This document shows positions 1-60,636 of a DNA stretch of 60,636 nucleotides, one piece after another. The notes under the pieces were generated by a model. That model had not been told where the DNA came from. It worked only from the letters and a program-made list of their open reading frames with translations, and made no database searches. The translations under genes were made by a program, and so were the position numbers. Position 1 is the stretch's first letter. The number at the start of each line of letters is the position of its first letter. The stretch spans positions 1-60,636 of the forward strand of contig JAKSLM010000012.1 in assembly GCA_024401225.1 (NCBI GenBank), read 5' to 3'. Source of the DNA: Bacteroidaceae bacterium. Its GTDB lineage: Bacteria; Bacteroidota; Bacteroidia; Bacteroidales; Bacteroidaceae.

Positions 1-1139
1 TCGTCGCCCATATCGTGGCCCGGCACCTTGGTCATCCGTCGGTATTCATCCATTGCCGTGGCACGTGAGGTGGTCTCAACCACATGGTGCTGCTCTATGA
101 GGTCAATCATAGTCTGCGGATCCTCCATGAGAATGCAGCCTCGGGTGCGATCGGCCACCTTGCGTCGCATGTCAGCCAGATACTGGGAGTTGCGGTAGAG
201 GTCGACCATGTTGCTTGCATCCTCGTTGATGAAGTCAGTCGCCATCTGAATCACCGGACAGAACTCCAACGCTCCTGAAGGCGATATGTGGTGGCTCATG
301 CCCGTTGCACCCGGACACATAGCCTTGCCGTCAGCATCCCAGTACACATCGATCAATATCACAGGGGCATCGTGACGCTCCTTTACAAGGAACTGTCGCA
401 ACTTGCGTATCTCATCCTTGTCGAGAGCATTCTCCGGATGCGCATCGGCTCCCACCGGGCGGTAGATGTAGTACCACAGATAGGCAGCACCTTCCTTTGC
501 CACACGTTCTATATGTTCACGGCTCACCAGTTCGTTGAAATTGCTCTTGCAGATGCTGGCTGCAATGCCAAATAGCAGTCCTGCCTTACGGCACGCCCTT
601 ACTCCGCGCAGCGTACGACTGTACACCTCGTCCTGTCCTCGGCGTCGGTCGCTCTCCACCTCCAGTCCCTCCATGCTTATCAGCACGGTCACATTGCCTG
701 CCTCACGCAGCTGCATGGCTATGTCGTCAGTCAGCAGGGTGCCGTTGGTGAAGAGTTGGAAGTAGCAGTCCGAATGGCGCTTGAACAGGTCGATCAGTCC
801 CTTGTAGAGCAATGGCTCGCCACCGAGTATGCCGAAGAAATACGACCCTTGTTCACGGCTTGCCTTGATGATGCCGTCCACCTGCTTGATGTCGAGACTG
901 TTCCGTCCGCCTTTCGACACCCAGCAGCCAGAGCATGCCAGGTTGCATCGCTCGGTGATGGAGATCATGTTGAATGCAGGGAAGAATGGCTTGCCCTTCT
1001 TCATGCGGCGCTCGAAGCGGGACATGTTGATGAGGTTTCGCATACCGAAATTGTATACGAACTTCCACAGCAGGCGCACCGGAGTCTGTCTCACCACCCG
1101 GCATCCCGTATTCAGTATCGATGTGTAGTCACTTATCAT
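1..1139 (-). CDS. Radical SAM/SPASM-like protein (partial, runs off left edge)
   Basis: Translated leftward from the ATG at 1139; about 379 residues are visible and the frame is still open at base 1, so the C-terminus lies outside the window. The radical SAM cluster motif CNLACSGC (CxxxCxxC) is at residues 65-72 and GGEP follows about 40 residues later, as in the family that binds a 4Fe-4S cluster and cleaves S-adenosylmethionine. Later cysteines (PGATG with CP, EFCPV, GCILM) could ligate an auxiliary SPASM-type cluster. The start lies 14 bases after the stop of the ferredoxin gene, so the two are surely co-transcribed and the ferredoxin may supply electrons. The substrate cannot be told; peptide or sulfatase maturation and lipid or cofactor chemistry are all possible. 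Confidence 0.85.
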   Translation of the reverse strand, partial: MISDYTSILNTGCRVVRQTPVRLLWKFVYNFGMRNLINMSRFERRMKKGKPFFPAFNMISITERCNLACSGCWVSKGGRNSLDIKQVDGIIKASREQGSYFFGILGGEPLLYKGLIDLFKRHSDCYFQLFTNGTLLTDDIAMQLREAGNVTVLISMEGLEVESDRRRGQDEVYSRTLRGVRACRKAGLLFGIAASICKSNFNELVSREHIERVAKEGAAYLWYYIYRPVGADAHPENALDKDEIRKLRQFLVKERHDAPVILIDVYWDADGKAMCPGATGMSHHISPSGALEFCPVIQMATDFINEDASNMVDLYRNSQYLADMRRKVADRTRGCILMEDPQTMIDLIEQHHVVETTSRATAMDEYRRMTKVPGHDMGD

Positions 1140-1153
1140 GTTTGTCTATCGTT

Positions 1154-1864
1154 CTACTTATTCTTCAGCAGGGCCACGCGCTGCTTGCGGGCATTCAGTC
1201 GGTCGCGGAGTGTGTCAGCATACACATTCTTCATGTTGACGCTCACCACCTGCTCCTCAGCCTCGCTGCCTCCGTTGATTGGGGAGTGAGTGTACTTAGG
1301 GAAGATGATGGCTCCTGCAGGACAATTGCGGGCACATGCCGGGCAGTTGTTCTTGCAATGCGTTGGGTTCACCACCCTCACGCGATCATCCCTCATCTCG
1401 TACACTCCGAATGGGCAGAACTCAAAACACTTGCCGCACTCGCAGCACTCATCCTTATCAATGGTTGGGTACCACGCATCCGTTCCCTGTTTTGGTGCGA
1501 AGCCCTTCAGCATCTGCTCATATCGGGCCACAGCCTCATCCAAAGCATCCTTTGCCAACTGGTCGGCATCAACGCCTATCCTTGTCAGGGCATCCTTTGC
1601 ATCCACTCCACGCAGGCTCACCATCTCGCATCCATCCACACCGGCATAGGCCATCAGGCTCTTTACCGCTCTCTCGTGGCACGCCACAATGGTCGCACCC
1701 TCCATCTGCTTCACGCGCTCATCGCCCGTCTCTATCCATTCGCACAGATCGTCAGCCAGCACAACGTCAAAACCCGCCACAGAAACTGCGGCGGCAACAT
1801 AAGCAATGTCCCGTAAGTCAAGAAACGTACGAGAACTGCATGCACACATTATTATAGTTTTCAC
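1154..1864 (-). CDS. Ferredoxin-like protein with two C-terminal 4Fe-4S clusters
   Basis: A 236-residue protein whose first 125 residues are an uncharacterised domain (several Cys near the start: MCACSS). It is followed by two 4Fe-4S ferredoxin motifs: C140-x2-C143-x2-C146-x3-C150-P and C170-x3-C174-x2-C177-x3-C181-P. The second has a three-residue first spacer, a common variant. No signal peptide is seen, so it should act in the cytoplasm as an electron carrier. It is the first gene of a two-gene operon with the radical SAM protein downstream, which needs a low-potential reductant; that partnership is inferred from the 14-base gap. A TATATTTG -7 box lies 45 bases upstream. Confidence 0.85.
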   Translation of the reverse strand: MKTIIMCACSSRTFLDLRDIAYVAAAVSVAGFDVVLADDLCEWIETGDERVKQMEGATIVACHERAVKSLMAYAGVDGCEMVSLRGVDAKDALTRIGVDADQLAKDALDEAVARYEQMLKGFAPKQGTDAWYPTIDKDECCECGKCFEFCPFGVYEMRDDRVRVVNPTHCKNNCPACARNCPAGAIIFPKYTHSPINGGSEAEEQVVSVNMKNVYADTLRDRLNARKQRVALLKNK

Positions 1865-1908
1865 AATCTATATGATTCGATTTTATGCAGTGAGTTTAAT
1901 TTGCTTTG

Positions 1909-1916
1909 CAAATATA
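1909..1916 (-). promoter_or_regulatory. Bacteroidetes -7 box (TATATTTG) for the ferredoxin/radical SAM operon
   Basis: Read leftward the bases are TATATTTG, a full match to the TAnnTTTG -7 element of Bacteroidetes housekeeping promoters. It lies 45 bases before the ferredoxin ATG in a gene-free AT-rich gap. A matching -33 element was not clear. Confidence 0.6.
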
Positions 1917-2007
1917 CAACAAATTATCCGCACAAATAGACCAATCGACTCATACGTCCTACTCATAGTATGCAAAATGCGATAAAAAGTACATATAAAA
2001 GTGAAAA

Positions 2008-3966
2008 TTATTCCTTATCCACCAGATGCAGTATAAAGTCAAACTTTGCACCCTTGGTGTAAGTCGTATCGAGGCGCACCACGCCACCCATCGCCTCGGC
2101 TATGGTCCAGCATATGTTCAGGCCTATGCCGTGACTGTCCACGATGCCTCGCTGCACGAAGCGCTCGAACAGGTTGTCGCGTATGTCCGCAGGCACACCT
2201 TCACCCGTATCAATCACGGAGAACTGCACCGTGCCCTTATCCTCCTGCACCTCGCAGTCGAGCACTATCTCGCCCTGGCTGGTGTGCTTGCATGCGTTGG
2301 TAAGGAAATTGACAAGCACCTGCTGCACGCGGCGCCTATCGGTCATGATCTTGTATTTGTCGTCTACGTTCGAAGTGAAGCGCATCTGCACACCATCCGG
2401 CGCACGGAACTCCACACACTTCAGTATGTTCTTGCACATATCATTGCACGCCACACTCTTGTACACTACGTGGAGATCACCATTCTCTATCTCGCTCAGG
2501 TTCAGGATGTCGTCCACAAGCATGAGCAGCACTTCCGAGTTGCTCGAAATGTAGTTGACATACTGATCCTTCTCCTCCTGCGTGTTCGAACCGTCAGGCA
2601 GGGCAAGCAACTGCGAAAATCCAAGTATGGCATTGAGTGGAGTGCGCACATCGTGACTCATGTTCTGCAGGAACGCCGACTTGCGCTCGCTGTCGCGTAC
2701 CGCCTTCTCGCGCTCGCTCGATAGTTCCTTGGTCTTCCTGCGTACGAGCAGCATGCGGAGCTTCTGTCGTTGCTGATAGACGCGGAAATGTGCCATAGTA
2801 ACGATGATGGCAATGAAGAGAATGAAAGCACCCACGCCGATGAGTATCAGGCGTCTGTTGCTCTTATCCAACTCAGCCTCCTGCCTTCTCAGCCTCTGTA
2901 TCATGCCCAGGTCGCCCATAGCAGAGTTCAGCACCTCGGTGTTGATCGACATACGAAGCGAATCCTCAAGGTTCATACCCTTGGCAAGCCACTCATGAGC
3001 CGGTTGCCAATCGCCCTTCATGCCATATATCTCACTCCATGTCAGATACTTATTGTAGAGAGGATCCTTCACATTGTCCACCATGGCAATAGCATCGTCA
3101 TAGTTGCCGTCCATCGCCACGCGTATGGCTTTCACGTATGCATACTCAGCGTATGCACCCATCTCCTCAGCATCGGTGTTCTGCAGCATCTGATCGTAGC
3201 ACTTCACGAACCTTGCCTCATCTCCCTGCTTCCAGTAGCATATAGCCCTGTACACATGCACCAGAGGCTCCGTAGGCGAAGTCTGCTCCGACTGCTGCAG
3301 ATATTCGAGAGCCGCCTTGTAGTCCTTCATGCGTATGCAGTTGCCCGCCATGTAGCAGAGCGACTGGGCCTTAGGCATCACGCCACGATCACCAAACGTA
3401 TCGATACACACAATAGCATCTCTGAACACCTCGTTCGACTGGGTATAGTTCTCACGAGCAGCAAGCATCGCACCCAAGCTGACATATCCGCTGTACAGGG
3501 CATACATGTCGCCCGTCTTCTTAGCTTCGCGTACTATTCGTTCAGAAGTGATCTGTGCCTCATAGAAGTTGTCCAGACTCATGTAGAGCGACACCAGGTT
3601 GGTCAGTTCGTTGAAGTAGAGGTCGTCGTAATGCAGTCGCTTAGTCTGCTCCAGTACCACATTGACATACTTGAGAGCCACCACCGAGTCGTTAGCCTCG
3701 ATAGCCCTGTACGAAAGCAGAATGTTAGCAAGGCACTCATACTTCTCGCCATTATACTTCTTGCCTTCAGTCAGCAGACTATCGATAAACGAAGTAACCC
3801 AATCCTTCCCCAGATCCACTACGGCATCCGAGAATCGATAGAGTACTGGTTCAGGAATCTCCTTCGTTTTGCGATCACTGCCCTGAGCAAACAGCGCATT
3901 TCGCCCGCTAACGAAGAGTAGCATGACACATGATAAAAGTACAATGTATCGCTTGAAATTCGACAT
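2008..3966 (-). CDS. TPR-containing membrane sensor histidine kinase
   Basis: A 652-residue protein: a signal peptide or N-terminal anchor (about 1-28), then a periplasmic helical region with TPR-like repeats (about 50-350), one membrane helix (about 375-397), a short coiled coil, and a cytoplasmic kinase. The H-box is MSHDVRTPLN with phospho-acceptor His438. The N-box is NFLTNACKH, G1 is DTGEGVP and G2 is HGIGLN, so the HisKA and HATPase_c domains are complete. There is no receiver domain and no response regulator gene nearby, so this is an orphan kinase. It has the same architecture and length as the kinase at 52441-54387, and the two are probably paralogues. Ligand unknown. Confidence 0.9.
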   Translation of the reverse strand: MSNFKRYIVLLSCVMLLFVSGRNALFAQGSDRKTKEIPEPVLYRFSDAVVDLGKDWVTSFIDSLLTEGKKYNGEKYECLANILLSYRAIEANDSVVALKYVNVVLEQTKRLHYDDLYFNELTNLVSLYMSLDNFYEAQITSERIVREAKKTGDMYALYSGYVSLGAMLAARENYTQSNEVFRDAIVCIDTFGDRGVMPKAQSLCYMAGNCIRMKDYKAALEYLQQSEQTSPTEPLVHVYRAICYWKQGDEARFVKCYDQMLQNTDAEEMGAYAEYAYVKAIRVAMDGNYDDAIAMVDNVKDPLYNKYLTWSEIYGMKGDWQPAHEWLAKGMNLEDSLRMSINTEVLNSAMGDLGMIQRLRRQEAELDKSNRRLILIGVGAFILFIAIIVTMAHFRVYQQRQKLRMLLVRRKTKELSSEREKAVRDSERKSAFLQNMSHDVRTPLNAILGFSQLLALPDGSNTQEEKDQYVNYISSNSEVLLMLVDDILNLSEIENGDLHVVYKSVACNDMCKNILKCVEFRAPDGVQMRFTSNVDDKYKIMTDRRRVQQVLVNFLTNACKHTSQGEIVLDCEVQEDKGTVQFSVIDTGEGVPADIRDNLFERFVQRGIVDSHGIGLNICWTIAEAMGGVVRLDTTYTKGAKFDFILHLVDKE

Positions 3967-4017
3967 TTTTTCAGCTATTGTGTGTGATTCGTATTCGCAT
4001 TTTTATGATATCGACTG

Positions 4018-4025
4018 CAAAGATA
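4018..4025 (-). promoter_or_regulatory. -7 box (TATCTTTG) for the sensor kinase
   Basis: The leftward strand reads TATCTTTG, a perfect TAnnTTTG match, 52 bases before the kinase ATG at 3966. Confidence 0.6.
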
Positions 4026-4290
4026 TACAATAAAAAGAATATCTCCAAACTTTTTCCCAACTTTTTAAAAACCTCTACACTCATTGAGTAGCGAAACAAG
4101 GAATCACCCACACAAAATGCCTTTGTGTATTTTCTATCATCAGAAACTGCCATTATTCTATGTGCTACATTCTTCTGCTCAAACATTGAGTCCCTTTGGG
4201 TAGTCTTTTTTATGCCTTATTCCTAAGATCTGTTGACTGGGTTAAAATTGTAACTGAAAATGGTTGACCACCACCGCTATAAAAGGGAAA

Positions 4291-4415
4291 CTCCTTATAA
4301 GGATTCGGTCGAACCATTGCAAGGAGTTGGCTAAATGATTGCAAGGAGTTGAGCATTTCCTTGCAAGGAAACAACGAAGTCCTTGCAAGGAGTTGGCCAC
4401 CTCCTTGCAAGGACC
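4291..4415. repeat. Cluster of CCTTGCAAGG palindromes and half-sites
   Basis: Within the roughly 600-base gene-free gap 3967-4573 there are three full CCTTGCAAGG palindromes (4359-4368, 4381-4390, 4403-4412) and two variants ATTGCAAGGAGTTG (about 4316-4329 and 4338-4351). A related CTCCTTATAAGGA is at 4291-4303. Several copies are followed by AGTTGG. The same palindrome recurs at 33.76-33.80 kb and 36.36-36.40 kb, always between genes, so this is a dispersed intergenic family. Function unknown. Apart from this cluster and the kinase promoter I see nothing else in the gap. Confidence 0.75.
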
Positions 4416-4548
4416 TTACGAATTAGAGAGTACGAGAGTTTCGGAAAACTCAAAACAGAATAAAGGTGGGTTCTATAAATTTCTACCGATAGAATATTAA
4501 TAATTATGGGCTCTCGTTGAAAGTGTCTTCACTCTTAGTTATTCACTT

Positions 4549-4568
4549 ACAAGTTGAGCGAAACTTGT
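4549..4568 (-). terminator. Hairpin after the last gene of the SusCD locus (weak terminator candidate)
   Basis: ACAAGTT/AACTTGT form a perfect 7-bp stem with a 6-base loop, starting six bases beyond the stop of the repeat protein. There is no clear T-run after it, so as an intrinsic terminator it is only tentative. Confidence 0.35.
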
Positions 4569-4573
4569 ATCTA

Positions 4574-5932
4574 TTACTTCATCTGTACAGCGTTGACAGA
4601 ATACTTCTTGCCACCAGCGAGGATAATGATCTTGCCACCTTCGATCACCTTCTTGGCAACCTTAGCTGTACCAGCAGCTACGGCATTGATGCCAGAAGCA
4701 CCAGCTACTGTGAAGGTGAGAGTTGGGAGATCCTTCTCTACTGAGCAGAGCATATCCATAGTCATATAGTCCTGAATCTCAACCTTTGTGGCCTTGATAG
4801 TGTATGTCTTGCCAGCCTCAAGGTTAGAGATATATAAATTCTTGGATGTTTCCTCGCACGAGAAGCCGCCTACATTGCTTGCAATCTTCTCGCCAGCCTC
4901 ATTGTACACTTCATATTCTACTGATGCAAATGGCATCTGAACTGCAGAAGCATCGTTGATAGTAGCCACGTAGTTGAAAGTGATCTTGAAGTCACCATCC
5001 TCATCGATCTGCTCGCCTTCTGCTACTGTGAACTTCATGTCGCTCATAGTGATAGCCTGCTGTGCGTTAGGATCCTTAACCTTAAATGTCAACTTAGGAA
5101 GACCGCTTGTAAGTGTGAGCACAGGGTCACTACCTACACCGTACACGTCGAGCTGTGTAGCAAGGAAGTAGTATGTCTTGCCTGCAGTAAGACCTGAGAT
5201 GTAGACGTTGCGTGACGACTCTGTGAGCTGGAAGTCGCGCTTGCCAGTAGCTACTATAGCATAGTTCTCATCGTATACCTCATACTTGAGCAAACCAATG
5301 AGGTCCTCTGGCTTGATGTTCTCGTCGTTGACCTTTGCAGTATAGCTGAATGTAACTGCATAATCGCCATCCTCATCGATGAGTGCATTACGGTCGTACG
5401 ACATCTTCATATCCTTCACCTCTACAGGGATCACCTCGCCTGCTACAGGAGTGAACTGGAGCGTAGGAAGGCCCTCGGTGATGGAGTAAAGCTCCTCGCC
5501 CTCAAATACTGTTTCCCAATCGATCTTTGAGTTGTCCTTGACAACGAGCTGATCAACCTTGATGGTGTATGTCTTACCACCAACGAGGTTGGAAACATAG
5601 ATGTTGCGTGCAGTTTGTGTCAAGTTGAGAGTCCAATCCTCGCTCTCTACTACAGTGTTTCTGTCAGCATCGTATACTGATATGGCAATGGTAACGGAAG
5701 GCATGATGTTCTCATCGAGTACCTCAACCTTATAGTTGAATGTTACCTTGAAGTCGCCATCCTCATCAATCTGCTCGCCTTCTGCTACAGTAAGGCTCAT
5801 GTCGCTGATCACGACTTTATTATCAGCAGTTGTGAGAGTAGTGTTGTTTGTGAGTGTTGTAACCTCTGCATTGGCACCGAGAGTAAAGAGTGCCATGGCA
5901 ATAGTCAGACATGTTTTGTAAAATCTTTTCAT
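4574..5932 (-). CDS. Secreted protein with three Ig/FN3-like repeats
   Basis: A 452-residue protein with a Sec signal peptide ending near ANA (residue 22). It holds three copies of a module of about 120 residues. Each has an (A/E)x(Q/L)IDEDGD(F/Y) motif followed by a VTFxY strand, and each ends in (N/S)(I/V/L)Y(V/I)S(N/G)L followed by GKTY, as expected of a beta-sandwich. Residues about 415-452 carry a Prevotella-type tail: a KKVIEGGKIIILAGGKKYSV stretch, seen at the end of many secreted Prevotella proteins and possibly a sorting or anchoring signal. It is last in the leftward SusC-SusD-TlpA locus, 191 bases after the preceding gene. IDEDGD may bind calcium. Substrate or partner unknown. Confidence 0.75.
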   Translation of the reverse strand: MKRFYKTCLTIAMALFTLGANAEVTTLTNNTTLTTADNKVVISDMSLTVAEGEQIDEDGDFKVTFNYKVEVLDENIMPSVTIAISVYDADRNTVVESEDWTLNLTQTARNIYVSNLVGGKTYTIKVDQLVVKDNSKIDWETVFEGEELYSITEGLPTLQFTPVAGEVIPVEVKDMKMSYDRNALIDEDGDYAVTFSYTAKVNDENIKPEDLIGLLKYEVYDENYAIVATGKRDFQLTESSRNVYISGLTAGKTYYFLATQLDVYGVGSDPVLTLTSGLPKLTFKVKDPNAQQAITMSDMKFTVAEGEQIDEDGDFKITFNYVATINDASAVQMPFASVEYEVYNEAGEKIASNVGGFSCEETSKNLYISNLEAGKTYTIKATKVEIQDYMTMDMLCSVEKDLPTLTFTVAGASGINAVAAGTAKVAKKVIEGGKIIILAGGKKYSVNAVQMK

Positions 5933-6023
5933 TCGCTTGTTTTTGTTTATTGATTAATAAATGTATGATTATTTTTATGGTTCTACAGGATTTTGTGTAA
6001 AAGTGCCCTTTGGACCAATAAGA

Positions 6024-6084
6024 AAAACAAAAGAACCTTTAGCTCGGCGTAGCCAAAACATTGGAAAACAAAAGAACCTTTAGC
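6024..6084. repeat. Two direct copies of a 20-bp sequence
   Basis: AAAACAAAAGAACCTTTAGC occurs exactly at 6024-6043 and again at 6065-6084, 41 bases apart, in the 191-base gap between the two last genes of the SusCD locus. It is too short to be mobile DNA by itself; a regulator site or RNA-level element is possible. Confidence 0.7.
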
Positions 6085-6123
6085 ATCGACCGAATGCAAC
6101 TTAAGCACATGCGAAAGTTGTAT

Positions 6124-7485
6124 TTATTCCATAGGCATAGCCACCATGCCGAGCGCCTCAATGGTTTTAGGATCGGAAGGGCGAGTCATGTCAGGATTGT
6201 TGATGCGTCCGGTAGGATCGAGGAAGATGAAGCGTGGTATGGTCTGTACGCGATACTTGCGGAGGAAGTCGTTGTCCTCGCCTCCCCAGAGCTGCAAACC
6301 AGTCATGCCCTGTTCCTTCACCATCTTAGCCCATGCAGCCTTATCCTTGTCGCATGAGATGCTTACAAAGGCGATGTTCATGCCGTGAAGCATCTCCTCC
6401 AGCTTCTTGAGGTGTGGTATCTCACCCTTGCAAGGTACGCACCAAGTAGCCCAGATGTCGATGTAGACATACTTGCCACGAAGGTCGGCGAGAGTCCACT
6501 TCTTGCCATCGATATCCTCAAACTCGAAGTCAGGCGAAGGGCGTCCAGCCTTGAGCACATTGCCATTCTCCCAAGCAGTAGCGAAAGCTGCAGTAATCTC
6601 AGGATCAGTAACATTCTGTTCGAATATCTCCTTGATACGTTCAGCTCCATCGTTGCCATTGTTAGTTACGAGTGCTACGGCATTAGTGCCGATGAGGTAT
6701 TGGCGCAGATCGCTGTTCTTAACGTTGGCAGCCACATACTCGAGCACGGTAGTCACGGCTTTAGCCTGTCCCTCAGGTGTAGTATCAATGTCGGCATCGC
6801 GAAGGGCAAGCGCAGTCATAGCACTATACTGGAAGTTGGTGTACTCAGGCATCTGGATGAGCCAGAGTTCCTCGTTCGATGCCAGTTCCTGAAGCTTGTC
6901 GTACACAGGCTGGTCGCATGGCTTCTGCTGAGCATACTGTGCGAGAAATCCGTAGATCCAGTATGTGATGCGCTGACGCTCCTTAGCCACAAACTCCTTG
7001 TTGAGCTTCTTCGAATCGAGAATCTTGAAACAGTTGGTTGTATACTCATCGAGCAAAGGAAGGATGTCGTCAGGATCCTTGCCGAAGTCGCCCATAACAG
7101 GGCCCGGCAACTCGCCGCAGCTGAGGTAAGGATTGATCTGCGACTTCTTGCTTGTCACCTTGACTGTGAGAGCGGCAGGAGTGAGGTCGTACTCCATATT
7201 GAAGTCCTTACCTGGTTCGAGATATACGGTCGAACGCTTCCAACGGTATGTGATGACACCATAAGTTGGTTCCTTAACGCTGATTACTGCAGTACCCTCC
7301 GCGGTCTTGGTGGCAGCAGTAGTATCGCCAACCAATGTGAGCGGGATGATGGTATCGGTTTCTGCAAACTGAATTTCCACTTCCTGCAGACTTGTGTCGT
7401 GAGCCAGGAACTTGATGTTGACAGGCTTCTGCGCACTTGCTGTGATAGCGATGGCAGAAAGGAGCAATGCTAAAATTTTCTTCAT
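6124..7485 (-). CDS. Exported TlpA-like thiol-disulfide oxidoreductase with N-terminal DUF4369-like domain
   Basis: A 453-residue protein with a signal peptide ending at ITASA (residue 18). The N-terminal part (about 20-110) looks like the beta domain that often precedes TlpA/ResA thioredoxin domains in Bacteroidetes. The middle is helical. The C-terminal thioredoxin fold (about 315-450) contains WCVPC with redox cysteines at 349 and 352, and the cis-proline TIP. It should act in the periplasm or at the outer membrane. It follows another TlpA-like gene by 75 bases within the SusC/SusD locus, which suggests that the imported substrate carries disulfides or thiols; this is an inference from context. 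Confidence 0.85.
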   Translation of the reverse strand: MKKILALLLSAIAITASAQKPVNIKFLAHDTSLQEVEIQFAETDTIIPLTLVGDTTAATKTAEGTAVISVKEPTYGVITYRWKRSTVYLEPGKDFNMEYDLTPAALTVKVTSKKSQINPYLSCGELPGPVMGDFGKDPDDILPLLDEYTTNCFKILDSKKLNKEFVAKERQRITYWIYGFLAQYAQQKPCDQPVYDKLQELASNEELWLIQMPEYTNFQYSAMTALALRDADIDTTPEGQAKAVTTVLEYVAANVKNSDLRQYLIGTNAVALVTNNGNDGAERIKEIFEQNVTDPEITAAFATAWENGNVLKAGRPSPDFEFEDIDGKKWTLADLRGKYVYIDIWATWCVPCKGEIPHLKKLEEMLHGMNIAFVSISCDKDKAAWAKMVKEQGMTGLQLWGGEDNDFLRKYRVQTIPRFIFLDPTGRINNPDMTRPSDPKTIEALGMVAMPME

Positions 7486-7520
7486 AAATAGTATTTTAAT
7501 TATTCACATTAATTTCTTTT

Positions 7521-7555
7521 CCCTCTTTAACTTATCTCTTTTAACTTTTAACTTA
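7521..7555 (-). repeat. Heptamer-period repeat before the TlpA gene
   Basis: Read leftward, the gap between the two TlpA-like genes runs AAGTTAA AAGTTAA AAGAGAT AAGTTAA AGAGG, a degenerate 7-base period ending about 35 bases before the start of the next gene. It is one of seven such repeats in the window, each lying just upstream of a start codon. Confidence 0.65.
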
Positions 7556-7560
7556 CAAAA

Positions 7561-8817
7561 TCACTCTTCCACAAGAAGTGAGTCTATAAGCTTTGACTTC
7601 TCTTCGTTGTCAAGGTTTATTGCATTGTAGCGCACCACACCCTTTTTATCAATGAGAGTGACATGAGGAATGGCGAGCACACCGTAGTCGGTATTCATCA
7701 CATCCTCCTCAGTAATGCCGATATGCCAGTTGATATTCATGCCCTTCATATAGGCAGGGAAGCAGCCAAGCTCCTTTTCCGGATTGTTGCGGCACTGGAT
7801 GGTACGGTGGTTTGGAGTATCGACAAAGTAGCCCTGAAGCGAAGTGATGCCAAGTATCACAAGATCCTTGCCTTCATAGCGCTTCTGCAGTTCTGCAATC
7901 TCAGGGAACGACTGAATGCATGGCACGCACTTGGTACCCCAGAAGTCGATGAGCACCACCTTACCCTTGAGGTCGTCCATACGTGCTACTGGTACCGTAG
8001 CCACGCTGTCGCCCTGATCCTTGAACACGCGAAGGAAATGGAGTTCAGGAGCTTTGCTACCCACGAGGGTACCACATGCGAATGGACCTTCGAGGTACTT
8101 TATCTGTTCCTGGCATATCTTCTGCTTGCGCGCATTGTCAAGCTTCTTCTCCAACTGTTGATACTGACTGACGCATGCCTTGCGGATGGCTTCGCGATGT
8201 GCCACATCGATTTCGTCCACACGGGCTATGGAATTGAAAGCCTTTACGCAATCAAGGACTGAGAGTTCTGGCAACTGGCACTCCATGAAGCGGCGTATTG
8301 CCTCCGGGAATCCCTCCGTATGCCAATTGGCATCCTTCATGGTTGCAAGGGCGCTGAGCACTTCGAGTGCATAGTCATTGTGGGCGTCAATCTGCGACTG
8401 AAGGTCCTGAGCAGCAAGGAATCGGAGCAGCGCCTGTGTCTCCTTTGGAGAATGCATGAATCCATCGTTCTCAGGCATATACTTCCATGCCAGGAAGGCG
8501 AATGATGACTCCTTCTCTGCCTTCGATGTGAGTACAGGCTCAAGCCACTGGCGCAGATACTTGCTAAGGTTCAGGCCGCCTGCATCAAAGAGGAAGTCCA
8601 CCTGTACGGCCGTGATCTGCTTGAGATCGTAGTCCTTACTCCACTTTGCGGTCTCAGCATCAAAGGCAGCCTGCTTGCCTGCCTCGTCTGCCACGAGCGA
8701 GATAGCGTGTCCGGCTTCGCGGCACAGGTTCTTCAACGATTCGTCTGTAATCTTTTTTCCCATAGCCAACGTGCTAATGAGAGAAAACAGTAGTATAACA
8801 CATGTTCTCATGTTCAT
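7561..8817 (-). CDS. Exported TlpA/thioredoxin-fold protein
   Basis: A 418-residue protein with an N-terminal signal peptide (MNMRTCVILLFSLISTLAMG). Residues about 25-250 are helical and not recognised. The C-terminal thioredoxin domain (about 255-418) has GTKCVPC with redox cysteines 297 and 300 and the cis-Pro segment AIPHV. The usual WC before the active site is replaced by TKC. Extra cysteines near 342 and 352 may form a second pair. It starts 22 bases after the upstream lipoprotein gene, so it is translated from the same mRNA. Role inferred: thiol-disulfide exchange linked to SusC/SusD-mediated uptake. Confidence 0.8.
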   Translation of the reverse strand: MNMRTCVILLFSLISTLAMGKKITDESLKNLCREAGHAISLVADEAGKQAAFDAETAKWSKDYDLKQITAVQVDFLFDAGGLNLSKYLRQWLEPVLTSKAEKESSFAFLAWKYMPENDGFMHSPKETQALLRFLAAQDLQSQIDAHNDYALEVLSALATMKDANWHTEGFPEAIRRFMECQLPELSVLDCVKAFNSIARVDEIDVAHREAIRKACVSQYQQLEKKLDNARKQKICQEQIKYLEGPFACGTLVGSKAPELHFLRVFKDQGDSVATVPVARMDDLKGKVVLIDFWGTKCVPCIQSFPEIAELQKRYEGKDLVILGITSLQGYFVDTPNHRTIQCRNNPEKELGCFPAYMKGMNINWHIGITEEDVMNTDYGVLAIPHVTLIDKKGVVRYNAINLDNEEKSKLIDSLLVEE

Positions 8818-8839
8818 TGGGTATTATTTCTAAAGTAAA

Positions 8840-10792
8840 TTATTTCAACTTGAATCGGTATGTATACGTCACGCCATCGATAGTCACCGTGGCGGTATTG
8901 GTCTTATCCTTGAGGTCGCGTCGCCATCCAGCCTTCCAGATGCCATCGATGCTCTTGAACAGGTACTGGCTGTAAAGCAACTGGAGTGGGACCTCAGATA
9001 TGCTGCCAGGCAAAACGGCAGGAAGCTCAGGCATGTAGTATGGGTTGAGATCCTCTGTACCATCGAATCCGAACTGCAAACCTGACATTTCAGCATCAAG
9101 GCAGTCAACACGAGTAGTCACACCATTGACCGTAGCATAAACTGGGTCATAAACACGGCCACAGTAGGTGTAGCGCACCATTCGGCCAGCCACGTAGACC
9201 ACATCGTTTACTATTGTGCTCTCCACATTGTCCTCGCCTGCATGGCGCACCTCGGTCAATTCGCCTTCATCGTTGTAAAGGAAGGTATAGGTATCCGTCT
9301 GACGATAAAGTGGTGCTGTATAGTTCTCGTTGAATCCATCCTGCAGATACTCTACGATAGTAGCCACACGACCATTCTTTCGGTACATCTTCCAGTAGCG
9401 GTATTCAGCCTCATTCTCCATGAAGTTGCGGTCGAGCCATCCATGCTTTTCGAATGCCACGGTAGTAAGGTCTGGGTTCTGCTCATTGTCCACATCACCA
9501 CCATCGCCTACCGAGATCTTGATACGGCGGAACACATCCTCATTTTCGTCCGAATGCTTGATGGTGAAGCCCATCACCTCGTCCATGGTAGCATAGCTGA
9601 CACCAGTGGTGAGTGTGGCAGCCACTCGGTCCCTACCCTCTTCATAGAGTTTGAGAGTCACGGCATTAGCACCTTTCACCAGGCCATCGAGCGATACTGG
9701 GACGACGACCTTCATCTTCTCGTAGGCTGAGAGGTCGACAGTCTGCTGTTCTTCACCATTCACTAATACCACCATGTGCGACAGGGCATGTGAACCTCGG
9801 AGTATGGTGACCTCGAGTGTTGCCTTAGGATTGTCAGTAACAACATCGTTGGCATACATGACTGCTGGCTGCACATATTCCATGGTGAGGAACGGTTCGA
9901 TGCAAGGATTGACTCTCATCACATCGACCCCCATAGCCTGAAGACCTATGGCAAGCAAGTGCATCTTAGCTGCCATGAGAGGCATATCCATAAGTTCGTT
10001 GGCAGTATCGCTATCCATGTCTATGAGATGACGGATATACGACAGCACATCGTCCTCTGCACCAGCGAAATAAGTCGATTCATCATCGTCAGGGAAGAAG
10101 AAGCCTCTGTCGAGGAAGAAGTGTTCATCCTCCTTGATGAGCTGGGCGGCAGTCTGCCTGCGATTGTTCATCAGCGTGGAATAGTCGCTCTTGGAATAGG
10201 CAAAGAACTCCTCGCCTACAGGGTATTCATCACGAGCCTTAACCATATAGTCGGCCATGAGTGCACGATGCATCTCATTGCAGCGGTCTATCATCACCGT
10301 CTCGTCCTTCTGTGCCTCAGTCACATCCTTGCTTGACATGCGGGCAAAGGTCACGCTGTTGATGTTGGCTACAGCCGTGTGATGGCCTCCCACAGGAATG
10401 GAGAGTCCGAGTTCGTTGGTCGATGCGATATCGGAAGCAAGAAGCAGTTTGCGAGGGAAGAATGTAGTCTTATAACTGTCGCTATAACAGTTGAACACAT
10501 GATCGTACAGCATGGCTACTGCCCCTTCGGCATCATCGTGGGTGATAGGAGTGAGACGTGCATTGTTCCAGTTGGAAGCCTGTTCAAACTGGTATGCGAA
10601 GTCGAGCACCTTGTCGAAGTCGTACAGTATGTATGTGCCATACTGCTCCTTGAAATCCACAATCTGCTTCACCTGCTGATCAATGAGGGTCTCCAGACGG
10701 TCGGTATCGGCTCCAGATGGGGTTGTATCCTCCTTCGGAGCGCATCCAAGCAGTGTGAGCAGGGCGATTATGTATAGTAATCTGCGATTCAT
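8840..10792 (-). CDS. SusD-adjacent lipoprotein, possibly a degenerate import-associated zinc metallohydrolase
   Basis: A 650-residue lipoprotein: the lipobox LLGC puts the lipidated Cys at 17. The order of segments in residues 30-300 (KEQYGTYILYDF, a PRKLLL strand, NINSVTFARM, a helix with NEMHRALM, then FAYSKSDYS and AEDDVLSYI) reminds me of the 'substrate import-associated zinc metallohydrolase lipoprotein' family that sits beside SusC/SusD in Bacteroidetes. That family should carry HExxH in the helix; here no HExxH is present anywhere, so any hydrolase activity is doubtful. Residues 300-650 are beta-rich, Ig-like. It lies between SusD and a TlpA gene with short gaps. The family assignment is a recollection, not a search. 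Confidence 0.55.
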   Translation of the reverse strand: MNRRLLYIIALLTLLGCAPKEDTTPSGADTDRLETLIDQQVKQIVDFKEQYGTYILYDFDKVLDFAYQFEQASNWNNARLTPITHDDAEGAVAMLYDHVFNCYSDSYKTTFFPRKLLLASDIASTNELGLSIPVGGHHTAVANINSVTFARMSSKDVTEAQKDETVMIDRCNEMHRALMADYMVKARDEYPVGEEFFAYSKSDYSTLMNNRRQTAAQLIKEDEHFFLDRGFFFPDDDESTYFAGAEDDVLSYIRHLIDMDSDTANELMDMPLMAAKMHLLAIGLQAMGVDVMRVNPCIEPFLTMEYVQPAVMYANDVVTDNPKATLEVTILRGSHALSHMVVLVNGEEQQTVDLSAYEKMKVVVPVSLDGLVKGANAVTLKLYEEGRDRVAATLTTGVSYATMDEVMGFTIKHSDENEDVFRRIKISVGDGGDVDNEQNPDLTTVAFEKHGWLDRNFMENEAEYRYWKMYRKNGRVATIVEYLQDGFNENYTAPLYRQTDTYTFLYNDEGELTEVRHAGEDNVESTIVNDVVYVAGRMVRYTYCGRVYDPVYATVNGVTTRVDCLDAEMSGLQFGFDGTEDLNPYYMPELPAVLPGSISEVPLQLLYSQYLFKSIDGIWKAGWRRDLKDKTNTATVTIDGVTYTYRFKLK

Positions 10793-10848
10793 TTGTCAGA
10801 CTTTTGTTTCGGGTATGTTCTACAATTTAATGGTTGGTGAGGATGGGA

Positions 10849-12369
10849 TCATCTTTTTATTCCCTTTATCTGTTCACGCTTTCCGTACACCTCAATGTTC
10901 GGATTGACAGTAGTCTCAGCCAACGGCAGTTCGAGGGTATAGTTTGGCGAGCCCGAAGGCAATGTGTACGCTTCGCTCTCGGTGATGGTACCGGTAGTGC
11001 CTGAGGTCGAAGAACTGTAGGAGAACACATGCTCTATGTCCTTCTGATACCACGACTGGGTGCGGCGAAGGTCGAACCATCGATGCCCCTCGAAACAGAG
11101 TTCCATGCGGCGCTGATCGAGCACGAAACGGCGCACAGCCATCTGATCGGACACGGCAGGCAGCATGGCCGTACAGTCGCCATCGATGCGTTTTGAGAGC
11201 AGGGTCGTCATGTCGTCGAGGGCCTCCTGCGTCTTTCCCATGGCTGCATTGGCTTCTGCCCTTGAGAGGTAAGCCTCTGCAAGGCGGTAAGTATAGCTGC
11301 CCATTGTGGTGTACTGAGGGTGCCACTTGGCTGTAACCTGAATGCCTGCAGCATTCTTGAAGTAGAGCATGAGGCGCACATCATCCTCCGAATACATGTT
11401 GAGCAACTCGTCCGATACGCCATAGGCTGCAGTAGAAAGCGAACCATCGGCACGGTAAATCTTTGGTATGTCGCTTGGCACACCTTCCATCTCATTGTCA
11501 ACCAATGCTCCTGCTATCACTCCCCACGTGTGCAGCACCTCAGGATTGGCTCCTCTCACTACTGCTGATGTGAGGTTGCGGTTCATGGCATACAGTCCCT
11601 GTGGACAGAGGCGTATGAGGTCGGTAGTGGTGTCAACCACCTTCTGCCATTCCGATTTATAAAGGTACATGCGCGAAAGCAACAGCAGGGCTGCCTTCTT
11701 GTTTGGATGCCATAGCGACTTCTGCTCGGTGGACTGATCGAACAGGGCGATGGCGTCAGCAAGGTCCTGCTCTATCTGTGCATATACCTCGGCCACGGTG
11801 TTGCGCTGATAGCGGTTGGTGATACCCGTTCCCTCACGCAGAGGTACTCCCAGGGTGGCAGCCGCAGTTGATGCATCGTAAGCTGGAGCATAGGTGTTGA
11901 TGAGTTCAAAGTATGCACGAGCACGAAGGAAGTGTGCCTCAGCCTCAAGACTGTTCTTGCGCGACTGCATGATGTCGGCATCAACGATGTCGCTGGAACG
12001 CTCGAGGATGTAGTTGGCCACAAGAACATCGTTGTACAACTTGCCCCACATATTGTTGAGGTCGGCATAGTCGCCCTCACCTGTACGCTCTATGTCGTAC
12101 TGCCAGGTGTACATGCTTTTATAATTATTCTTGGATGTAGTGATAACGCTTGCGTTCTCGCTCACATCGTCAGTCATAAACTCGGATGTATAGAACCACG
12201 ATACGTCGCAGAATCCCTCCTGATGGAGCATTGATTCAAACTGATCCATCGTACGCGGTATGACCTTATCCTTGTCCTCCTCCTTCAGAAAGTCAGAACA
12301 GGCACTCAGCAACAGCACCGTAAGAAGCAGCGGCAGGAGGCGTGATAGTGGTGTGATATGTAATCTCAT
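10849..12369 (-). CDS. SusD/RagB family outer-membrane nutrient-binding lipoprotein
   Basis: A 506-residue lipoprotein with lipobox LLSAC (Cys24) and the typical SusD start SDFLKEEDKDKVIP. The helical TPR scaffold is visible (LEAEAHFLRARAYFELINTY; EVYAQIEQDLADAIALF; KKAALLLLSRMYLYK), and the late segment DQRRMELCFEGHRWFDLRRT is the strongest family signature. SusD-like proteins cap the SusC channel and deliver the substrate. It starts 22 bases after the susC-like stop, as usual for such pairs. The ligand cannot be predicted; no glycoside hydrolase lies in this locus, so a peptide or protein-derived substrate is as likely as a glycan. Confidence 0.93.
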   Translation of the reverse strand: MRLHITPLSRLLPLLLTVLLLSACSDFLKEEDKDKVIPRTMDQFESMLHQEGFCDVSWFYTSEFMTDDVSENASVITTSKNNYKSMYTWQYDIERTGEGDYADLNNMWGKLYNDVLVANYILERSSDIVDADIMQSRKNSLEAEAHFLRARAYFELINTYAPAYDASTAAATLGVPLREGTGITNRYQRNTVAEVYAQIEQDLADAIALFDQSTEQKSLWHPNKKAALLLLSRMYLYKSEWQKVVDTTTDLIRLCPQGLYAMNRNLTSAVVRGANPEVLHTWGVIAGALVDNEMEGVPSDIPKIYRADGSLSTAAYGVSDELLNMYSEDDVRLMLYFKNAAGIQVTAKWHPQYTTMGSYTYRLAEAYLSRAEANAAMGKTQEALDDMTTLLSKRIDGDCTAMLPAVSDQMAVRRFVLDQRRMELCFEGHRWFDLRRTQSWYQKDIEHVFSYSSSTSGTTGTITESEAYTLPSGSPNYTLELPLAETTVNPNIEVYGKREQIKGIKR

Positions 12370-12391
12370 GCTAGTAGTCTATTTGATATTA

Positions 12392-15300
12392 TCAGAAACT
12401 TAACTGAATGCCGAAGTTGAACGTTGGCAGGACTGGCATACCGATGCTTGCTACCTGATCAGGATCCTGTCCCTTGAGCTTCCTGTCAAAGGTCCATACG
12501 GCGAGGTTCTGTGCCTGGAAGTCGATACGGCAGTCGGCTATGCCAACCTTCGAAAGCCATGATTGTGGCAGATCGTAGCCGAGAGTGATCTGTCGCAGAC
12601 GGATGTGATCACAGCTTACCACACGGGCATCGCTATTGTCATACATGTACCATCCGGCATAGGTGGTAGGACCGATGTCGCGCAGATAGCCGTAGTCGGC
12701 CATGGTATACATATACTTGTTCTGTTCGGTGATGGTCTCAGTACCTGTAGGCAGATTGAGCGACACGTTGGTGAGACCCGGTATGCTGGTATTAGCCTCA
12801 TCTCCTGGATTGCGCCAGCGATCCACGAATGCCGCATTCATATTGTCCTCAGGCTGTGGGAGAGCAGGATTGCCGTCCTTATAGAGAGCGAGGAGGCGCT
12901 GCTTGTAGCCAAGCTTGTAGGTGAACTGTGCACGCAGCGAGAGGTTCTTCCATCGGAACTCGGTCGAGAAACTACCGTGGCTCCTTGGCGTACGCGTACC
13001 GGAATAGGTCATCACGGTCTGCAGTACCTCATCGCGCGACATGCCCTCAGGCAGATTGGTGAGGTTCTTGAAACGAGGCAAGCCGTACTCATCCAGTCCG
13101 GCGAACTGGTACGAGTAGAAGCCATCGACGCTCGAACCATCGAGCACCACCGAGCCGCTGATGTAGTCGCCATACATATTGTCGCCTACCACACCTTGAT
13201 TCACGGTATTCTTATTGTATGAGGACATGAGCGATGTACGCCACTGGAAGTTGTGTGTCTTGATGTTGAGCGTACTGAGGCTCACCTCCACACCCGTATT
13301 GGTTGCCACTCCATTGTTGTAATACAGGTCGGTGGTACCATTGATGAGCGACACCGAGCGGTTGGTTATGAGGTCGGACGACCGGCTATGATAGAAGTCG
13401 AGTCCGAGGTTGATGCGATTGCCAAAGAGGGCAGCCTCAACACCTCCGTTCCACGTAGAGGTCTTCTCCCACTTGAGGTTGGCATTAGGATAGGCCTTGA
13501 TCTGCGATGACAGTTCGCCTGTGGTGCTATTGGTGCGTGGAGTGCTGATGATGAGGTATGGAGTGGCACTTGGCACACTTCCTCGGTAGCCATACGAACC
13601 TCTCACGGCAAGCAGGTTGACCCACTCCACCTTATCGAGAATACCGAATTCCTGCAGGTTCAGTCGTCCTGAGATGGACCATACTGGATTGAACTTCGCA
13701 TTCTCGTACTGTCCAAACTGGTTGGAACCATCGTTGCGGATATTAAAGTTCATGGAGAAGTAGTTGTGGAACGAATAGGTGGTGGTCATGTAGAACGACA
13801 ACGTATTGTTCTTCTTGTCAGTAATGGTAGGGAACGATGTTGCCTTCACATCACCGCTACCCATAAACCACTGGCGCATGTACCAGTAGTACTGCTTGCT
13901 GTCATCGTACGATCCCGCCCAGTAGTTGACGAATGTCTCACCCTGATCGGGCATGTAGCCAGGTATCAGTCCGCTGGCCTGACCACGATATCGTGTTGAC
14001 GACATCTCATGACCGAGGTCGAAATTGAAGAAGTGCGTATCGTTGATGTCGAAATTATAGTTCAACTGATTACGCCACATGTATGCAAGCTGGTTGGTAT
14101 TGCTGTTCGACCATACTCCTCCATCCAGAAGGCGCGACTGCGATGTGGCATCGCTGATAGGAGGTGTGGATCCATAGTCGAATCCGCGCAGATTGGCACA
14201 ATAGAAGGTGCGTTCGCCGATGAAGTTCTCTGTGCTGTTGGTCGTAGTTGTGATACCCAATGTAGTGGTGTAGCGTAGTCCCTTCATGATGTCCCAGTTG
14301 AGATTGGCCGTGAGATTGAGCGACTTGTTTCTCACCTTCTGCGCACTATTGTCCAGCTCGTTCATGATATTGTATTTGCCATACACCTTCTTCTGTGTGG
14401 TCTGATCCTCGGTAATCAGTTTCTGAATGTACGAGTACGAGCCGTCAGCGTTGTAGGCAGGGAAGATGCGGTTGGTATAGTACGCTTCATCAAAGGCAGA
14501 ATAGTATGCGTTGTTGTAGTTGGCATCCTGATACGAACCACTCATTCTGAGGTCGAGTGTCACACGGTTGGTCACATGCGATGTGAGGTTCATACGAGCC
14601 GTGAATCGCTGCATGTCTGTACCCACCTCGGCTCCGGCATCCTTGTTGTAGCTCACCGACGAGTAGTAGCGGGTGCTGCTCGTTCCGCCCGAAAGACTGA
14701 CATTGTGAGTCTGTGAGAACGAGTTGCGGTACAAGGCTCCGAACCAGTCGGTATTGTTGGCCTCCATCTGCGACACCTGATTCTGGAACTCGCCGAACGT
14801 GATCTTCTTGTCCCAATAGTCCATCATCGCTCCCTCATAGCCATAGTGCTCCGGCATAGTCTGGAAGTACAGGCCCTTCTGCATTATCTCGCGGCTCACA
14901 TCGATGCGCTGCTTTGAGGTCATAAGGTTGAAGTCGCTGTAGTGGGGGCGTTCAGTCACCATGCCATTGAACGAATAGTTGACATGCACCTTGCCTGCCT
15001 CGCCAGTCTTTGTAGTCACCACGATCACACCATTGGCTGCTCGTGTACCATAGATGGCTGTAGCCGATGCATCCTTGAGGACATCGATGCGGGCTATATC
15101 CTGTGGATTAAGACCTGAAATGGCGTTTCCGATCAGATTGACATTATCAAGCGAATTGATATCATCGGCCGAGAGCGGTACGGGATTCTCATATATGATG
15201 CCATCGATGACCCACAATGGTTCACGACTGCCTGTGAATGTGCTCGTACCACGAAGGCGCATGGAAGGGGCGGCACCAGGGGTGGCACTATTGGTCATCA

Positions 15301-15826
15301 CCATGAGTCCTGGTATCTTACCTTCTATCATCTGCGACACGTTAGGCACGCCCTTGAAGTCGAGGTCCTCGGCTGAGATGCTGCTTATCGAACTGGTCAG
15401 CTTACGCTTGTCGATGGTGTTGTAACCTGTCACCACTACCTCTTCTATCAGTTTCTCATCAGGTTTGAGGCGTATCACATACTTATCCTTGCCTTCCTTC
15501 AGATATTGCTGTGCTTCCTTGTATCCCACATACGAGGCATAAAGTCGCTCCTCATCGCCAGTAGCGGCAAACGAGAAATGACCATCCATATCAGTCACGG
15601 AATGGCTTTCTTTGCCCGAGTTCATGCGTATGGTGATGTGAGCGGCAGGCAATGGTTCGCCTTTCTCATCCAGCACCTGTCCGGTTATCATGCGAATAGG
15701 TAGTTTCTTCGATGATGGTGTAGTAGCATTCTGTGCCACCGCTGTTGCAGGCGACACACAATTGAGCAATAACAGCATGATGGTTAGTGTCATGCCGTAT
15801 AGTTGGATATTTCGTTCTCGTCTCAT
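12392..15826 (-). CDS. SusC/RagA family TonB-dependent transporter
   Basis: A 1144-residue outer-membrane protein: signal peptide (about 1-31), a carboxypeptidase-regulatory-like domain (about 46-122, ITGQVLDEKGEPLPAAHITI), a TonB-box region EEVVVTGYN (129-136), the plug with the SusC signature KDASATAIYGTRAANGVIVV (251-270), and a 22-strand barrel ending in FNFGIQLSF with the C-terminal aromatic residue. It imports a substrate with energy from TonB/ExbBD. It heads the leftward operon followed by SusD, a lipoprotein and TlpA-like genes. A -7 box lies about 60 bases upstream. No anti-sigma/ECF sigma pair or hybrid sensor is next to it, so its regulator must be elsewhere. Confidence 0.95.
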   Translation of the reverse strand: MRRERNIQLYGMTLTIMLLLLNCVSPATAVAQNATTPSSKKLPIRMITGQVLDEKGEPLPAAHITIRMNSGKESHSVTDMDGHFSFAATGDEERLYASYVGYKEAQQYLKEGKDKYVIRLKPDEKLIEEVVVTGYNTIDKRKLTSSISSISAEDLDFKGVPNVSQMIEGKIPGLMVMTNSATPGAAPSMRLRGTSTFTGSREPLWVIDGIIYENPVPLSADDINSLDNVNLIGNAISGLNPQDIARIDVLKDASATAIYGTRAANGVIVVTTKTGEAGKVHVNYSFNGMVTERPHYSDFNLMTSKQRIDVSREIMQKGLYFQTMPEHYGYEGAMMDYWDKKITFGEFQNQVSQMEANNTDWFGALYRNSFSQTHNVSLSGGTSSTRYYSSVSYNKDAGAEVGTDMQRFTARMNLTSHVTNRVTLDLRMSGSYQDANYNNAYYSAFDEAYYTNRIFPAYNADGSYSYIQKLITEDQTTQKKVYGKYNIMNELDNSAQKVRNKSLNLTANLNWDIMKGLRYTTTLGITTTTNSTENFIGERTFYCANLRGFDYGSTPPISDATSQSRLLDGGVWSNSNTNQLAYMWRNQLNYNFDINDTHFFNFDLGHEMSSTRYRGQASGLIPGYMPDQGETFVNYWAGSYDDSKQYYWYMRQWFMGSGDVKATSFPTITDKKNNTLSFYMTTTYSFHNYFSMNFNIRNDGSNQFGQYENAKFNPVWSISGRLNLQEFGILDKVEWVNLLAVRGSYGYRGSVPSATPYLIISTPRTNSTTGELSSQIKAYPNANLKWEKTSTWNGGVEAALFGNRINLGLDFYHSRSSDLITNRSVSLINGTTDLYYNNGVATNTGVEVSLSTLNIKTHNFQWRTSLMSSYNKNTVNQGVVGDNMYGDYISGSVVLDGSSVDGFYSYQFAGLDEYGLPRFKNLTNLPEGMSRDEVLQTVMTYSGTRTPRSHGSFSTEFRWKNLSLRAQFTYKLGYKQRLLALYKDGNPALPQPEDNMNAAFVDRWRNPGDEANTSIPGLTNVSLNLPTGTETITEQNKYMYTMADYGYLRDIGPTTYAGWYMYDNSDARVVSCDHIRLRQITLGYDLPQSWLSKVGIADCRIDFQAQNLAVWTFDRKLKGQDPDQVASIGMPVLPTFNFGIQLSF

Positions 15827-15886
15827 TTATATCTTCACTTACTGTAGAAAAAGTGGAAAACGATGTGCTTTCATATTTTTCCGAGA

Positions 15887-15894
15887 CAAAGATA
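15887..15894 (-). promoter_or_regulatory. -7 box (TATCTTTG) for the SusC locus
   Basis: The leftward strand reads TATCTTTG (TAnnTTTG), 61 bases before the susC-like ATG. It is the only such match found upstream of the locus. Confidence 0.6.
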
Positions 15895-16034
15895 CTACAA
15901 ATGACGACAAACAGCAAAGTTTTATCCAATTAATTGCCACACACCCTTTGGCGGTGTTCTCTTTTTGGTACAATTTATATGTAGTAAGTTAGGTAGGCAT
16001 TCCCCGGAGCCAATGATAATCAGTGGTGCAGATT

Positions 16035-16736
16035 CTACTTACTCTCCAAATAGAATGAGTCGGTAAGCTGGCGATAGGCGTCGGAATAGGCACCTCCCTC
16101 GGCATGGATGCAGAGGGTGGATATGTCGGCTTCAGACAACTGGCGGGTAAACTCGAGGAGCACTCGTTTTGGCGCCTTGCGAGGCGTGGTGTGCACATCG
16201 GTGCGACGCGACAGGTAGAGGCCACACACGGCGGCTTCGGAGATGACTTCGAATGCCAGGCCGTATGGCACGATGAGCGACAGGCAGCCAGCATCGGCGA
16301 GGCGGGATGACGCACCTGCAAGGAGCTGGGAGATGGGCAAGGAGGTGGTGTGGCGGGCTGCTTGGCGGCGTGCATCGGGACAGGCGGTGTGCTCGACATA
16401 GAAGGGGGGATTGGACACGATGAGGTCGTAGCGCTCTGCCCCACCCTGCCACGTGAGGAAGTCGCTGTGCCACACGCGGATACGATCGGGCCACGGGCTG
16501 CAAGCTGCATTGTCGGCTGCCTGGATGGCCGCATCGGCATCGATGTCGATGGCATCAACATGCAGCATGGGGTTGCGCTGCGCCAGCATGAGGGCTATGA
16601 GTCCGGTGCCGGTGCCTATGTCGAGTGCTCGATGCGCGTCGTCAACGGATGCCCATGAACCAAGTAAGACACCATCGGTGCCTACCTTCATAGCACACCG
16701 ATCGTGTCTTACCACAAACTGTCGGAATCGAAACAT
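16035..16736 (-). CDS. trmN6: tRNA1(Val) (adenine-37 N6)-methyltransferase
   Basis: A 233-residue class I SAM methyltransferase of the YfiC/TrmN6 type, which methylates A37 of tRNA-Val. The N-terminal RFRQFVVRHDRCAMKVGTDG matches the family, motif I is LDIGTGTG (38-45), and the catalytic NPPF is at 109-112, as in N6-adenine methylases. There is no signal peptide. It begins 11 bases after ilvE, so it is the second gene of that operon; the link is positional only. Confidence 0.9.
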   Translation of the reverse strand: MFRFRQFVVRHDRCAMKVGTDGVLLGSWASVDDAHRALDIGTGTGLIALMLAQRNPMLHVDAIDIDADAAIQAADNAACSPWPDRIRVWHSDFLTWQGGAERYDLIVSNPPFYVEHTACPDARRQAARHTTSLPISQLLAGASSRLADAGCLSLIVPYGLAFEVISEAAVCGLYLSRRTDVHTTPRKAPKRVLLEFTRQLSEADISTLCIHAEGGAYSDAYRQLTDSFYLESK

Positions 16737-16747
16737 GCAAATGCCGC

Positions 16748-17764
16748 TTAGTCAATCACTACGCGTGTCCATCCGTGGGTGTCAGGCTCTGTGCCGTACT
16801 GGATGCCACGAAGCAGGTTGAAGAGCTTCTCGGATACTGGTCCTGGCTTGTCGCCAAACACATAGCTCTTGCCTGTAGTAGGGTCGTCGATGCGTGAGAT
16901 TGGCGAGATAACAGCTGCTGTACCACATGCTCCTGCCTCCTCGAAGGTCTCAAGCTCCTCCTCTGGGATGGCACGGCGCTCAACCTTGATGCCGAGGTCC
17001 TCAGCAAGCTGCATGAGCGACTTGTTGGTGATGGATGGGAGGATGGATGTTGACTTTGGAGTGATGTATGTATTGTTCTTGATACCGAAGAAGTTGGCAG
17101 CTCCTGCCTCGTCGATGTACTTCTTCTCCTTGGCATCGAGATAGAATTCGCATGCATAGCCCATCTCATGTGCCTTCTGGTTGGCAAGGAGGGATGCTGC
17201 ATAGTTGCCACCTACCTTGTAGATACCTGTGCCGAGTGGTGCGCTGCGGTCGAAGTCACGGATGATGACGTATGGGTTGGCAAAGAAGCCTCCCTTGAAG
17301 TATGGACCTACCGGAGTGACGAAGATGACGAAGAGGTATTCGTTGGCTGGGTGAACACCTACCTGGGCTCCTGTACCGATGAGGAGTGGACGGATGTAGA
17401 GTGTAGCTCCGCTCTCGTATGGAGGGATGAAGCGCTCATTGAGGCGCACTACCTTATCGACCATCTCATTGAACTTGTCGGTAGGCAACTCTGGCATGAG
17501 GATGCCACGGCATGTAGACTGCAGGCGTGCTGCATTCTCATCGCTACGGAACACGCGTACCTTGCCGTCTGGGCAACGGTAGGCCTTGAGTCCCTCAAAT
17601 GCTTCCTGTCCATAGTGCAGACATGTAGCTGCCATGTGGAGAGGTATTGTCTCTTCGGAGCATACTTCAATCTCGCCCCACTTGCCGTCACGATAGTAAC
17701 AGCGTACGTTGTAGTCGGTCTTGCGATAACCAAATCCAAGGTTTGACCAATCCTTTTCTTCCAT
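16748..17764 (-). CDS. ilvE: Branched-chain amino acid aminotransferase
   Basis: A 338-residue fold-type IV PLP enzyme that interconverts Leu, Ile and Val with their 2-keto acids using glutamate/2-oxoglutarate. The family signature from LHYGQEAFEGLKAYR (about 49-63), the PLP Schiff-base lysine in TGIYKVGGNYA (Lys183), and EAGAANFF (219-226) are all present. Length is normal for this class. It starts after a -7 box about 80 bases upstream and is followed by trmN6. Confidence 0.94.
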   Translation of the reverse strand: MEEKDWSNLGFGYRKTDYNVRCYYRDGKWGEIEVCSEETIPLHMAATCLHYGQEAFEGLKAYRCPDGKVRVFRSDENAARLQSTCRGILMPELPTDKFNEMVDKVVRLNERFIPPYESGATLYIRPLLIGTGAQVGVHPANEYLFVIFVTPVGPYFKGGFFANPYVIIRDFDRSAPLGTGIYKVGGNYAASLLANQKAHEMGYACEFYLDAKEKKYIDEAGAANFFGIKNNTYITPKSTSILPSITNKSLMQLAEDLGIKVERRAIPEEELETFEEAGACGTAAVISPISRIDDPTTGKSYVFGDKPGPVSEKLFNLLRGIQYGTEPDTHGWTRVVID

Positions 17765-17842
17765 GTTATTGTTGTATTTTTATTGTTTTGATAATCTAAA
17801 GGGTGGCACTCGTTATCAACTGACAATCGGCCAAAATTTCGG

Positions 17843-17850
17843 CAAAATTA
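17843..17850 (-). promoter_or_regulatory. -7 box (TAATTTTG) for ilvE-trmN6
   Basis: The leftward strand reads TAATTTTG, matching TAnnTTTG, 79 bases before the ilvE ATG, in the gap after the large surface protein gene. Confidence 0.5.
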
Positions 17851-17942
17851 GTAATTCTTTTTTACATAGCACCATAATCGGCGCACATTTTGTCATCAAA
17901 ACCCACTTTTTTCTTTATTTTGTCAAATTATTTGTCACACTT

Positions 17943-20900
17943 TCACTTGTAGGATATCACTTCGCCCTTCGCGCCCATGCCTTCGGCGGAGATGGAGAGG
18001 ACGGACGGAGTGGCATTGTTGAAGAAGGTGACGGTGGCTGCGCCATCCTGGCTGAGGGGGAGCGAGGGGTTCCAGTAGAGGGTGCGGCGATAGTCGGCAG
18101 GGACCTCGGGCACGGCACGCTCGTAGTTAGGATGGTAGAAGTCGGCACAGCTGGCAAATCCGTCGACCAAGAGGCGGCGATCGCGGTAGAAGGTGCGGCG
18201 CGCCTCGTCCATACGGATGTAGGTGACGATGTTGGTCTCGGGCAGGTTGGAGCCACGGTAGCGCTGACTGCCTATGAAGCGAGGCTGATAGTCGGAGTAG
18301 TAGACGTACTTGTCGATGGTGGTGAGCGAACTGTAGAGCTCCAGGATATGGGAGGTGCCCGGGAGGTGCATCTCGGCGGTGGACTTGAGGTTTTCCCTCA
18401 AATACAAGGAGTCGGGGTCGATGGTCATGTCGTTGACGGCTCGACCAAGGGCATCGTAGGCATAGCGCGAGTAGATGCGATAGTCGATGTCGCCATTTGC
18501 ATCAATCACATACGGCACAGGACTGCCATAGTCGCCCACCATCGTACGGCCTATGTAGTAGGGCTCGCAGAGCTTCATGCCGGCATCGATGGTCTCATTG
18601 TACGCCTCGTAGCCGTCGATGATGCGCACAGGCACGCTGTCGTTGAAGTGGTAGCGCTTGGTGCGGCGGGCTCCGACCTCGACCTCACGAAGGAGAGTGG
18701 TGCCATCGGAGAGGGACTCGAGCGAGAGGAGCTCATCGGCCGAGGAGCGCAGATGCTGCTGGAAGAAGTCGTACTGCTTGACGAAACGTGGATAAGGGTG
18801 CAGAACGCGCACATTGTAGTCGGCAGGGGCGATGTGGTAGCGGTTGGCATCCTTCTCGGGCGCATCGAAATAGGCTGTCATAGGCTGCACCCATGTGTAG
18901 GTGGTGCCTCGCTTCCACTTGGTGGTATCGGCAGCTGCCAAGTGAAGGTGTATCTGCCCCTCGAACGGTGGGAGGGAGAGGCGGAACATGCCCTCCTTGG
19001 TGGTGAGGTCGGCTACGGATGGCAGTTCGTCCGCAAGACCAACAAGCTCGGCATGCACACGAACCTCGCGAGGCAGTTTCCATGCCCAGCCGCGGAGGGC
19101 AGTACGTGTCTCATCGTAGGTGGAGGTCTCCTCAGCGCTGGCTATGGCTGCCTCCCGCCACTCGTCGTATGCCACATCCTGATTCCACCTTACCACCTTG
19201 CCCACGATGACGGGGGTACGCTCATCGGGCTGCGAGAGTTCCCACGTTCCACGCACAGCCATGCTGCGCCAGTCGAAGCGGCGCCATCCCTGGGTGAGCA
19301 TGAGAAGGTCGAGCGCCTCGCGATGCAGGGCGTCGTCGGCCTCGAAGTACCAGTCGGGATTGGGCACAAAGCCCTTGATCTCGGACGAGAGCAGCATCTC
19401 AGCAAGCATGGATGCATCGTCGAAGATGCGGTCGAGGTGGTTCATGTCGCGCACGCTGAGGGAGAGCGACGCCTGTGGCACGGTGGTATGCACACGGAAG
19501 CTGACCTTCTCGTATGGGGCATACTGGCTCTTGAGGCCCTTCACGGTGGTGTTGGGCAGGAGGCGGTCGGGATGATTGACAAAGAAGAGGCGGTCGGCAT
19601 ACACGCGTCCCGAAGCATCGAACACGGTGACCTGGTTGACGCCCAGAGGCAACCGAGAGGAGGAGATGCGGATGGTGGTGTCGGATGCTGACGTGAGGTC
19701 GGAGAAGTGGTTGAGCACACCCTCGTGCATGATAGTGAGTCCAAGTCCGGTGGCTGAGATGCCCTGCGTAGGGCGTACCTTCAGCACCCACTCGGAGGTG
19801 ATGCTGTCGGCTTCGACCATGAGCGACACGCCCTCCTTGACTGGCTTAGGCAGTTCGCCATTGGCTGTAAGGCCGCCGGTAGTGGTGAATGACACCCGAG
19901 GGGTGGAGGTGGACTGCAGTGTGTAGATGAAGGTACCTCGGCCTCGATGGACGGTAGTAGCCGTAGTGCCATCGATGGTGAGGGTGCCATCCACCCATTC
20001 GCCATCGTTGTAGGCTGCCTCGAAGGCTACGCGGCAAGGTTGTCCCACCACGAGGTCGCCTCCCTCAGGGAAGAGGGAAAGCATGAGTTCACGCTTGTCG
20101 GGATCGGTCTTGAACACGAGGCGCATAGGGCGAGGCGTCATGTTGTGGGCAAAGGAGCCTGCTGATGCTGTCTTATCGTAGACAGGGAACACGCGGCTGT
20201 AGAGCTTGTCGTAGTCGCGGAAGTAGTGGTTCTCCATCTCCTCGGATATGAAGGCATGGGACACATGGGGCGAATGGGTGCGAACGTGGGCTCCCCAGTT
20301 GAGCTGCCAACGGGTGTAGGCACGAAGCTCGTAGTAGCCTGTGTATTTCCAGTCGGGATTGAGTGCGAAGTATCCGTTGCCCCGTCCGTTTCGCATCTGT
20401 ATGAGCTTGCGTTCCTGCAGGTAGCCCTCATGGTTGAGGAGCTCGACATAGAGCACTCCGCTGAGGTTGGAAGGGGCATCGTTGGATGTGAGGCGCGTGT
20501 AGGCAGAGAACCAGATGGTGTCGCCAAGGAAGTAGCTGGTGTTGTCCATGTGGACATAGACCTTCTCCTGAGGAAGGGCACGACCGAACTGCTGAAGGCG
20601 GTTGACCATGTCGCTCATACTGGTATTCGTCACGGATACGAGATTCTGCTCGCCTGGTGCGTCGACCTGCTGCTTGCCATCGGACGATACTGAGGCAAGG
20701 CGCAGCTGTTCCTCTTCCTGGGTGCGCTGTATGAAGTTGGCATGCTTCCACATCACACCATCGAAGCCTGCTATATGGACGGCTGCGAGGACATTATTCT
20801 CAAGGAGCTTGCCTCGTGGCTTGGTGTCGTCCTTCGTCCTGCCAAGATCGAGGTTGCCCACGTTAAGGAGCACAGACGAACTGCTCAGGTCGCCACTCTC

Positions 20901-21959
20901 AATGGTGACGCTCATGTCGTGAACCTGGGTGTAGTCGGTCTCCCTCTGATAGTTGATGTTGAGGTTGATTGCCACATCAGCCACCATCCATTTGAGATTC
21001 TTCTGCACCTCGACCTTCATGCCCTCCACCTTACCGCAGAAGCGCAGCAACTGAAGAGTTTCGGCATCGATGTACATGTCGCCCACGAGGATGGGACGCT
21101 TGTCGTAGGTGGCATCGACAGTTTCGCCACGCTTGAGATTCTGACGGGTGAATATCTTGCTCTGGGTCTTGGGATTGCGAGTGAGGTGGACGCAATAGAT
21201 GGTGTGGCCATCATCGCCCTTGAGGGATTCGTACTCCACATTGTAATATAGGAGGAGTGTGGCAACATCGTTGACCTTCAGACTGCGATCGGGACGGGTG
21301 ATGAAGTCCCAGAAGTCGCTGTCGTGCACCACAGGGCCGAGTTCGAGCGGATGGTGGAAATTGAGTTTGGCAAGGAATGGATTGTCAAACCTCTTGTTGT
21401 CCATCGACCCATGAATGCCGGTGAAGAGGCGCAGTTCGCGGAGGTTGACAGCATCGCGCGCCTCAAGGATGGCCTCGACGACGTCCTTCTTCTGTGCAAG
21501 CGAAGCCGTCATGCGATAGAAGAACTTGCTCTTCTTCCGGCTGTTGCGCGTACATTCCTTATCGAGCTTGCGGAGCGTATTGAGCACTATGGTCTCGATA
21601 GGGATGACCGACACGCCATCGAGCATGCGCGCCATAGGCTTGAGGCGAACAGGCTGCGGCAATCGATCGGCACGAATGGATACCGTCTCGTAGCCTACGC
21701 TGGAGATGCGCAACATGGCATCGGGAGCACAGCGCACGGAGAAGTTGCCATCACGATTGGTGATGGTGCCCAATCCGGATGCAATATAGACGGTGGCATA
21801 GGGTATTGGATCGCCATGCTCGCCATCGATGACCTGCGCTGTCCATAGCGGAGTGTCGTCGGGGGCATCCTGAGCTTTGATATGCAATGTGCCAAGGATG
21901 AGGCAGATGAAGAGGACCTGCTTGCATGCCAAGGCGGAGAAAGTGCTTAGTTTTTGCAT
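17943..21959 (-). CDS. Large exported protein with carboxypeptidase-regulatory-like and MG2-like domains
   Basis: A 1338-residue protein with a signal peptide ending at HIKAQ (about 30), then a carboxypeptidase-regulatory-like domain (about 40-115; GDPIPYATVYIASG, SSVGYETVSI). Next comes a DUF5686-like stretch (about 125-380) and, from about residue 475, a macroglobulin-type MG2 domain (QEKVYVHMDNTSYFLGDTIW) followed by further beta domains. Such proteins sit at the outer membrane or surface of Bacteroidetes; their role is not established. There is no TEP thioester motif, so it is not a classical alpha-2-macroglobulin. It is downstream of the GH43-like gene with a 112-base gap filled with octamer repeats. 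Confidence 0.8.
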   Translation of the reverse strand: MQKLSTFSALACKQVLFICLILGTLHIKAQDAPDDTPLWTAQVIDGEHGDPIPYATVYIASGLGTITNRDGNFSVRCAPDAMLRISSVGYETVSIRADRLPQPVRLKPMARMLDGVSVIPIETIVLNTLRKLDKECTRNSRKKSKFFYRMTASLAQKKDVVEAILEARDAVNLRELRLFTGIHGSMDNKRFDNPFLAKLNFHHPLELGPVVHDSDFWDFITRPDRSLKVNDVATLLLYYNVEYESLKGDDGHTIYCVHLTRNPKTQSKIFTRQNLKRGETVDATYDKRPILVGDMYIDAETLQLLRFCGKVEGMKVEVQKNLKWMVADVAINLNINYQRETDYTQVHDMSVTIESGDLSSSSVLLNVGNLDLGRTKDDTKPRGKLLENNVLAAVHIAGFDGVMWKHANFIQRTQEEEQLRLASVSSDGKQQVDAPGEQNLVSVTNTSMSDMVNRLQQFGRALPQEKVYVHMDNTSYFLGDTIWFSAYTRLTSNDAPSNLSGVLYVELLNHEGYLQERKLIQMRNGRGNGYFALNPDWKYTGYYELRAYTRWQLNWGAHVRTHSPHVSHAFISEEMENHYFRDYDKLYSRVFPVYDKTASAGSFAHNMTPRPMRLVFKTDPDKRELMLSLFPEGGDLVVGQPCRVAFEAAYNDGEWVDGTLTIDGTTATTVHRGRGTFIYTLQSTSTPRVSFTTTGGLTANGELPKPVKEGVSLMVEADSITSEWVLKVRPTQGISATGLGLTIMHEGVLNHFSDLTSASDTTIRISSSRLPLGVNQVTVFDASGRVYADRLFFVNHPDRLLPNTTVKGLKSQYAPYEKVSFRVHTTVPQASLSLSVRDMNHLDRIFDDASMLAEMLLSSEIKGFVPNPDWYFEADDALHREALDLLMLTQGWRRFDWRSMAVRGTWELSQPDERTPVIVGKVVRWNQDVAYDEWREAAIASAEETSTYDETRTALRGWAWKLPREVRVHAELVGLADELPSVADLTTKEGMFRLSLPPFEGQIHLHLAAADTTKWKRGTTYTWVQPMTAYFDAPEKDANRYHIAPADYNVRVLHPYPRFVKQYDFFQQHLRSSADELLSLESLSDGTTLLREVEVGARRTKRYHFNDSVPVRIIDGYEAYNETIDAGMKLCEPYYIGRTMVGDYGSPVPYVIDANGDIDYRIYSRYAYDALGRAVNDMTIDPDSLYLRENLKSTAEMHLPGTSHILELYSSLTTIDKYVYYSDYQPRFIGSQRYRGSNLPETNIVTYIRMDEARRTFYRDRRLLVDGFASCADFYHPNYERAVPEVPADYRRTLYWNPSLPLSQDGAATVTFFNNATPSVLSISAEGMGAKGEVISYK

Positions 21960-21984
21960 TTTTTTGGGAAAATCAATAGATTTT

Positions 21985-22052
21985 CGATTGATCGATTGGT
22001 CGATTAGTCGATTAGTCGGTTAATCGATTAGTCGGTTAATCGATGTTCGATT
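21985..22052 (-). repeat. Octamer-period repeat (GAYTAANC units) before the large surface-protein gene
   Basis: Read leftward the units are GATTAACC, GACTAATC, GATTAACC, GACTAATC, GACTAATC, GACCAATC, GATCAATC. The array ends about 26 bases before the ATG at 21959. The same unit family, in the same orientation relative to the downstream gene, occurs before the GH16 gene at 32.77-32.86 kb. Confidence 0.85.
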
Positions 22053-22071
22053 AAAACTGGGGCGAGGAGGC

Positions 22072-23127
22072 TCACTTCAGCTTCTCGAGTCGCTTATACT
22101 CCTTCTTCGTAAGTCGCATGAACGATCCGTGCTGTGGACCAGTCACGCCCTCTATGTCCTGAGGATCGGAGAAGTGCTTGAGGTAGCGGTCGGTCTTGCA
22201 GATGCGATAGTGCTTAGGGCGGTCGCTATACTGGATGTAAGCCACACGCCATCCGTCCTCACCCATGATCTGGAAGGCACTCGAACCTTCGCACTTCTTC
22301 TTTCCCTCGAAGCTCACGAAGTCGTCCTCATCAGGCTCGGGCCAAGGACCGGTGAGCGAAGGGGCTGTGGTCTGGAAGATGCCTGGGTGACCGCCTTCCT
22401 TCTTGATAAGCATGTGGTAGAGGCCATCGCTCTCGAGGTAGTTGATGTCGGCATCGATGGTGGCATAGCCCCAGTCGAAGAGGAGGCGTGGCTTGGTGAG
22501 GCGAGTGAACGACTTGTCGGCATAGGAATAGACCATGCGGTCGTACTTGTCGTTCTCGTTCGAACTCCAGATGGAATAGTAGATCATGTAGCCTCCCTTG
22601 TCGCCATCAGGCCATACGTACTGCGGATCCCAGAATATCTGAGGAGCCCACACGCGGTTGATCTTGCTCCAGTCGTCGATGATGTCGGGACTCTCAGGGT
22701 CGCAGAAGATCTCGCTTCCACGGCGGAAGTCGAAGGCCTTGGATGTCCAATGGATGAGGTCGTCGCTCTTCAGCAGGTCGATACCGTAGTTGAACCACGA
22801 GCGCGACTTGCGGTTGCACATGTCGGTAGTGACCATAAGGTAACCCTTGCCCGAGTCGCTCTTGCGGCAGATGTAGGCATCGCGCGCTCCACCCTCGATA
22901 GGCGAGGTGACCTCAGGATCCATGATAGCGTTGCCACCCAGCACGTCGGTGTAGTGAAGTCCGTCGCGACTGATGGCATAGGCTGTGTATTCGCCTCGGT
23001 CGCTCATGTGGCAATAGAGGTAGCCGTAGGTGCCCTTCTGAAGGTTCTGTGCATGGGAAGGAATGATGGATGCCATGCCCATGATGGCAGCAAGCATGAT
23101 GCGTATTGATGTTGTTTTGATGTTCAT
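22072..23127 (-). CDS. Exported GH43-like five-bladed propeller glycosidase
   Basis: A 351-residue protein from the ATG at 23127. The open frame extends to 23196, but the signal peptide (MNIKTTSIRIMLAAIMGM to SHAQ) and the promoter fit the inner start. Beta-propeller strands with GH43-type repeats are clear: YTAYAISRDGLHY, WTSKAFDFR, NRVWAPQIFWDP, GYMIYYSIWSS, DADINYLESDGLYHML, TGPWPEP. Acidic residues near MDPEVTSP, the WAPQ segment and CEGSSAF are candidates for the catalytic set. Probable substrates are arabinose- or xylose-containing glycans, but some relatives act on other sugars. Divergent from mtnN, it shares the 23.15-23.18 kb promoter region. Confidence 0.8.
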   Translation of the reverse strand: MNIKTTSIRIMLAAIMGMASIIPSHAQNLQKGTYGYLYCHMSDRGEYTAYAISRDGLHYTDVLGGNAIMDPEVTSPIEGGARDAYICRKSDSGKGYLMVTTDMCNRKSRSWFNYGIDLLKSDDLIHWTSKAFDFRRGSEIFCDPESPDIIDDWSKINRVWAPQIFWDPQYVWPDGDKGGYMIYYSIWSSNENDKYDRMVYSYADKSFTRLTKPRLLFDWGYATIDADINYLESDGLYHMLIKKEGGHPGIFQTTAPSLTGPWPEPDEDDFVSFEGKKKCEGSSAFQIMGEDGWRVAYIQYSDRPKHYRICKTDRYLKHFSDPQDIEGVTGPQHGSFMRLTKKEYKRLEKLK

Positions 23128-23153
23128 AGTGCAGTTTTTTGTTATTATTGCGA

Positions 23154-23161
23154 CAAATGTA
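23154..23161 (-). promoter_or_regulatory. -7 box (TACATTTG) for the GH43-like gene
   Basis: The leftward strand reads TACATTTG, 27 bases before the ATG at 23127. It supports the shorter start of this gene, since the longer frame would begin upstream of its own promoter. Confidence 0.6.
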
Positions 23162-23174
23162 ACGAAAAATATTG

Positions 23175-23182
23175 TATCTTTG
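23175..23182 (+). promoter_or_regulatory. -7 box (TATCTTTG) for the MTA/SAH nucleosidase gene
   Basis: A perfect TAnnTTTG match 65 bases before the ATG at 23247, in back-to-back arrangement with the leftward box at 23154-23161. Confidence 0.6.
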
Positions 23183-23246
23183 CACACAATTTTCAAACAA
23201 TTTGGTTTTTACATCATTTTAATCAAACAAAACATACTTTTCGACA

Positions 23247-23942
23247 ATGAAAATAGGCATACTGACAGCAATGACCATGGAGCACAACCAGCTGGCTGCT
23301 CTGCTTGAGGACCGAATGGCAATAAAGCGCGGACGCTTCAACTATACATTGGGACGCATTGCTGGCAACGATATCATTCTGTGCCAATGCGGCATAGGCA
23401 AGGTAAATGCAGCATTGGGCACCGCTGAACTCATAAACTCGTTCGACCCTAACTGCATCATCTCCACAGGAGTGGCAGGAGGCATCGACACCTGCCTGGG
23501 TGTGATGGATGTGGTGGTGAGCACACAGACCGTGTATCACGACGTGTGGTGCGGACCGGGAAACGACTACGGGCAGGTGCAGGGACTGCCTACCTACTTC
23601 AAGGGCAACGAGGTGATGTGCAAGATAGCAAAGGAACTCAAGACTGAAACGAAGATACATTGCGGACTGATATGCACCGGCGATCAGTTTATCACCTCAC
23701 GCACCGAACTTGAGAAGATCAAGGGCAACTTCCCCGAGGGACTGGCAGTCGACATGGAATCGTGCTCGATAGCCCAGACCTGCCATCTGTACGACATACC
23801 ATTCGTGTCGTTCCGCATCATCAGCGACACTCCGGGCGTGAAGGGCCACCAGGAGCAGTACGAGAACTTCTGGGACGTGATGGCTGACAAGAGTTTCGAC
23901 GTGGCACGCCGATTCCTCGAATCAATGCCAAAAAGTCTGTAA
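23247..23942 (+). CDS. mtnN: 5'-methylthioadenosine/S-adenosylhomocysteine nucleosidase
   Basis: A 231-residue cytoplasmic enzyme that cleaves the glycosidic bond of MTA and SAH, recycling S-adenosylmethionine by-products. The catalytic set of the family is present: Glu12 (MTMEHN), Glu171 (VDMES) and Asp194 (ISDTPG), together with STGVAGGID. It precedes leuB and metA; the metA product feeds the same methionine cycle. A separate promoter and a terminator-like hairpin lie between this gene and leuB. Confidence 0.95.
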   Translation: MKIGILTAMTMEHNQLAALLEDRMAIKRGRFNYTLGRIAGNDIILCQCGIGKVNAALGTAELINSFDPNCIISTGVAGGIDTCLGVMDVVVSTQTVYHDVWCGPGNDYGQVQGLPTYFKGNEVMCKIAKELKTETKIHCGLICTGDQFITSRTELEKIKGNFPEGLAVDMESCSIAQTCHLYDIPFVSFRIISDTPGVKGHQEQYENFWDVMADKSFDVARRFLESMPKSL

Positions 23943-24056
23943 AACGACATCCGTATTGAGGTAAAAAGACATAGAATAGAGATGTTTTCCATGCTGTGTG
24001 CGACCACACATGTTGTGTAACATACAATTATGCATTGCTAGACGGAAAATAGTCCG

Positions 24057-24064
24057 TACCTTTG
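24057..24064 (+). promoter_or_regulatory. Promoter upstream of a short terminated leader (TTG-N19-TACCTTTG)
   Basis: TACCTTTG at 24057-24064 with TTG at 24035-24037, 19 bases before it, gives near-ideal Bacteroidetes -33/-7 spacing. Transcription would start near 24070. Confidence 0.6.
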
Positions 24065-24069
24065 CAGCA

Positions 24070-24160
24070 TCCTAAAAACAATCTTTTTACCTTAAAAAAA
24101 ATTAATACTTATTGAGAACAGAAAGCGCCAATCGAGATGATCAGCGCTTTTTGCTTTTTA
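24070..24160 (+). ncRNA. Candidate short leader RNA or sRNA ending in a terminator
   Basis: A transcript from the promoter at 24057 would meet a hairpin AAAGCGC (24122-24128) / GCGCTTT (24144-24150), 7 bp with a 15-base loop, followed by TTTTTGCTTTTT. That gives an RNA of about 85-90 bases. It contains no ATG and so no leader peptide. leuB has its own -7 box further on (24239), so this may be an independent sRNA or an attenuated long leader of leuB. Confidence 0.45.
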
Positions 24161-24238
24161 AAAGGGAAAACACACAAAAAAATGCACCTCTCAGCAGCAT
24201 TTCTCTCCTTATTTATATAAAAATAGAAAAAAAAGAAC

Positions 24239-24246
24239 TACCTTTG
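24239..24246 (+). promoter_or_regulatory. -7 box (TACCTTTG) for leuB-metA
   Basis: A perfect TAnnTTTG match 63 bases before the leuB ATG. A -33 TTG was not found at the right distance. Confidence 0.55.
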
Positions 24247-24308
24247 CACCGTTTTTCGCACAAGGTAGAAACAGAACAAAATAAGAATAACAACATAAAA
24301 CAAGCACT

Positions 24309-25388
24309 ATGGATTTGAAAATTGCAGTTCTCGCCGGTGATGGTATCGGTCCAGAGATCATGGAACAGGGTGTGGCAGTATGCTCTGCCATCGCTAAGAA
24401 GTTTGGTCACAATGTAAGCTACAAGGAAGCCCTCTGCGGTGCTCACGCCATCGATGAGGTGGGCGACCCATTCCCAGAGGAGACATTCAAGGCATGTGAA
24501 GAGGCTGATGCTGTACTCTTCGCATCGGTAGGCGATCCTAAGTTCGACAACAACCCATCGGCTAAGGTACGCCCAGAGCAGGGCCTTCTCGCTATGCGCA
24601 AGAAGCTTGGTCTCTATGCCAATATCCGTCCTGTAACAACATTCGATTGCCTCATCCACAAGTCACCACTCAAGGATGAGATCGTACGCGGTGCTGACTT
24701 CATCTGCATCCGTGAGCTCACTGGCGGTATGTACTTCGGCAAGAAGCAGGAGCCATCAATCAATGCTGATGGCGTTGAAGAGGCACTCGACACCAACTAC
24801 TACACTCGTCCTGAGGTAGAGCGCATCCTCAAGGTAGGCTATCAGTACGCTCAGCAGCGCCGCAAGCACCTCACAGTGGTCGACAAGGCCAACGTGCTCG
24901 CTTCATCACGCCTCTGGCGCAAGGTGGCTCAGGAGATGGCCCCACAGTACCCAGACGTAGAGACTGACTTCATGTATGTCGACAATGCTGCAATGCGCAT
25001 GATTCAGGATCCTAAGTTCTTCGATGTCATGGTGACTGAAAACACATTTGGCGACATCCTCACAGACGAGGGTTCAGTAATCACAGGTTCTATGGGTCTG
25101 CTCCCATCAGCATCTACAGGTTCTTCTACACCTGTATTCGAGCCTATCCACGGTTCATGGCCTCAGGGCAAGGGACTCAACATTGCCAATCCACTCGCTC
25201 AGATCCTCTCGGTTGCCATGCTCTTCGAGTATTTCAACCTCAAGGAGGAAGGTGCACTCATCCGCGAAGCTGTTGATGCATCGCTCGACCAGAACGTCCG
25301 CACTCCTGAGATTCAGGTTGAAGGTGCTGGCAAGTACGGCACAAAGGAAGTGGGTGCTTGGATCGTAAACTATATCGAGAACAAGTAA
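24309..25388 (+). CDS. leuB: 3-isopropylmalate dehydrogenase
   Basis: A 359-residue NAD-dependent oxidative decarboxylase of leucine synthesis. Motifs: GDGIGPEI near the start, the substrate-binding region ELTGGMYFG, catalytic Lys in [16 protein letters not shown], and the NAD-binding loop FEPIHGSWP. Length is normal. leuA, leuC and leuD are not next to it in this window, although ilvE, which performs the last step of leucine synthesis, lies 6.5 kb away in the opposite direction. The stop is 8 bases before metA, so the two are co-transcribed. Confidence 0.95.
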
Positions 25389-25396
25389 AATAAGAC

Positions 25397-26314
25397 ATGC
25401 CACTTATTCTCCCAGACAATCTACCTGCAGTCGACGCACTAAAGCAGGAAAACATATTCACAATGGGTTACAAGAGAGCGGATTCACAACAGATCCGCCC
25501 TCTTCGACTCGCTGTGCTCAACCTCATGCCGATAAAGATCACTACCGAGACCGACTTTATCCGCATCCTATCCAACTCTGCCCTGCAGATTCAGGTGGAG
25601 TTCATGAAGATCAAATCGCACACATCCAAGAACACTCCCGTAGAGCACATGATGGAGTTCTATCGCAACTTCGAGGACATGAAGAAGGAGAAGTACGACG
25701 GACTCATCGTGACTGGTGCCCCACTGGAGTTTATCGATTACGAGGAGGTGACCTACTGGCAGGAGCTTCAGGAGGTATTCAACTGGGCTCACCACAATGT
25801 CACATCCACCATCTATGTGTGCTGGGCAGCATTTGCTGGTCTCTACCATTTCTACAACATTCCGAAGTTCAACACCCCTGCCAAGGTATTCGGAGTCTTC
25901 GAGCACAAGATGCTTGCGCCTGAGCTCCCTATCTTCCGCGGATTCGACGACGTATTCTTCGCACCTCACAGCCGCCATTGCGGCATCAAGCGAGAGGACG
26001 TGGAGAAGGTGCCAGGACTTCACATCATAGCCGAAAGCGAGAAGGCTGGAGTGACCATCGTTGAGGCTCGCAACGGACGTGAGTTCTTCATCACCTGCCA
26101 CCTCGAGTATTCGCCTCTCACACTCGATGGAGAGTATAAGCGCGACCTGGCAAAGGGTCTCCCAATCAACAAGCCAAGCCACTACTACCCAGACGACGAT
26201 GCATCGAAAATGCCTGTGGTACGATGGCGTGCAGCAGCCAACCTGCTCTACACCAATTGGCTCAACTACTACGTATACCAGGAGACTCCATACAACATCA
26301 ACGAGATAGAGTAA
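25397..26314 (+). CDS. metA: Homoserine O-acetyltransferase (MetA family)
   Basis: A 305-residue MetA-type acyltransferase, first step of methionine synthesis from homoserine. Catalytic Cys142 (YVCWAA), His235 and Glu237 (CHLEYS) fall at the E. coli MetA numbers. The residue that sets acyl-CoA choice, position 111, is Glu (TGAPLE); in characterised members Glu111 means acetyl-CoA and Gly111 succinyl-CoA, so the product should be O-acetylhomoserine despite the usual 'succinyltransferase' label. It follows leuB by 8 bases. Confidence 0.94.
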   Translation: MPLILPDNLPAVDALKQENIFTMGYKRADSQQIRPLRLAVLNLMPIKITTETDFIRILSNSALQIQVEFMKIKSHTSKNTPVEHMMEFYRNFEDMKKEKYDGLIVTGAPLEFIDYEEVTYWQELQEVFNWAHHNVTSTIYVCWAAFAGLYHFYNIPKFNTPAKVFGVFEHKMLAPELPIFRGFDDVFFAPHSRHCGIKREDVEKVPGLHIIAESEKAGVTIVEARNGREFFITCHLEYSPLTLDGEYKRDLAKGLPINKPSHYYPDDDASKMPVVRWRAAANLLYTNWLNYYVYQETPYNINEIE

Positions 26315-26319
26315 CACTT

Positions 26320-26368
26320 TCAACTCTCCCCTCTAACCTCTAACCTCTCAACTCTCCCCTCTAACCTA
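26320..26368 (+). repeat. Heptamer-period repeat before the U32 gene
   Basis: The gap between metA and the U32 gene is made of CTCTAAC- and CTCAACT-type units. A 19-base block CAACTCTCCCCTCTAACCT is repeated exactly with a 28-base (4 x 7) offset, and the array ends two bases before the ATG at 26371. Confidence 0.8.
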
Positions 26369-26370
26369 CC

Positions 26371-28089
26371 ATGACCAGCATCGAACTTCTTGCACCAGCA
26401 AAAACAGCAGATATTGGCATCGAGGCTATACGCCACGGTGCCGATGCCGTATATATTGGCGCAAGGTCGTTCGGAGCACGTGCCGCAGCGGGCAACTCCA
26501 TCGAGGACATCGACCGCCTCGTACGCTTTGCCCATCAGTACAAGGCACGAGTGTACGTTACGGTCAACACCATCATCTTCGATAGCGAGATGCAGGAGGT
26601 GGAGTCGCTCATCTGGGACCTGTGGAACATCCATGTCGATGCTCTCATCATTCAGGACCTTCGCCTGCTCTGCCTCAACCTTCCCCCTATCCCACTCCAT
26701 GCATCCACGCAGATGGACAATCGCACAGCCGATAAGGTCCGCATGCTTGCCGACATGGGATTTCCACAGGTGGTGCTGGCACGCGAACTCACAGTCGAGC
26801 AGATCGAGGAGATTCATGAGGCGTGTCCCGACACCGAGTTGGAGGTGTTCGTTCATGGAGCCCTATGCGTGTCGCTCAGCGGTCGATGCAATGCAAGCGA
26901 GGCTTTGTTTGGTCGTAGTGCCAACCGAGGCGAGTGCGCACAGATCTGCCGCATGCAGTTCGATCTCCTTTCAGACGGGAAGCCGATAGTGAAGGGCAAG
27001 CATCTGCTCTCGCTTCGCGATAATTGCCAGTTGCAAAACCTCGAGCGTCTGCTCCTTGCAGGTGCATCATCGCTCAAGATAGAGGGACGCCTGAAGGATG
27101 CCGACTATGTAAAGAATATCACAGCAGCCTACAGCCTTGCGCTCGATGAGGTGATAGCAAAGCATCCCGATCGCTTCTGCCGCCGTGCCAGCGGTCATGC
27201 GGTGCTCAAGTTTCAGCCTAACGTATACAAGAGTTTCAACCGTGGTTTCACGCACAACGTCAACAAGCCTGAGGCCAACTTCGACACTCCAAAAGCAATG
27301 GGCGAACCGATAGGCAAGGTTGCACAGCTATACACCACTTACTTCACCCTCGCTCCTCAGCAGGGCCACCATCAGCAACCTTCGGTAAACAATGGCGACG
27401 GCCTCTGCTACATCAACAATCGCGGCGAACTCGTCGGTTTCCGCATCAACAAGGCTGAGGGTGGCAAACTCTACCCTCTGGAGATGCAACGCGACCTGCA
27501 GCGAGGATTCTCGCTCTATCGCAATCAGGACCAGGCATTCGAGAAGATGCTGGCTCGCCCTTCGGCCGAGAGGAAGATTTATGCCGACATCACCCTTTCC
27601 GAACATGATATTACCATGACTGATGAGGACGGCTTCTCAGCATCGCTATCCTTCAGCGACACTTTTGAACTGGCTCGTACCCATCAGTCCGACAACATAC
27701 AGCGTCAGCTCAGCAAATTGGGCGACACCATCTTCGAGGCGCGTACCATCAACATCAGGCTCAAGAAGAACTACTTCATTCCTTCTTCGCTCCTCTCGCA
27801 ATGGCGACGTCAGTTGGCATCCGACCTTCTCGCGCAACGACTCGAATACTATCCGCAGCTAAGTCAGCCTCACACTCCTGTAGACATCGACTCCCCTGCG
27901 CCATTCGAACTCACGCACGACTCCTCCACGCCTCTCATGATCTGCCATCATTGCCTGCGCCGCCAGATGGGCCAATGCTTGAAACAAGGAGGCACACCAG
28001 CCTCATGGGAACTTCGCATCGCCAACGGCACACGTTTCCGTCTGGAGTTTGACTGCAAGCATTGTCTAATGAAAATCTACAAATCATAA
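26371..28089 (+). CDS. U32 family protein (RlhA/TrhP-like RNA hydroxylation factor)
   Basis: A 572-residue protein with the U32 N-terminal barrel (ELLAPAKTADIGIEAIRHGADAVYIG), the conserved VTVNTIIFDSE and the VFVHGALCVSLSGRC segment with conserved Cys, then SANRGECAQICR. Members of this group (E. coli RlhA, TrhP) are needed for hydroxylation of 23S rRNA or tRNA, not proteolysis. Its C-terminus has a Cys cluster (CHHCLRRQMGQC and CKHC), possibly metal- or Fe-S-binding. RlhA is somewhat longer; which RNA is the target cannot be told. The gene starts right after a heptamer repeat. Confidence 0.8.
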   Translation: MTSIELLAPAKTADIGIEAIRHGADAVYIGARSFGARAAAGNSIEDIDRLVRFAHQYKARVYVTVNTIIFDSEMQEVESLIWDLWNIHVDALIIQDLRLLCLNLPPIPLHASTQMDNRTADKVRMLADMGFPQVVLARELTVEQIEEIHEACPDTELEVFVHGALCVSLSGRCNASEALFGRSANRGECAQICRMQFDLLSDGKPIVKGKHLLSLRDNCQLQNLERLLLAGASSLKIEGRLKDADYVKNITAAYSLALDEVIAKHPDRFCRRASGHAVLKFQPNVYKSFNRGFTHNVNKPEANFDTPKAMGEPIGKVAQLYTTYFTLAPQQGHHQQPSVNNGDGLCYINNRGELVGFRINKAEGGKLYPLEMQRDLQRGFSLYRNQDQAFEKMLARPSAERKIYADITLSEHDITMTDEDGFSASLSFSDTFELARTHQSDNIQRQLSKLGDTIFEARTINIRLKKNYFIPSSLLSQWRRQLASDLLAQRLEYYPQLSQPHTPVDIDSPAPFELTHDSSTPLMICHHCLRRQMGQCLKQGGTPASWELRIANGTRFRLEFDCKHCLMKIYKS

Positions 28090-28124
28090 TTGTTTTGCCT
28101 CCAAAGAAAAATAAGATAGAATCG

Positions 28125-28193
28125 TAATTCATAATTCTTAATTCACAATTCATAATTCTTAATTCATAATTCTTAATTCATAATTCTTAATTC
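28125..28193 (+). repeat. Heptamer-period repeat (AATTCAT/AATTCTT) before the membrane lipoprotein gene
   Basis: Nine or more 7-base units alternate AATTCAT, AATTCTT and AATTCAC, ending 8 bases before the GTG start at 28202. Confidence 0.85.
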
Positions 28194-28201
28194 CCCAAAC
28201 C

Positions 28202-29212
28202 GTGTCTCATACATTCGGTCTGCATAACATATCACATAGAGGAACAAGCCAAAGGATAAAGACATGCTTTTTCCTGCTACTTCTCCCTCTGCTCATCCTA
28301 TCGTGCGTAGGCAACAGCACCCTGCACAACAACGAGCAGAAAGACTCTGACTCCGTTGTTACCATCGTGACTATAGTCGATACCGCAACCGTTAAGCCCG
28401 ACACTCTGCTTGCTAGTCTATCGCCACAGCAGATCGACTCGCTCTATTTCCGCCTTACGCACCACTACAGCCGCAACTTCAACTTCCTTGTGAAGGCCGA
28501 TTCGCTCACCCTCATTCCTCGTGAGGGCGACATGATCACCGACACTTGCCGCGTGTATGACAACGATCTCATCGTAGTGGCCGACATCGATCAGAGCACC
28601 GACACCATTTGGATCAAAGTGGCTCACGACCAGTATACCATGGGATGGATTCCCGAGTCCGAACTGCTCCAGGGTACCACCCCGAACGACATGATCTCCG
28701 AACTCCTGTCCTTCCTCACCGATAGCCGAGGCATCTGGATGTCAGCCCTCATAGCCATCGGACTCATCACCTTCATGCTGCGCAACAAACGTAAGCATCA
28801 GTTGCAGATTCTGCAGTTCGACGAGATGCAGTCACCCTACCCGTTCATCTTCCTTGCCCTCATAGCCATGATGGCTTGCCTCTATGCATCCATCCAGCAT
28901 CTGGTGCCAGAGTTTTGGGTCGAATACTACTTCCATCCTACGCTCAATCCGCTCCAGCTGCCGCTGCTCATGGCCATACTCGTCACCCTCGTGTGGTGCG
29001 TCATCATAATCTTCATTGCCGTATGCGATGAGGTCTACCATCACTTCTACTTCGCACAGGGACTGGCCTACATCGTCGAACTGATCTCAGTCGCCATGCT
29101 CACCTACCTCATCATCGGTTGGTCCACACTCCTCTACATAGGCTATCCGCTGCTCATCGCCTTCCTCATAGCACTCGCCCACATCTATTGGCGCATAACT
29201 CATAAATCATAA
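28202..29212 (+). CDS. Membrane lipoprotein with SH3-like segment and C-terminal helices
   Basis: A 336-residue protein I cannot name. It starts with GTG; no in-frame ATG precedes the signal sequence. The lipobox-like LILSC puts Cys at 35. Residues about 100-155 (LIPREGDMITDTCRVYDNDLIVVADIDQSTDTIWIKV, cut here into strands) look like a small SH3-type barrel. From about 175 on there are five or so hydrophobic helices, so the protein is anchored in the membrane at its C-terminal half, unusual for a lipoprotein. It lies between the U32 and nuclease-helicase genes with repeat-filled gaps. Either a true lipoprotein or a protein with an N-terminal anchor. Confidence 0.6.
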   Translation: MSHTFGLHNISHRGTSQRIKTCFFLLLLPLLILSCVGNSTLHNNEQKDSDSVVTIVTIVDTATVKPDTLLASLSPQQIDSLYFRLTHHYSRNFNFLVKADSLTLIPREGDMITDTCRVYDNDLIVVADIDQSTDTIWIKVAHDQYTMGWIPESELLQGTTPNDMISELLSFLTDSRGIWMSALIAIGLITFMLRNKRKHQLQILQFDEMQSPYPFIFLALIAMMACLYASIQHLVPEFWVEYYFHPTLNPLQLPLLMAILVTLVWCVIIIFIAVCDEVYHHFYFAQGLAYIVELISVAMLTYLIIGWSTLLYIGYPLLIAFLIALAHIYWRITHKS

Positions 29213-29251
29213 TTCTTTCCGCTTCGCTACAAGCGTCCTACGGACGATAAC

Positions 29252-29286
29252 ATAATTCAAAATTCATAATTCATAATTCTTAATTC
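29252..29286 (+). repeat. Heptamer-period repeat before the nuclease-helicase gene
   Basis: Units AATTCAA, AATTCAT, AATTCAT, AATTCTT, AATTC run into the ATG at 29287 without a gap. Just before them (29220-29248) are two small hairpins, GCTT..AAGC and CGTCC-TAC-GGACG. Confidence 0.8.
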
Positions 29287-32200
29287 ATGCCAACCCCTCC
29301 TACCGACATCTTCCAGCAACTGCTCCATGCAGCCTCTGCCGACTGTACCATCGAGGAGCGGTTTGCCATGCTTCGCCAGGCGTTTTATCAAGCGGTCGAT
29401 AGTGCTACTGCCGATTGTGCCATCACCTTCAGCGGACTCTTTGCCAAGGTCGATTATCTCATCAAGGAGCATAATGTACCTTCACCCGTTGCCCAACTCG
29501 TTCATGCCACTCGCAAGGTGCTCTTTCCGCAGGGTAACTCTGCCTCAAGCCTTACTTCGGACGAGCTTAACGCCTCCTTCCCTCACGACCTCAAGGCCAC
29601 AGCCATGCTCGTGTCCTATATCTACGGTCGCTACGCCATTCCTCAGCAACTCAAGTCGCTATTCCCTGTGATAGACAGAAAGTCTACATGGGGACGCTAC
29701 TCATCCCATAAACTTAGAATCAAGGTCACTTCCATCGATGATGCCATCATCACCGGAGTGGAAAGCTACACCCTTCAGGAGGTGCGCATCAGCTATGGTC
29801 CTGACAACACCTACCTCACGCGCAATGGCAAGGGCGACTGGTCCTACCTGCGCAACATCATCAGTCCAGACGACACTATTAATATAGTACGCGTACGCGA
29901 GAAGGATGATCTTCTCCTACCCGAACTCATCATCTACAGTCCCGACTATCTCGTAAACATCACCACCGTGGCTGCATGTTTCGACGAGGCCTATCGCGAG
30001 ACTCCATATCTATCCCTTCTCTCCAAACTGCGCCCTGACGAACAGACCGTGCCTATCATGCTCGGTAACCTTGCGGGCCAGTTGCTCGATGATGCCTTGC
30101 ATCACAGCTCAGCCTCCTTCGATGAAAGCTTTGACACCTTCATGAAGCGCAACGCCATCAAGGTGGCCACATGTTCCGACCTTGCATCGCCAGCAGCCAT
30201 CGAGGTCTTCCGCACCAACGCCGCACAGCAGTACGACAACATACAGCGCCTCATAGGTCACGACCTGCCTGCAGCAGTCGAAGGGTTCGACACCAGCCGT
30301 GCCATCCTCGAACCTACCTTCTTCAGCGAAACACTCGGTCTTCAAGGTCGTCTCGACCTACTTTACGAGGATGCCTCGCAGACCATCATCATAGAGCAGA
30401 AAGCCGGCAAGGGAGCCTACGTGCGTGGAGCCAGCAAGGATGCACCGCCCGTGGCTCAAACCAAGCATTGGGTGCAGCTGCTCCTCTACCGTGCATTGTT
30501 CATCTACGAGTTTCAGAAATACTCAGAACAGTTGCGCCACATCTTCCTTCTCTATTCCAAATATCCTAACGGTCTCATCTCCACGGCTCAGTCGCCAGAA
30601 CTGCTCGTGCGTGCCATCCGTATGCGCAACCTCATAGCATGGCTCGAGCAGCGTACCACTCAGGGCGAATACTCGCGCCTTGCAACCATCATGCCGTCTG
30701 CCTTCCGCAGCACCACCGTGAGCGACTCCTTCTGGCACACCTACAAGTTGCCGGAACTCAATCGCATCCTCGGTCCCATCCATAGCGCCTCGCCTCTCGA
30801 GCAGGCCTACTTCCTGCGCATGCTACGTTTCATTGCCACCGAACAGATGCTTGCCAAGGTGGGCAATGGTACCAGGCAGAACCCAGGTTTTGCAGCCAAG
30901 TGGACCGACACACTTGCCGACAAGCATGCCTCGGGCGACATCTACGATGATCTAACCATCGATAGCATCCACTCCGAGCAGGACTGCGTTCAGTCCATCA
31001 CTCTACGTTTCTCAACCACACTCGATGCCGACACCTCCAACTTCCGCTTGGGCGACATCGTGATCCTATATGCCTATCGACAGGGCGACATTCCTAACGC
31101 CTGCGCTCAGATGGTGCATCGAGCATCGATAGCCGACATCACATCATCAGGCATCACCCTTCGCCTGCGCAATGGGCAGACTGATGCCAACATATTCAGC
31201 GTGCCTTCCGATATGCGCTGGGCTATCGAGCACGACCTCTTCGATGCTTCTTCCGCATCGCTTTGCCAGGGCATGCATCGTTTCCTCACGGCATCTGCAC
31301 AGAGGCGCGACATGCTCATGCTCCAGCGTACCCTCAACGTCGACTCCGCCATCAGCCTCACGGGCAGTTACGGAGCGTTCGATCCTCTCGTGCTTGGTGC
31401 TCGCCAGTCGCGCGATGTCTTTATCGTCATCGGTCCTCCTGGCACAGGTAAGACATCCTTCGGCATGCTCAACATCCTTCAGGAAGAACTGCTTCAGCCT
31501 TCAGCCTCCGTACTCCTACTCTCCTATACTAACCGTGCCGTCGATGAGATATGCAGCAAACTCGTTTCGCCCGACATGCCTCAACCTATCGACTTCATCC
31601 GCATCGGTTCCGAGCTCTCGTGTGCCAGCGAGTACCGCGACCACTTGCTCGACCATCGTGCAGCCCAGTGCGCCACCATCGATGATGTGCACCGCATGAT
31701 TCAATCCACACGTGTGTTCTGCGGCACTACATCTGCCCTCAATGGCAACATCGGTCTGCTCGCCATCAAGCACTTCTCGCTCGCCATCATCGATGAGGCA
31801 TCGCAGATTCTCGAGCCTCATCTCATAGGTCTGCTTAGCGCACAATGCGAAGGACGCGAATCCATAGGTCGCATAGTGATGATTGGCGACCACAAGCAGC
31901 TGCCTGCTGTCGTGCAACAGTCGGCTGATGAGTCGCGTGTAACAGAAGCAGAACTGCTCTCTATCGGACTCACCGATTGTCGTCTCTCCATGTTCGAGCG
32001 TTTCCTCCGCCATTTCCGCACCTCAGATGGCAGCTACGACCCTCGTTTCGTCTTCATGCTCACCCGCCAGGGACGCATGCACCGCGATGTGGCACGTTTT
32101 GCCAACGAGGCTTTCTACGCAGGTCGTCTTGGCATCGTGGGCGCACCAGCCTTGCCTCATCAGGAGCAGCACGTTCCGCAGCATTCCGACTCGGGCCATG

Positions 32201-32757
32201 GCATCATCGACATGCTCACCACCATGCCAGTAGCCTTCGTTGCCACTCCCTACCCTCATCCGTTCATCTCGGAGAAGGTCAACCAGGTAGAGGCCGACAT
32301 GATAGCCGCCACCGTACTGCAGATTTACCACATGCACGCTGTCACCTTCAGTACCGAACATACCGTAGGAGTCATCGTGCCTTATCGCAACCAGATATCC
32401 ACCATTCGTACCGCTATCGACCGCTATGGCATACCAGAACTGCATGGCATCACCATCGATACCGTCGAACGCTACCAGGGCAGCCAGCGCGACTACATCA
32501 TCTACGGATTCACCATCCAGCGCCCTTACCAGCTCGAGTTCCTCACCAGCAACTGCTTCATAGAAGACGACTGCATCATCGACCGCAAGCTCAACGTAGC
32601 CATGACCCGCGCCCGTCTCCGCATGGTGCTCTTCGGCAATCCCCACCTCCTACAGACCGATCCTGTATTCTCATCACTAATGCAGTATGCCCGCTCTTGC
32701 CACAGCTACATCAGTACCTCTCCAGCCGACTACTGCTCCGGCAGCTTCAAAATATGA
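29287..32757 (+). CDS. Dna2-like nuclease-helicase (PD-(D/E)XK plus SF1 helicase)
   Basis: A 1156-residue cytoplasmic protein. The N-terminal third is not recognised. Around residues 350-375 GRLDLLYED and IIIEQKAGKG give the D...ExK signature of a RecB/Cas4-type nuclease. From residue 716 comes an SF1 (UPF1/Dna2-like) helicase: Walker A GPPGTGKTSF, motif Ia SYTNRAVDEI, Walker B IIDEAS (about 834), motif III GDHKQLPAV, motif V-VI ERYQGSQRDYI and NVAMTRARLRMVLFGN. No flanking Cys quartet for an Fe-S cluster is evident, unlike eukaryotic Dna2. Likely role: DNA end or flap processing; a defence role is also possible for this class. Confidence 0.85.
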   Translation: MPTPPTDIFQQLLHAASADCTIEERFAMLRQAFYQAVDSATADCAITFSGLFAKVDYLIKEHNVPSPVAQLVHATRKVLFPQGNSASSLTSDELNASFPHDLKATAMLVSYIYGRYAIPQQLKSLFPVIDRKSTWGRYSSHKLRIKVTSIDDAIITGVESYTLQEVRISYGPDNTYLTRNGKGDWSYLRNIISPDDTINIVRVREKDDLLLPELIIYSPDYLVNITTVAACFDEAYRETPYLSLLSKLRPDEQTVPIMLGNLAGQLLDDALHHSSASFDESFDTFMKRNAIKVATCSDLASPAAIEVFRTNAAQQYDNIQRLIGHDLPAAVEGFDTSRAILEPTFFSETLGLQGRLDLLYEDASQTIIIEQKAGKGAYVRGASKDAPPVAQTKHWVQLLLYRALFIYEFQKYSEQLRHIFLLYSKYPNGLISTAQSPELLVRAIRMRNLIAWLEQRTTQGEYSRLATIMPSAFRSTTVSDSFWHTYKLPELNRILGPIHSASPLEQAYFLRMLRFIATEQMLAKVGNGTRQNPGFAAKWTDTLADKHASGDIYDDLTIDSIHSEQDCVQSITLRFSTTLDADTSNFRLGDIVILYAYRQGDIPNACAQMVHRASIADITSSGITLRLRNGQTDANIFSVPSDMRWAIEHDLFDASSASLCQGMHRFLTASAQRRDMLMLQRTLNVDSAISLTGSYGAFDPLVLGARQSRDVFIVIGPPGTGKTSFGMLNILQEELLQPSASVLLLSYTNRAVDEICSKLVSPDMPQPIDFIRIGSELSCASEYRDHLLDHRAAQCATIDDVHRMIQSTRVFCGTTSALNGNIGLLAIKHFSLAIIDEASQILEPHLIGLLSAQCEGRESIGRIVMIGDHKQLPAVVQQSADESRVTEAELLSIGLTDCRLSMFERFLRHFRTSDGSYDPRFVFMLTRQGRMHRDVARFANEAFYAGRLGIVGAPALPHQEQHVPQHSDSGHGIIDMLTTMPVAFVATPYPHPFISEKVNQVEADMIAATVLQIYHMHAVTFSTEHTVGVIVPYRNQISTIRTAIDRYGIPELHGITIDTVERYQGSQRDYIIYGFTIQRPYQLEFLTSNCFIEDDCIIDRKLNVAMTRARLRMVLFGNPHLLQTDPVFSSLMQYARSCHSYISTSPADYCSGSFKI

Positions 32758-32770
32758 ATCGAGGTTCAGA

Positions 32771-32864
32771 ATTAAACGGCTAAACGACTAGACGGTTAAA
32801 CAGCTGAACGGCTAAACGATTAAACAGCAGAACGATTAAACGACTAAACGACTAAACGATTAAA
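32771..32864 (+). repeat. Octamer-period repeat (GAYTAAAC units) before the GH16 gene
   Basis: Eleven or so units such as GACTAAAC, GATTAAAC, GGCTAAAC and variants run to about 12 bases before the ATG at 32877. It is the same unit family and orientation as the array at 21985-22052. Confidence 0.85.
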
Positions 32865-32876
32865 ACAAATAAAACT

Positions 32877-33740
32877 ATGCGACAACTTATCCTCCTTCTC
32901 CTCCTCATCACTCCGCTAGCATCATTCGCCCAGCCAGTACTCACTCCCCTCTCACCCGACGAGTGGCGCCTTGCATGGCACGACGAGTTCGATGGCACAG
33001 GTCCACTCAACACCCAGATCTGGGAAGCAGAACGCGGCTTCGTGCGCAACGAAGAGTACCAATGGTACCAAGAGCAGAACGCCTATCGCCAGGATGGTAT
33101 GCTCGTTCTCGAAGGCCGTCTCGATAGCATCCCAAATCCACGCTATCGCGAAGGCAGCAACCGCTGGCAGGAGAACCGTCCCTTCGCTCGCTATTCATCA
33201 GCAAGTGTCAACACTCGCCGCACCTATAGTTTCCTTTACGGACGCATGGAGGTCCGCGCTCGCATACCTGCCGTTATTGGTTCGTGGCCTGCCATCTGGA
33301 CTCTCGGCACCAAGCGCGAGTGGCCATCCAACGGCGAAATCGACATCATGGAGTACTACCACGTGGACGGCAAACCTCACATTCTTGCCAATGCTGCATG
33401 GGGCAACGATCGTCGCTACTCAGCAGTATGGAACTCCAAGAAAGTGCCTTACACTCACTTCCTTGAGAAGGATCCTTACTGGTCCGAGCGTTTCCACATC
33501 TGGACCATGGACTGGACAGCCGACTACATACGCATCTATCTTGATGGCGAACTACTCAACGACGTCGACCTCTCCACCACCATCAACGGCAGCATAGGCG
33601 AGCACGCCAATCCTTTCCATGCTCCGCAGTACATTCTCCTCGACCTCGCTATCGGTGGTCTCAACGGCGGTGAACCCGTAGCCGATGCCTTCCCTATGCG
33701 CTACGAGATTGACTACGTCCGCGTGTATCAGAAGAAATAA
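32877..33740 (+). CDS. Secreted GH16 beta-glucanase (laminarinase-like)
   Basis: A 287-residue enzyme with signal peptide MRQLILLLLLITPLASFAQ and one GH16 domain filling the rest. LAWHDEFDGTGPLN is the usual start, and the catalytic motif GEIDIMEYY gives nucleophile Glu154, Asp156 and acid/base Glu159, with the extra Met typical of laminarinase-type members. MEVRARIP, GSWPAIWTLG and the C-terminal YEIDYVRVYQK are also standard. It should cut beta-1,3 or mixed beta-1,3/1,4 glucans outside the cytoplasm or at the surface. Confidence 0.92.
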   Translation: MRQLILLLLLITPLASFAQPVLTPLSPDEWRLAWHDEFDGTGPLNTQIWEAERGFVRNEEYQWYQEQNAYRQDGMLVLEGRLDSIPNPRYREGSNRWQENRPFARYSSASVNTRRTYSFLYGRMEVRARIPAVIGSWPAIWTLGTKREWPSNGEIDIMEYYHVDGKPHILANAAWGNDRRYSAVWNSKKVPYTHFLEKDPYWSERFHIWTMDWTADYIRIYLDGELLNDVDLSTTINGSIGEHANPFHAPQYILLDLAIGGLNGGEPVADAFPMRYEIDYVRVYQKK

Positions 33741-33742
33741 CG

Positions 33743-33821
33743 ATCACATAGCAACACAGCAAAGGCCTTGCAAGGATATCGTAATCACCTTGCAAGGCCT
33801 TTGTTGCATCCATACTATGTG
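33743..33821. terminator. Bidirectional terminator built from a CCTTGCAAGG-type inverted repeat
   Basis: Between the convergent GH16 and purN genes lie CAAAGGCCTTGCAAGG (33760-33775) and its exact reverse complement (33788-33803), with 12 bases between. Shorter outer arms ATCACATAG / CTATGTGAT (about 33744-33752 and 33814-33822) extend the palindrome. T- and A-rich flanks are modest. The position fits transcript ends from both sides. Confidence 0.7.
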
Positions 33822-33854
33822 ATGCAGCAGAAAAAGGAATGTGGAATGAGTATT

Positions 33855-34424
33855 TTACTTCTCTCCGTTGATGACTTGTTCGATGACCTTTGGGAAGTTT
33901 GCCATCTCAAGCACATGTACCTTGTCTGCAATATCGTCCGGAGTATCAGAAGGAGTGAGCTGAGTAGAGAACTGAGCTATCTGTTCGCCGGCATCGAGTT
34001 CGTTGTTTACATAGTGGATAGTGATGCCGGTCTCTGTCTCGCCTGCAGCCTTTACAGCCTCATGCACATGGTGGCCCCACATGCCCTTACCGCCATACTT
34101 TGGAAGGAGCGCAGGGTGGATGTTGATGATGCGCTTAGGAAAGGCTTCGATGAGATAGTCCGGCACACGTGGAAGGAAACCGGCAAGGATGATGTAGTCG
34201 CATCCGCTTACGGTGTCGAGCACAAGCTGGCGGTCCTCATTGAGCTGCTGGCGAGTGATGACTGTAGTAGGAACATTGAGGTTCTGAGCACGAACCAAAG
34301 CGTAAGCATCGTCCTTATTGCTTACTACGATTGGGATCTGCACTTCAGGATTGTTCTGGAAATAGCGTATGATATTTTCGCAGTTGGTACCTCCGCCTGA
34401 TACAAAGATTGCTAATTTTTTCAT
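33855..34424 (-). CDS. purN: Phosphoribosylglycinamide formyltransferase
   Basis: A 189-residue cytoplasmic enzyme of purine synthesis that formylates GAR using 10-formyl-tetrahydrofolate. Seen: the phosphate-binding start IFVSGGGTNCENI, AGFLPRVP, the catalytic Asn-x-His in INIHPALLPKYGGKG (the Asn is followed by IHP as usual) and the late DAGEQIAQ with the catalytic Asp region. Length is normal. A single gene with its own -7 box at 34507; an inverted repeat with a T-run lies in the leader. Confidence 0.94.
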   Translation of the reverse strand: MKKLAIFVSGGGTNCENIIRYFQNNPEVQIPIVVSNKDDAYALVRAQNLNVPTTVITRQQLNEDRQLVLDTVSGCDYIILAGFLPRVPDYLIEAFPKRIINIHPALLPKYGGKGMWGHHVHEAVKAAGETETGITIHYVNNELDAGEQIAQFSTQLTPSDTPDDIADKVHVLEMANFPKVIEQVINGEK

Positions 34425-34461
34425 ATTGTGTCTGTTTAATCGTTTTTGAATTGTCGCTCAC

Positions 34462-34497
34462 AAAAAATAAAGGTCGTCTCAAAACAGGGATGACCTT
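34462..34497 (-). promoter_or_regulatory. Leader hairpin with T-run in the purN mRNA
   Basis: In the leftward transcript AAGGTC...GACCTT closes a stem (34497-34470, two mismatches further in), followed by TATTTTTTG. With the -7 box at 34507-34514 this hairpin would occupy the first 30 or so bases of the mRNA. It could be an attenuator or a protective 5' hairpin. No purine-riboswitch core is visible. Confidence 0.4.
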
Positions 34498-34506
34498 GAT
34501 ATATTG

Positions 34507-34514
34507 CAAAGGTA
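34507..34514 (-). promoter_or_regulatory. -7 box (TACCTTTG) for purN
   Basis: The leftward strand reads TACCTTTG, 83 bases before the purN ATG. Confidence 0.6.
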
Positions 34515-34639
34515 ATCATTATTAATGGGTTCCTTTCCTTCCTTTTGCTGCTTTTTTCCTTTCGATCGGCAAAGTGACAAGAGATAAGACAGCAGAAGCC
34601 TCTACGACACACAGTTTTGCAAATCCGAGTTTGCAACAT

Positions 34640-36166
34640 TTACTCCTCGTAAAGGTCACACCAGCCTCTCGTTCCTTTGGTCCGCGTTACGCTGAACACG
34701 CCAAACTTTGCACCAATCCATTTTCCCTCACGAGGGACGAACGCATCGGCACACGACTTGAAGCGCTTGCCATCGGTGCTGTAGGAGAATGTGCACTCAG
34801 CATTGTAGGGAGCGGTCTTCGTTGGCTTACGCTTTACGCTCATGCGGATCCACACCTCGCACTCGTGGTTGGACTTGTTACCCAAGTCGTAATCGTGCGA
34901 TGGAATCTGCGCAACGGGCGTTGCCGACTCCACACCTTTTCGGTCGGCATCCTTGCACACTATCTGACTCAGAAGGAACTTACCGTTCTCTTGGTAACGA
35001 AGGCTCAATCGGCAATAGTCGCGCCCCATGACGATAAATCCAGACTCTTGTGCCTCATCCCTTGCCGTTACCTTTAGCCTCACGGTACGAGTGAAGTTCT
35101 CACCATCCAATCGGCAAAGCCATAGGTTCGGCACATTCCACATGTTCATCTCCTTCTCTGGATACTCATATCCATACACACGATGTCCACCATCACTCAT
35201 CTCGAAACCAAACCACTCCTGATAGTTGGCATGCCACGAATATCCATGTCCATACAACTGTTCATCCATAGCTACAGGAGCAGCCACCCTATCAGCCTTT
35301 GCAATACTCATCATAGGCCAGTCCTGAGTCCAATTGACATCCAACAGATGAAGGATGCGTCCGTATGCACCACGTTCCTGAAAACCTATGAAATGCCATC
35401 CATCATCACCTTCCACAAGTCCGCCCTGATGTATACCATCCTGATTGAACACTATCTTGCTCTCGTAGGGACCAAACACATTCTTCGAACGCATAGCCAG
35501 CTGCCACCCCGTCTCCACTCCACCTGCAGGAGCAAGTATATAATAGTATCCATTCCTTTTGTAGAATTTAGGTCCTTCGATAGTGTAGTTGCCTTCCTTC
35601 CCCAATCCATCATATACCAACCGAGGCATGCCAATCGCCTTTGTACCATCGGCCGACAATTCACGCACAGTAAGCACCGAATTGAACCCAATCCTGCTGT
35701 TTGCCCATCCATTCACCAGCCACACCCTTCCATCATCATCCCACAGCGGACAGGTATCGATCAAGCCCTTGCCCTCAACCACGAGCACAGGCTCACTCCA
35801 TTGGCCTCTCGGATCGGACGCCTTCACCATGAAGATACCGAAATCAGGATCGCCCCAGTAAATATAGTACACACCATCGTGGCAGCGCATGCTCGGAGCC
35901 CACACACCATTACCATGCTGCACCTTGCGATAGTGCTCCACAGGCAGCAATTCACGCACGGCATAATTGACCAGTTCCCAATGCTTCAGATCGGTAGAAT
36001 GCAGGATAGGCAATCCCGGCACACACTGGAAACTGCTTGCAGTCATCCAATAGTCCCCTTCCGCACCACAGCACACATCAGGATCACTATAGTCCGCATA
36101 CACAATCTGTGCTCTCGCAGCACTCGCAGCGATCAGCAACAATATCGAAACCACAAAATTCTTCAT
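34640..36166 (-). CDS. Secreted GH43 family glycosidase with C-terminal beta-sandwich
   Basis: A 508-residue protein from the ATG at 36166; the frame is open to 36217, but MKNFVVSILLLIAASAARA is a proper signal peptide and the -7 box is at 36195. The propeller (about 22-310) carries the GH43 set: DYSDPDVCC with the general-base Asp, a middle Asp in IDTCPLWDDDG, and Glu in TIEGPKFYKRNGYYY as the acid. A beta-sandwich (about 325-508) with a GRDYCRLSLRY strand pattern follows, as in the xylosidase/arabinofuranosidase subfamilies with a DUF1349-like tail. Convergent with nothing; it points toward purN with a 215-base gap. Confidence 0.88.
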   Translation of the reverse strand: MKNFVVSILLLIAASAARAQIVYADYSDPDVCCGAEGDYWMTASSFQCVPGLPILHSTDLKHWELVNYAVRELLPVEHYRKVQHGNGVWAPSMRCHDGVYYIYWGDPDFGIFMVKASDPRGQWSEPVLVVEGKGLIDTCPLWDDDGRVWLVNGWANSRIGFNSVLTVRELSADGTKAIGMPRLVYDGLGKEGNYTIEGPKFYKRNGYYYILAPAGGVETGWQLAMRSKNVFGPYESKIVFNQDGIHQGGLVEGDDGWHFIGFQERGAYGRILHLLDVNWTQDWPMMSIAKADRVAAPVAMDEQLYGHGYSWHANYQEWFGFEMSDGGHRVYGYEYPEKEMNMWNVPNLWLCRLDGENFTRTVRLKVTARDEAQESGFIVMGRDYCRLSLRYQENGKFLLSQIVCKDADRKGVESATPVAQIPSHDYDLGNKSNHECEVWIRMSVKRKPTKTAPYNAECTFSYSTDGKRFKSCADAFVPREGKWIGAKFGVFSVTRTKGTRGWCDLYEE

Positions 36167-36194
36167 ATACCAAAACATATTTAATATTTCTCTG

Positions 36195-36202
36195 CAAATA
36201 TA
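36195..36202 (-). promoter_or_regulatory. -7 box (TATATTTG) for the GH43 gene
   Basis: The leftward strand reads TATATTTG, 29 bases before the ATG at 36166, and supports that start over the longer frame. Confidence 0.6.
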
Positions 36203-36360
36203 GATAAAGAATTTCAAATCACAAAAAAATCGCCCAACTTTCGAAAAGAAGGGTATACCAATTCCGTCAAAAGTATATACCGATCAAGGCAAAATGTTAT
36301 ACCAGTTTGGGAAAAAGGGAATAACGTGTTGAGGAATGTGATAGTAAGGAAACGGAAAAG

Positions 36361-36397
36361 TCCTTGCAAGGAGTTGGCCATTTCCTTGCAAGGAGTT
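36361..36397. repeat. Pair of CCTTGCAAGG palindromes followed by AGTTGG/AGTTAG
   Basis: TCCTTGCAAGGAGTTGGCC then TTTCCTTGCAAGGAGTTAGG: the same palindrome with the same AGTT trailer as the cluster near 4.36 kb, in the gene-free stretch after the GH43 promoter. Confidence 0.75.
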
Positions 36398-36444
36398 AGG
36401 CATGTTCTTACTATGTGTCAAGAGTTGATGAGCAAAGGGATGAC

Positions 36445-36531
36445 GATGATTGTATAAAGTAGTGGGAACAAGATAGTATATGTTATTGGATAGGATATGC
36501 TATCCAACGGAATAAGATAGTATATCTTGTT
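36445..36531. repeat. Short inverted and direct repeats (AAGATAGTATAT, GGATAG/CTATCC)
   Basis: AAGATAGTATATGTT and AAGATAGTATATCTT flank GGATAG-GATATG-CTATCC. The second copy is itself a palindrome. Part of the 1-kb gene-free stretch 36218-37176. Confidence 0.55.
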
Positions 36532-36608
36532 GCAAATGGAAAGTAACGTTGAGGCAAGGTTCTTATGGCATCTTGATATGTTGTGTGGATGGCGACTCTG
36601 CTTCTTTA

Positions 36609-36872
36609 CATGCGAAAGTCCCATTTTTAATATACATTAAATACATGGTATGCATAATTATTTGTATACCAACAACTACACTATGTATATAAGTATGTAC
36701 ATAGACATTTTTCTATATACACAAAACTACATGACATCGTTTGGCACCATGTAGTTTTGTGTATATAAATATTTTACAAACTACATAGTTTTATACATTC
36801 TTAATTGTGTGATTATTCGCCTGTTAAACTATACATGTATTTAATGTATATTAAAAAACATATTCTCGCATG
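36609..36872. repeat. 264-bp nested inverted-repeat element
   Basis: Outer CATGCGA (36609-36615) / TCGCATG (36866-36872), a symmetrical 8 x 8 unpaired stretch, then a perfect 24-bp pair (36624-36647 with 36834-36857), and inside it a perfect 20-bp pair (36714-36733 with 36748-36767, loop 14). Between the two, left and right arms contain further ACTACATAG-type copies. The whole is AT-rich and non-coding. It could be a MITE-like element, a folded DNA recognition site or an RNA; no transposase is near. Confidence 0.8.
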
Positions 36873-37176
36873 ATACATAGGTAGTATCGGGATTTTTTAC
36901 TCCCTTTGCAGACACATTAAAACAGTAATATTACGCTATGTTGTAAATTTCGACTGATAAATAAATAATGGATTGCCGTAGGCCATAAAGCCTATATCCT
37001 ACGATTAGCAGTTTATAAACTTAAGAAAGGTGTATTAAAACTTAAAGGGGGGTATTCATAACCTCACATACACCATGTCTGGTGTAACATCGACAGAAAT
37101 CAGATTGGAAAACAACAAAAATCTCCGTTTGTTAAAAAATGATTGTAATAAATTTCTCTATTTGGTGATATTGTCG

Positions 37177-37184
37177 TATCTTTG
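37177..37184 (+). promoter_or_regulatory. -7 box (TATCTTTG) for the 84-residue gene
   Basis: A perfect TAnnTTTG match. Transcription would start near 37191, leaving a leader of about 180 bases before the ATG at 37374. Confidence 0.6.
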
Positions 37185-37190
37185 CACTCG

Positions 37191-37373
37191 CAACATCAAG
37201 AGCAGTCGCTTTTAGCGGACTCACCAACCGAGTTTTAGGAACCACGGTGGCCAAGGTACGATGTGGAAGTTTTAACGAACCAAACGCAATATCAAACCCG
37301 TTTGAATATTGCTGAGGTAAGGATTAAACTCGACGAAAGTCAACATTATGTTAAACTTCAAAAATATCCTAAC
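37191..37373 (+). promoter_or_regulatory. Structured 5' leader of the 84-residue gene
   Basis: The leader can fold into several hairpins: GTC-GCTTTTAGC-(G)-GAC (37206-37220), GACTC..GAGTT (37218-37235), and a 12-bp hairpin with one bulge GCAATAT-CAAAC-CC-GTTTG-A-ATATTGC (37286-37312). A GTG at 37263 could start a longer frame (121 residues), but the residues it adds are poorly protein-like. A 12-base segment here (37261-37272) recurs at 41345-41356. Confidence 0.45.
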
Positions 37374-37628
37374 ATGAAAAAGAACATTTTATCACAATTC
37401 GCTTCACAGTTCGCTGAAGCACCAATCACTTCACTTGTTGAATCATTTAACGCGCAGGTCGGAAACCGTGGTTTCAACTCTGCTCGTGCAGCACACGATC
37501 ATGCTCTAATTGACGAGCTCGCACATCGTGGCGTTGATGTGTCTGCCATTTCTGACGGAAAATCTATTTCATTTGCTCATCATGTAGTTCTCGAAGAGTC
37601 AGCCATGAAACTCGTCATCCAAGGCTAA
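37374..37628 (+). CDS. Small protein of unknown function (84 residues)
   Basis: From ATG 37374 the product starts MKKNILSQFASQFAEAPITS and is predicted mixed alpha/beta with no signal peptide, membrane helix or Cys cluster. The segment ESFNAQVGNRGFNSARAAHD and the end SFAHHVVLEESAMKLVIQG look like a compact folded domain. I recall similar anonymous small proteins from Bacteroidales but know no function. It has its own promoter, a long structured leader and an intrinsic terminator, so it is an autonomous unit at the edge of the restriction-modification island, convergent with it. An upstream GTG start (37263) is the alternative. Confidence 0.6.
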   Translation: MKKNILSQFASQFAEAPITSLVESFNAQVGNRGFNSARAAHDHALIDELAHRGVDVSAISDGKSISFAHHVVLEESAMKLVIQG

Positions 37629-37650
37629 CTACACATTATTATATTATAGG

Positions 37651-37684
37651 TCCGCATTCACCGTCTGCTCTTGGTGAATACGGA
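37651..37684 (+). terminator. Intrinsic terminator after the 84-residue gene
   Basis: TCCGCATTCACC (37651-37662) pairs with GGTGAATACGGA (37673-37684), 12 bp with a single mismatch, and is followed by TCTATTT. It lies 22 bases after the stop codon. Confidence 0.7.
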
Positions 37685-37710
37685 TCTATTTCATAACTTT
37701 ACTATCGTTG

Positions 37711-37770
37711 CCAGAGCAAGATAATGCGACGATGCACGTCACTCTGGTTCGAAGTACGGATAGAAGAACC
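37711..37770 (-). terminator. Hairpins after the restriction-modification operon
   Basis: CCAGAG/CTCTGG (37711-37716, 37742-37747) and GGTTC/GAACC (37746-37750, 37766-37770) can form alternative stems in the 177-base gap between the convergent small gene and the R-M operon. No strong T-run, so the terminator call is tentative. Confidence 0.3.
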
Positions 37771-37805
37771 GTCCTTGATATAAATTTGTTCGGGGGCAAA
37801 AGGGA

Positions 37806-39065
37806 TTATCCTTTACTGCACAATTCTCTACACTCATCTTCCTTTAGCAATTCCCATGGCTTCATCTTGTCATAAATATTGTGCCATTCGTCAGTCAATG
37901 GGGTGTACTTGCCGAGGGTAAAATGCACTTTCTTATCTTCACTTATCGTGCTGTCAAGAATCTCGTAATTGCCATCTACAGACCCTTTCACCATAGGGAA
38001 CAGATGAGTTGCCTTGGCGAGTTTTGTCTTGGATTTAAGCGTTGTCGTGTATGTTGTTGCATGATGATTCATGAAGGCTTCACATTCTTCATCGGTTCGC
38101 CGTACATAGCAGGTCAAGAAGAACTTCTCTTTACCCTCAGTTTGCTCGACCATCGGATTAGTGTCGAACGGAAGAATCTCATAGATATTACTTGTATTCT
38201 CACACACTATGTCGTTATCTCCACCGAATAGATTGAGTTGTTCCGATGATCCCAAAGTCTTAAAGTCAACTATGTGTCGTTTCAAATCAGCTTTCACGCC
38301 CACATTATCCAGTTCCTCGCGTCTTGCCTTGCTCATCTGGCAAAACGTTTCCGATTGTTCTATACCTGCAAACCTACGGTCACAAAGGCTGGCTGCAATA
38401 CCTGTCGTTGAACTTCCGCTGAATGGGTCGAGAATCCAGTCACCCTTATCAGTACAAGAAAGGATGATGCGAGTTAAAACCGACAGAGGTTTCTGCGTAG
38501 GATGCTTGCCGCACGACTTCTCCCAACGCCCGATGGCTGGCAGTCGCCACACGTCCGTCATCTGCTTGTCATCGTTCAGCTTCTTCATCAACTCGTAGTT
38601 GTACTTGTGAGCCACCTTCTCGCACTTCCTTGCCCAAATGATGAACTCGGTCGAGTAAGTGAAGAAACGGCACGAAATATTAACAGGTGGATTTGTCTTC
38701 TGCCATGTTATCACATTCAGAATCTTGTATCCAAGTTCTGTAAGACAGTTTGCCACGGAGAAAATATTGTGATATGTTCCCGAAATCCAGATAGTGCCAT
38801 TGTCCCTCAACTTGTCGCGACACAACCTGAGCCATTCCATGTTGAACTCTTTCATCTCCTCGGGATTCCGTCCCTTGTCCCATTCGCCTTTATCCACGCA
38901 AACCACCTTACCGCTCTGTAGGCTTATGCCACCGTTGGAGAGGAAATAAGGAGGATCGGCAAATATCATGTTGAACTTGAAGCTAAATTCATTCAGCAAC
39001 TGAAACGTATCTCCATGAGCAAGAAGGAAATCGTTGTTTTGTGATTTATAGTAGGTTTCTATCAT
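37806..39065 (-). CDS. Beta-class N6-adenine DNA methyltransferase with C-terminal extension (DpnA-like)
   Basis: A 419-residue protein. Motif IV DPPY is at 37-40 and motif I DPFSGSSTTG at 213-222, with the HPTQKP segment (188-193) before it: the beta-class order of DpnA and similar methylases. The methylase core ends near residue 260, the whole length of DpnA (268). Here a further 157 residues follow, with VVxFLTCYVRRTDEECEAFM-like strands (cut) that I do not recognise. In S. pneumoniae DpnA modifies GATC also in single-stranded DNA; by position and class this should share the GATC target. Its ATG overlaps the endonuclease stop by 4 bases. Confidence 0.85.
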   Translation of the reverse strand: MIETYYKSQNNDFLLAHGDTFQLLNEFSFKFNMIFADPPYFLSNGGISLQSGKVVCVDKGEWDKGRNPEEMKEFNMEWLRLCRDKLRDNGTIWISGTYHNIFSVANCLTELGYKILNVITWQKTNPPVNISCRFFTYSTEFIIWARKCEKVAHKYNYELMKKLNDDKQMTDVWRLPAIGRWEKSCGKHPTQKPLSVLTRIILSCTDKGDWILDPFSGSSTTGIAASLCDRRFAGIEQSETFCQMSKARREELDNVGVKADLKRHIVDFKTLGSSEQLNLFGGDNDIVCENTSNIYEILPFDTNPMVEQTEGKEKFFLTCYVRRTDEECEAFMNHHATTYTTTLKSKTKLAKATHLFPMVKGSVDGNYEILDSTISEDKKVHFTLGKYTPLTDEWHNIYDKMKPWELLKEDECRELCSKG

Positions 39066-39895
39066 TCCATTTCTTGCTTTACTTCTTCAAGAAATTCAGG
39101 TAAGGTCGTAAAATTGTACATACGAGGGATATCATTGTAGGCTTCTGCAAGCTTATTTTTTGCACTATTCCATCCTTCACCATCGGTAATCCACACGAAT
39201 TCATATCCATTCACAGCATTTACGATAGGAGCAAGTTCGCGATAAGCACGAGCAACTTCATTCAGTTTTGAACCACCACCACTATAGAAATTTAACTCAA
39301 TAAGGAAGATGCGTTTCTTTGTTTTGATTACGAAATCGAATCGTTTCTCATCCTCACCAAGTACAGCTTTAATTTTAGGGAACTCACTTGAATAGACCTC
39401 CATTCTATGTGCAATTCCGTTATTGTTTAGTATGCGATGAAGTAATGTTTCGGTAATGTCGCCACTTCTGTTTTTGCGAGCATTTGTGTCAAGACCTGTC
39501 TCTACGCCAAACACATAATCAACGAGATCTTTTACATCTTTACGCATAAACACTTCTGACAAGCCTGTTTCCTCAAGGAACTTCATAACTCCATCTATTG
39601 AAGTGAACAAAGAGCTGATAAGGTAAGGTTTGCCATCATTATCTATAAATTTCTTCTTATCCTTGCGTCTTGTTGCGATAAGAATGTCCAGCACGTCAAA
39701 TGCTTTTTTATCTCTATTCCACAACATCGTTACTGCTTCTCTCAAATTTTCCTTACCCAAAAGAAAATTCAACGAGTTAAGGCTTAAAGCAATCTCGTTT
39801 ACATTGTTTCTGATCTTGTTGAAATCTGAGTAGAAATCAAGAGTCGCATTTGTCTCAGAAAGCTGAGTCATGAATTTATTGAAGTCCTTTTCCAT
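39062..39895 (-). CDS. DpnII/MboI-type restriction endonuclease (predicted GATC)
   Basis: A 277-residue enzyme. The catalytic region KRFDFVIKTKKRIFLIELNF gives Asp187, Glu200 and the variant third residue Asn202 (ExN in place of ExK), followed by YSGGGSKLNEVARAY; both match the DpnII family, which cuts unmethylated GATC. The N-terminal helical part is also family-like. It is sandwiched between the two methylases: its start overlaps the D12-type methylase end by 20 bases and its stop overlaps the DpnA-like start by 4. Target inferred from family. Confidence 0.88.
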   Translation of the reverse strand: MEKDFNKFMTQLSETNATLDFYSDFNKIRNNVNEIALSLNSLNFLLGKENLREAVTMLWNRDKKAFDVLDILIATRRKDKKKFIDNDGKPYLISSLFTSIDGVMKFLEETGLSEVFMRKDVKDLVDYVFGVETGLDTNARKNRSGDITETLLHRILNNNGIAHRMEVYSSEFPKIKAVLGEDEKRFDFVIKTKKRIFLIELNFYSGGGSKLNEVARAYRELAPIVNAVNGYEFVWITDGEGWNSAKNKLAEAYNDIPRMYNFTTLPEFLEEVKQEME

Positions 39896-40802
39896 TATAG
39901 GTAGCTTTTATATCTTCGTAGTTATGTACAAGTATTTCTGTTAGTTTTCCTCTTTTTCTAGGGTTAGCATTGATACTCCTCGAAGCCCACACGCGTTCTA
40001 CTTGATATGCTTCGTACAGTACATCAAAGAAGTTGTCTGCCTCGTTCTTTCCCTTGCAGTCCGAATTGCTGAGCATGAACTTGTAACCTGCTTCGTTGAT
40101 ACGGTCACAGTACTCTTTCAGGCGAATCTGTGCATCATCGTTGAAGGGCTCCTTGGTGTAGTCGTTGAAACTGGATGTGTCACTCAGAGGACGATAAGGA
40201 GGATCGAAATAGAAGAGCGTGTTGCCGTGAGCATATTGGAATGTCGCTTCGAAATCACCGGTTAATATCTCCACACGTTGCAATAGTTCGCTATCCTTGC
40301 GGATGGTCATCGGGTCGCAAATCTGTGGATGAATGTATTTGCCGAAAGGTACGTTGAAGAATCCTTTCTTATTTACTCGATAAAGCCCATTGAAGCATGT
40401 ACGATTGAGGAAGAAGAACTTGGTGGTGTTCTCTATCGGGTCAAGATTCTTCTCATTGTAGCGGTCGCGAGCGGCAAGGAAAAACTCCTTGCGTGCCTCC
40501 TCCGTCTGTAGAGCGTTGTAGGCATCTTGAATGTCCTGAAGGGACGCAATCAGTTCCTCGGGATTGTCCTTGACGGTACGGTAGCAGGTGGTCAAATCTG
40601 CGTTTACGTCATTGATTACCGCGTGCTGGATGTTAGGGTATCGCTGCAGCATGTAGAAGAGCATCGCACCACCGCCCACAAAGGGCTCGATGTAGGTGAC
40701 GTTCTCCCAATTACCAAAGTCAGCTGGTAACTGTGCATCCAGTTGTTCTATGAGTTGGCCTTTACCGCCCACCCACTTGATAAAAGGTTTTGCTTTTGAC
40801 AT
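39876..40802 (-). CDS. D12-class (Dam/DpnM-type) N6-adenine methyltransferase
   Basis: A 308-residue alpha-class DNA adenine methylase. FIKWVGGKGQL (7-17) is the D12 N-terminal signature, motif I is EPFVGGGAML (39-48), and motif IV is FDPPYRP (199-205). KLTEILVHNY near the end is also typical. Family members methylate A in GATC and protect host DNA from DpnII. It is the first gene of the operon, so modification is made before restriction. The 640-base region upstream holds a set of structured elements described separately. Confidence 0.92.
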   Translation of the reverse strand: MSKAKPFIKWVGGKGQLIEQLDAQLPADFGNWENVTYIEPFVGGGAMLFYMLQRYPNIQHAVINDVNADLTTCYRTVKDNPEELIASLQDIQDAYNALQTEEARKEFFLAARDRYNEKNLDPIENTTKFFFLNRTCFNGLYRVNKKGFFNVPFGKYIHPQICDPMTIRKDSELLQRVEILTGDFEATFQYAHGNTLFYFDPPYRPLSDTSSFNDYTKEPFNDDAQIRLKEYCDRINEAGYKFMLSNSDCKGKNEADNFFDVLYEAYQVERVWASRSINANPRKRGKLTEILVHNYEDIKATYNGKGLQ

Positions 40803-40829
40803 AAATGAAAAGCGTATGCAAACGAGAAA

Positions 40830-40858
40830 GCCCCCTTCCCATTATTAGGAAAGAGGGC
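40830..40858 (-). terminator. Terminator/attenuator-like hairpin just before the DpnM-type methylase
   Basis: In the leftward RNA GCCCTCTTTCC (40858-40848) pairs over 11 positions with GGGAAGGGGGC (40840-40830), using two G-U pairs, loop TAATAAT, followed by TTTCTCGTTT. In the rightward RNA the two G-U positions become mismatches, so the structure belongs to the leftward transcript. Its 5' arm shares GCCCT with the 3' strand of the stem that closes element A, so only one of the two can form. Confidence 0.55.
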
Positions 40859-40932
40859 GTGGAAGAATTCCTGTTATTTATTCATGGCCTACCACAGCCT
40901 GTGTCAGACAACAATCGTCCATTCCACGCCCT
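40854..40932 (-). ncRNA. Structured RNA element A upstream of the DpnII-type operon
   Basis: Closed by a perfect 11-bp stem AGGGCGTGGAA / TTCCACGCCCT (40932-40922 with 40864-40854). Inside, TGTT/AACA pair around a core that reads leftward GTCTGACACAGGCTGTGG then TAGGCC. The core is shared with element B although the closing stems differ in sequence. GGC/GCC around TGTGGWAG may form a small inner hairpin. I do not recognise it as a known riboswitch or ribozyme. Confidence 0.5.
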
Positions 40933-40940
40933 AATATAAA

Positions 40941-41029
40941 GCGTGAACATCGTCGTCGTGACCTTACTGACACATATTATTCTGTAAGTGGTAGTTCTGA
41001 ATATAATCAGTTACGTCAATGATGTTCGC
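40941..41029 (-). ncRNA. Third long hairpin (element C) between elements A and B
   Basis: Read leftward, GCGAACATC (41029-41021) pairs with GATGTTC-(AC)-GC (40951-40941). Inside are TGAC/GTCA, CTGA/TCAG and TATATTC/GAATAATA pairs in nested order. It does not carry the GGCTGTGG core. Probably a further domain of the same leader RNA. Confidence 0.4.
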
Positions 41030-41139
41030 AAATCTTTTATCTATGCTTTGACTTCGTCTGTTTGTGATCTAATTAAATAGTTATTCTGCCAACACCATAA
41101 TAACAGATAATTTCAGTCTTTCTCTACAACACACAAAAA

Positions 41140-41220
41140 ACGTAGGTGTACATCTTTGTTGCTCACCGATTGAGGCCTTCCACAGCCCTTGGCAGAAAAC
41201 AAACAAAGTGACACCCACGT
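41140..41220 (-). ncRNA. Structured RNA element B with shared core and T6 tail
   Basis: Read leftward, ACGTGGGTGT (41220-41211) pairs with ACACCTACGT (41149-41140); the one non-Watson-Crick pair is G-U in this strand and A-C in the other. CTTTGTT/AACAAAG forms an inner 7-bp stem (41208-41202 with 41160-41154). The core CTGCCAAGGGCTGTGG then AAGGCC matches that of element A. TTTTTT follows directly, as after a terminator stem. Confidence 0.5.
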
Positions 41221-41243
41221 AAAGTATGTAGATACACCCTAAA

Positions 41244-41278
41244 GTGTGCTAGAAGACTATAACTAGTCTTCAGCACAC
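41244..41278. terminator. Strong hairpin (element D) at the head of the structured region
   Basis: GTGTGCT-ag-AAGACT-ATAACT-AGTCTT-c-AGCACAC: 13 paired positions with a small asymmetric interior loop. It may terminate transcription of the small gene at 41443-41643 (leftward continuation ...CACACTTTAGGG) or be part of the leader. Confidence 0.5.
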
Positions 41279-41442
41279 AAAGGATGCTTGTACTGCATAC
41301 CTTATAGGCATCATCTTCTGCTATATTTTTGACTGCCAATTTGAATGTGGAAGTTTCAATCGGTCAAAACAGGCATCAATGACGCTTTTAAAATATGTTG
41401 TGTTTCATCAGTTTCATGCCATAAGAAACATCGGGCAGTTTT

Positions 41443-41643
41443 TTATTTTTCGTTTATGTAACTTTTTCTTTTAACTATGTCAATATTATCTGCAACCATA
41501 TAATATACACTTGTTTGCTTATACCCCATCTTACCATAGACTAACTTATCAAGATTCTCTGCGTACTGTTGAACAATGGCAGAAGGCAAATCTATCAATT
41601 CAATCTTTGCCGACTCATAGTTCATTATAGCAAGTATGGGCAT
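41443..41643 (-). CDS. Small protein of unknown function (66 residues)
   Basis: From ATG 41643 the product begins MPILAIMNYESAKIELIDLP and has no recognised domain; it is mixed alpha/beta, without signal peptide. The open frame extends further, but the -7 box at 41665-41672 overlaps that extension, so the inner ATG is chosen. It lies between the structured region and the GNAT gene. It could be an antitoxin-like or orphan gene; I cannot assign it. Confidence 0.45.
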   Translation of the reverse strand: MPILAIMNYESAKIELIDLPSAIVQQYAENLDKLVYGKMGYKQTSVYYMVADNIDIVKRKSYINEK

Positions 41644-41664
41644 GTGTATAACTGTATTTTTTTG

Positions 41665-41672
41665 CAAATGTA
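41665..41672 (-). promoter_or_regulatory. -7 box (TACATTTG) for the 66-residue gene
   Basis: The leftward strand reads TACATTTG, 22 bases before the ATG at 41643. Confidence 0.55.
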
Positions 41673-41727
41673 CTAATTTTGGTTATATAATTATCAACGT
41701 AGAAGTTTATACTATGTTACTTCTTAG

Positions 41728-42288
41728 TTACACTTCGATATTATTCAATTTTAATGAGTTTCTATATAACTTTAAATCAAAAAACATCTGTCGAGTAGAA
41801 TCCAACGCATCAAGCATTGTGAAGTATTCGAAGTCATTCTTTTTGTAAAAATCAGTTGCTTTTGCATACGCATCAACTGTTAGGAATCTGCAACCCGCTA
41901 TTGATGTGAATACCAAGGAGGTCTTTATAAAATCCATTATCTGCGAACCTAAACCACATTTTGCATATTCTTCAGAAACGGCTAAACGGCCAATTTTCAT
42001 ACAAGGGTAGGTCTTACGTCTTTTGCGATTGACGATGTGACGATTTATCCTGTTCCAGATGCTCTTGTTAAGCGGGTCGTACGCCACTTTGTCATTCAGA
42101 AGAGTGTAATACGCAACTGTTTTATTCGATTTGGGTTCAACAAATAAATATGTCACCGACATCATTTCATCCATTCCTTCCTTTGCATCCTCTATGAGAA
42201 ATGCATTCAAGTCATCATCTTCGCAATGAAATGGCGGAATCTCGAAGTCGGGAGACAATTTTATGTATCTTAATTCTGACAGTTCCAT
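41728..42288 (-). CDS. GNAT family N-acetyltransferase (possible toxin of a TA pair)
   Basis: A 186-residue GNAT enzyme. The acetyl-CoA-binding region is visible as IGRLAVSEEYAKCGLGSQIM (about 100-119), where a QxxGxG/A-type loop is expected; here it is KCGLGS. YAKATDFYKKNDFEYF is the usual C-terminal motif. The N-terminal EIPPFHCEDDDLNAFL stretch is typical of GNAT proteins paired with small antitoxin-like genes. It follows a 52-residue gene by 4 bases. Targets in such pairs can be aminoacyl-tRNAs, but an ordinary small-molecule acetyltransferase is not excluded. Confidence 0.75.
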   Translation of the reverse strand: MELSELRYIKLSPDFEIPPFHCEDDDLNAFLIEDAKEGMDEMMSVTYLFVEPKSNKTVAYYTLLNDKVAYDPLNKSIWNRINRHIVNRKRRKTYPCMKIGRLAVSEEYAKCGLGSQIMDFIKTSLVFTSIAGCRFLTVDAYAKATDFYKKNDFEYFTMLDALDSTRQMFFDLKLYRNSLKLNNIEV

Positions 42289-42292
42289 TGGC

Positions 42293-42451
42293 TTATACAG
42301 GGAAAGTAGCTATAGCTTTGATTGCTTCGTAGTTGCGAATCATACGCTCGCATACTTCCTTGCTAAGTGGCTTAGGATTGGCTATCATCTGCTCAAAACG
42401 ACGCGCATCTGCACCGTAGAGCGTTGGAGTTTCTTTGATAGGTCTTGCCAT
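42293..42451 (-). CDS. Small putative antitoxin or partner protein of the GNAT enzyme
   Basis: A 52-residue protein starting MARPIKETPTLYGADARRFE. The frame is open 11 codons further up but the -7 box at 42482 and the protein-like start favour 42451. Predicted all-helical. It resembles short proteins that precede GNAT genes in Bacteroidales genomes (from memory); they do not look like the ribbon-helix-helix antitoxins of TacAT. The 4-base gap to the GNAT gene implies translational coupling. Confidence 0.6.
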   Translation of the reverse strand: MARPIKETPTLYGADARRFEQMIANPKPLSKEVCERMIRNYEAIKAIATFPV

Positions 42452-42481
42452 AAGACTATTCGTTTTATACGTTTTATTATG

Positions 42482-42489
42482 CAAACATA
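42482..42489 (-). promoter_or_regulatory. -7 box (TATGTTTG) for the small-protein/GNAT pair
   Basis: The leftward strand reads TATGTTTG, 31 bases before the ATG at 42451. Confidence 0.6.
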
Positions 42490-42663
42490 CTAATTTTAAT
42501 TCATAATCAATAAGAAATCATCACTTTTTAATTATTTTTTTTACAATTATGATGTAATTTCCTATATTTTGCCACTCAAGGCATGAAATTCGCACATTTA
42601 TGTGTACCGCTTCTATATGACCACATAATTGTTGTATACACAGTATACAAAAGTATACAAAAG

Positions 42664-42697
42664 AAAAACTCCCAACCTTTAACAGGTTAGGAGTTTT
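42664..42697 (-). terminator. Intrinsic terminator after tRNA-Lys
   Basis: AAAAACTCC-C-AACCT / AGGTT-A-GGAGTTTTT forms a 14-bp stem with one mismatch and a short loop, ending in a T-run in both directions. It starts five bases after the tRNA 3' end. Confidence 0.85.
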
Positions 42698-42701
42698 TCT
42701 G

Positions 42702-42774
42702 TGATCCGCTTGGGGCTCGAACCCAAGACCCCAACATTAAAAGTGTTGTGCTCTACCTACTGAGCTAGCGGATC
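42702..42774 (-). tRNA. tRNA-Lys (anticodon TTT)
   Basis: The leftward strand folds as a full cloverleaf: acceptor GATCCGC/GCGGATC with discriminator A, D arm GCTC-AGTAGGTA-GAGC, anticodon arm CAACA-CTTTTAA-TGTTG (anticodon TTT), T arm TTGGG-TTCGAGC-CCCAA. CCA is not encoded. A -7 box lies upstream at 42855 and a terminator follows. The 3' end faces the accessory region, the usual side for integration of islands. Confidence 0.97.
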
Positions 42775-42854
42775 TAACCCTAGAAGCTTGTGAACATGTG
42801 ATTTTTGAGGTCACTCTGCCGGTGTTTTAGACCGTCATTGCTCATAAGCGGGTG

Positions 42855-42862
42855 CAAAGGTA
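42855..42862 (-). promoter_or_regulatory. -7 box (TACCTTTG) for tRNA-Lys
   Basis: The leftward strand reads TACCTTTG, giving a transcript with a leader of roughly 70-75 bases before the tRNA 5' end at 42774. Confidence 0.5.
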
Positions 42863-42963
42863 AGGAGTTTTTCTTGAACTACAAAGAATTTAGGGAGTTT
42901 TTTTGCATATTGAAACAAGAATGAGTTTAAATTGCTACTTTCGCTCCCTTCTTTCTGTATGAC

Positions 42964-45834
42964 TTAGCTACGAGACACTTGCAATCCATGGGTGGAGAGC
43001 GTCATGTCGATGAAGCGTGAAGATGGAGTGAGAGGATGCTGAGTGAGCAGGTCGCGGATGCGTGCTGCTGCATGAGGATCCTTCGCCACCATGTAGAGAT
43101 AACCACCACCTCCTGCTCCTGGAAGTTTGTAGCCAAGGCAAAGGTCATCGATCTGCTGGCAAAGCTGCGCGATGACTGGTGGCTCGGTGCCGCTATCGAG
43201 CGACTTATTCTGCTCCCACGATTTGCGTATGAGACGACCGTACTCCTCGAAATTGCCCAATTGGACTGCATCGAAGAGATCGAGCGTGTGGGACTTCATC
43301 TCGGAGAGGATGGCAAGATGGTCGGACGAGTTGAGGAACATGCCTCGCACTATCTCTGCAAGGATATGCTTGGCGGTACGGGTGACGCCTGTATAATAGA
43401 GAAGGTGACAATCGCGATAGTCCTGAAGCGTGAAGATGCTGTCAGGGAGGTAGCGAACCACCGGTATCTGATTGAATCCGGACTGGGTCTGGAGGAGTTT
43501 GATGCCGCCCAGGATGCCGCCATACTGATCCTGCCAACCACCACCTGTGGTAAGTAGCTGCTCAAGAATGAGCGAGCGGTTGCCTATCTCGCACTTGTCC
43601 CACGCAAGACCGCAGAAGTCAGAGAGGGCTCCAAGCACGGTAGCGGCAAGGATGCTGCTGGTACCAAGGCCGGAACCTGCTGGGATGGCTGAGAGGAGGG
43701 TGAGTTCGATGCCCGACCCAAAGGCGCGGAGCTGCTCTTCAAGTGAACTGAAACGCTCGGAGCAGAACTGAGGCAAGAAACCACAGAGGGCGAGGGCTGC
43801 CTTAGGTATGGAGAACGGCGAACCGACTTTGTTGTAGAGTGCCAGTTCGTCGAATGTGGTGATGGTCTCTACAGCACCGAGATCGATGGAACGACAGCGG
43901 ATGTGGTACTCCTTGCATGGCTTGACATAAACCTGAAGCGGCTGCTGACCGTTAAGGTTGATGGCCATATTGACTACGTTTCCACCACGGAGAAGGCAAT
44001 GAGGAGGGGTGTCGGTCCAACCGCCTGCCACATCGATGCGGACGGCACTTCGTCCCCATACAATCTGATCCATGAAGGTGGTGAGTCGAGGCATCTGCGG
44101 ATGGCGAACGGCACTATCTACGAGTCCCTGCTGAAGGAGGCTGAAGGCACGCTGTTCGTGGCCTTCCCCACCTTCGCCTCGCAGACGCTCTACCTGAGAG
44201 CGGAACATGGCATCGTGAATCTGCTGCATGAGCGGAGCTGTGGATGGCAGAGGTTCTGGCAATGGAAGTGCATTGTCGGCATAAGTAGTGGCGAGATCCT
44301 TCAGGTTGATCTGATAGAAGATGCTGTTCTTATAGTTGGCTGCTATGCAAGGTATGTTGTGCAATCGGTATGTGCGGCGCTGTGACTCCTGTCGCTGGAG
44401 ATTGGAATAGGCGGAAATCTCATCGGCTGAGAGGCGCTGCAATGATCGCCACTCGTCATCAAGCGACTCCAAAGGGGTGTCGGCAAGCATCCATTGGAGC
44501 ATACGCTCCATCTGTGCAGAATCAGAGCACACAGGGAAAAGGCGAGCTGACTGAAGGTCGGATGTGATCTCGAGGTCGGCTGCACTCAGTCCGTGACGAC
44601 TGAGCCATAGCGGCACAGGCTGGTTAAGATAGGATGTGGATTCGAGGGTGATGTCGCCTCGGAAGGCATCGTTGAAGCCATAAGGACGAAGCACATAGGA
44701 GCTATCGGCATAGGCTACGATATCAATACATTGAGACGGATGGAGTGTGAGATGCCAATCGTTGCGAGGTACTCCCGTAACAACATTTCGGCACGTGAGT
44801 TGCCAGCCTTTGGCGATATGGGAGTTCTCCACCCACACATCCGTATTCTGGTCGGTGAGTCGGATGTCGACTATGGCATTCTGAGTGAAGACGGATGGCT
44901 GTTGCTTAACCATCTTCTGAATGATGAGGCGCTGATCCTGAACGAGATTCTGCAATGAGGTAGTGGATGATATCATCTCGGGCGTGGTGCCGAAATGGTA
45001 GAACTCGCCCCCTTCGAGCGGAAGGATAGCCACACGGAGCTGACCGAGGTCGGGATCGGCCACCGTAGGATGCTCGCCAAGTGCACAACCAAAGTCGGAA
45101 TAGAGGTCATAGGACTGATAGGACTCAGGAGTGAGTGGCAACGGACCACTGGCAGAAGGAGTTTTGAGCGAACGATTGCAGAGCATACGCACAGCTCGAT
45201 CGGAGAGGAGCCAGATGCCGATGTCCATTAGCGCAAGGTGGGTCTGCGACAGTTCCGCAAGGCGTGAAGTGGATGGCTTCTGAAGCACGGAATCAAGCAC
45301 ATCAGGGGTGTTGCGGTTCATGAAGTAAACGCCATGGTTCTTGGCAAGTGAAGGATCCACCCACAATCCGTAGCACACCACATCGGCTTCAGGAATAGGC
45401 TGAAGTGGCTTAACGGCACGGATAAACACATCGCCCGACACGATGAGAGTGCGCAAGGATGATGGTGCCTGCTTCATTACATTCTCGTAGAGCGAGAGCT
45501 GGAGATCGAGAAGCGTCTGCGAGAGTTTCTGACCACGCTCCCAGCGGAACACAGGAACAGGTAGCAGCACCTTGCCACATGCCGCATAGGCAGGCAAACG
45601 GCGCGACTGGCCACCAGCATGAACAAGGATGCGCTTTTCCCGACTCAACCATGAGTCGAAGTCGGCTGCGCCATCGGCACCGGCACACTGTGACAGAAGC
45701 CATGCGGTGCCTCCTCCCGAGCCAAGCTTATGGCCAACAGGGTCGGAGGTGCAGAAATATTCGGATGCAGGAAGACCCGATATGCTATGGAATTCATCCA
45801 CCACGTTGGGTGGCAGGGATAGCAACTTTTTCAT
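42964..45834 (-). CDS. fkp: Bifunctional L-fucokinase/GDP-fucose pyrophosphorylase
   Basis: A 956-residue enzyme, close to the 949 of B. fragilis Fkp. It turns exogenous L-fucose into fucose-1-phosphate and then GDP-fucose for fucosylation of capsule and glycoproteins. The N-terminal half is the pyrophosphorylase with KLGSGGGTAWLL (36-47) and HAGGQSRRLPAYA. The C-terminal half is a GHMP kinase with DVAGGWTDTPPHC and the phosphate loop AIPAGSGLGTSS, plus KLPGAGGGGYLY. The order is as in Fkp. It follows the AI-2E family transporter gene by 27 bases. Confidence 0.93.
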   Translation of the reverse strand: MKKLLSLPPNVVDEFHSISGLPASEYFCTSDPVGHKLGSGGGTAWLLSQCAGADGAADFDSWLSREKRILVHAGGQSRRLPAYAACGKVLLPVPVFRWERGQKLSQTLLDLQLSLYENVMKQAPSSLRTLIVSGDVFIRAVKPLQPIPEADVVCYGLWVDPSLAKNHGVYFMNRNTPDVLDSVLQKPSTSRLAELSQTHLALMDIGIWLLSDRAVRMLCNRSLKTPSASGPLPLTPESYQSYDLYSDFGCALGEHPTVADPDLGQLRVAILPLEGGEFYHFGTTPEMISSTTSLQNLVQDQRLIIQKMVKQQPSVFTQNAIVDIRLTDQNTDVWVENSHIAKGWQLTCRNVVTGVPRNDWHLTLHPSQCIDIVAYADSSYVLRPYGFNDAFRGDITLESTSYLNQPVPLWLSRHGLSAADLEITSDLQSARLFPVCSDSAQMERMLQWMLADTPLESLDDEWRSLQRLSADEISAYSNLQRQESQRRTYRLHNIPCIAANYKNSIFYQINLKDLATTYADNALPLPEPLPSTAPLMQQIHDAMFRSQVERLRGEGGEGHEQRAFSLLQQGLVDSAVRHPQMPRLTTFMDQIVWGRSAVRIDVAGGWTDTPPHCLLRGGNVVNMAINLNGQQPLQVYVKPCKEYHIRCRSIDLGAVETITTFDELALYNKVGSPFSIPKAALALCGFLPQFCSERFSSLEEQLRAFGSGIELTLLSAIPAGSGLGTSSILAATVLGALSDFCGLAWDKCEIGNRSLILEQLLTTGGGWQDQYGGILGGIKLLQTQSGFNQIPVVRYLPDSIFTLQDYRDCHLLYYTGVTRTAKHILAEIVRGMFLNSSDHLAILSEMKSHTLDLFDAVQLGNFEEYGRLIRKSWEQNKSLDSGTEPPVIAQLCQQIDDLCLGYKLPGAGGGGYLYMVAKDPHAAARIRDLLTQHPLTPSSRFIDMTLSTHGLQVSRS

Positions 45835-45861
45835 ATAATCAAAGAAATGTGTCGTTTACGG

Positions 45862-46992
45862 TTATTCCTCAAGGGCGGACTGTTCCGCGGCATTCTCGTC
45901 GGAACAATAGGTGTCCACACTACCCTCCTCCAAAACATATCGTTTGTAATATGCAACAATAAGCGTGGTGAGCGGGAGGGCTATGATGAGACCGATGAGT
46001 CCAAGGAGGGAACCCCATACGGAGAGCGAGAGCAGGATGACTGCTGCATTGAGTCCTGTGATGTCGCCCATAATCTTAGGGGTAAGATACCAGTCCTGAA
46101 TGGCTTGAACAATGGCAAACACGGCAAGCGCCATGAGCAGGATGACCCAGAAGTTCTGACCAGAATCGTGCGCCTTCAGGAGTGCCATGATGATGGTCGG
46201 TACGAAACCAAGCGTCTGGAGATAAGGCACGAGGTTGAGGAAACCAATGAAGAGGCCAAGCGGAATGGCAAGCGGTAGGTCGATGATAAGGAATCCGATG
46301 GAGAACAGGATGCCGACTATGAAGGCAATGAGTGTCTGACCACGGAAATAGCCGTTCATGCCCACTTCCACATCCTTCAGGACTGCCGAGACGAAGTCGC
46401 GCTTGCTCGCAGGCACCATTCGGATGAATCCTTTCGACATGTTCTCATAATCCATAAGTATGAAGAACAGGTAGATGATGGATATGAGCGAGGCGATGAA
46501 TCCAAACAGAGCATTGACAGAACTATAGACTACCGACAGAAGCTGCGGCACACGGCGCTCCACTATGGTAGTGATGTCAGAGATGCTGAGCATCGAGGTC
46601 ACTTCCTTAAGGTTAATGTTGCGTTTGATCAGATCCTCAACCTGAGCGGTGAATTCGGTTACGCCATTGTCGGTCTTAACATACGAGACCACGATATCCT
46701 TGAGCCGGGCTACTTCCTCAACTACAGGAGGTACGATGAGCATCAAGGCCGTAGTGATCAGCGCAATAAGCACTACAAGCACGATGACGATGCTCAGCAC
46801 TCTCGACTTCACCTTGCAGCGGTTCTGCACAAAGATGACTGCAGGATAGAGCATATAAGCCACGAGCCATGCGATGAAGAATGGGATGAGTACGGAACTG
46901 AGTCGTCGCAACAGAAGATAGGCCAAAACAGCGAGTAGTATTCCGGCCACAATGCGTATGAAACGATCGAATGTAATAGTCTGAGTTTTCAT
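45862..46992 (-). CDS. AI-2E/PerM family membrane transporter
   Basis: A 376-residue inner-membrane protein from the ATG at 46992; the frame is open to 47109 but the -7 box at 47017 lies inside that extension. About eight membrane helices are seen, with the family features ILLAVLAYLLLRRLSSVLIP at the N-terminus and IGFLNLVPYLQTLGFVPT and GLIIALPLTTLI late. The family includes exporters of unknown or varied substrates (PerM, TqsA, Na+/H+ antiporters). C-terminal acidic tail. Upstream partner of fkp in one transcript; a functional link is not obvious. Confidence 0.85.
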   Translation of the reverse strand: MKTQTITFDRFIRIVAGILLAVLAYLLLRRLSSVLIPFFIAWLVAYMLYPAVIFVQNRCKVKSRVLSIVIVLVVLIALITTALMLIVPPVVEEVARLKDIVVSYVKTDNGVTEFTAQVEDLIKRNINLKEVTSMLSISDITTIVERRVPQLLSVVYSSVNALFGFIASLISIIYLFFILMDYENMSKGFIRMVPASKRDFVSAVLKDVEVGMNGYFRGQTLIAFIVGILFSIGFLIIDLPLAIPLGLFIGFLNLVPYLQTLGFVPTIIMALLKAHDSGQNFWVILLMALAVFAIVQAIQDWYLTPKIMGDITGLNAAVILLSLSVWGSLLGLIGLIIALPLTTLIVAYYKRYVLEEGSVDTYCSDENAAEQSALEE

Positions 46993-47016
46993 GTCGTTTT
47001 TGTTATTAACAGAGCA

Positions 47017-47024
47017 CAAAGTTA
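47017..47024 (-). promoter_or_regulatory. -7 box (TAACTTTG) for the AI-2E transporter-fkp operon
   Basis: The leftward strand reads TAACTTTG, 25 bases before the ATG at 46992, supporting that start. Confidence 0.55.
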
Positions 47025-47108
47025 AGGAAAAAGACATATTTAAGCACCATTTCATTAAAAAAAAGTTGATTTTTGGACGAATAATGGTGATATGAGGGAA
47101 ATATTTCA

Positions 47109-47116
47109 TAATTTTG
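47109..47116 (+). promoter_or_regulatory. -7 box (TAATTTTG) for the rsmI operon
   Basis: A perfect TAnnTTTG match 58 bases before the rsmI ATG, divergent to the leftward box at 47017. Confidence 0.55.
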
Positions 47117-47173
47117 CAACCAATAACGAATAAGGTTAGATTATAATCTACAAATCAAAGAACAAAAGAGCAG

Positions 47174-47968
47174 ATGTTATACGTAGTACCGACTCCGGTG
47201 GGCAACATGGAAGATATGACATTCCGCGCCATAAGGGTTCTGAAGGAGGTGGATCTCATCCTTGCCGAGGATACCCGTACAAGCGGAGTGCTCATGAGCC
47301 ATTACGACATCCACACTCCGCTACTATCGCATCACAAGTTCAATGAACATGAAGCGACTGCGGGAGTGATACAGCGGTTGAAGTCGGGTGAGAACATAGC
47401 TCTGATAAGCGATGCTGGCACACCTGCCATAAGCGACCCTGGATTCTTCCTCGTAAGGGAATGCCGCCGCGAAGGCATAGAAGTGCAGACTCTCCCTGGA
47501 GCCACAGCATTCGTACCAGCCCTTGTCACATCAGGACTGCCTAACGAGAAGTTCTGTTTCGAAGGGTTCCTGCCACAGAAGAAGGGACGTCATACAAGGC
47601 TTGAAGGGTTGAAGAATGAGCCTCGCACCATGATATTCTACGAATCGCCCAACCGATTGCTGAAGACTCTGGAACAATTTGCTGAAGTGTTCGGGAAGAC
47701 ACGTGAGGTAAGCGTAGCACGCGAGATAAGCAAGCTGCACGAGGAGCACGTAAAAGGTACGCTCGAAGAGGTGGCACAACACTTCAGGGAGGTGGATCCA
47801 AGGGGGGAGATAGTCATCGTGGTAGGTGGAATGAGCCAAGATGAAGAAGTAGGCGAAGGCACAGAAACAAGTACAGACAACAAGCATACAAAAAAGCATA
47901 TAAACAACTCGCCCGACCCTATGGAAATGATCATGGGCAAAGGCAAATCAAAAAATAAATACAAATGA
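47174..47968 (+). CDS. rsmI: 16S rRNA (cytidine-1402 2'-O)-methyltransferase
   Basis: A 264-residue tetrapyrrole-methylase-fold enzyme that 2'-O-methylates C1402 of 16S rRNA. The start VVPTPVGNMEDMTFRAIRVL, AEDTRTSG, ISDAGTPAISDPG and YESPNRLLKTL are standard RsmI motifs. The last 40 residues are a polar, low-complexity tail (EEVGEGTETSTDNKH) absent from most homologues. Its stop overlaps the next start by 4 bases (ATGA). Confidence 0.95.
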   Translation: MLYVVPTPVGNMEDMTFRAIRVLKEVDLILAEDTRTSGVLMSHYDIHTPLLSHHKFNEHEATAGVIQRLKSGENIALISDAGTPAISDPGFFLVRECRREGIEVQTLPGATAFVPALVTSGLPNEKFCFEGFLPQKKGRHTRLEGLKNEPRTMIFYESPNRLLKTLEQFAEVFGKTREVSVAREISKLHEEHVKGTLEEVAQHFREVDPRGEIVIVVGGMSQDEEVGEGTETSTDNKHTKKHINNSPDPMEMIMGKGKSKNKYK

Positions 47969-48813
47969 AGAAATTATTTCTGTTTGCAGCAGTCGCTGCA
48001 CTTATGGCCTCATGCGACCAGGCAAAGGTTAATACTACTGACAGCGACAAGGCAGTCGATTCGCTCGAAAACATCATCGAGCAGAAGGACAACGAGATCA
48101 ACGATCTCATGGGTACATTCAACGAAATCCAGGAAGGTTTCAACATCATCAACGAGGCTGAGGGCCGAGTAAACATGATGAAGAACAACTCTGAAAGCAA
48201 CAATGCCCAGCAGAACATTCGTGAAAACATGCAGTTCATCCAACAGACTCTGCAGGAGAACAAGCAGAAGATTGCAGAACTGCAGGAAAAACTCAATAAA
48301 AGTTCCATCAACGCTTCAAAGCTGAAGGAAGCAATCGCAAACTTCGAGAAGCTGCTCGAGGAGAAGAACCAGGAACTTGAGTCGCTCCGCAACCTGCTCG
48401 CAGAAAAAGATATCGCCATCGAGCACCTTGACAACGAGGTCAATACTCTCAAGGCAGAAAACGAGGATGTAAAGATTCAGAAGGAAGAAACTGAGAAGGT
48501 GGTTCGCAATCAGGATCAGCAGATCAACACAGCTTGGTACGTATTCGGTACATCGAAGGAACTCAAGCAGGAAGGCATCCTCAACAAGGGCGAGGTGCTC
48601 CAGGAGAACTACAACAAGGATTACTTCACAAAGATCGACATCCGCAAGACTACCGTCATTCCTCTCAACTCAAAGCATGCAGAACTCCTCACTACCCACC
48701 CAAGCGGTTCGTACACACTCCTCAAGGACAGCAAGGGCGAGTACACCCTCCGCATCACCGATGCCAACAAGTTCTGGAGCGTGAGCAAGTATCTCGTCAT
48801 CCGAGTAAAATAA
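47965..48813 (+). CDS. Coiled-coil lipoprotein
   Basis: A 282-residue lipoprotein: lipobox LMASC (Cys17). Residues about 30-190 are a long heptad coiled coil (SLENIIEQKDNEINDLMG; KIAELQEKLNKSS; LEKEN-type runs), followed by a small C-terminal domain with TAWYVFGTSKELKQEGI, GEVLQENYNKDYF and HPSGSYTLLKDSKGEYTL. Such proteins occur in Bacteroidales but have no known role; an envelope spacer or tether is plausible. It is translationally coupled to rsmI. Confidence 0.8.
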   Translation: MKKLFLFAAVAALMASCDQAKVNTTDSDKAVDSLENIIEQKDNEINDLMGTFNEIQEGFNIINEAEGRVNMMKNNSESNNAQQNIRENMQFIQQTLQENKQKIAELQEKLNKSSINASKLKEAIANFEKLLEEKNQELESLRNLLAEKDIAIEHLDNEVNTLKAENEDVKIQKEETEKVVRNQDQQINTAWYVFGTSKELKQEGILNKGEVLQENYNKDYFTKIDIRKTTVIPLNSKHAELLTTHPSGSYTLLKDSKGEYTLRITDANKFWSVSKYLVIRVK

Positions 48814-48874
48814 GTAAAGCGGAAATATGCGAAGAGCATATTGAAGCTTACGGAATAGAATAGAAAACAAACAA

Positions 48875-49600
48875 ATGCGTAGACAAAAAGCACTCACCAT
48901 AATAATATTAATGCTCACACTCGTGAGCATTAATATTTATGCGCAGAAAGAGGACGACTGGAAGCCCACAGGCGTGTGGCCATTCATCCATCAGAAGTTC
49001 TATGTAGCAACGGTGAGTCATGGATTTTTCAAGACGACAAAGACTCAAGTGCCTTGCAACATACACATAGGCAAGAACACGCTGTGGTTCTCAAAAAACG
49101 ACACACTCATGGAGGCTTTGCCTGGCAACGTGAAGAAGATAGAGTTTGAGAACGAGACATACATACCTGTGAAGGACTACCTCGGACGCATAGTAAAGCA
49201 GGACACCCTGCAAGGCAAGATAGCTCGCCTGCTGCACGTGGTGATAGTGGACCAGCACAAGCTCGACCAGCAGGGAGTTGACGTGCTCAACAAGACTCAG
49301 AACATCCTGCAGTCGTCAGGATTCCTCTCCACCTTCTGCGCAAGCATAGCCGATGCCAATGGAGGACTGAGAGCGGAGGAGATGCCCGTGCCAACGAAAA
49401 ATGTGTTCTACATTCAATTCAACGGCGACATCTTCGAAGCCACAACAAAGAATATCCTTGCACACATCAGAGCCGACCGCCAGAAAGAATACAAGGCATA
49501 CACCCGATCGGCCGAGATAATATCAACAAACGAGAGTTCCATGGTTAAGGTATGGAACGATTTCTTTGTCAACTACGACAAGCCAAATAGAAAACAATGA
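48875..49600 (+). CDS. Secreted protein of unknown function
   Basis: A 241-residue protein with signal peptide MRRQKALTIIILMLTLVSIN to IYAQ. The mature part starts KEDDWKPTGVWPFIHQKF and has no family I recognise; its middle is mixed alpha/beta with a conserved-looking PCNIHIGKNTLWF. The signal-peptide codons contain a perfect 15-bp inverted repeat (48904-48918 / 48923-48937). Its stop overlaps the GH92 start by 4 bases, so the two proteins are coupled and may act together. Confidence 0.75.
   Translation: MRRQKALTIIILMLTLVSINIYAQKEDDWKPTGVWPFIHQKFYVATVSHGFFKTTKTQVPCNIHIGKNTLWFSKNDTLMEALPGNVKKIEFENETYIPVKDYLGRIVKQDTLQGKIARLLHVVIVDQHKLDQQGVDVLNKTQNILQSSGFLSTFCASIADANGGLRAEEMPVPTKNVFYIQFNGDIFEATTKNILAHIRADRQKEYKAYTRSAEIISTNESSMVKVWNDFFVNYDKPNRKQ
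48904..48937 (+). promoter_or_regulatory. Perfect 15-bp hairpin inside the signal-peptide codons
   Basis: AATATTAATGCTCAC and GTGAGCATTAATATT with loop ACTC, starting 29 bases after the ATG. In mRNA this would be a stable hairpin in early codons of the gene, a position that can slow ribosomes or control translation. Confidence 0.6.
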
Positions 49601-52341
49601 AGTCAAATCTACACATCACTAAACTTATCACACTCATACTCGCCCTTTCGACGGGTATGACTGTTTTTTCACAAACCCCATTCGAATCGGTCAATCCATT
49701 CATCGGGACCGGAGCCCACGGCCACACCTTCCCAGGAGCCACAACACCTCACGGAGCCGTACAGCTCTCACCCGACACCCGCATCGGTGGCAACGATGCC
49801 TGCTCCGGTTATCACTACGACGACGAGTACATACTCGGATTCTCACACACCCATCTGAGCGGTACTGGTATCACAGACCTTGGCGACATACTCGTACGTC
49901 CATTCGAAGGCAAGCAACACTTCTCTCACACCAACGAGACTGCACAGCCAGGCTACTATAGCGTGACTCTCGACAACGGTACAAAGTGCGAACTTACAGC
50001 CACTACCTACTGCGGTATGCACCGCTACACCAAGCCCCTCAACAGCGGTCGAGGCATGAAACTCCACATCGACCTCTCCCACCTCCTATCCTCGAGCGAG
50101 TACGTGACTGAGGCAAAGGTGAGCGAGACCGCACCAAACGAGATCATCGGCTACCGCAAGACCATTGGCACATCCAACATGCAGGACATCTACTTCGTGG
50201 TGCGTTTCGACAAACTGATAAGCTCTGCCTACCTCAATCGCTACATCTCGGAGGCCGATGGCATGAAGACTGAATCGGCTGTGTTTGATATCGACTTCAA
50301 CGACGACAATCAGGTGATAATGAAGGTCGGCATCTCGTGCAACTCCATCGAGGCAGCAAAGCAGAACCTCGAGCATGACATTCAGGGATTCAACTTCGAC
50401 AAGGTAAAAGCCGATGCACGACGTATATGGGAGAACGAACTCAGCCGTATCACCGTAACAGGTGGTACCAGCGAGCAGCGTACCATCTTCTATACAGCCC
50501 TCTACCACACCCTCATCACTCCTAACATAATAAGCGATTCAGGCGAGCCACACAAGCGCTACTCCACCATCAGCACCTGGGATTCATTCCGTGCATGGAG
50601 TCCGCTCATGACTCTTATCGATCCCGATCTGGTCAACGATATCATCAACTCAATGCTTGCTCACTACGATGCTACAGGCACCCTGCCAGCATGGAACATT
50701 CAGGGCGTAGAGACAAGCAGCACCATAGGCTACCATGCTGCATCCATCATCTGGGATGCCTACCAGAAGGGTATTCAGGGATTCGACGCCGAGAAAGCAC
50801 TCAAGGCCATGATTGCCTCGTCGGAGAATAGCGGTAACGGAAGCCTTCACTACGCACAGAACGGATTCATTCCAAACAACCTTTGTTCACAGTCTGTATC
50901 AACTCAGCTCGAACTTGCCTACGACGATTGGTGCACAGCACTCATGGCAAATGCTCTCGGACACACAGGACTCTACGAGAAGTACATGGCACGCGCCGTG
51001 AGCTACATCAACCTGTTCGACGGTTCCACCCGATTCTTCCGAGGCAAGCGTGCCGATGGCAACATGAGCTTGGGCTTTGACCCTTACGAAGTGTCGCAGG
51101 ACTACACTCAAGCTACAGCATGGCAGTACAGATTCTTCGTGCCACACGACATCGACGGCATGATCCAGCTCTACGGTGGTACAGAGCCTTTTGCATCTGC
51201 ACTCGACTCGCTCTTCACCACCACCTCTGCCACAAAGGGTACGGACCACAACATCACCGGACTCATCGGTCAGTATGCCCACGGCAATGAGCCATCCCAC
51301 CACATGGCGTTCCTCTACGACTATGTAGGCAAGCCTGAGAAGACCAACCTCTATGTACAGCGCATCATGAACGAGATGTACAACGACACTCCCGATGGAC
51401 TCTGCGGTAATGAGGACTGCGGACAACTCTCGGCATGGTACATCTTTGCAGCAATGGGCTACTACCCTGTCTGCCCAGGAAGCGGCACCTATGCCACATG
51501 TAGTCCGACATTTGAATCGGTAGCCATCAATGGCACAGATATCAAGCTTCTCAACGCCAAGCCTTACACCTATCAGGGTGCCTCGCGTCTCATTTGTTCC
51601 ATACCATCGCCCGACAACGACCTCTATCTCTTTGAATCCAAGTCACGTGTGCAATTGCTCAGCGCCACTCCAGGAGCAAAGATCCACTACACCACCGATG
51701 GTTCTACTCCAACAGAGAGTTCACCTTTATATAAAAAGAGCATGAAGATCAAGTCCACTTCCACTCTCAAAGCACGTGCCTTCAAGCCAGGCTACGAGCC
51801 ATCGGCAGTAATGTCGGTCAAGGCGATAAAGGCTCTGTACCTACCAGAGACCAAGTATAACATGAAGAAAGTGGAAGAAGGAGTCAACTACACTTACATC
51901 GATGGTCAATTCAGCAACTGCGACGAAGTGATCCAAGCATCCAGCATGCCTGAGGGCACGAGTGGACGCACCATCGAGAAAGGAAAGATTCCAGTACTCG
52001 ACCTCGGTTACCTATCCACTCCATCACATGGCTACGGCATGGTACTTGAAGGCTACATCTTCATTCCTATCACAGGTGTGTACACCATGCGCCTCACAAG
52101 CGAAGCTGGTTCGCGCCTCTACATCGACGACGAGATGGTAGTAGACAATGAGACCAAGAGTTTGTTTGCATCCACAGGCCGTACGGCTCTCACACGCGGT
52201 CTGCATCCATACCGCATCGTACTGCACGATCACTACCACAGCGACACATTCCGTCTTGAGTGGCTTCAGCCACGCACAACAGAATTCCGCAAGGTGAACA
52301 ACCGCGCCATTCTCATAAAGAAGGAAAGAGTGAAGAAATGA
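49597..52341 (+). CDS. GH92 alpha-mannosidase with C-terminal chitobiase-like and PA14 domains
   Basis: A 914-residue exported exo-alpha-mannosidase of the type that trims N-glycan mannose with calcium. Signal peptide to VFSQ (about 26). GH92 runs from VNPFIGTGAHGHTFPGATTP to about residue 670, with GFSHTHLSGTG, WNIQGVETSSTIGYH, HGNEPSHHMAFLYDY and NEDCGQLSAWY, all family signatures. Then a chitobiase C-terminal-like domain (about 680-750, IHYTTDGSTPT) and a PA14-type lectin domain (about 765-905, SEAGSRLYIDDEMVVDN). It likely acts at the cell surface or in the periplasm. Coupled to the unknown secreted protein upstream. Confidence 0.93.
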   Translation: MKSNLHITKLITLILALSTGMTVFSQTPFESVNPFIGTGAHGHTFPGATTPHGAVQLSPDTRIGGNDACSGYHYDDEYILGFSHTHLSGTGITDLGDILVRPFEGKQHFSHTNETAQPGYYSVTLDNGTKCELTATTYCGMHRYTKPLNSGRGMKLHIDLSHLLSSSEYVTEAKVSETAPNEIIGYRKTIGTSNMQDIYFVVRFDKLISSAYLNRYISEADGMKTESAVFDIDFNDDNQVIMKVGISCNSIEAAKQNLEHDIQGFNFDKVKADARRIWENELSRITVTGGTSEQRTIFYTALYHTLITPNIISDSGEPHKRYSTISTWDSFRAWSPLMTLIDPDLVNDIINSMLAHYDATGTLPAWNIQGVETSSTIGYHAASIIWDAYQKGIQGFDAEKALKAMIASSENSGNGSLHYAQNGFIPNNLCSQSVSTQLELAYDDWCTALMANALGHTGLYEKYMARAVSYINLFDGSTRFFRGKRADGNMSLGFDPYEVSQDYTQATAWQYRFFVPHDIDGMIQLYGGTEPFASALDSLFTTTSATKGTDHNITGLIGQYAHGNEPSHHMAFLYDYVGKPEKTNLYVQRIMNEMYNDTPDGLCGNEDCGQLSAWYIFAAMGYYPVCPGSGTYATCSPTFESVAINGTDIKLLNAKPYTYQGASRLICSIPSPDNDLYLFESKSRVQLLSATPGAKIHYTTDGSTPTESSPLYKKSMKIKSTSTLKARAFKPGYEPSAVMSVKAIKALYLPETKYNMKKVEEGVNYTYIDGQFSNCDEVIQASSMPEGTSGRTIEKGKIPVLDLGYLSTPSHGYGMVLEGYIFIPITGVYTMRLTSEAGSRLYIDDEMVVDNETKSLFASTGRTALTRGLHPYRIVLHDHYHSDTFRLEWLQPRTTEFRKVNNRAILIKKERVKK

Positions 52342-52362
52342 AAATATAAGATGACTAACATA

Positions 52363-52396
52363 AAAACCCAAGCGAGACAATCCTCACTTGGGTTTT
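52363..52396. terminator. Bidirectional intrinsic terminator
   Basis: AAAACCCAAG (52363-52372) pairs with CTTGGGTTTT (52387-52396), extended by GAG/CTC inside. It lies between the convergent GH92 and sensor-kinase genes, with A- and T-tracts on both sides. Confidence 0.85.
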
Positions 52397-52440
52397 ATTA
52401 TATCATTGATGTGCGCTTGCTGCAAGCAAATAAAATTGCA

Positions 52441-54387
52441 CTAAGCTGGAACATGAAGCACGAAGCGCGCACCTCTTGTATATGTCGTATCCAAGAACAC
52501 TTCGCCATCGAGCGACTCCATGATGACACGGCATAGCGAGAGGCCAAGGCCTGTGCCTGGAATATATTCATCGACCTTATAGAAGCGGTCGAAGATGCGC
52601 TCTGAGAGTTCGGCAGGTATGCCCTTGCCTGTATCCTCCACATAGAAGGTGATGCAGTCTGGGCGCTCTGTATCGTTGGCACCAAGGGTAACGGAGCCGC
52701 TGTCCGTGAATTTGAGAGCATTGCCAACCACCTGAGTCAGGGCGCTGATGAGTTTCTCTGCATCGGTGGATATAGGGAGGCTATTGCTGAGGACTGGATT
52801 GAGCGTTACGCTGTCTGGTATCTCAGCCGAGGCTCTGGCGGCTACCTCTTCGATGATGCATCGGCTATCGGTATCAATCCTGTTGATCTTGACCGAATGG
52901 CTATCGTAGTTGGAGAGAGTTATGATATCATCCACCATGCGTGTGAGCTTGTGCGTACTGTCAGTAATGGCCATTCGCATCTCCATCTCCGACTCTGCAT
53001 CCAGATCCATAGAAGGGTCGGTGAGCAGCTGTGCAAATCCGTAGATGACATTGAGCGGTGTACGAATCTCGTGACTCATGTTCTGGATGAAGTACAGACG
53101 CATAGCGTTGGCATTCTCCGCTTCTTCAAGAGCCTTGACTGTAGCTGCCTGAGCTATGGTCAGTTCTTTGTTTTTCTGCTCGGTTACATCACGTGCCATC
53201 TTCAGCTGCTTGTTTTGCAGGCGGCGGTTACGGTTCCACAGTATCAGACCGATAATGATGATGACCAGAAATACACCTATTATAATAGAAGTCATAAGGA
53301 GATGGCGACGGCTGGCTTGTTCTGCCTGATATTCAGCATTTGCCTTTCCCAGGCGCACATCAAGCTCGGCAAGCTCGCTATCGAGCAGTTCGGACTCTAT
53401 GGAATCGGTAACGAGCGATAGTCGATTTTGGTATTGAAACGCATCGCCCAGCTTGCCCTCGTACTGTGCAAGAAGTATGAGAAGGCTTAGCTGGCGACCT
53501 TCGCTACCATGCTCCATTGCTTTTGTACGTGCAGCATCAAACCTGCCTTGAGCAGCAAGCTTCATGGCATCAAGCGTGATCTGCATATCGCTAGGAAGAC
53601 TCTTGTAATATTCCTCATCGTTAAGCATGGATTCCACCAATGCCGCACGGAAGGCATTCATATCCTTTGCACGAAACAGTTCATCGAGATAGGTCCACTC
53701 GCCATAGAGACGATAGATGTCAAAATTTGCCCATTGCTTTGCCAGGTTAGCGTATTCCAATGCCTTGTCATACTGCATACTACCTCCGTAGCACTCGGCT
53801 ATTTCGCGATAGAGGGTAAAATGCGGTATGCTGTCATCATGTTCAACATATTTCAAGGCTGTATTGAAATATCGTTTAGCTGCGTTGAAACTGCTTCGAT
53901 ACTTGAATATCTGTCCCAGCAGGAGGTTACTTTCGTAGAGTCCAAGGTTACTGTGCTCCATCTCTGCCATCTTCAGCATGTCGTTGGCCATGAACATACC
54001 TCTCGAATACTCGCCCAAGCGCATCTCGTACTGAATCTTTGTGCTTGTGGCATCGAAGTATTCCTCAAAGTAATTCATCTCCTTTGCAATGGCAATATAC
54101 TCATCGATGGTGGAATAGAAAATGCTATCATTGCCTACGTTTGCCACCGCATAGTACTTGATCTGCAAGGCATAGAGCTTGCCGCTAACCGAACCACGGT
54201 CAACGCTCTCCCGATAGAGCGAATCGGCAATAGCGATGTTCGCAGTATCGAAAGTATGATTGTGAACCAGGTCCATGCGTAGTTCATAGGCCCGGTCCTC
54301 AAAATCTTTCAATTCGTTGTCCTTGTCGGCACGTACCGACAAGGACAACATATAAAATAATATGAATGTACAGATTATTCTTCCCAT
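52441..54387 (-). CDS. TPR-containing membrane sensor histidine kinase
   Basis: A 648-residue protein with signal peptide (to VRA, about 20), periplasmic TPR-like region (about 30-350), a membrane helix (about 365-388, LLMTSIIIGVFLVIIIIGLI) and cytoplasmic HisKA/HATPase_c. The H-box MSHEIRTPLN gives His439; the N-box is VGNALKF, G1 DTGKGIP and G2 GTGLGL. No receiver domain and no response regulator nearby. Same layout and length as the kinase at 2008-3966. Its start overlaps the end of the glucokinase gene by 13 bases, so it is co-transcribed with it. Confidence 0.9.
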   Translation of the reverse strand: MGRIICTFILFYMLSLSVRADKDNELKDFEDRAYELRMDLVHNHTFDTANIAIADSLYRESVDRGSVSGKLYALQIKYYAVANVGNDSIFYSTIDEYIAIAKEMNYFEEYFDATSTKIQYEMRLGEYSRGMFMANDMLKMAEMEHSNLGLYESNLLLGQIFKYRSSFNAAKRYFNTALKYVEHDDSIPHFTLYREIAECYGGSMQYDKALEYANLAKQWANFDIYRLYGEWTYLDELFRAKDMNAFRAALVESMLNDEEYYKSLPSDMQITLDAMKLAAQGRFDAARTKAMEHGSEGRQLSLLILLAQYEGKLGDAFQYQNRLSLVTDSIESELLDSELAELDVRLGKANAEYQAEQASRRHLLMTSIIIGVFLVIIIIGLILWNRNRRLQNKQLKMARDVTEQKNKELTIAQAATVKALEEAENANAMRLYFIQNMSHEIRTPLNVIYGFAQLLTDPSMDLDAESEMEMRMAITDSTHKLTRMVDDIITLSNYDSHSVKINRIDTDSRCIIEEVAARASAEIPDSVTLNPVLSNSLPISTDAEKLISALTQVVGNALKFTDSGSVTLGANDTERPDCITFYVEDTGKGIPAELSERIFDRFYKVDEYIPGTGLGLSLCRVIMESLDGEVFLDTTYTRGARFVLHVPA

Positions 54388-55346
54388 CCCAATGCACTTG
54401 CACCAAGTACGGCAGCATTCTTGTCCATGAGAGGTGAAACAAGGAACTTAGCCTTACCCTTGAAGATCTTCAACACAGCATCGTTGTACGACTCCTCGAT
54501 AGGCTTCATGATGAGATCGCCTGCCTTGCAAAGACCTCCGAAGAAGATGAATGCCTCAGGTGAAGAGAACGCAGCGAAGTCAGCACAAGCATCACCAAGC
54601 ATCTTGCCTGTGAACTTGAAGATCTCATTAGCCACCTCATCACCCTTGCCAGCAGCTATCGATACGTCGAGCGACTCAATCTCCTCTGCAGGCTTGTCGC
54701 GAAGAAGCGATGGACGGTCAGTATTGGCAAGAATCTCACGTGCAGTACGTGCCACACCTGTAGCAGAACAGTAAGCCTCAAGACATCCCTTACGACCACA
54801 ACCGCAAGGACGTGCATTCTCCGAGCGATCCATGATGACATGTCCAAGCTCGCCAGCAAATCCATCATGGCCATAGAGCAGTTTGCCGCCAGTTACAACA
54901 CCTGCACCAACACCTGTGCCAAGAGTGATGACGATGAAGTCCTTCATTCCCTTTGCTGCACCGTACATCATCTCACCCATAGCAGCCGCATTGGCATCGT
55001 TAGTGAGCTTGACAGGAACGCCAAGGGCTGTGCTGAACATCTCAGCGAGAGGAACGATGCCCTCATGTGCCCACTTGAGGTTTGGAGCGAACTCGATAGT
55101 ACCTGTATAGTAGTTTGCGTTAGGAGCGCCGATACCCATTCCCTGAATGTTATCAGTACCACCTACCTGCTCGATCAATGGCTTTACGCATTCAACGCCT
55201 GCACTTACAAATGCTTCTGCTGTGTCATACTTTCCTGTCTTGATTGATGCCTCGCACACGCAGTTGCCTTCAGCGTCTACAATTCCAAACACGGTGTTAG
55301 TTCCACCAAGGTCAACACCGATAACGTATGGTTTCTGTTTGCCCAT
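54375..55346 (-). CDS. ROK family glucokinase
   Basis: A 323-residue cytoplasmic sugar kinase: the ATP-binding start IGVDLGGTNTVFGIVD, catalytic-Asp region LTNDANAAAMGE, GTGVGAGVV, the sugar-binding Glu/His in GELGHVIMD, and the zinc-binding CGCGRKGCLEAY. These make a glucokinase most likely, though other hexoses are possible in ROK kinases. It heads a two-gene unit with the sensor kinase downstream, an unusual pairing. A -7 box lies 135 bases upstream. Confidence 0.9.
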   Translation of the reverse strand: MGKQKPYVIGVDLGGTNTVFGIVDAEGNCVCEASIKTGKYDTAEAFVSAGVECVKPLIEQVGGTDNIQGMGIGAPNANYYTGTIEFAPNLKWAHEGIVPLAEMFSTALGVPVKLTNDANAAAMGEMMYGAAKGMKDFIVITLGTGVGAGVVTGGKLLYGHDGFAGELGHVIMDRSENARPCGCGRKGCLEAYCSATGVARTAREILANTDRPSLLRDKPAEEIESLDVSIAAGKGDEVANEIFKFTGKMLGDACADFAAFSSPEAFIFFGGLCKAGDLIMKPIEESYNDAVLKIFKGKAKFLVSPLMDKNAAVLGASALGWEE

Positions 55347-55480
55347 AAATATTAAGTTGTTTTTAAGTTATTAAATTTATATGTTTGTTAGTTTCCTATT
55401 TTGTAATTATGTGCCTACAATGCTGCCCCAATAGGCATGACGTATGGTCATATTAGCACTAAGAACGCAATTAATTGTTG

Positions 55481-55488
55481 CAAAGTTA
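55481..55488 (-). promoter_or_regulatory. -7 box (TAACTTTG) for glucokinase-sensor kinase
   Basis: The leftward strand reads TAACTTTG, 135 bases before the ATG at 55346. Confidence 0.5.
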
Positions 55489-55520
55489 GTAATTTTCTTT
55501 TTTTTAAGAAATAAAATGCT

Positions 55521-55528
55521 TATTTTTG
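55521..55528 (+). promoter_or_regulatory. -7 box (TATTTTTG) for the esterase operon
   Basis: TATTTTTG lies 31 bases before the ATG at 55559. It overlaps an upstream alternative start and so favours 55559. Confidence 0.55.
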
Positions 55529-55558
55529 CAGAAAATATTAAAAATTAATCACGTTTTT

Positions 55559-56413
55559 ATGAAGAATTTATTCGTTTTATTGATTTGTATGCTATTCTTT
55601 GTAGGACCAACAAGCGCTCAGGCGCCCATCGAAATCAACCTATGGCCTGAGGGGCTGCCAAACAGCAATGGCATAGACAAGACGAAGCCTTTCGACGACG
55701 CGACACAGAATTTCCGACCAAGCATCAAGGTATTCCTTCCCGAAGCTTCAAAAGCTACTGGGCGTGCTGTGGTATGCTGCCCTGGCGGCGGATACAGCCA
55801 CCTTGCAACCGACCATGAAGGATATGCATGGGCACCATTCTTCAACGAGCGTGGCATCGCTCTCATCGTGCTGAAGTATCGCATGCCTCACGCCGTGACC
55901 GAAGTGCCAATCTCCGATGCACGCGAAGCACTCCGCATAGTACGTGCCAATGCTCAGAAATGGAACATCGATCCTAAGAAGGTTGGCATCATGGGCTCAA
56001 GCGCAGGTGGACACCTCGCTACCACTATCTCAACCCACAGCGATGCGGAGACAGCACCTAACTTCCAGATTCTCTTCTACCCTGTAGTGACCTTCGACTA
56101 CAAATACACCCACAAGGGTTCGCGTCACAATCTCATCGGCGAGAACGCATCGGCCGACATGGTGGACCTCTACAGTAATGAGAAGCAGGTGAACGCCACC
56201 ACTCCACCAGCCATCCTCCTGCTATCGGACGATGACAAGACGGTCCCTTCGATGAACAGCGTAAACTACTATGCCGCACTCAAAGCGAACGGCATCAAGG
56301 CATCAATGCACATCTACCCTTCGGGCGGACACGGATGGGGCATTCGCGACAACTTCAAGTATCACAACGAGATGCTGAACGACCTGAGCGCATGGCTCGA
56401 AACAATAAAATAA
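55559..56413 (+). CDS. Exported alpha/beta-hydrolase (esterase, BD-FAE/acetyl-xylan esterase-like)
   Basis: A 284-residue secreted esterase with signal peptide MKNLFVLLICMLFFVGPTSA. The fold is clear: CCPGGGYSHLA oxyanion region, the nucleophile elbow GSSAGG, acid Asp in LLSDDDKTVP and His in SGGHGWG. IEINLWPEGLPNSNG at the start is typical of carbohydrate-esterase-like proteins in Bacteroidetes. Likely removes acetyl or feruloyl groups from plant glycans; the exact ester is inferred. First gene of a likely operon with ansA 26 bases downstream. Confidence 0.85.
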   Translation: MKNLFVLLICMLFFVGPTSAQAPIEINLWPEGLPNSNGIDKTKPFDDATQNFRPSIKVFLPEASKATGRAVVCCPGGGYSHLATDHEGYAWAPFFNERGIALIVLKYRMPHAVTEVPISDAREALRIVRANAQKWNIDPKKVGIMGSSAGGHLATTISTHSDAETAPNFQILFYPVVTFDYKYTHKGSRHNLIGENASADMVDLYSNEKQVNATTPPAILLLSDDDKTVPSMNSVNYYAALKANGIKASMHIYPSGGHGWGIRDNFKYHNEMLNDLSAWLETIK

Positions 56414-56438
56414 GTTCGGACAAACCAACAGACAGTTT

Positions 56439-57482
56439 ATGATTTTTCAAAAAACAAGAAAGCGGATACTTTTGATTTATACGGGTGGCACAATCGGTAT
56501 GATTCGAAACCCTGAAACGGGATCGCTTGAGACATTCAATTTCGACCATCTCACGAAGCATGTTCCTGAAATCAATGAATTCGGTTTTGAAATCAACAAC
56601 TACCAGTTCAACCCTCCTATCGATTCGTCCGACATGTCTCCTGAGTTATGGGCGAAGATTGTCAACATCATCGATGCGAATTATGATGACTACGACGGTT
56701 TCGTAATCCTGCACGGAACAGACACCATGGCATATACAGCATCTGCCCTAAGCTTCATGCTCGAAAACCTTGGAAAGCCAGTCATCCTCACTGGAAGCCA
56801 GTTGCCAATTGGTGTGCTACGAACCGATGGAAAGGAAAATCTGCTGACAGCAATAGAACTTGCTGCAGCGCAGGACGAAGACTGCCATCCCACGATACAG
56901 GAAGTATGCGTATTCTTCGGTCAGCACCTCTACAGAGGCAACAGATGCACAAAGAGCAGCTCCGAGCATTTCAATGCCTTCAGTTCGTACAACTACCCTG
57001 CTCTCGCCAAGACAGGCATCAACATCAACTACAATACGCCCGCCATACACAAGATGTCGGCAAGCAAGCCATTCACACCTCACACCGAGTCTGACACATC
57101 AGTAGTTGCACTGACCCTGTTTCCGGGCATCTCAAAGGAACTCATTGAGGGGGTGCTCAATATGCCGAACATCAAAGGCATTATATTGCGCACATTTGGT
57201 TCCGGAAATGCTCCAACCCGAGAATGGTTGGTAGAAGCCATCAGGAAGGCTACAGAAAATGGCAAGGTGATCATCAACATCACCCAATGCCAGAGCGGAG
57301 GAGTAACAATGGGACTGTACGAAACAAGCCGGCAGCTACTGAATGCAGGAGTGGTATCGGGCCACGACATGACCATCGAAGCTGCAATAACAAAACTGAT
57401 GATACTGTTCGGACGAGGATTCCGCGCTAGTGAGGTTCGACACTTGATGAGCACCAGCATAGCAGGCGAACTGACAGAATAA
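56439..57482 (+). CDS. ansA: Type I L-asparaginase
   Basis: A 347-residue cytoplasmic asparaginase with both Thr motifs: YTGGTIG (the first catalytic Thr) and ILHGTDTM (second Thr/Asp), plus TGSQLPIG and RTDGKENLLTA. No signal peptide, so the type I (housekeeping) enzyme, which hydrolyses Asn to Asp and ammonia. It lies between the esterase and a LysE-type exporter, with gaps of 26 bases each side. Confidence 0.92.
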   Translation: MIFQKTRKRILLIYTGGTIGMIRNPETGSLETFNFDHLTKHVPEINEFGFEINNYQFNPPIDSSDMSPELWAKIVNIIDANYDDYDGFVILHGTDTMAYTASALSFMLENLGKPVILTGSQLPIGVLRTDGKENLLTAIELAAAQDEDCHPTIQEVCVFFGQHLYRGNRCTKSSSEHFNAFSSYNYPALAKTGININYNTPAIHKMSASKPFTPHTESDTSVVALTLFPGISKELIEGVLNMPNIKGIILRTFGSGNAPTREWLVEAIRKATENGKVIINITQCQSGGVTMGLYETSRQLLNAGVVSGHDMTIEAAITKLMILFGRGFRASEVRHLMSTSIAGELTE

Positions 57483-57508
57483 AACCGCTATATATAGAAA
57501 AAATATAA

Positions 57509-58243
57509 ATGATACAACTACTACAAATAGAGTTCTTTGGGCTTGACTTTACAAGCACATTCCCTGAGTGGATGCGTGAAGTGGATGTGATAGATGAATT
57601 TCTGAAAGGAATCATCATCGGAATCATAGTTTCTGCTCCAATGGGTCCAGTCGGCATTCTAACCGTGCAGCGAACCTTAAACAAAGGACGCTGGGAAGGC
57701 TTTGCTACAGGCATCGGAGCAAGTGCAAGCGACTTTTTGTACGCAATAATCACAGGATATGGTATGTCGTTCGTGGTAGACATCATCGAGAATCCTGCCA
57801 TAGCACTCATCATCAAGATTGTAGGATCCGTCTTGCTGTTTGCATTCGGAGCATACACATTCCGGAGCATACCTAACAACAACGTCAAGGATGACATTCC
57901 TACACCTACCGAAAAGAACGACCTGAAGAGCTATGCAATTAGCGGATTTGCCGTGACCATAAGCAACCCGCTCATTATCTTCATGTTCCTAGCCCTCTTC
58001 GGACAGTTCACCTTTATCCTCGTTGATAACATCATCCCACAGATTGTAGGTTACCTAGCCATTATCGGAGGAGCACTCGCATGGTGGCTTTGTCTCACAT
58101 GGCTGGTGGACAAGGTTAGAGCAAAGTTCAACAATAAGGTCCTTTGGTGGATAAACAGAGTGATAGGCATCATAGTGATGGTAGTCAGCGGAATTATGAT
58201 CGTCTACACCGTGACTGGTCACGCTATCCCATTCAACATCTAA
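57509..58243 (+). CDS. LysE family amino-acid exporter
   Basis: A 244-residue inner-membrane protein with six or so helices. VSAPMGPVGILTVQRTLNKGR is the LysE/RhtB signature, followed by GIGASASDFLYA and ISNPLIIFMFLALFG. The N-terminal 21 residues are polar, so the real start could be the Met at about 57572. Following ansA it may export amino acids, but the solute is not predictable. Confidence 0.85.
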   Translation: MIQLLQIEFFGLDFTSTFPEWMREVDVIDEFLKGIIIGIIVSAPMGPVGILTVQRTLNKGRWEGFATGIGASASDFLYAIITGYGMSFVVDIIENPAIALIIKIVGSVLLFAFGAYTFRSIPNNNVKDDIPTPTEKNDLKSYAISGFAVTISNPLIIFMFLALFGQFTFILVDNIIPQIVGYLAIIGGALAWWLCLTWLVDKVRAKFNNKVLWWINRVIGIIVMVVSGIMIVYTVTGHAIPFNI

Positions 58244-58285
58244 AGCCAAGAGAACCGCGGCATTTTACACCTATTATATATAAAT

Positions 58286-58828
58286 ATGTATATTAGCGAG
58301 CAACTTAAAGAACAAAACATAGCCGAATACCTGCTGTACATGTGGCAGGTGGAGGACACGATAAGGGCGTATGGCCTCAACATCGACGCAATAGCTAAGG
58401 ACTACATCCCCCGCTTTCAGCTGGACGAAGATCGGTCGGCAGCATTGTGCGAATGGTACGAAGGCATGATCCAGATGATGCATGAGGAAGGTGTGGAGAC
58501 TGCCGGACATCTGCAAGTGAACAAGAGCATCATCATCATGCTCATGGATCTGCATCTGCAGGTGTTGAAGTCGCCAAAATACGCCGTCTACTCAGCACTC
58601 TACTATAAAGCGCTGCCTTACATCGTAGAGATACGCAACAAGTCCAACGGACAGGACAAATGCGAGATAGAAAACTGTTTCGATGCCCTATACGGCATAA
58701 TGCTTCTCCGCATGCAAGGCAAGCAGATAAGCACCGAGACCGACACCGCAATATCGCATATTGCAAAAGTAATTAGTATGTTATCAGATTATTATAAGAA
58801 AGACAAGGCGGGCGAGTTGGAGATATAA
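58286..58828 (+). CDS. DUF4924 family protein
   Basis: A 180-residue all-helical cytoplasmic protein. The start MYISEQLKEQNIAEYLLYMW and the segment YEGMIQMMHEEG match the Bacteroidales-specific DUF4924 family as I remember it. No catalytic motif or Cys cluster. Function unknown. It lies 42 bases after the LysE-type gene and is probably the last gene of that operon. Confidence 0.8.
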   Translation: MYISEQLKEQNIAEYLLYMWQVEDTIRAYGLNIDAIAKDYIPRFQLDEDRSAALCEWYEGMIQMMHEEGVETAGHLQVNKSIIIMLMDLHLQVLKSPKYAVYSALYYKALPYIVEIRNKSNGQDKCEIENCFDALYGIMLLRMQGKQISTETDTAISHIAKVISMLSDYYKKDKAGELEI

Positions 58829-58989
58829 TCCGACTCGCTCTTCATTTCTTCACACGTTAATGACAATCATGACAATTGACAATATGACAACGTGGGGATG
58901 ATGGCAGTTCGTACCCCCTTTGTACCCCCTGCAAAAGTTATTTTCGCAGAAAAATCATCAAATTCCTTGGTCGTGTAAAATAAAACATG

Positions 58990-58997
58990 TATATTTG
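58990..58997 (+). promoter_or_regulatory. -7 box (TATATTTG) for the DUF4160/DUF2442 pair
   Basis: TATATTTG, 29 bases before the ATG at 59026. It excludes the upstream start at 58987, which would overlap the promoter. Confidence 0.6.
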
Positions 58998-59025
58998 CAG
59001 CGTAGATAATATATATAATTCAACA

Positions 59026-59283
59026 ATGCCACAAATAAGTGATTTTTACGGAATAATAATCTGGCTGAACTACAACGATCACATGCCACCTCATTTTCAT
59101 GCTTGGTATGGTGAGTACAAGGTTATTGTCAACATAAAGGACGGATTGGTCAAAGGCGAAATGCCAGGACGTGCACTCCGTATGATACTTGAGTGGCTTG
59201 ACCTTCACCGTGAGGAATTGATGGAAAACTGGGAACTTGCTCAGAAGGGTGCTGTACTTCGCAAGATTGAACCTCTCAAATAA
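59026..59283 (+). CDS. DUF4160 protein (TA-like module, first gene)
   Basis: An 85-residue protein from ATG 59026: MPQISDFYGIIIWLNYNDHM. The N-terminal FYGIIIWLNYNDHMPPHFHA is the DUF4160 signature, with clustered His. A helical C-terminus follows. It is paired with the DUF2442 gene 8 bases downstream. DUF4160/DUF2442 pairs are proposed toxin-antitoxin-like modules from gene neighbourhood; no activity is known to me. Confidence 0.85.
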   Translation: MPQISDFYGIIIWLNYNDHMPPHFHAWYGEYKVIVNIKDGLVKGEMPGRALRMILEWLDLHREELMENWELAQKGAVLRKIEPLK

Positions 59284-59291
59284 CAACCGCT

Positions 59292-59534
59292 ATGCATACA
59301 TTTCTTGAAATAACAAAGGCTGAGTACATTGACGGATACCGTCTGCGACTCTATTTTAATACTGGTGAGGTGCGCATTGCCGACCTGGAATCCTCACTTG
59401 TAGGTGAAGTGTTCATGCCACTACGGAATATCGAAATGTTCAAGCGCTTCACCATCAAGTTCGACACAGTAACGTGGGAGAACGAAGCAGACCTTGCTCC
59501 CGAGTACCTTTATGACATCAGCAAGGCTGCATAA
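59292..59534 (+). CDS. DUF2442 protein (TA-like module, second gene)
   Basis: An 80-residue protein: ITKAEYIDGYRLRLYFNTGE and IKFDTVTWENEADLAPEYLY are typical DUF2442. Second gene of the DUF4160/DUF2442 pair. A heptamer-like repeat (AAATCAT units) follows within 20 bases of its stop. Confidence 0.85.
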   Translation: MHTFLEITKAEYIDGYRLRLYFNTGEVRIADLESSLVGEVFMPLRNIEMFKRFTIKFDTVTWENEADLAPEYLYDISKAA

Positions 59535-59540
59535 TCCCTC

Positions 59541-59568
59541 ATTCCAAATCATAAATCATAAATCAAAA
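59541..59568 (+). repeat. Short heptamer-period repeat (AAATCAT) before a small open frame
   Basis: AAATCAT AAATCAT AAATCAA runs into the ATG at 59569, the same layout as the other 7-base repeats. Confidence 0.6.
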
Positions 59569-59718
59569 ATGCTTCCTACCGCTCCTACATATAGCACCTC
59601 AGCTCGCATCTCTTCGCCCGGCACTTGTGCTGAGCCTTATCGAAGCATGGGAGAGGCTGGAAGAGTGCTTTCTAAGCGCTCTTTGCACACCATAGGGGGG
59701 GGTACACAAGCAACATAA
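59569..59718 (+). CDS. Candidate small protein (49 residues)
   Basis: ATG 59569 to TAA 59716-59718: a 49-residue product beginning MLPTAPTYSTSARISS with two Cys-poor basic stretches and no signal peptide. It begins directly after a heptamer repeat and ends 26 bases before a strong terminator, which argues for a transcribed unit. Composition is not convincing for a folded protein and it may instead be part of a non-coding RNA: GAGTGC/GCGCTC forms a hairpin at 59665-59683. Low confidence. Confidence 0.3.
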   Translation: MLPTAPTYSTSARISSPGTCAEPYRSMGEAGRVLSKRSLHTIGGGTQAT

Positions 59719-59744
59719 TTTCAGTCGATTATATCGAACCATAC

Positions 59745-59789
59745 AGCCTGCTACGGGCACTCTGCGCGAGTGTCGGTAGCAGGCTTTTT
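59745..59789 (+). terminator. Strong intrinsic terminator
   Basis: AGCCTGCTAC (59745-59754) pairs exactly with GTAGCAGGCT (59776-59785), with CACT/AGTG inside, followed by TTTTT. It ends the DUF4160/DUF2442/small-frame unit. Confidence 0.9.
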
Positions 59790-59840
59790 GTGTGAATACA
59801 CTTAACATATCAAAATAACTAAATTAACATCTAACAAACA

Positions 59841-59996
59841 ATGAAAAAGAAAAACTACGAAAAACCTCAGAGCCAGGTCATCGAGGTCGATCAGACAGAC
59901 ATCATCTGTGTAAGTCCAAGTACATTTTCCCTTGAAAATGGCGGCAATATTGGAGAAGGTAATGACAGCGACTGGGGCTCAGACACCGGATGGTAA
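59841..59996 (+). CDS. Small Bacteroidales peptide (51 residues) preceding a fimbrillin-like gene
   Basis: ATG 59841 to TAA 59994-59996: MKKKNYEKPQSQVIEVDQTD, then IICVSPSTFSLENGG and an acidic, glycine-rich tail GEGNDSDWGSDTGW. Short peptides with the start KxYxxPxxxVIxxxxxxxIIC(A/V)S are common in Prevotella and Bacteroides, often next to fimbrillin-like lipoprotein genes (from memory). No export signal is obvious; a conserved leader plus variable tail hints at a precursor peptide, which is only an inference. It sits 35 bases before the next gene. Confidence 0.75.
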   Translation: MKKKNYEKPQSQVIEVDQTDIICVSPSTFSLENGGNIGEGNDSDWGSDTGW

Positions 59997-60031
59997 TCTT
60001 AATAATCAAACTATTAAAAACAAAGAAGACA

Positions 60032-60636
60032 ATGAAAAAGACAATATTTTTGGGTATCATAGCTGCATCACTTGGTTTCACAGCATGCAGCAACGAGGAT
60101 GCTAACCTCAGCGAAAAAACACAGAAGAAGGGCATGGTGCTCAACGCTACCGTAGAACAGCCAGCTGAGACACGAGCTACCATTGACATCTCAGCAGTCG
60201 GCTGGCAGTTTGCTTTTGCAGAGAATGATGAGATTAAGGTAACCAACTCTGCTGTTGCCAGCGACACATACTACACCTTCACCAACGACGGCACCAACTT
60301 TAAGAGCACAGATGCAGAAACAACGGCAACCGATGCCAACTGGTTTGCTTACTTCCCATCAAACAGCATTGATCTGACAGGTCAGGCTGGTACTTTGGAA
60401 GGCGTTGCTAACCTCTACGCTCTGGCTGGAGCAACAGCTTCTGCTACAACTGGCGAGAGCGGTTTGGACATCACCATGAGTGCCAAGGTAGCTATCCTCA
60501 AGATTGAGAACAATAAGGGCGCTATAGACATTCAGGTAAAGACAAGCGCTACCGATTTCGTTACTGGCTTGACGGCAAAGAGCGGAGAGGCAGGCTTCGA
60601 TGTGACAACAAGCACTACTGCAACCAGCCTGTTCAC
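60032..60636 (+). CDS. Fimbrillin/Mfa-like lipoprotein (partial, runs off right edge)
   Basis: The first 201 residues are visible and the frame is open at the window end. Lipobox FTACS puts Cys at 19. ATVEQPAETRATI, with the RAT segment, is the usual fimbrillin-like start (proteolytic activation site), followed by WQFAFAENDEIKVTNSA and beta-rich, Ser/Thr/Ala-rich sequence. It probably belongs to the FimA/Mfa1-like major or minor fimbriae subunits. Further fimbrial genes may lie beyond the window. Confidence 0.8.
   Translation, partial: MKKTIFLGIIAASLGFTACSNEDANLSEKTQKKGMVLNATVEQPAETRATIDISAVGWQFAFAENDEIKVTNSAVASDTYYTFTNDGTNFKSTDAETTATDANWFAYFPSNSIDLTGQAGTLEGVANLYALAGATASATTGESGLDITMSAKVAILKIENNKGAIDIQVKTSATDFVTGLTAKSGEAGFDVTTSTTATSLF

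Follow-up and report, generated by a model that had tools for sequence, protein, structure and literature searches.

Two probable leader RNAs upstream of a DpnII-type system

The window analyzed here, a 60,636-nucleotide stretch of a Bacteroidaceae bacterium genome (GCA_024401225.1, contig JAKSLM010000012.1), encodes on its minus strand a D12-class adenine methyltransferase (39876-40802; Pfam MethyltransfD12, 1.4e-59), a DpnII-type restriction endonuclease (39062-39895; Pfam DpnII, 1.6e-91), and a second DNA methyltransferase (37806-39065; Pfam N6_N4_Mtase, 3.2e-55). Ahead of the D12 gene lie two hairpins, element A (40854-40932) and element B (41140-41220), both found where the initial annotation had placed them. 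Element B folds to −41.0 kcal/mol on the minus strand (z −5.1), as compared to −24.3 kcal/mol on the plus strand (z −2.0); the corresponding values for element A are −33.1 (z −3.6) and −28.1 kcal/mol (z −3.2). The closing stems were likewise as described, 11 bp in element A (40932-40922 with 40864-40854) and 10 bp in element B (41220-41211 with 41149-41140), the latter with a single G·U pair on the minus strand. Farther upstream, also on the minus strand, are a GNAT acetyltransferase gene (41728-42288; Pfam Acetyltransf_7), a preceding 63-aa ORF with no Pfam match (42293-42484), which together look like a toxin-antitoxin pair, and, upstream of the whole restriction-modification block, a tRNA gene (RF00005; 42702-42774) flanked by inverted repeats (42661-42700 and 42856-42875), a region that could be an integration site.

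The initial annotation had described elements A and B as two structured elements with the same core. The shared strings, CTGnCA and GGCTGTGGWAGGCC, are indeed present, but rather than forming a free-standing core they are two strands of long-range helices, namely CUGCCAA:UUGGCAG and UGUGGAAG:CUUCCACA for element B and CUGACACA:UGUGUCAG and GUGGUAG:CUACCAC for element A. Both elements are the final hairpins of much longer RNAs, which extend to ∼41401 for element B (RNA I) and ∼41027 for element A (RNA II). The common core is explained by similar docking sequence used by both hairpins, and the unlike stems by membership in two different sub-families. In both RNAs, the terminal hairpin loop and both flanking strands pair with three segments located 60 to 190 nt upstream.

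RNA I occupies ∼315 nt (41086-41401, minus strand), from a 5′ closing strand to a hairpin past the U-tract; these ends were read off conservation in an alignment of 118 loci and represent a predicted extent. Alignment of upstream sequence revealed conservation extending far 5′ of element B, and the strongest mutual-information signals among the 118 aligned loci were the long-range helices. Helix A joins a 5′ strand (A5, ACCGATTG, 41357-41364) to the strand immediately 3′ of the apical stem (A3, CAATCGGT, 41172-41165), helix B joins the apical loop (TGTGGAAG, 41184-41177) to a 5′ segment (B5, CTTCCACA, 41346-41353), and helix C joins the strand immediately 5′ of the apical stem (C3, CTGCCAA, 41195-41189, corresponding to CTGnCA above) to a third 5′ segment (C5, TTGGCAG, 41333-41339). 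A closing helix, P0, is formed by ACAACAT (41395-41401) and GTGTTGT (41132-41126), the latter past the U-tract. RNA I also contains a conserved middle hairpin, GTGTGC...GCACAC (41244-41278); in a pair count over 20 sequences, its outer six pairs were 100% paired and its inner seven only 60%, a deficit attributed to misalignment. Element B, the terminal hairpin (41140-41220), is followed by the U-tract (41140-41135) and the post-U-tract hairpin (41086-41106), whose loop GGTGT (41096-41092; here S3) is an alternative partner for the 3′ strand of the element B closing stem (here S2). This S2:S3 pairing amounts to only 5 bp in the window copy.

RNA II (∼200 nt, 40826-41027, minus strand) is a compact relative with the same docking topology, situated between RNA I and the gene in 18 of 127 loci and ending in element A or its homolog. 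The A-B-C docking order of RNA I recurs in it: CTACCAC (40988-40994) pairs with the apical loop GTGGTAG of element A (40895-40889), and TGTGTCAG (40967-40974) with CTGACACA (40907-40900). The assignment of element A (40854-40932) as the terminal hairpin of RNA II is based on its fold and on a pair count over 17 sequences. Directly ahead of the gene, sequence and forced-fold energies point to a terminator-like hairpin, GCCCTCTTTCC/GGAAGGGGGC followed by TTTC (40826-40858), which has GCCC in common with the element A closing stem. On this reading, the 3′ strand of that closing stem doubles as the base of the terminator-like hairpin, immediately upstream of the start codon of the methyltransferase gene. 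Forced folds placed the two states near balance, with mean energies of −38.2 versus −34.4 kcal/mol across 17 sequences (−41.3 versus −40.3 in the window), and the closing stem was the lower-energy state in 16 of the 17, so that a terminator-first default is not given by energy.

Covariation and exchange of docking partners

Pairing was quantified in sets of divergent homologs. Across 20 RNA I sequences, 86.1% of cells were paired, with two-sided change in 38 of 64 pairs; across 17 RNA II sequences, 98.9% of cells were paired, with two-sided change in 12 of 36 pairs. No shuffle in 500 did as well in either case. The RNA I set represents 20 of 26 candidates, excluding L165, L169, and L174, which resembled a third loop class, as well as L160, L081, and L167, for which no criterion is given; the RNA II set represents 17 of 18, excluding L069, where the terminator pattern was not found. 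The initial annotation had taken stems that vary while staying paired as the mark of a selected RNA, and this pattern is seen within RNA I, whose closing stems vary with compensation. It does not extend to RNA II, whose closing stem (GGGCGUGG) is nearly constant among copies.

The docking helices were assessed by swapping partner strands between loci (118 sequences, 200 shuffles, best register within 4 columns per helix, with F shifted by 1 and the others by 0; one hardly pairing column of helix A was retained, and the alignment leaves out L108, L111, L154, L156, and five near-duplicates). Pairing within the own RNA exceeded the swapped maximum for each helix (A, 0.81 versus 0.58; B, 0.85 versus 0.64; C, 0.72 versus 0.50). 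Loop types change wholly among loci and the partner follows, as in UGUGGUAG/CUACCACA, UUUCCUAGG/CCUAGGAAA, UUUCUCAGG/CCUGAGAAA, and UUCCGACG/CGUCGGAA, among others. Where a genome carries two or more copies, 5′ strands pair better with the hairpin of their own copy than with that of a sister copy (A, 0.92 versus 0.63; B, 0.85 versus 0.61; C, 0.73 versus 0.48). P0 scored 13.88 as compared to a highest swapped mean of 13.04 (107 loci), and the S2:S3 pairing of RNA I, with compensation, 17.54 on average as compared to a highest swapped mean of 14.16 (117 loci); the S3 hairpin usually lies 40 to 55 nt past the closing stem in these 117 loci. An additional alternative helix between upstream GCAGAG and CUCUG of the terminator 5′ arm was weakly above control (0.878 versus a swapped maximum of 0.836) and is suggestive only.

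Two of these pairings recurred in a set of loci found through a different part of the RNA (see below): loop-to-5′-partner pairing scored 21.63 as compared to a swapped mean of 16.03 and a highest swapped value of 17.25 (58 loci), and S2:S3 pairing scored 16.46 as compared to a highest swapped value of 14.10 (56 loci). Comparison across loci demonstrates that the last hairpin of each RNA docks on a 5′ domain through three helices and that, in RNA I, a second conserved partner for the 3′ strand of the closing stem lies past the U-tract.

Homologs and distribution

When 45 genomes belonging to the same genus were searched with a sequence pattern, the same hairpin was recovered in other species, and reading and folding of its surroundings there showed long paired stems of differing sequence followed by T runs. 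A first covariance model (R1) was built from seven B-like hairpins, five of which precede restriction-modification genes, and its hits are therefore biased toward the B-like loop class. R1 matched 36 of the 45 genus genomes at E≤0.5 and 33 at E≤0.01, with at most eight rows per genome, a few of which are the opposite strand of one hairpin; at E≤0.01 it also had hits in 98 of the 301 family genomes, in 20 of 30 genera. A second model (R2), which additionally included the middle hairpin, matched 42 of 295 genomes from an order-wide sample at E≤0.001, including the own genome, and 2 of 296 in a phylum-wide sample, one again being the own genome; both of these large searches used filters under which weak matches are lost. 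Five copies at E≤0.001 are present in the own genome, and Xylanibacter ruminicola D31d and Prevotella sp. MA2016 are among the other carriers. Searching with a pattern restricted to the middle hairpin retrieved at least 118 stretches. Among the 80 matches listed, 68 were confirmed by the model (E≤1.4e-14) with a full 3′ hairpin; the other 12 comprised nine that are actinobacterial by title, which we take to be Thermoleophilia, and three that were partial, cut, or weak. Removal of 10 duplicates of earlier loci from the 68 left the independent set of 58.

None of the 4227 families of Rfam 15 reached its gathering threshold over elements A and B, the whole window giving only the tRNA elsewhere, and none did so in ten further loci spanning several loop classes; the best sub-threshold match near A and B was the PyrG leader (33.8 bits versus 65 needed). 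A known Rfam RNA was rejected on these grounds. A MITE or simple inverted repeat was likewise rejected, given the compensated stem variation and the partners far upstream. Integron attC sites are single-stranded DNA folds with conserved end boxes and an integrase. As far as the position and pairing of the conserved sequence go, here it lies in the middle and pairs with distant upstream segments, with U-G pairs on the RNA strand. By blastn, the window leader matched nothing in phage or plasmid records and the L053 leader nothing in plasmid records, and a phage or plasmid origin was rejected. The hairpin pattern occurred in two stretches of viral_contigs, of which one matched the model weakly (E 0.007, 51 nt) and one had no match at E≤0.01.

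In open-access PMC text on structured RNAs of Prevotella and Bacteroidetes and on methyltransferase leaders, no description of such an RNA was found; the available main text of PMC8040213 mentions Prevotella once, near uvrC, and restriction or methyltransferase never. The initial proposal of a selected, leftward-coded, and undescribed RNA is borne out by these searches, and none of the three outcomes that it had named as refuting occurred: homologs are plentiful, stems vary yet stay paired, and no Rfam family reached threshold. The RNA family can be regarded as real with as much certainty as comparative evidence allows, and from the same comparisons we infer a regulatory function for RNA I and RNA II.

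Genes downstream of the RNAs

The nearest downstream ORF (≥90 aa, ≤700 nt) was on the same strand as the RNA in 111 of 125 loci, on the opposite strand in five, and absent in nine; by the same criteria, the nearest upstream ORF was on the same strand in 43, opposite in 23, and absent in 59. In a forward-strand-only count, a first gene was present in 119 of 127 loci, 67 of which start 55 to 100 nt past the hairpin; the remaining eight loci were two weak hits (L108 and L111), four lacking any ORF within range, and two whose ORF was far away.

Approximately 42 of these 119 first genes encode DNA methyltransferases or restriction enzymes: 31 C5 methyltransferases, seven N6_Mtase, one D12, and two TdeIII endonucleases by Pfam, together with the MmeI-type enzyme of L017, the tallies being taken as disjoint, which was true for eight proteins rechecked. 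Other first genes encode, among others, acyltransferases, NusG-like antiterminators, and surface proteins; the Pfam families include Acyl_transf_3 (5), MBOAT (4), Hexapep (5), NusG (5), and LRR_5 (5), all Pfam tallies covering the 25 commonest families per set. Among 50 independent first genes, D12 (7), NusG (5), C5 (3), and N6_Mtase (3) were found. For comparison with background, 143 C5 genes occur in the 45 genus genomes (∼1 per 0.9 Mb), as compared to 16 C5 genes among the 62 first genes scanned at the genus level.

Of the copies in the own genome, the one in the window lies ahead of the DpnII-type system described above, with its D12 methyltransferase, DpnII nuclease, and second methyltransferase; another lies ahead of a TdeIII-type system, and a third ∼470 nt upstream of a C5 methyltransferase gene. 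A further RNA I copy of this genome (L317, C14) adjoins a divergently oriented Abi_2 gene (Pfam 2.2e-54).

A proposed termination switch

A hairpin end with a U-tract (at least five T in the 8 nt at and after the end) was present in 116 of 118 RNA I loci. Two features used to recognize an attenuator were found: a U-tract hairpin ahead of a same-strand gene (116/118 and 111/125 loci), and mutually exclusive pairings of the closing-stem 3′ strand with two partners, the latter based on co-variation in RNA I and, for the terminator overlap of RNA II, on sequence and energies only. A TAnnTTTG box, presumably the Bacteroidetes −7 promoter element, was found within the −330 to −190 stretch in 98 of 118 loci, as compared to 15 of 116 in the stretch above. 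In the RNA I copy of the window, the −330 to −190 stretch lacks this box, and this copy may be transcribed from a promoter farther upstream.

From these comparative data we infer that RNA I and RNA II are probably transcription attenuators. A cis-leader role is likely, and a termination switch is a well-founded proposal. As a whole, the reading we favor, and consider reasonably probable, is that elements A and B end two related tandem cis leaders acting as attenuators with docking and strand exchange. Under this proposal, the RNA I hairpin and U-tract would stop most transcripts; in the read-through (ON) state, the RNA I closing stem would give up its 3′ strand. Because the S3 partner lies past the U-tract, it cannot itself decide termination at that U-tract. 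For RNA II the read-through state would be the one in which the closing stem keeps its 3′ strand, such that the second terminator could not form. Docking would determine which state wins. The wide mix of downstream genes indicates no single ligand or metabolite, and the most plausible candidate for a trigger would be an UpxY-type NusG paralogue. The switch would tend to travel with the gene it controls and would serve genes that cells tend to vary, e.g., restriction-modification and surface genes.

Alternative explanations

A protein of this type could also account for the leader more directly, the RNA I fold serving as the recognition site of a NusG paralogue (UpxY or LoaP type) whose binding to the emerging leader would let polymerase run through terminators; in that case, the RNA would be a protein platform rather than a self-contained switch. 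There is precedent, in that UpxY is reported to prevent termination within the 5′ leaders of Bacteroides fragilis capsule operons, according to the available text of PMC7819879, and LoaP depends on a leader hairpin ahead of an intrinsic terminator, according to that of PMC12691694. UpxY/NusG-like genes are themselves first behind some RNA I copies (five of 119 loci, and five of the 50 independent ones, by Pfam NusG), although in most loci the first gene, the only position considered, is not a NusG paralogue. Moreover, the sequence of the docking helices is free to vary, a pattern that fits folding better than recognition of those strands by one protein, and the two-partner closing stem is left unexplained. 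We regard this explanation as possible but rather unlikely.

The RNA I copies could instead be a family of stand-alone small RNAs that act in trans, each having a promoter and a terminator of its own, and the downstream genes would then be incidental. The promoter-like box and the terminator-like end lie ∼320 nt apart, and several copies occur per genome. Incidental neighbors are difficult to reconcile with the strand bias of the nearest downstream ORF (111 same versus five opposite), its preferred spacing, and the enrichment of DNA methyltransferases downstream; the conserved structure also runs on past the U-tract. Stand-alone RNAs are, on this balance, improbable.

The mobility of the leaders bears on a third explanation, namely that the leader is mainly a recombination platform, a conserved structured DNA where gene cassettes swap. 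L056 and L068, from two species, occupy the same genomic site and are 91 to 99% identical upstream to the terminal hairpin, from which point they diverge and carry different downstream genes, and the apical loop of L056 does not match its own 5′ partner; the pair is a natural chimera with its breakpoint at the terminal hairpin. Six of the ten listed locus pairs alike over at least 200 nt upstream have no downstream match, three of the six being combinations of L055, L056, and L068. When equal 600-nt flanks of 60 loci were compared, 18 pairs were alike upstream only, but 52 were alike downstream only and five on both sides, indicating that the leader keeps its gene more often than its site, though coding DNA is easier to match and the downstream counts may partly reflect its conservation. 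These figures supersede a comparison with unequal flanks, in which some loci had little upstream sequence (216 pairs alike downstream and 28 upstream). Recombination at the DNA level would not need one-to-one matching of loop and partner, the G·U pairs mark an RNA strand, and no recombinase family is prominent among the 25 commonest Pfam families per set; a role chiefly in recombination is accordingly very unlikely.

A ribozyme or intron-like RNA, in which two copies of a GGGUGU strand would be alternative substrates of one guide strand, was considered because S2 has two partners (S1, its closing-stem partner, or S3) in guide-like fashion, and is extremely unlikely: no Rfam family matched at threshold over A and B in the window or in ten loci, and a group I intron, whose parts come in a different order from those of RNA I, was rejected together with other ribozymes on the order of parts.

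Relation to known systems

The attenuator reading invites comparison with other leaders. The UpxY leaders resemble RNA I in being Bacteroidales 5′ leaders with premature termination ahead of variable surface genes, and some RNA I copies precede upxY-like genes. They differ in that the available text of PMC7819879 describes no structured RNA of the RNA I kind and, as far as that text goes, in that RNA I also fronts restriction-modification and secreted-protein genes. The LoaP-dependent dfn leader, in the available text of PMC12691694, is similarly a leader RNA element ahead of an intrinsic terminator, but it is a small UNCG hairpin in Bacillus, whereas RNA I has ∼315 nt and three docking helices.

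Two further comparisons concern architecture. In the cobalamin riboswitch, the expression-platform hairpin docks by a loop-loop contact on the 5′ domain; RNA I likewise has a putative regulatory hairpin docking by its loop on a 5′ domain but lacks an Rfam match and docks via the apical loop and both flanking strands. EAR and put are processive-antitermination RNAs; like RNA I in its proposed role, they act in cis and are associated with polysaccharide operons (EAR) or with read-through of terminators, but RNA I has no Rfam match and appears to differ from them in position and architecture.

Restriction-modification systems must not switch on carelessly in a new host. In open-access PMC, no report was found of a structured leader RNA common to unrelated restriction-modification systems. 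Here, one RNA family of gut and rumen Bacteroidales precedes C5, HsdM-type N6, D12, MmeI-type, and TdeIII-type systems, and it also precedes genes that modify the cell surface; it apparently constitutes a large, uncatalogued family of folded leaders placed ahead of many unrelated genes as on/off switches. This raises the testable question of whether a common RNA switch sets defense and surface genes, and the family offers both a large, covariation-rich target for structural study and a means of marking accessory gene cassettes. More tentatively, and with considerable doubt, it may represent a new class of RNA switch in which the loop of a terminator hairpin and both of its shoulders are captured by a 5′ domain and the closing stem can exchange strands with a downstream partner, a plug-in module common to unrelated restriction-modification, phage-defense, and surface-variation genes, such that the anti-phage and surface repertoire would be set by one RNA-level mechanism, at some loci with two switches in series.

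Other segments between RNA I and its gene were also observed. In L059, L065, L132, and, in slightly varied form, L162, RNA II is replaced by a different conserved segment ('CTGACTAAACCATACTGACGAGCATCATTTCGCTTCTGAC...'), possibly a third leader module. L110 and L112 have in common a segment between RNA I and UpxY-like genes, 'AATAGCGTCTATTTCAA...GTCATTGACGTTATTGGACATCAGTAAGG', perhaps a further relative of RNA II.
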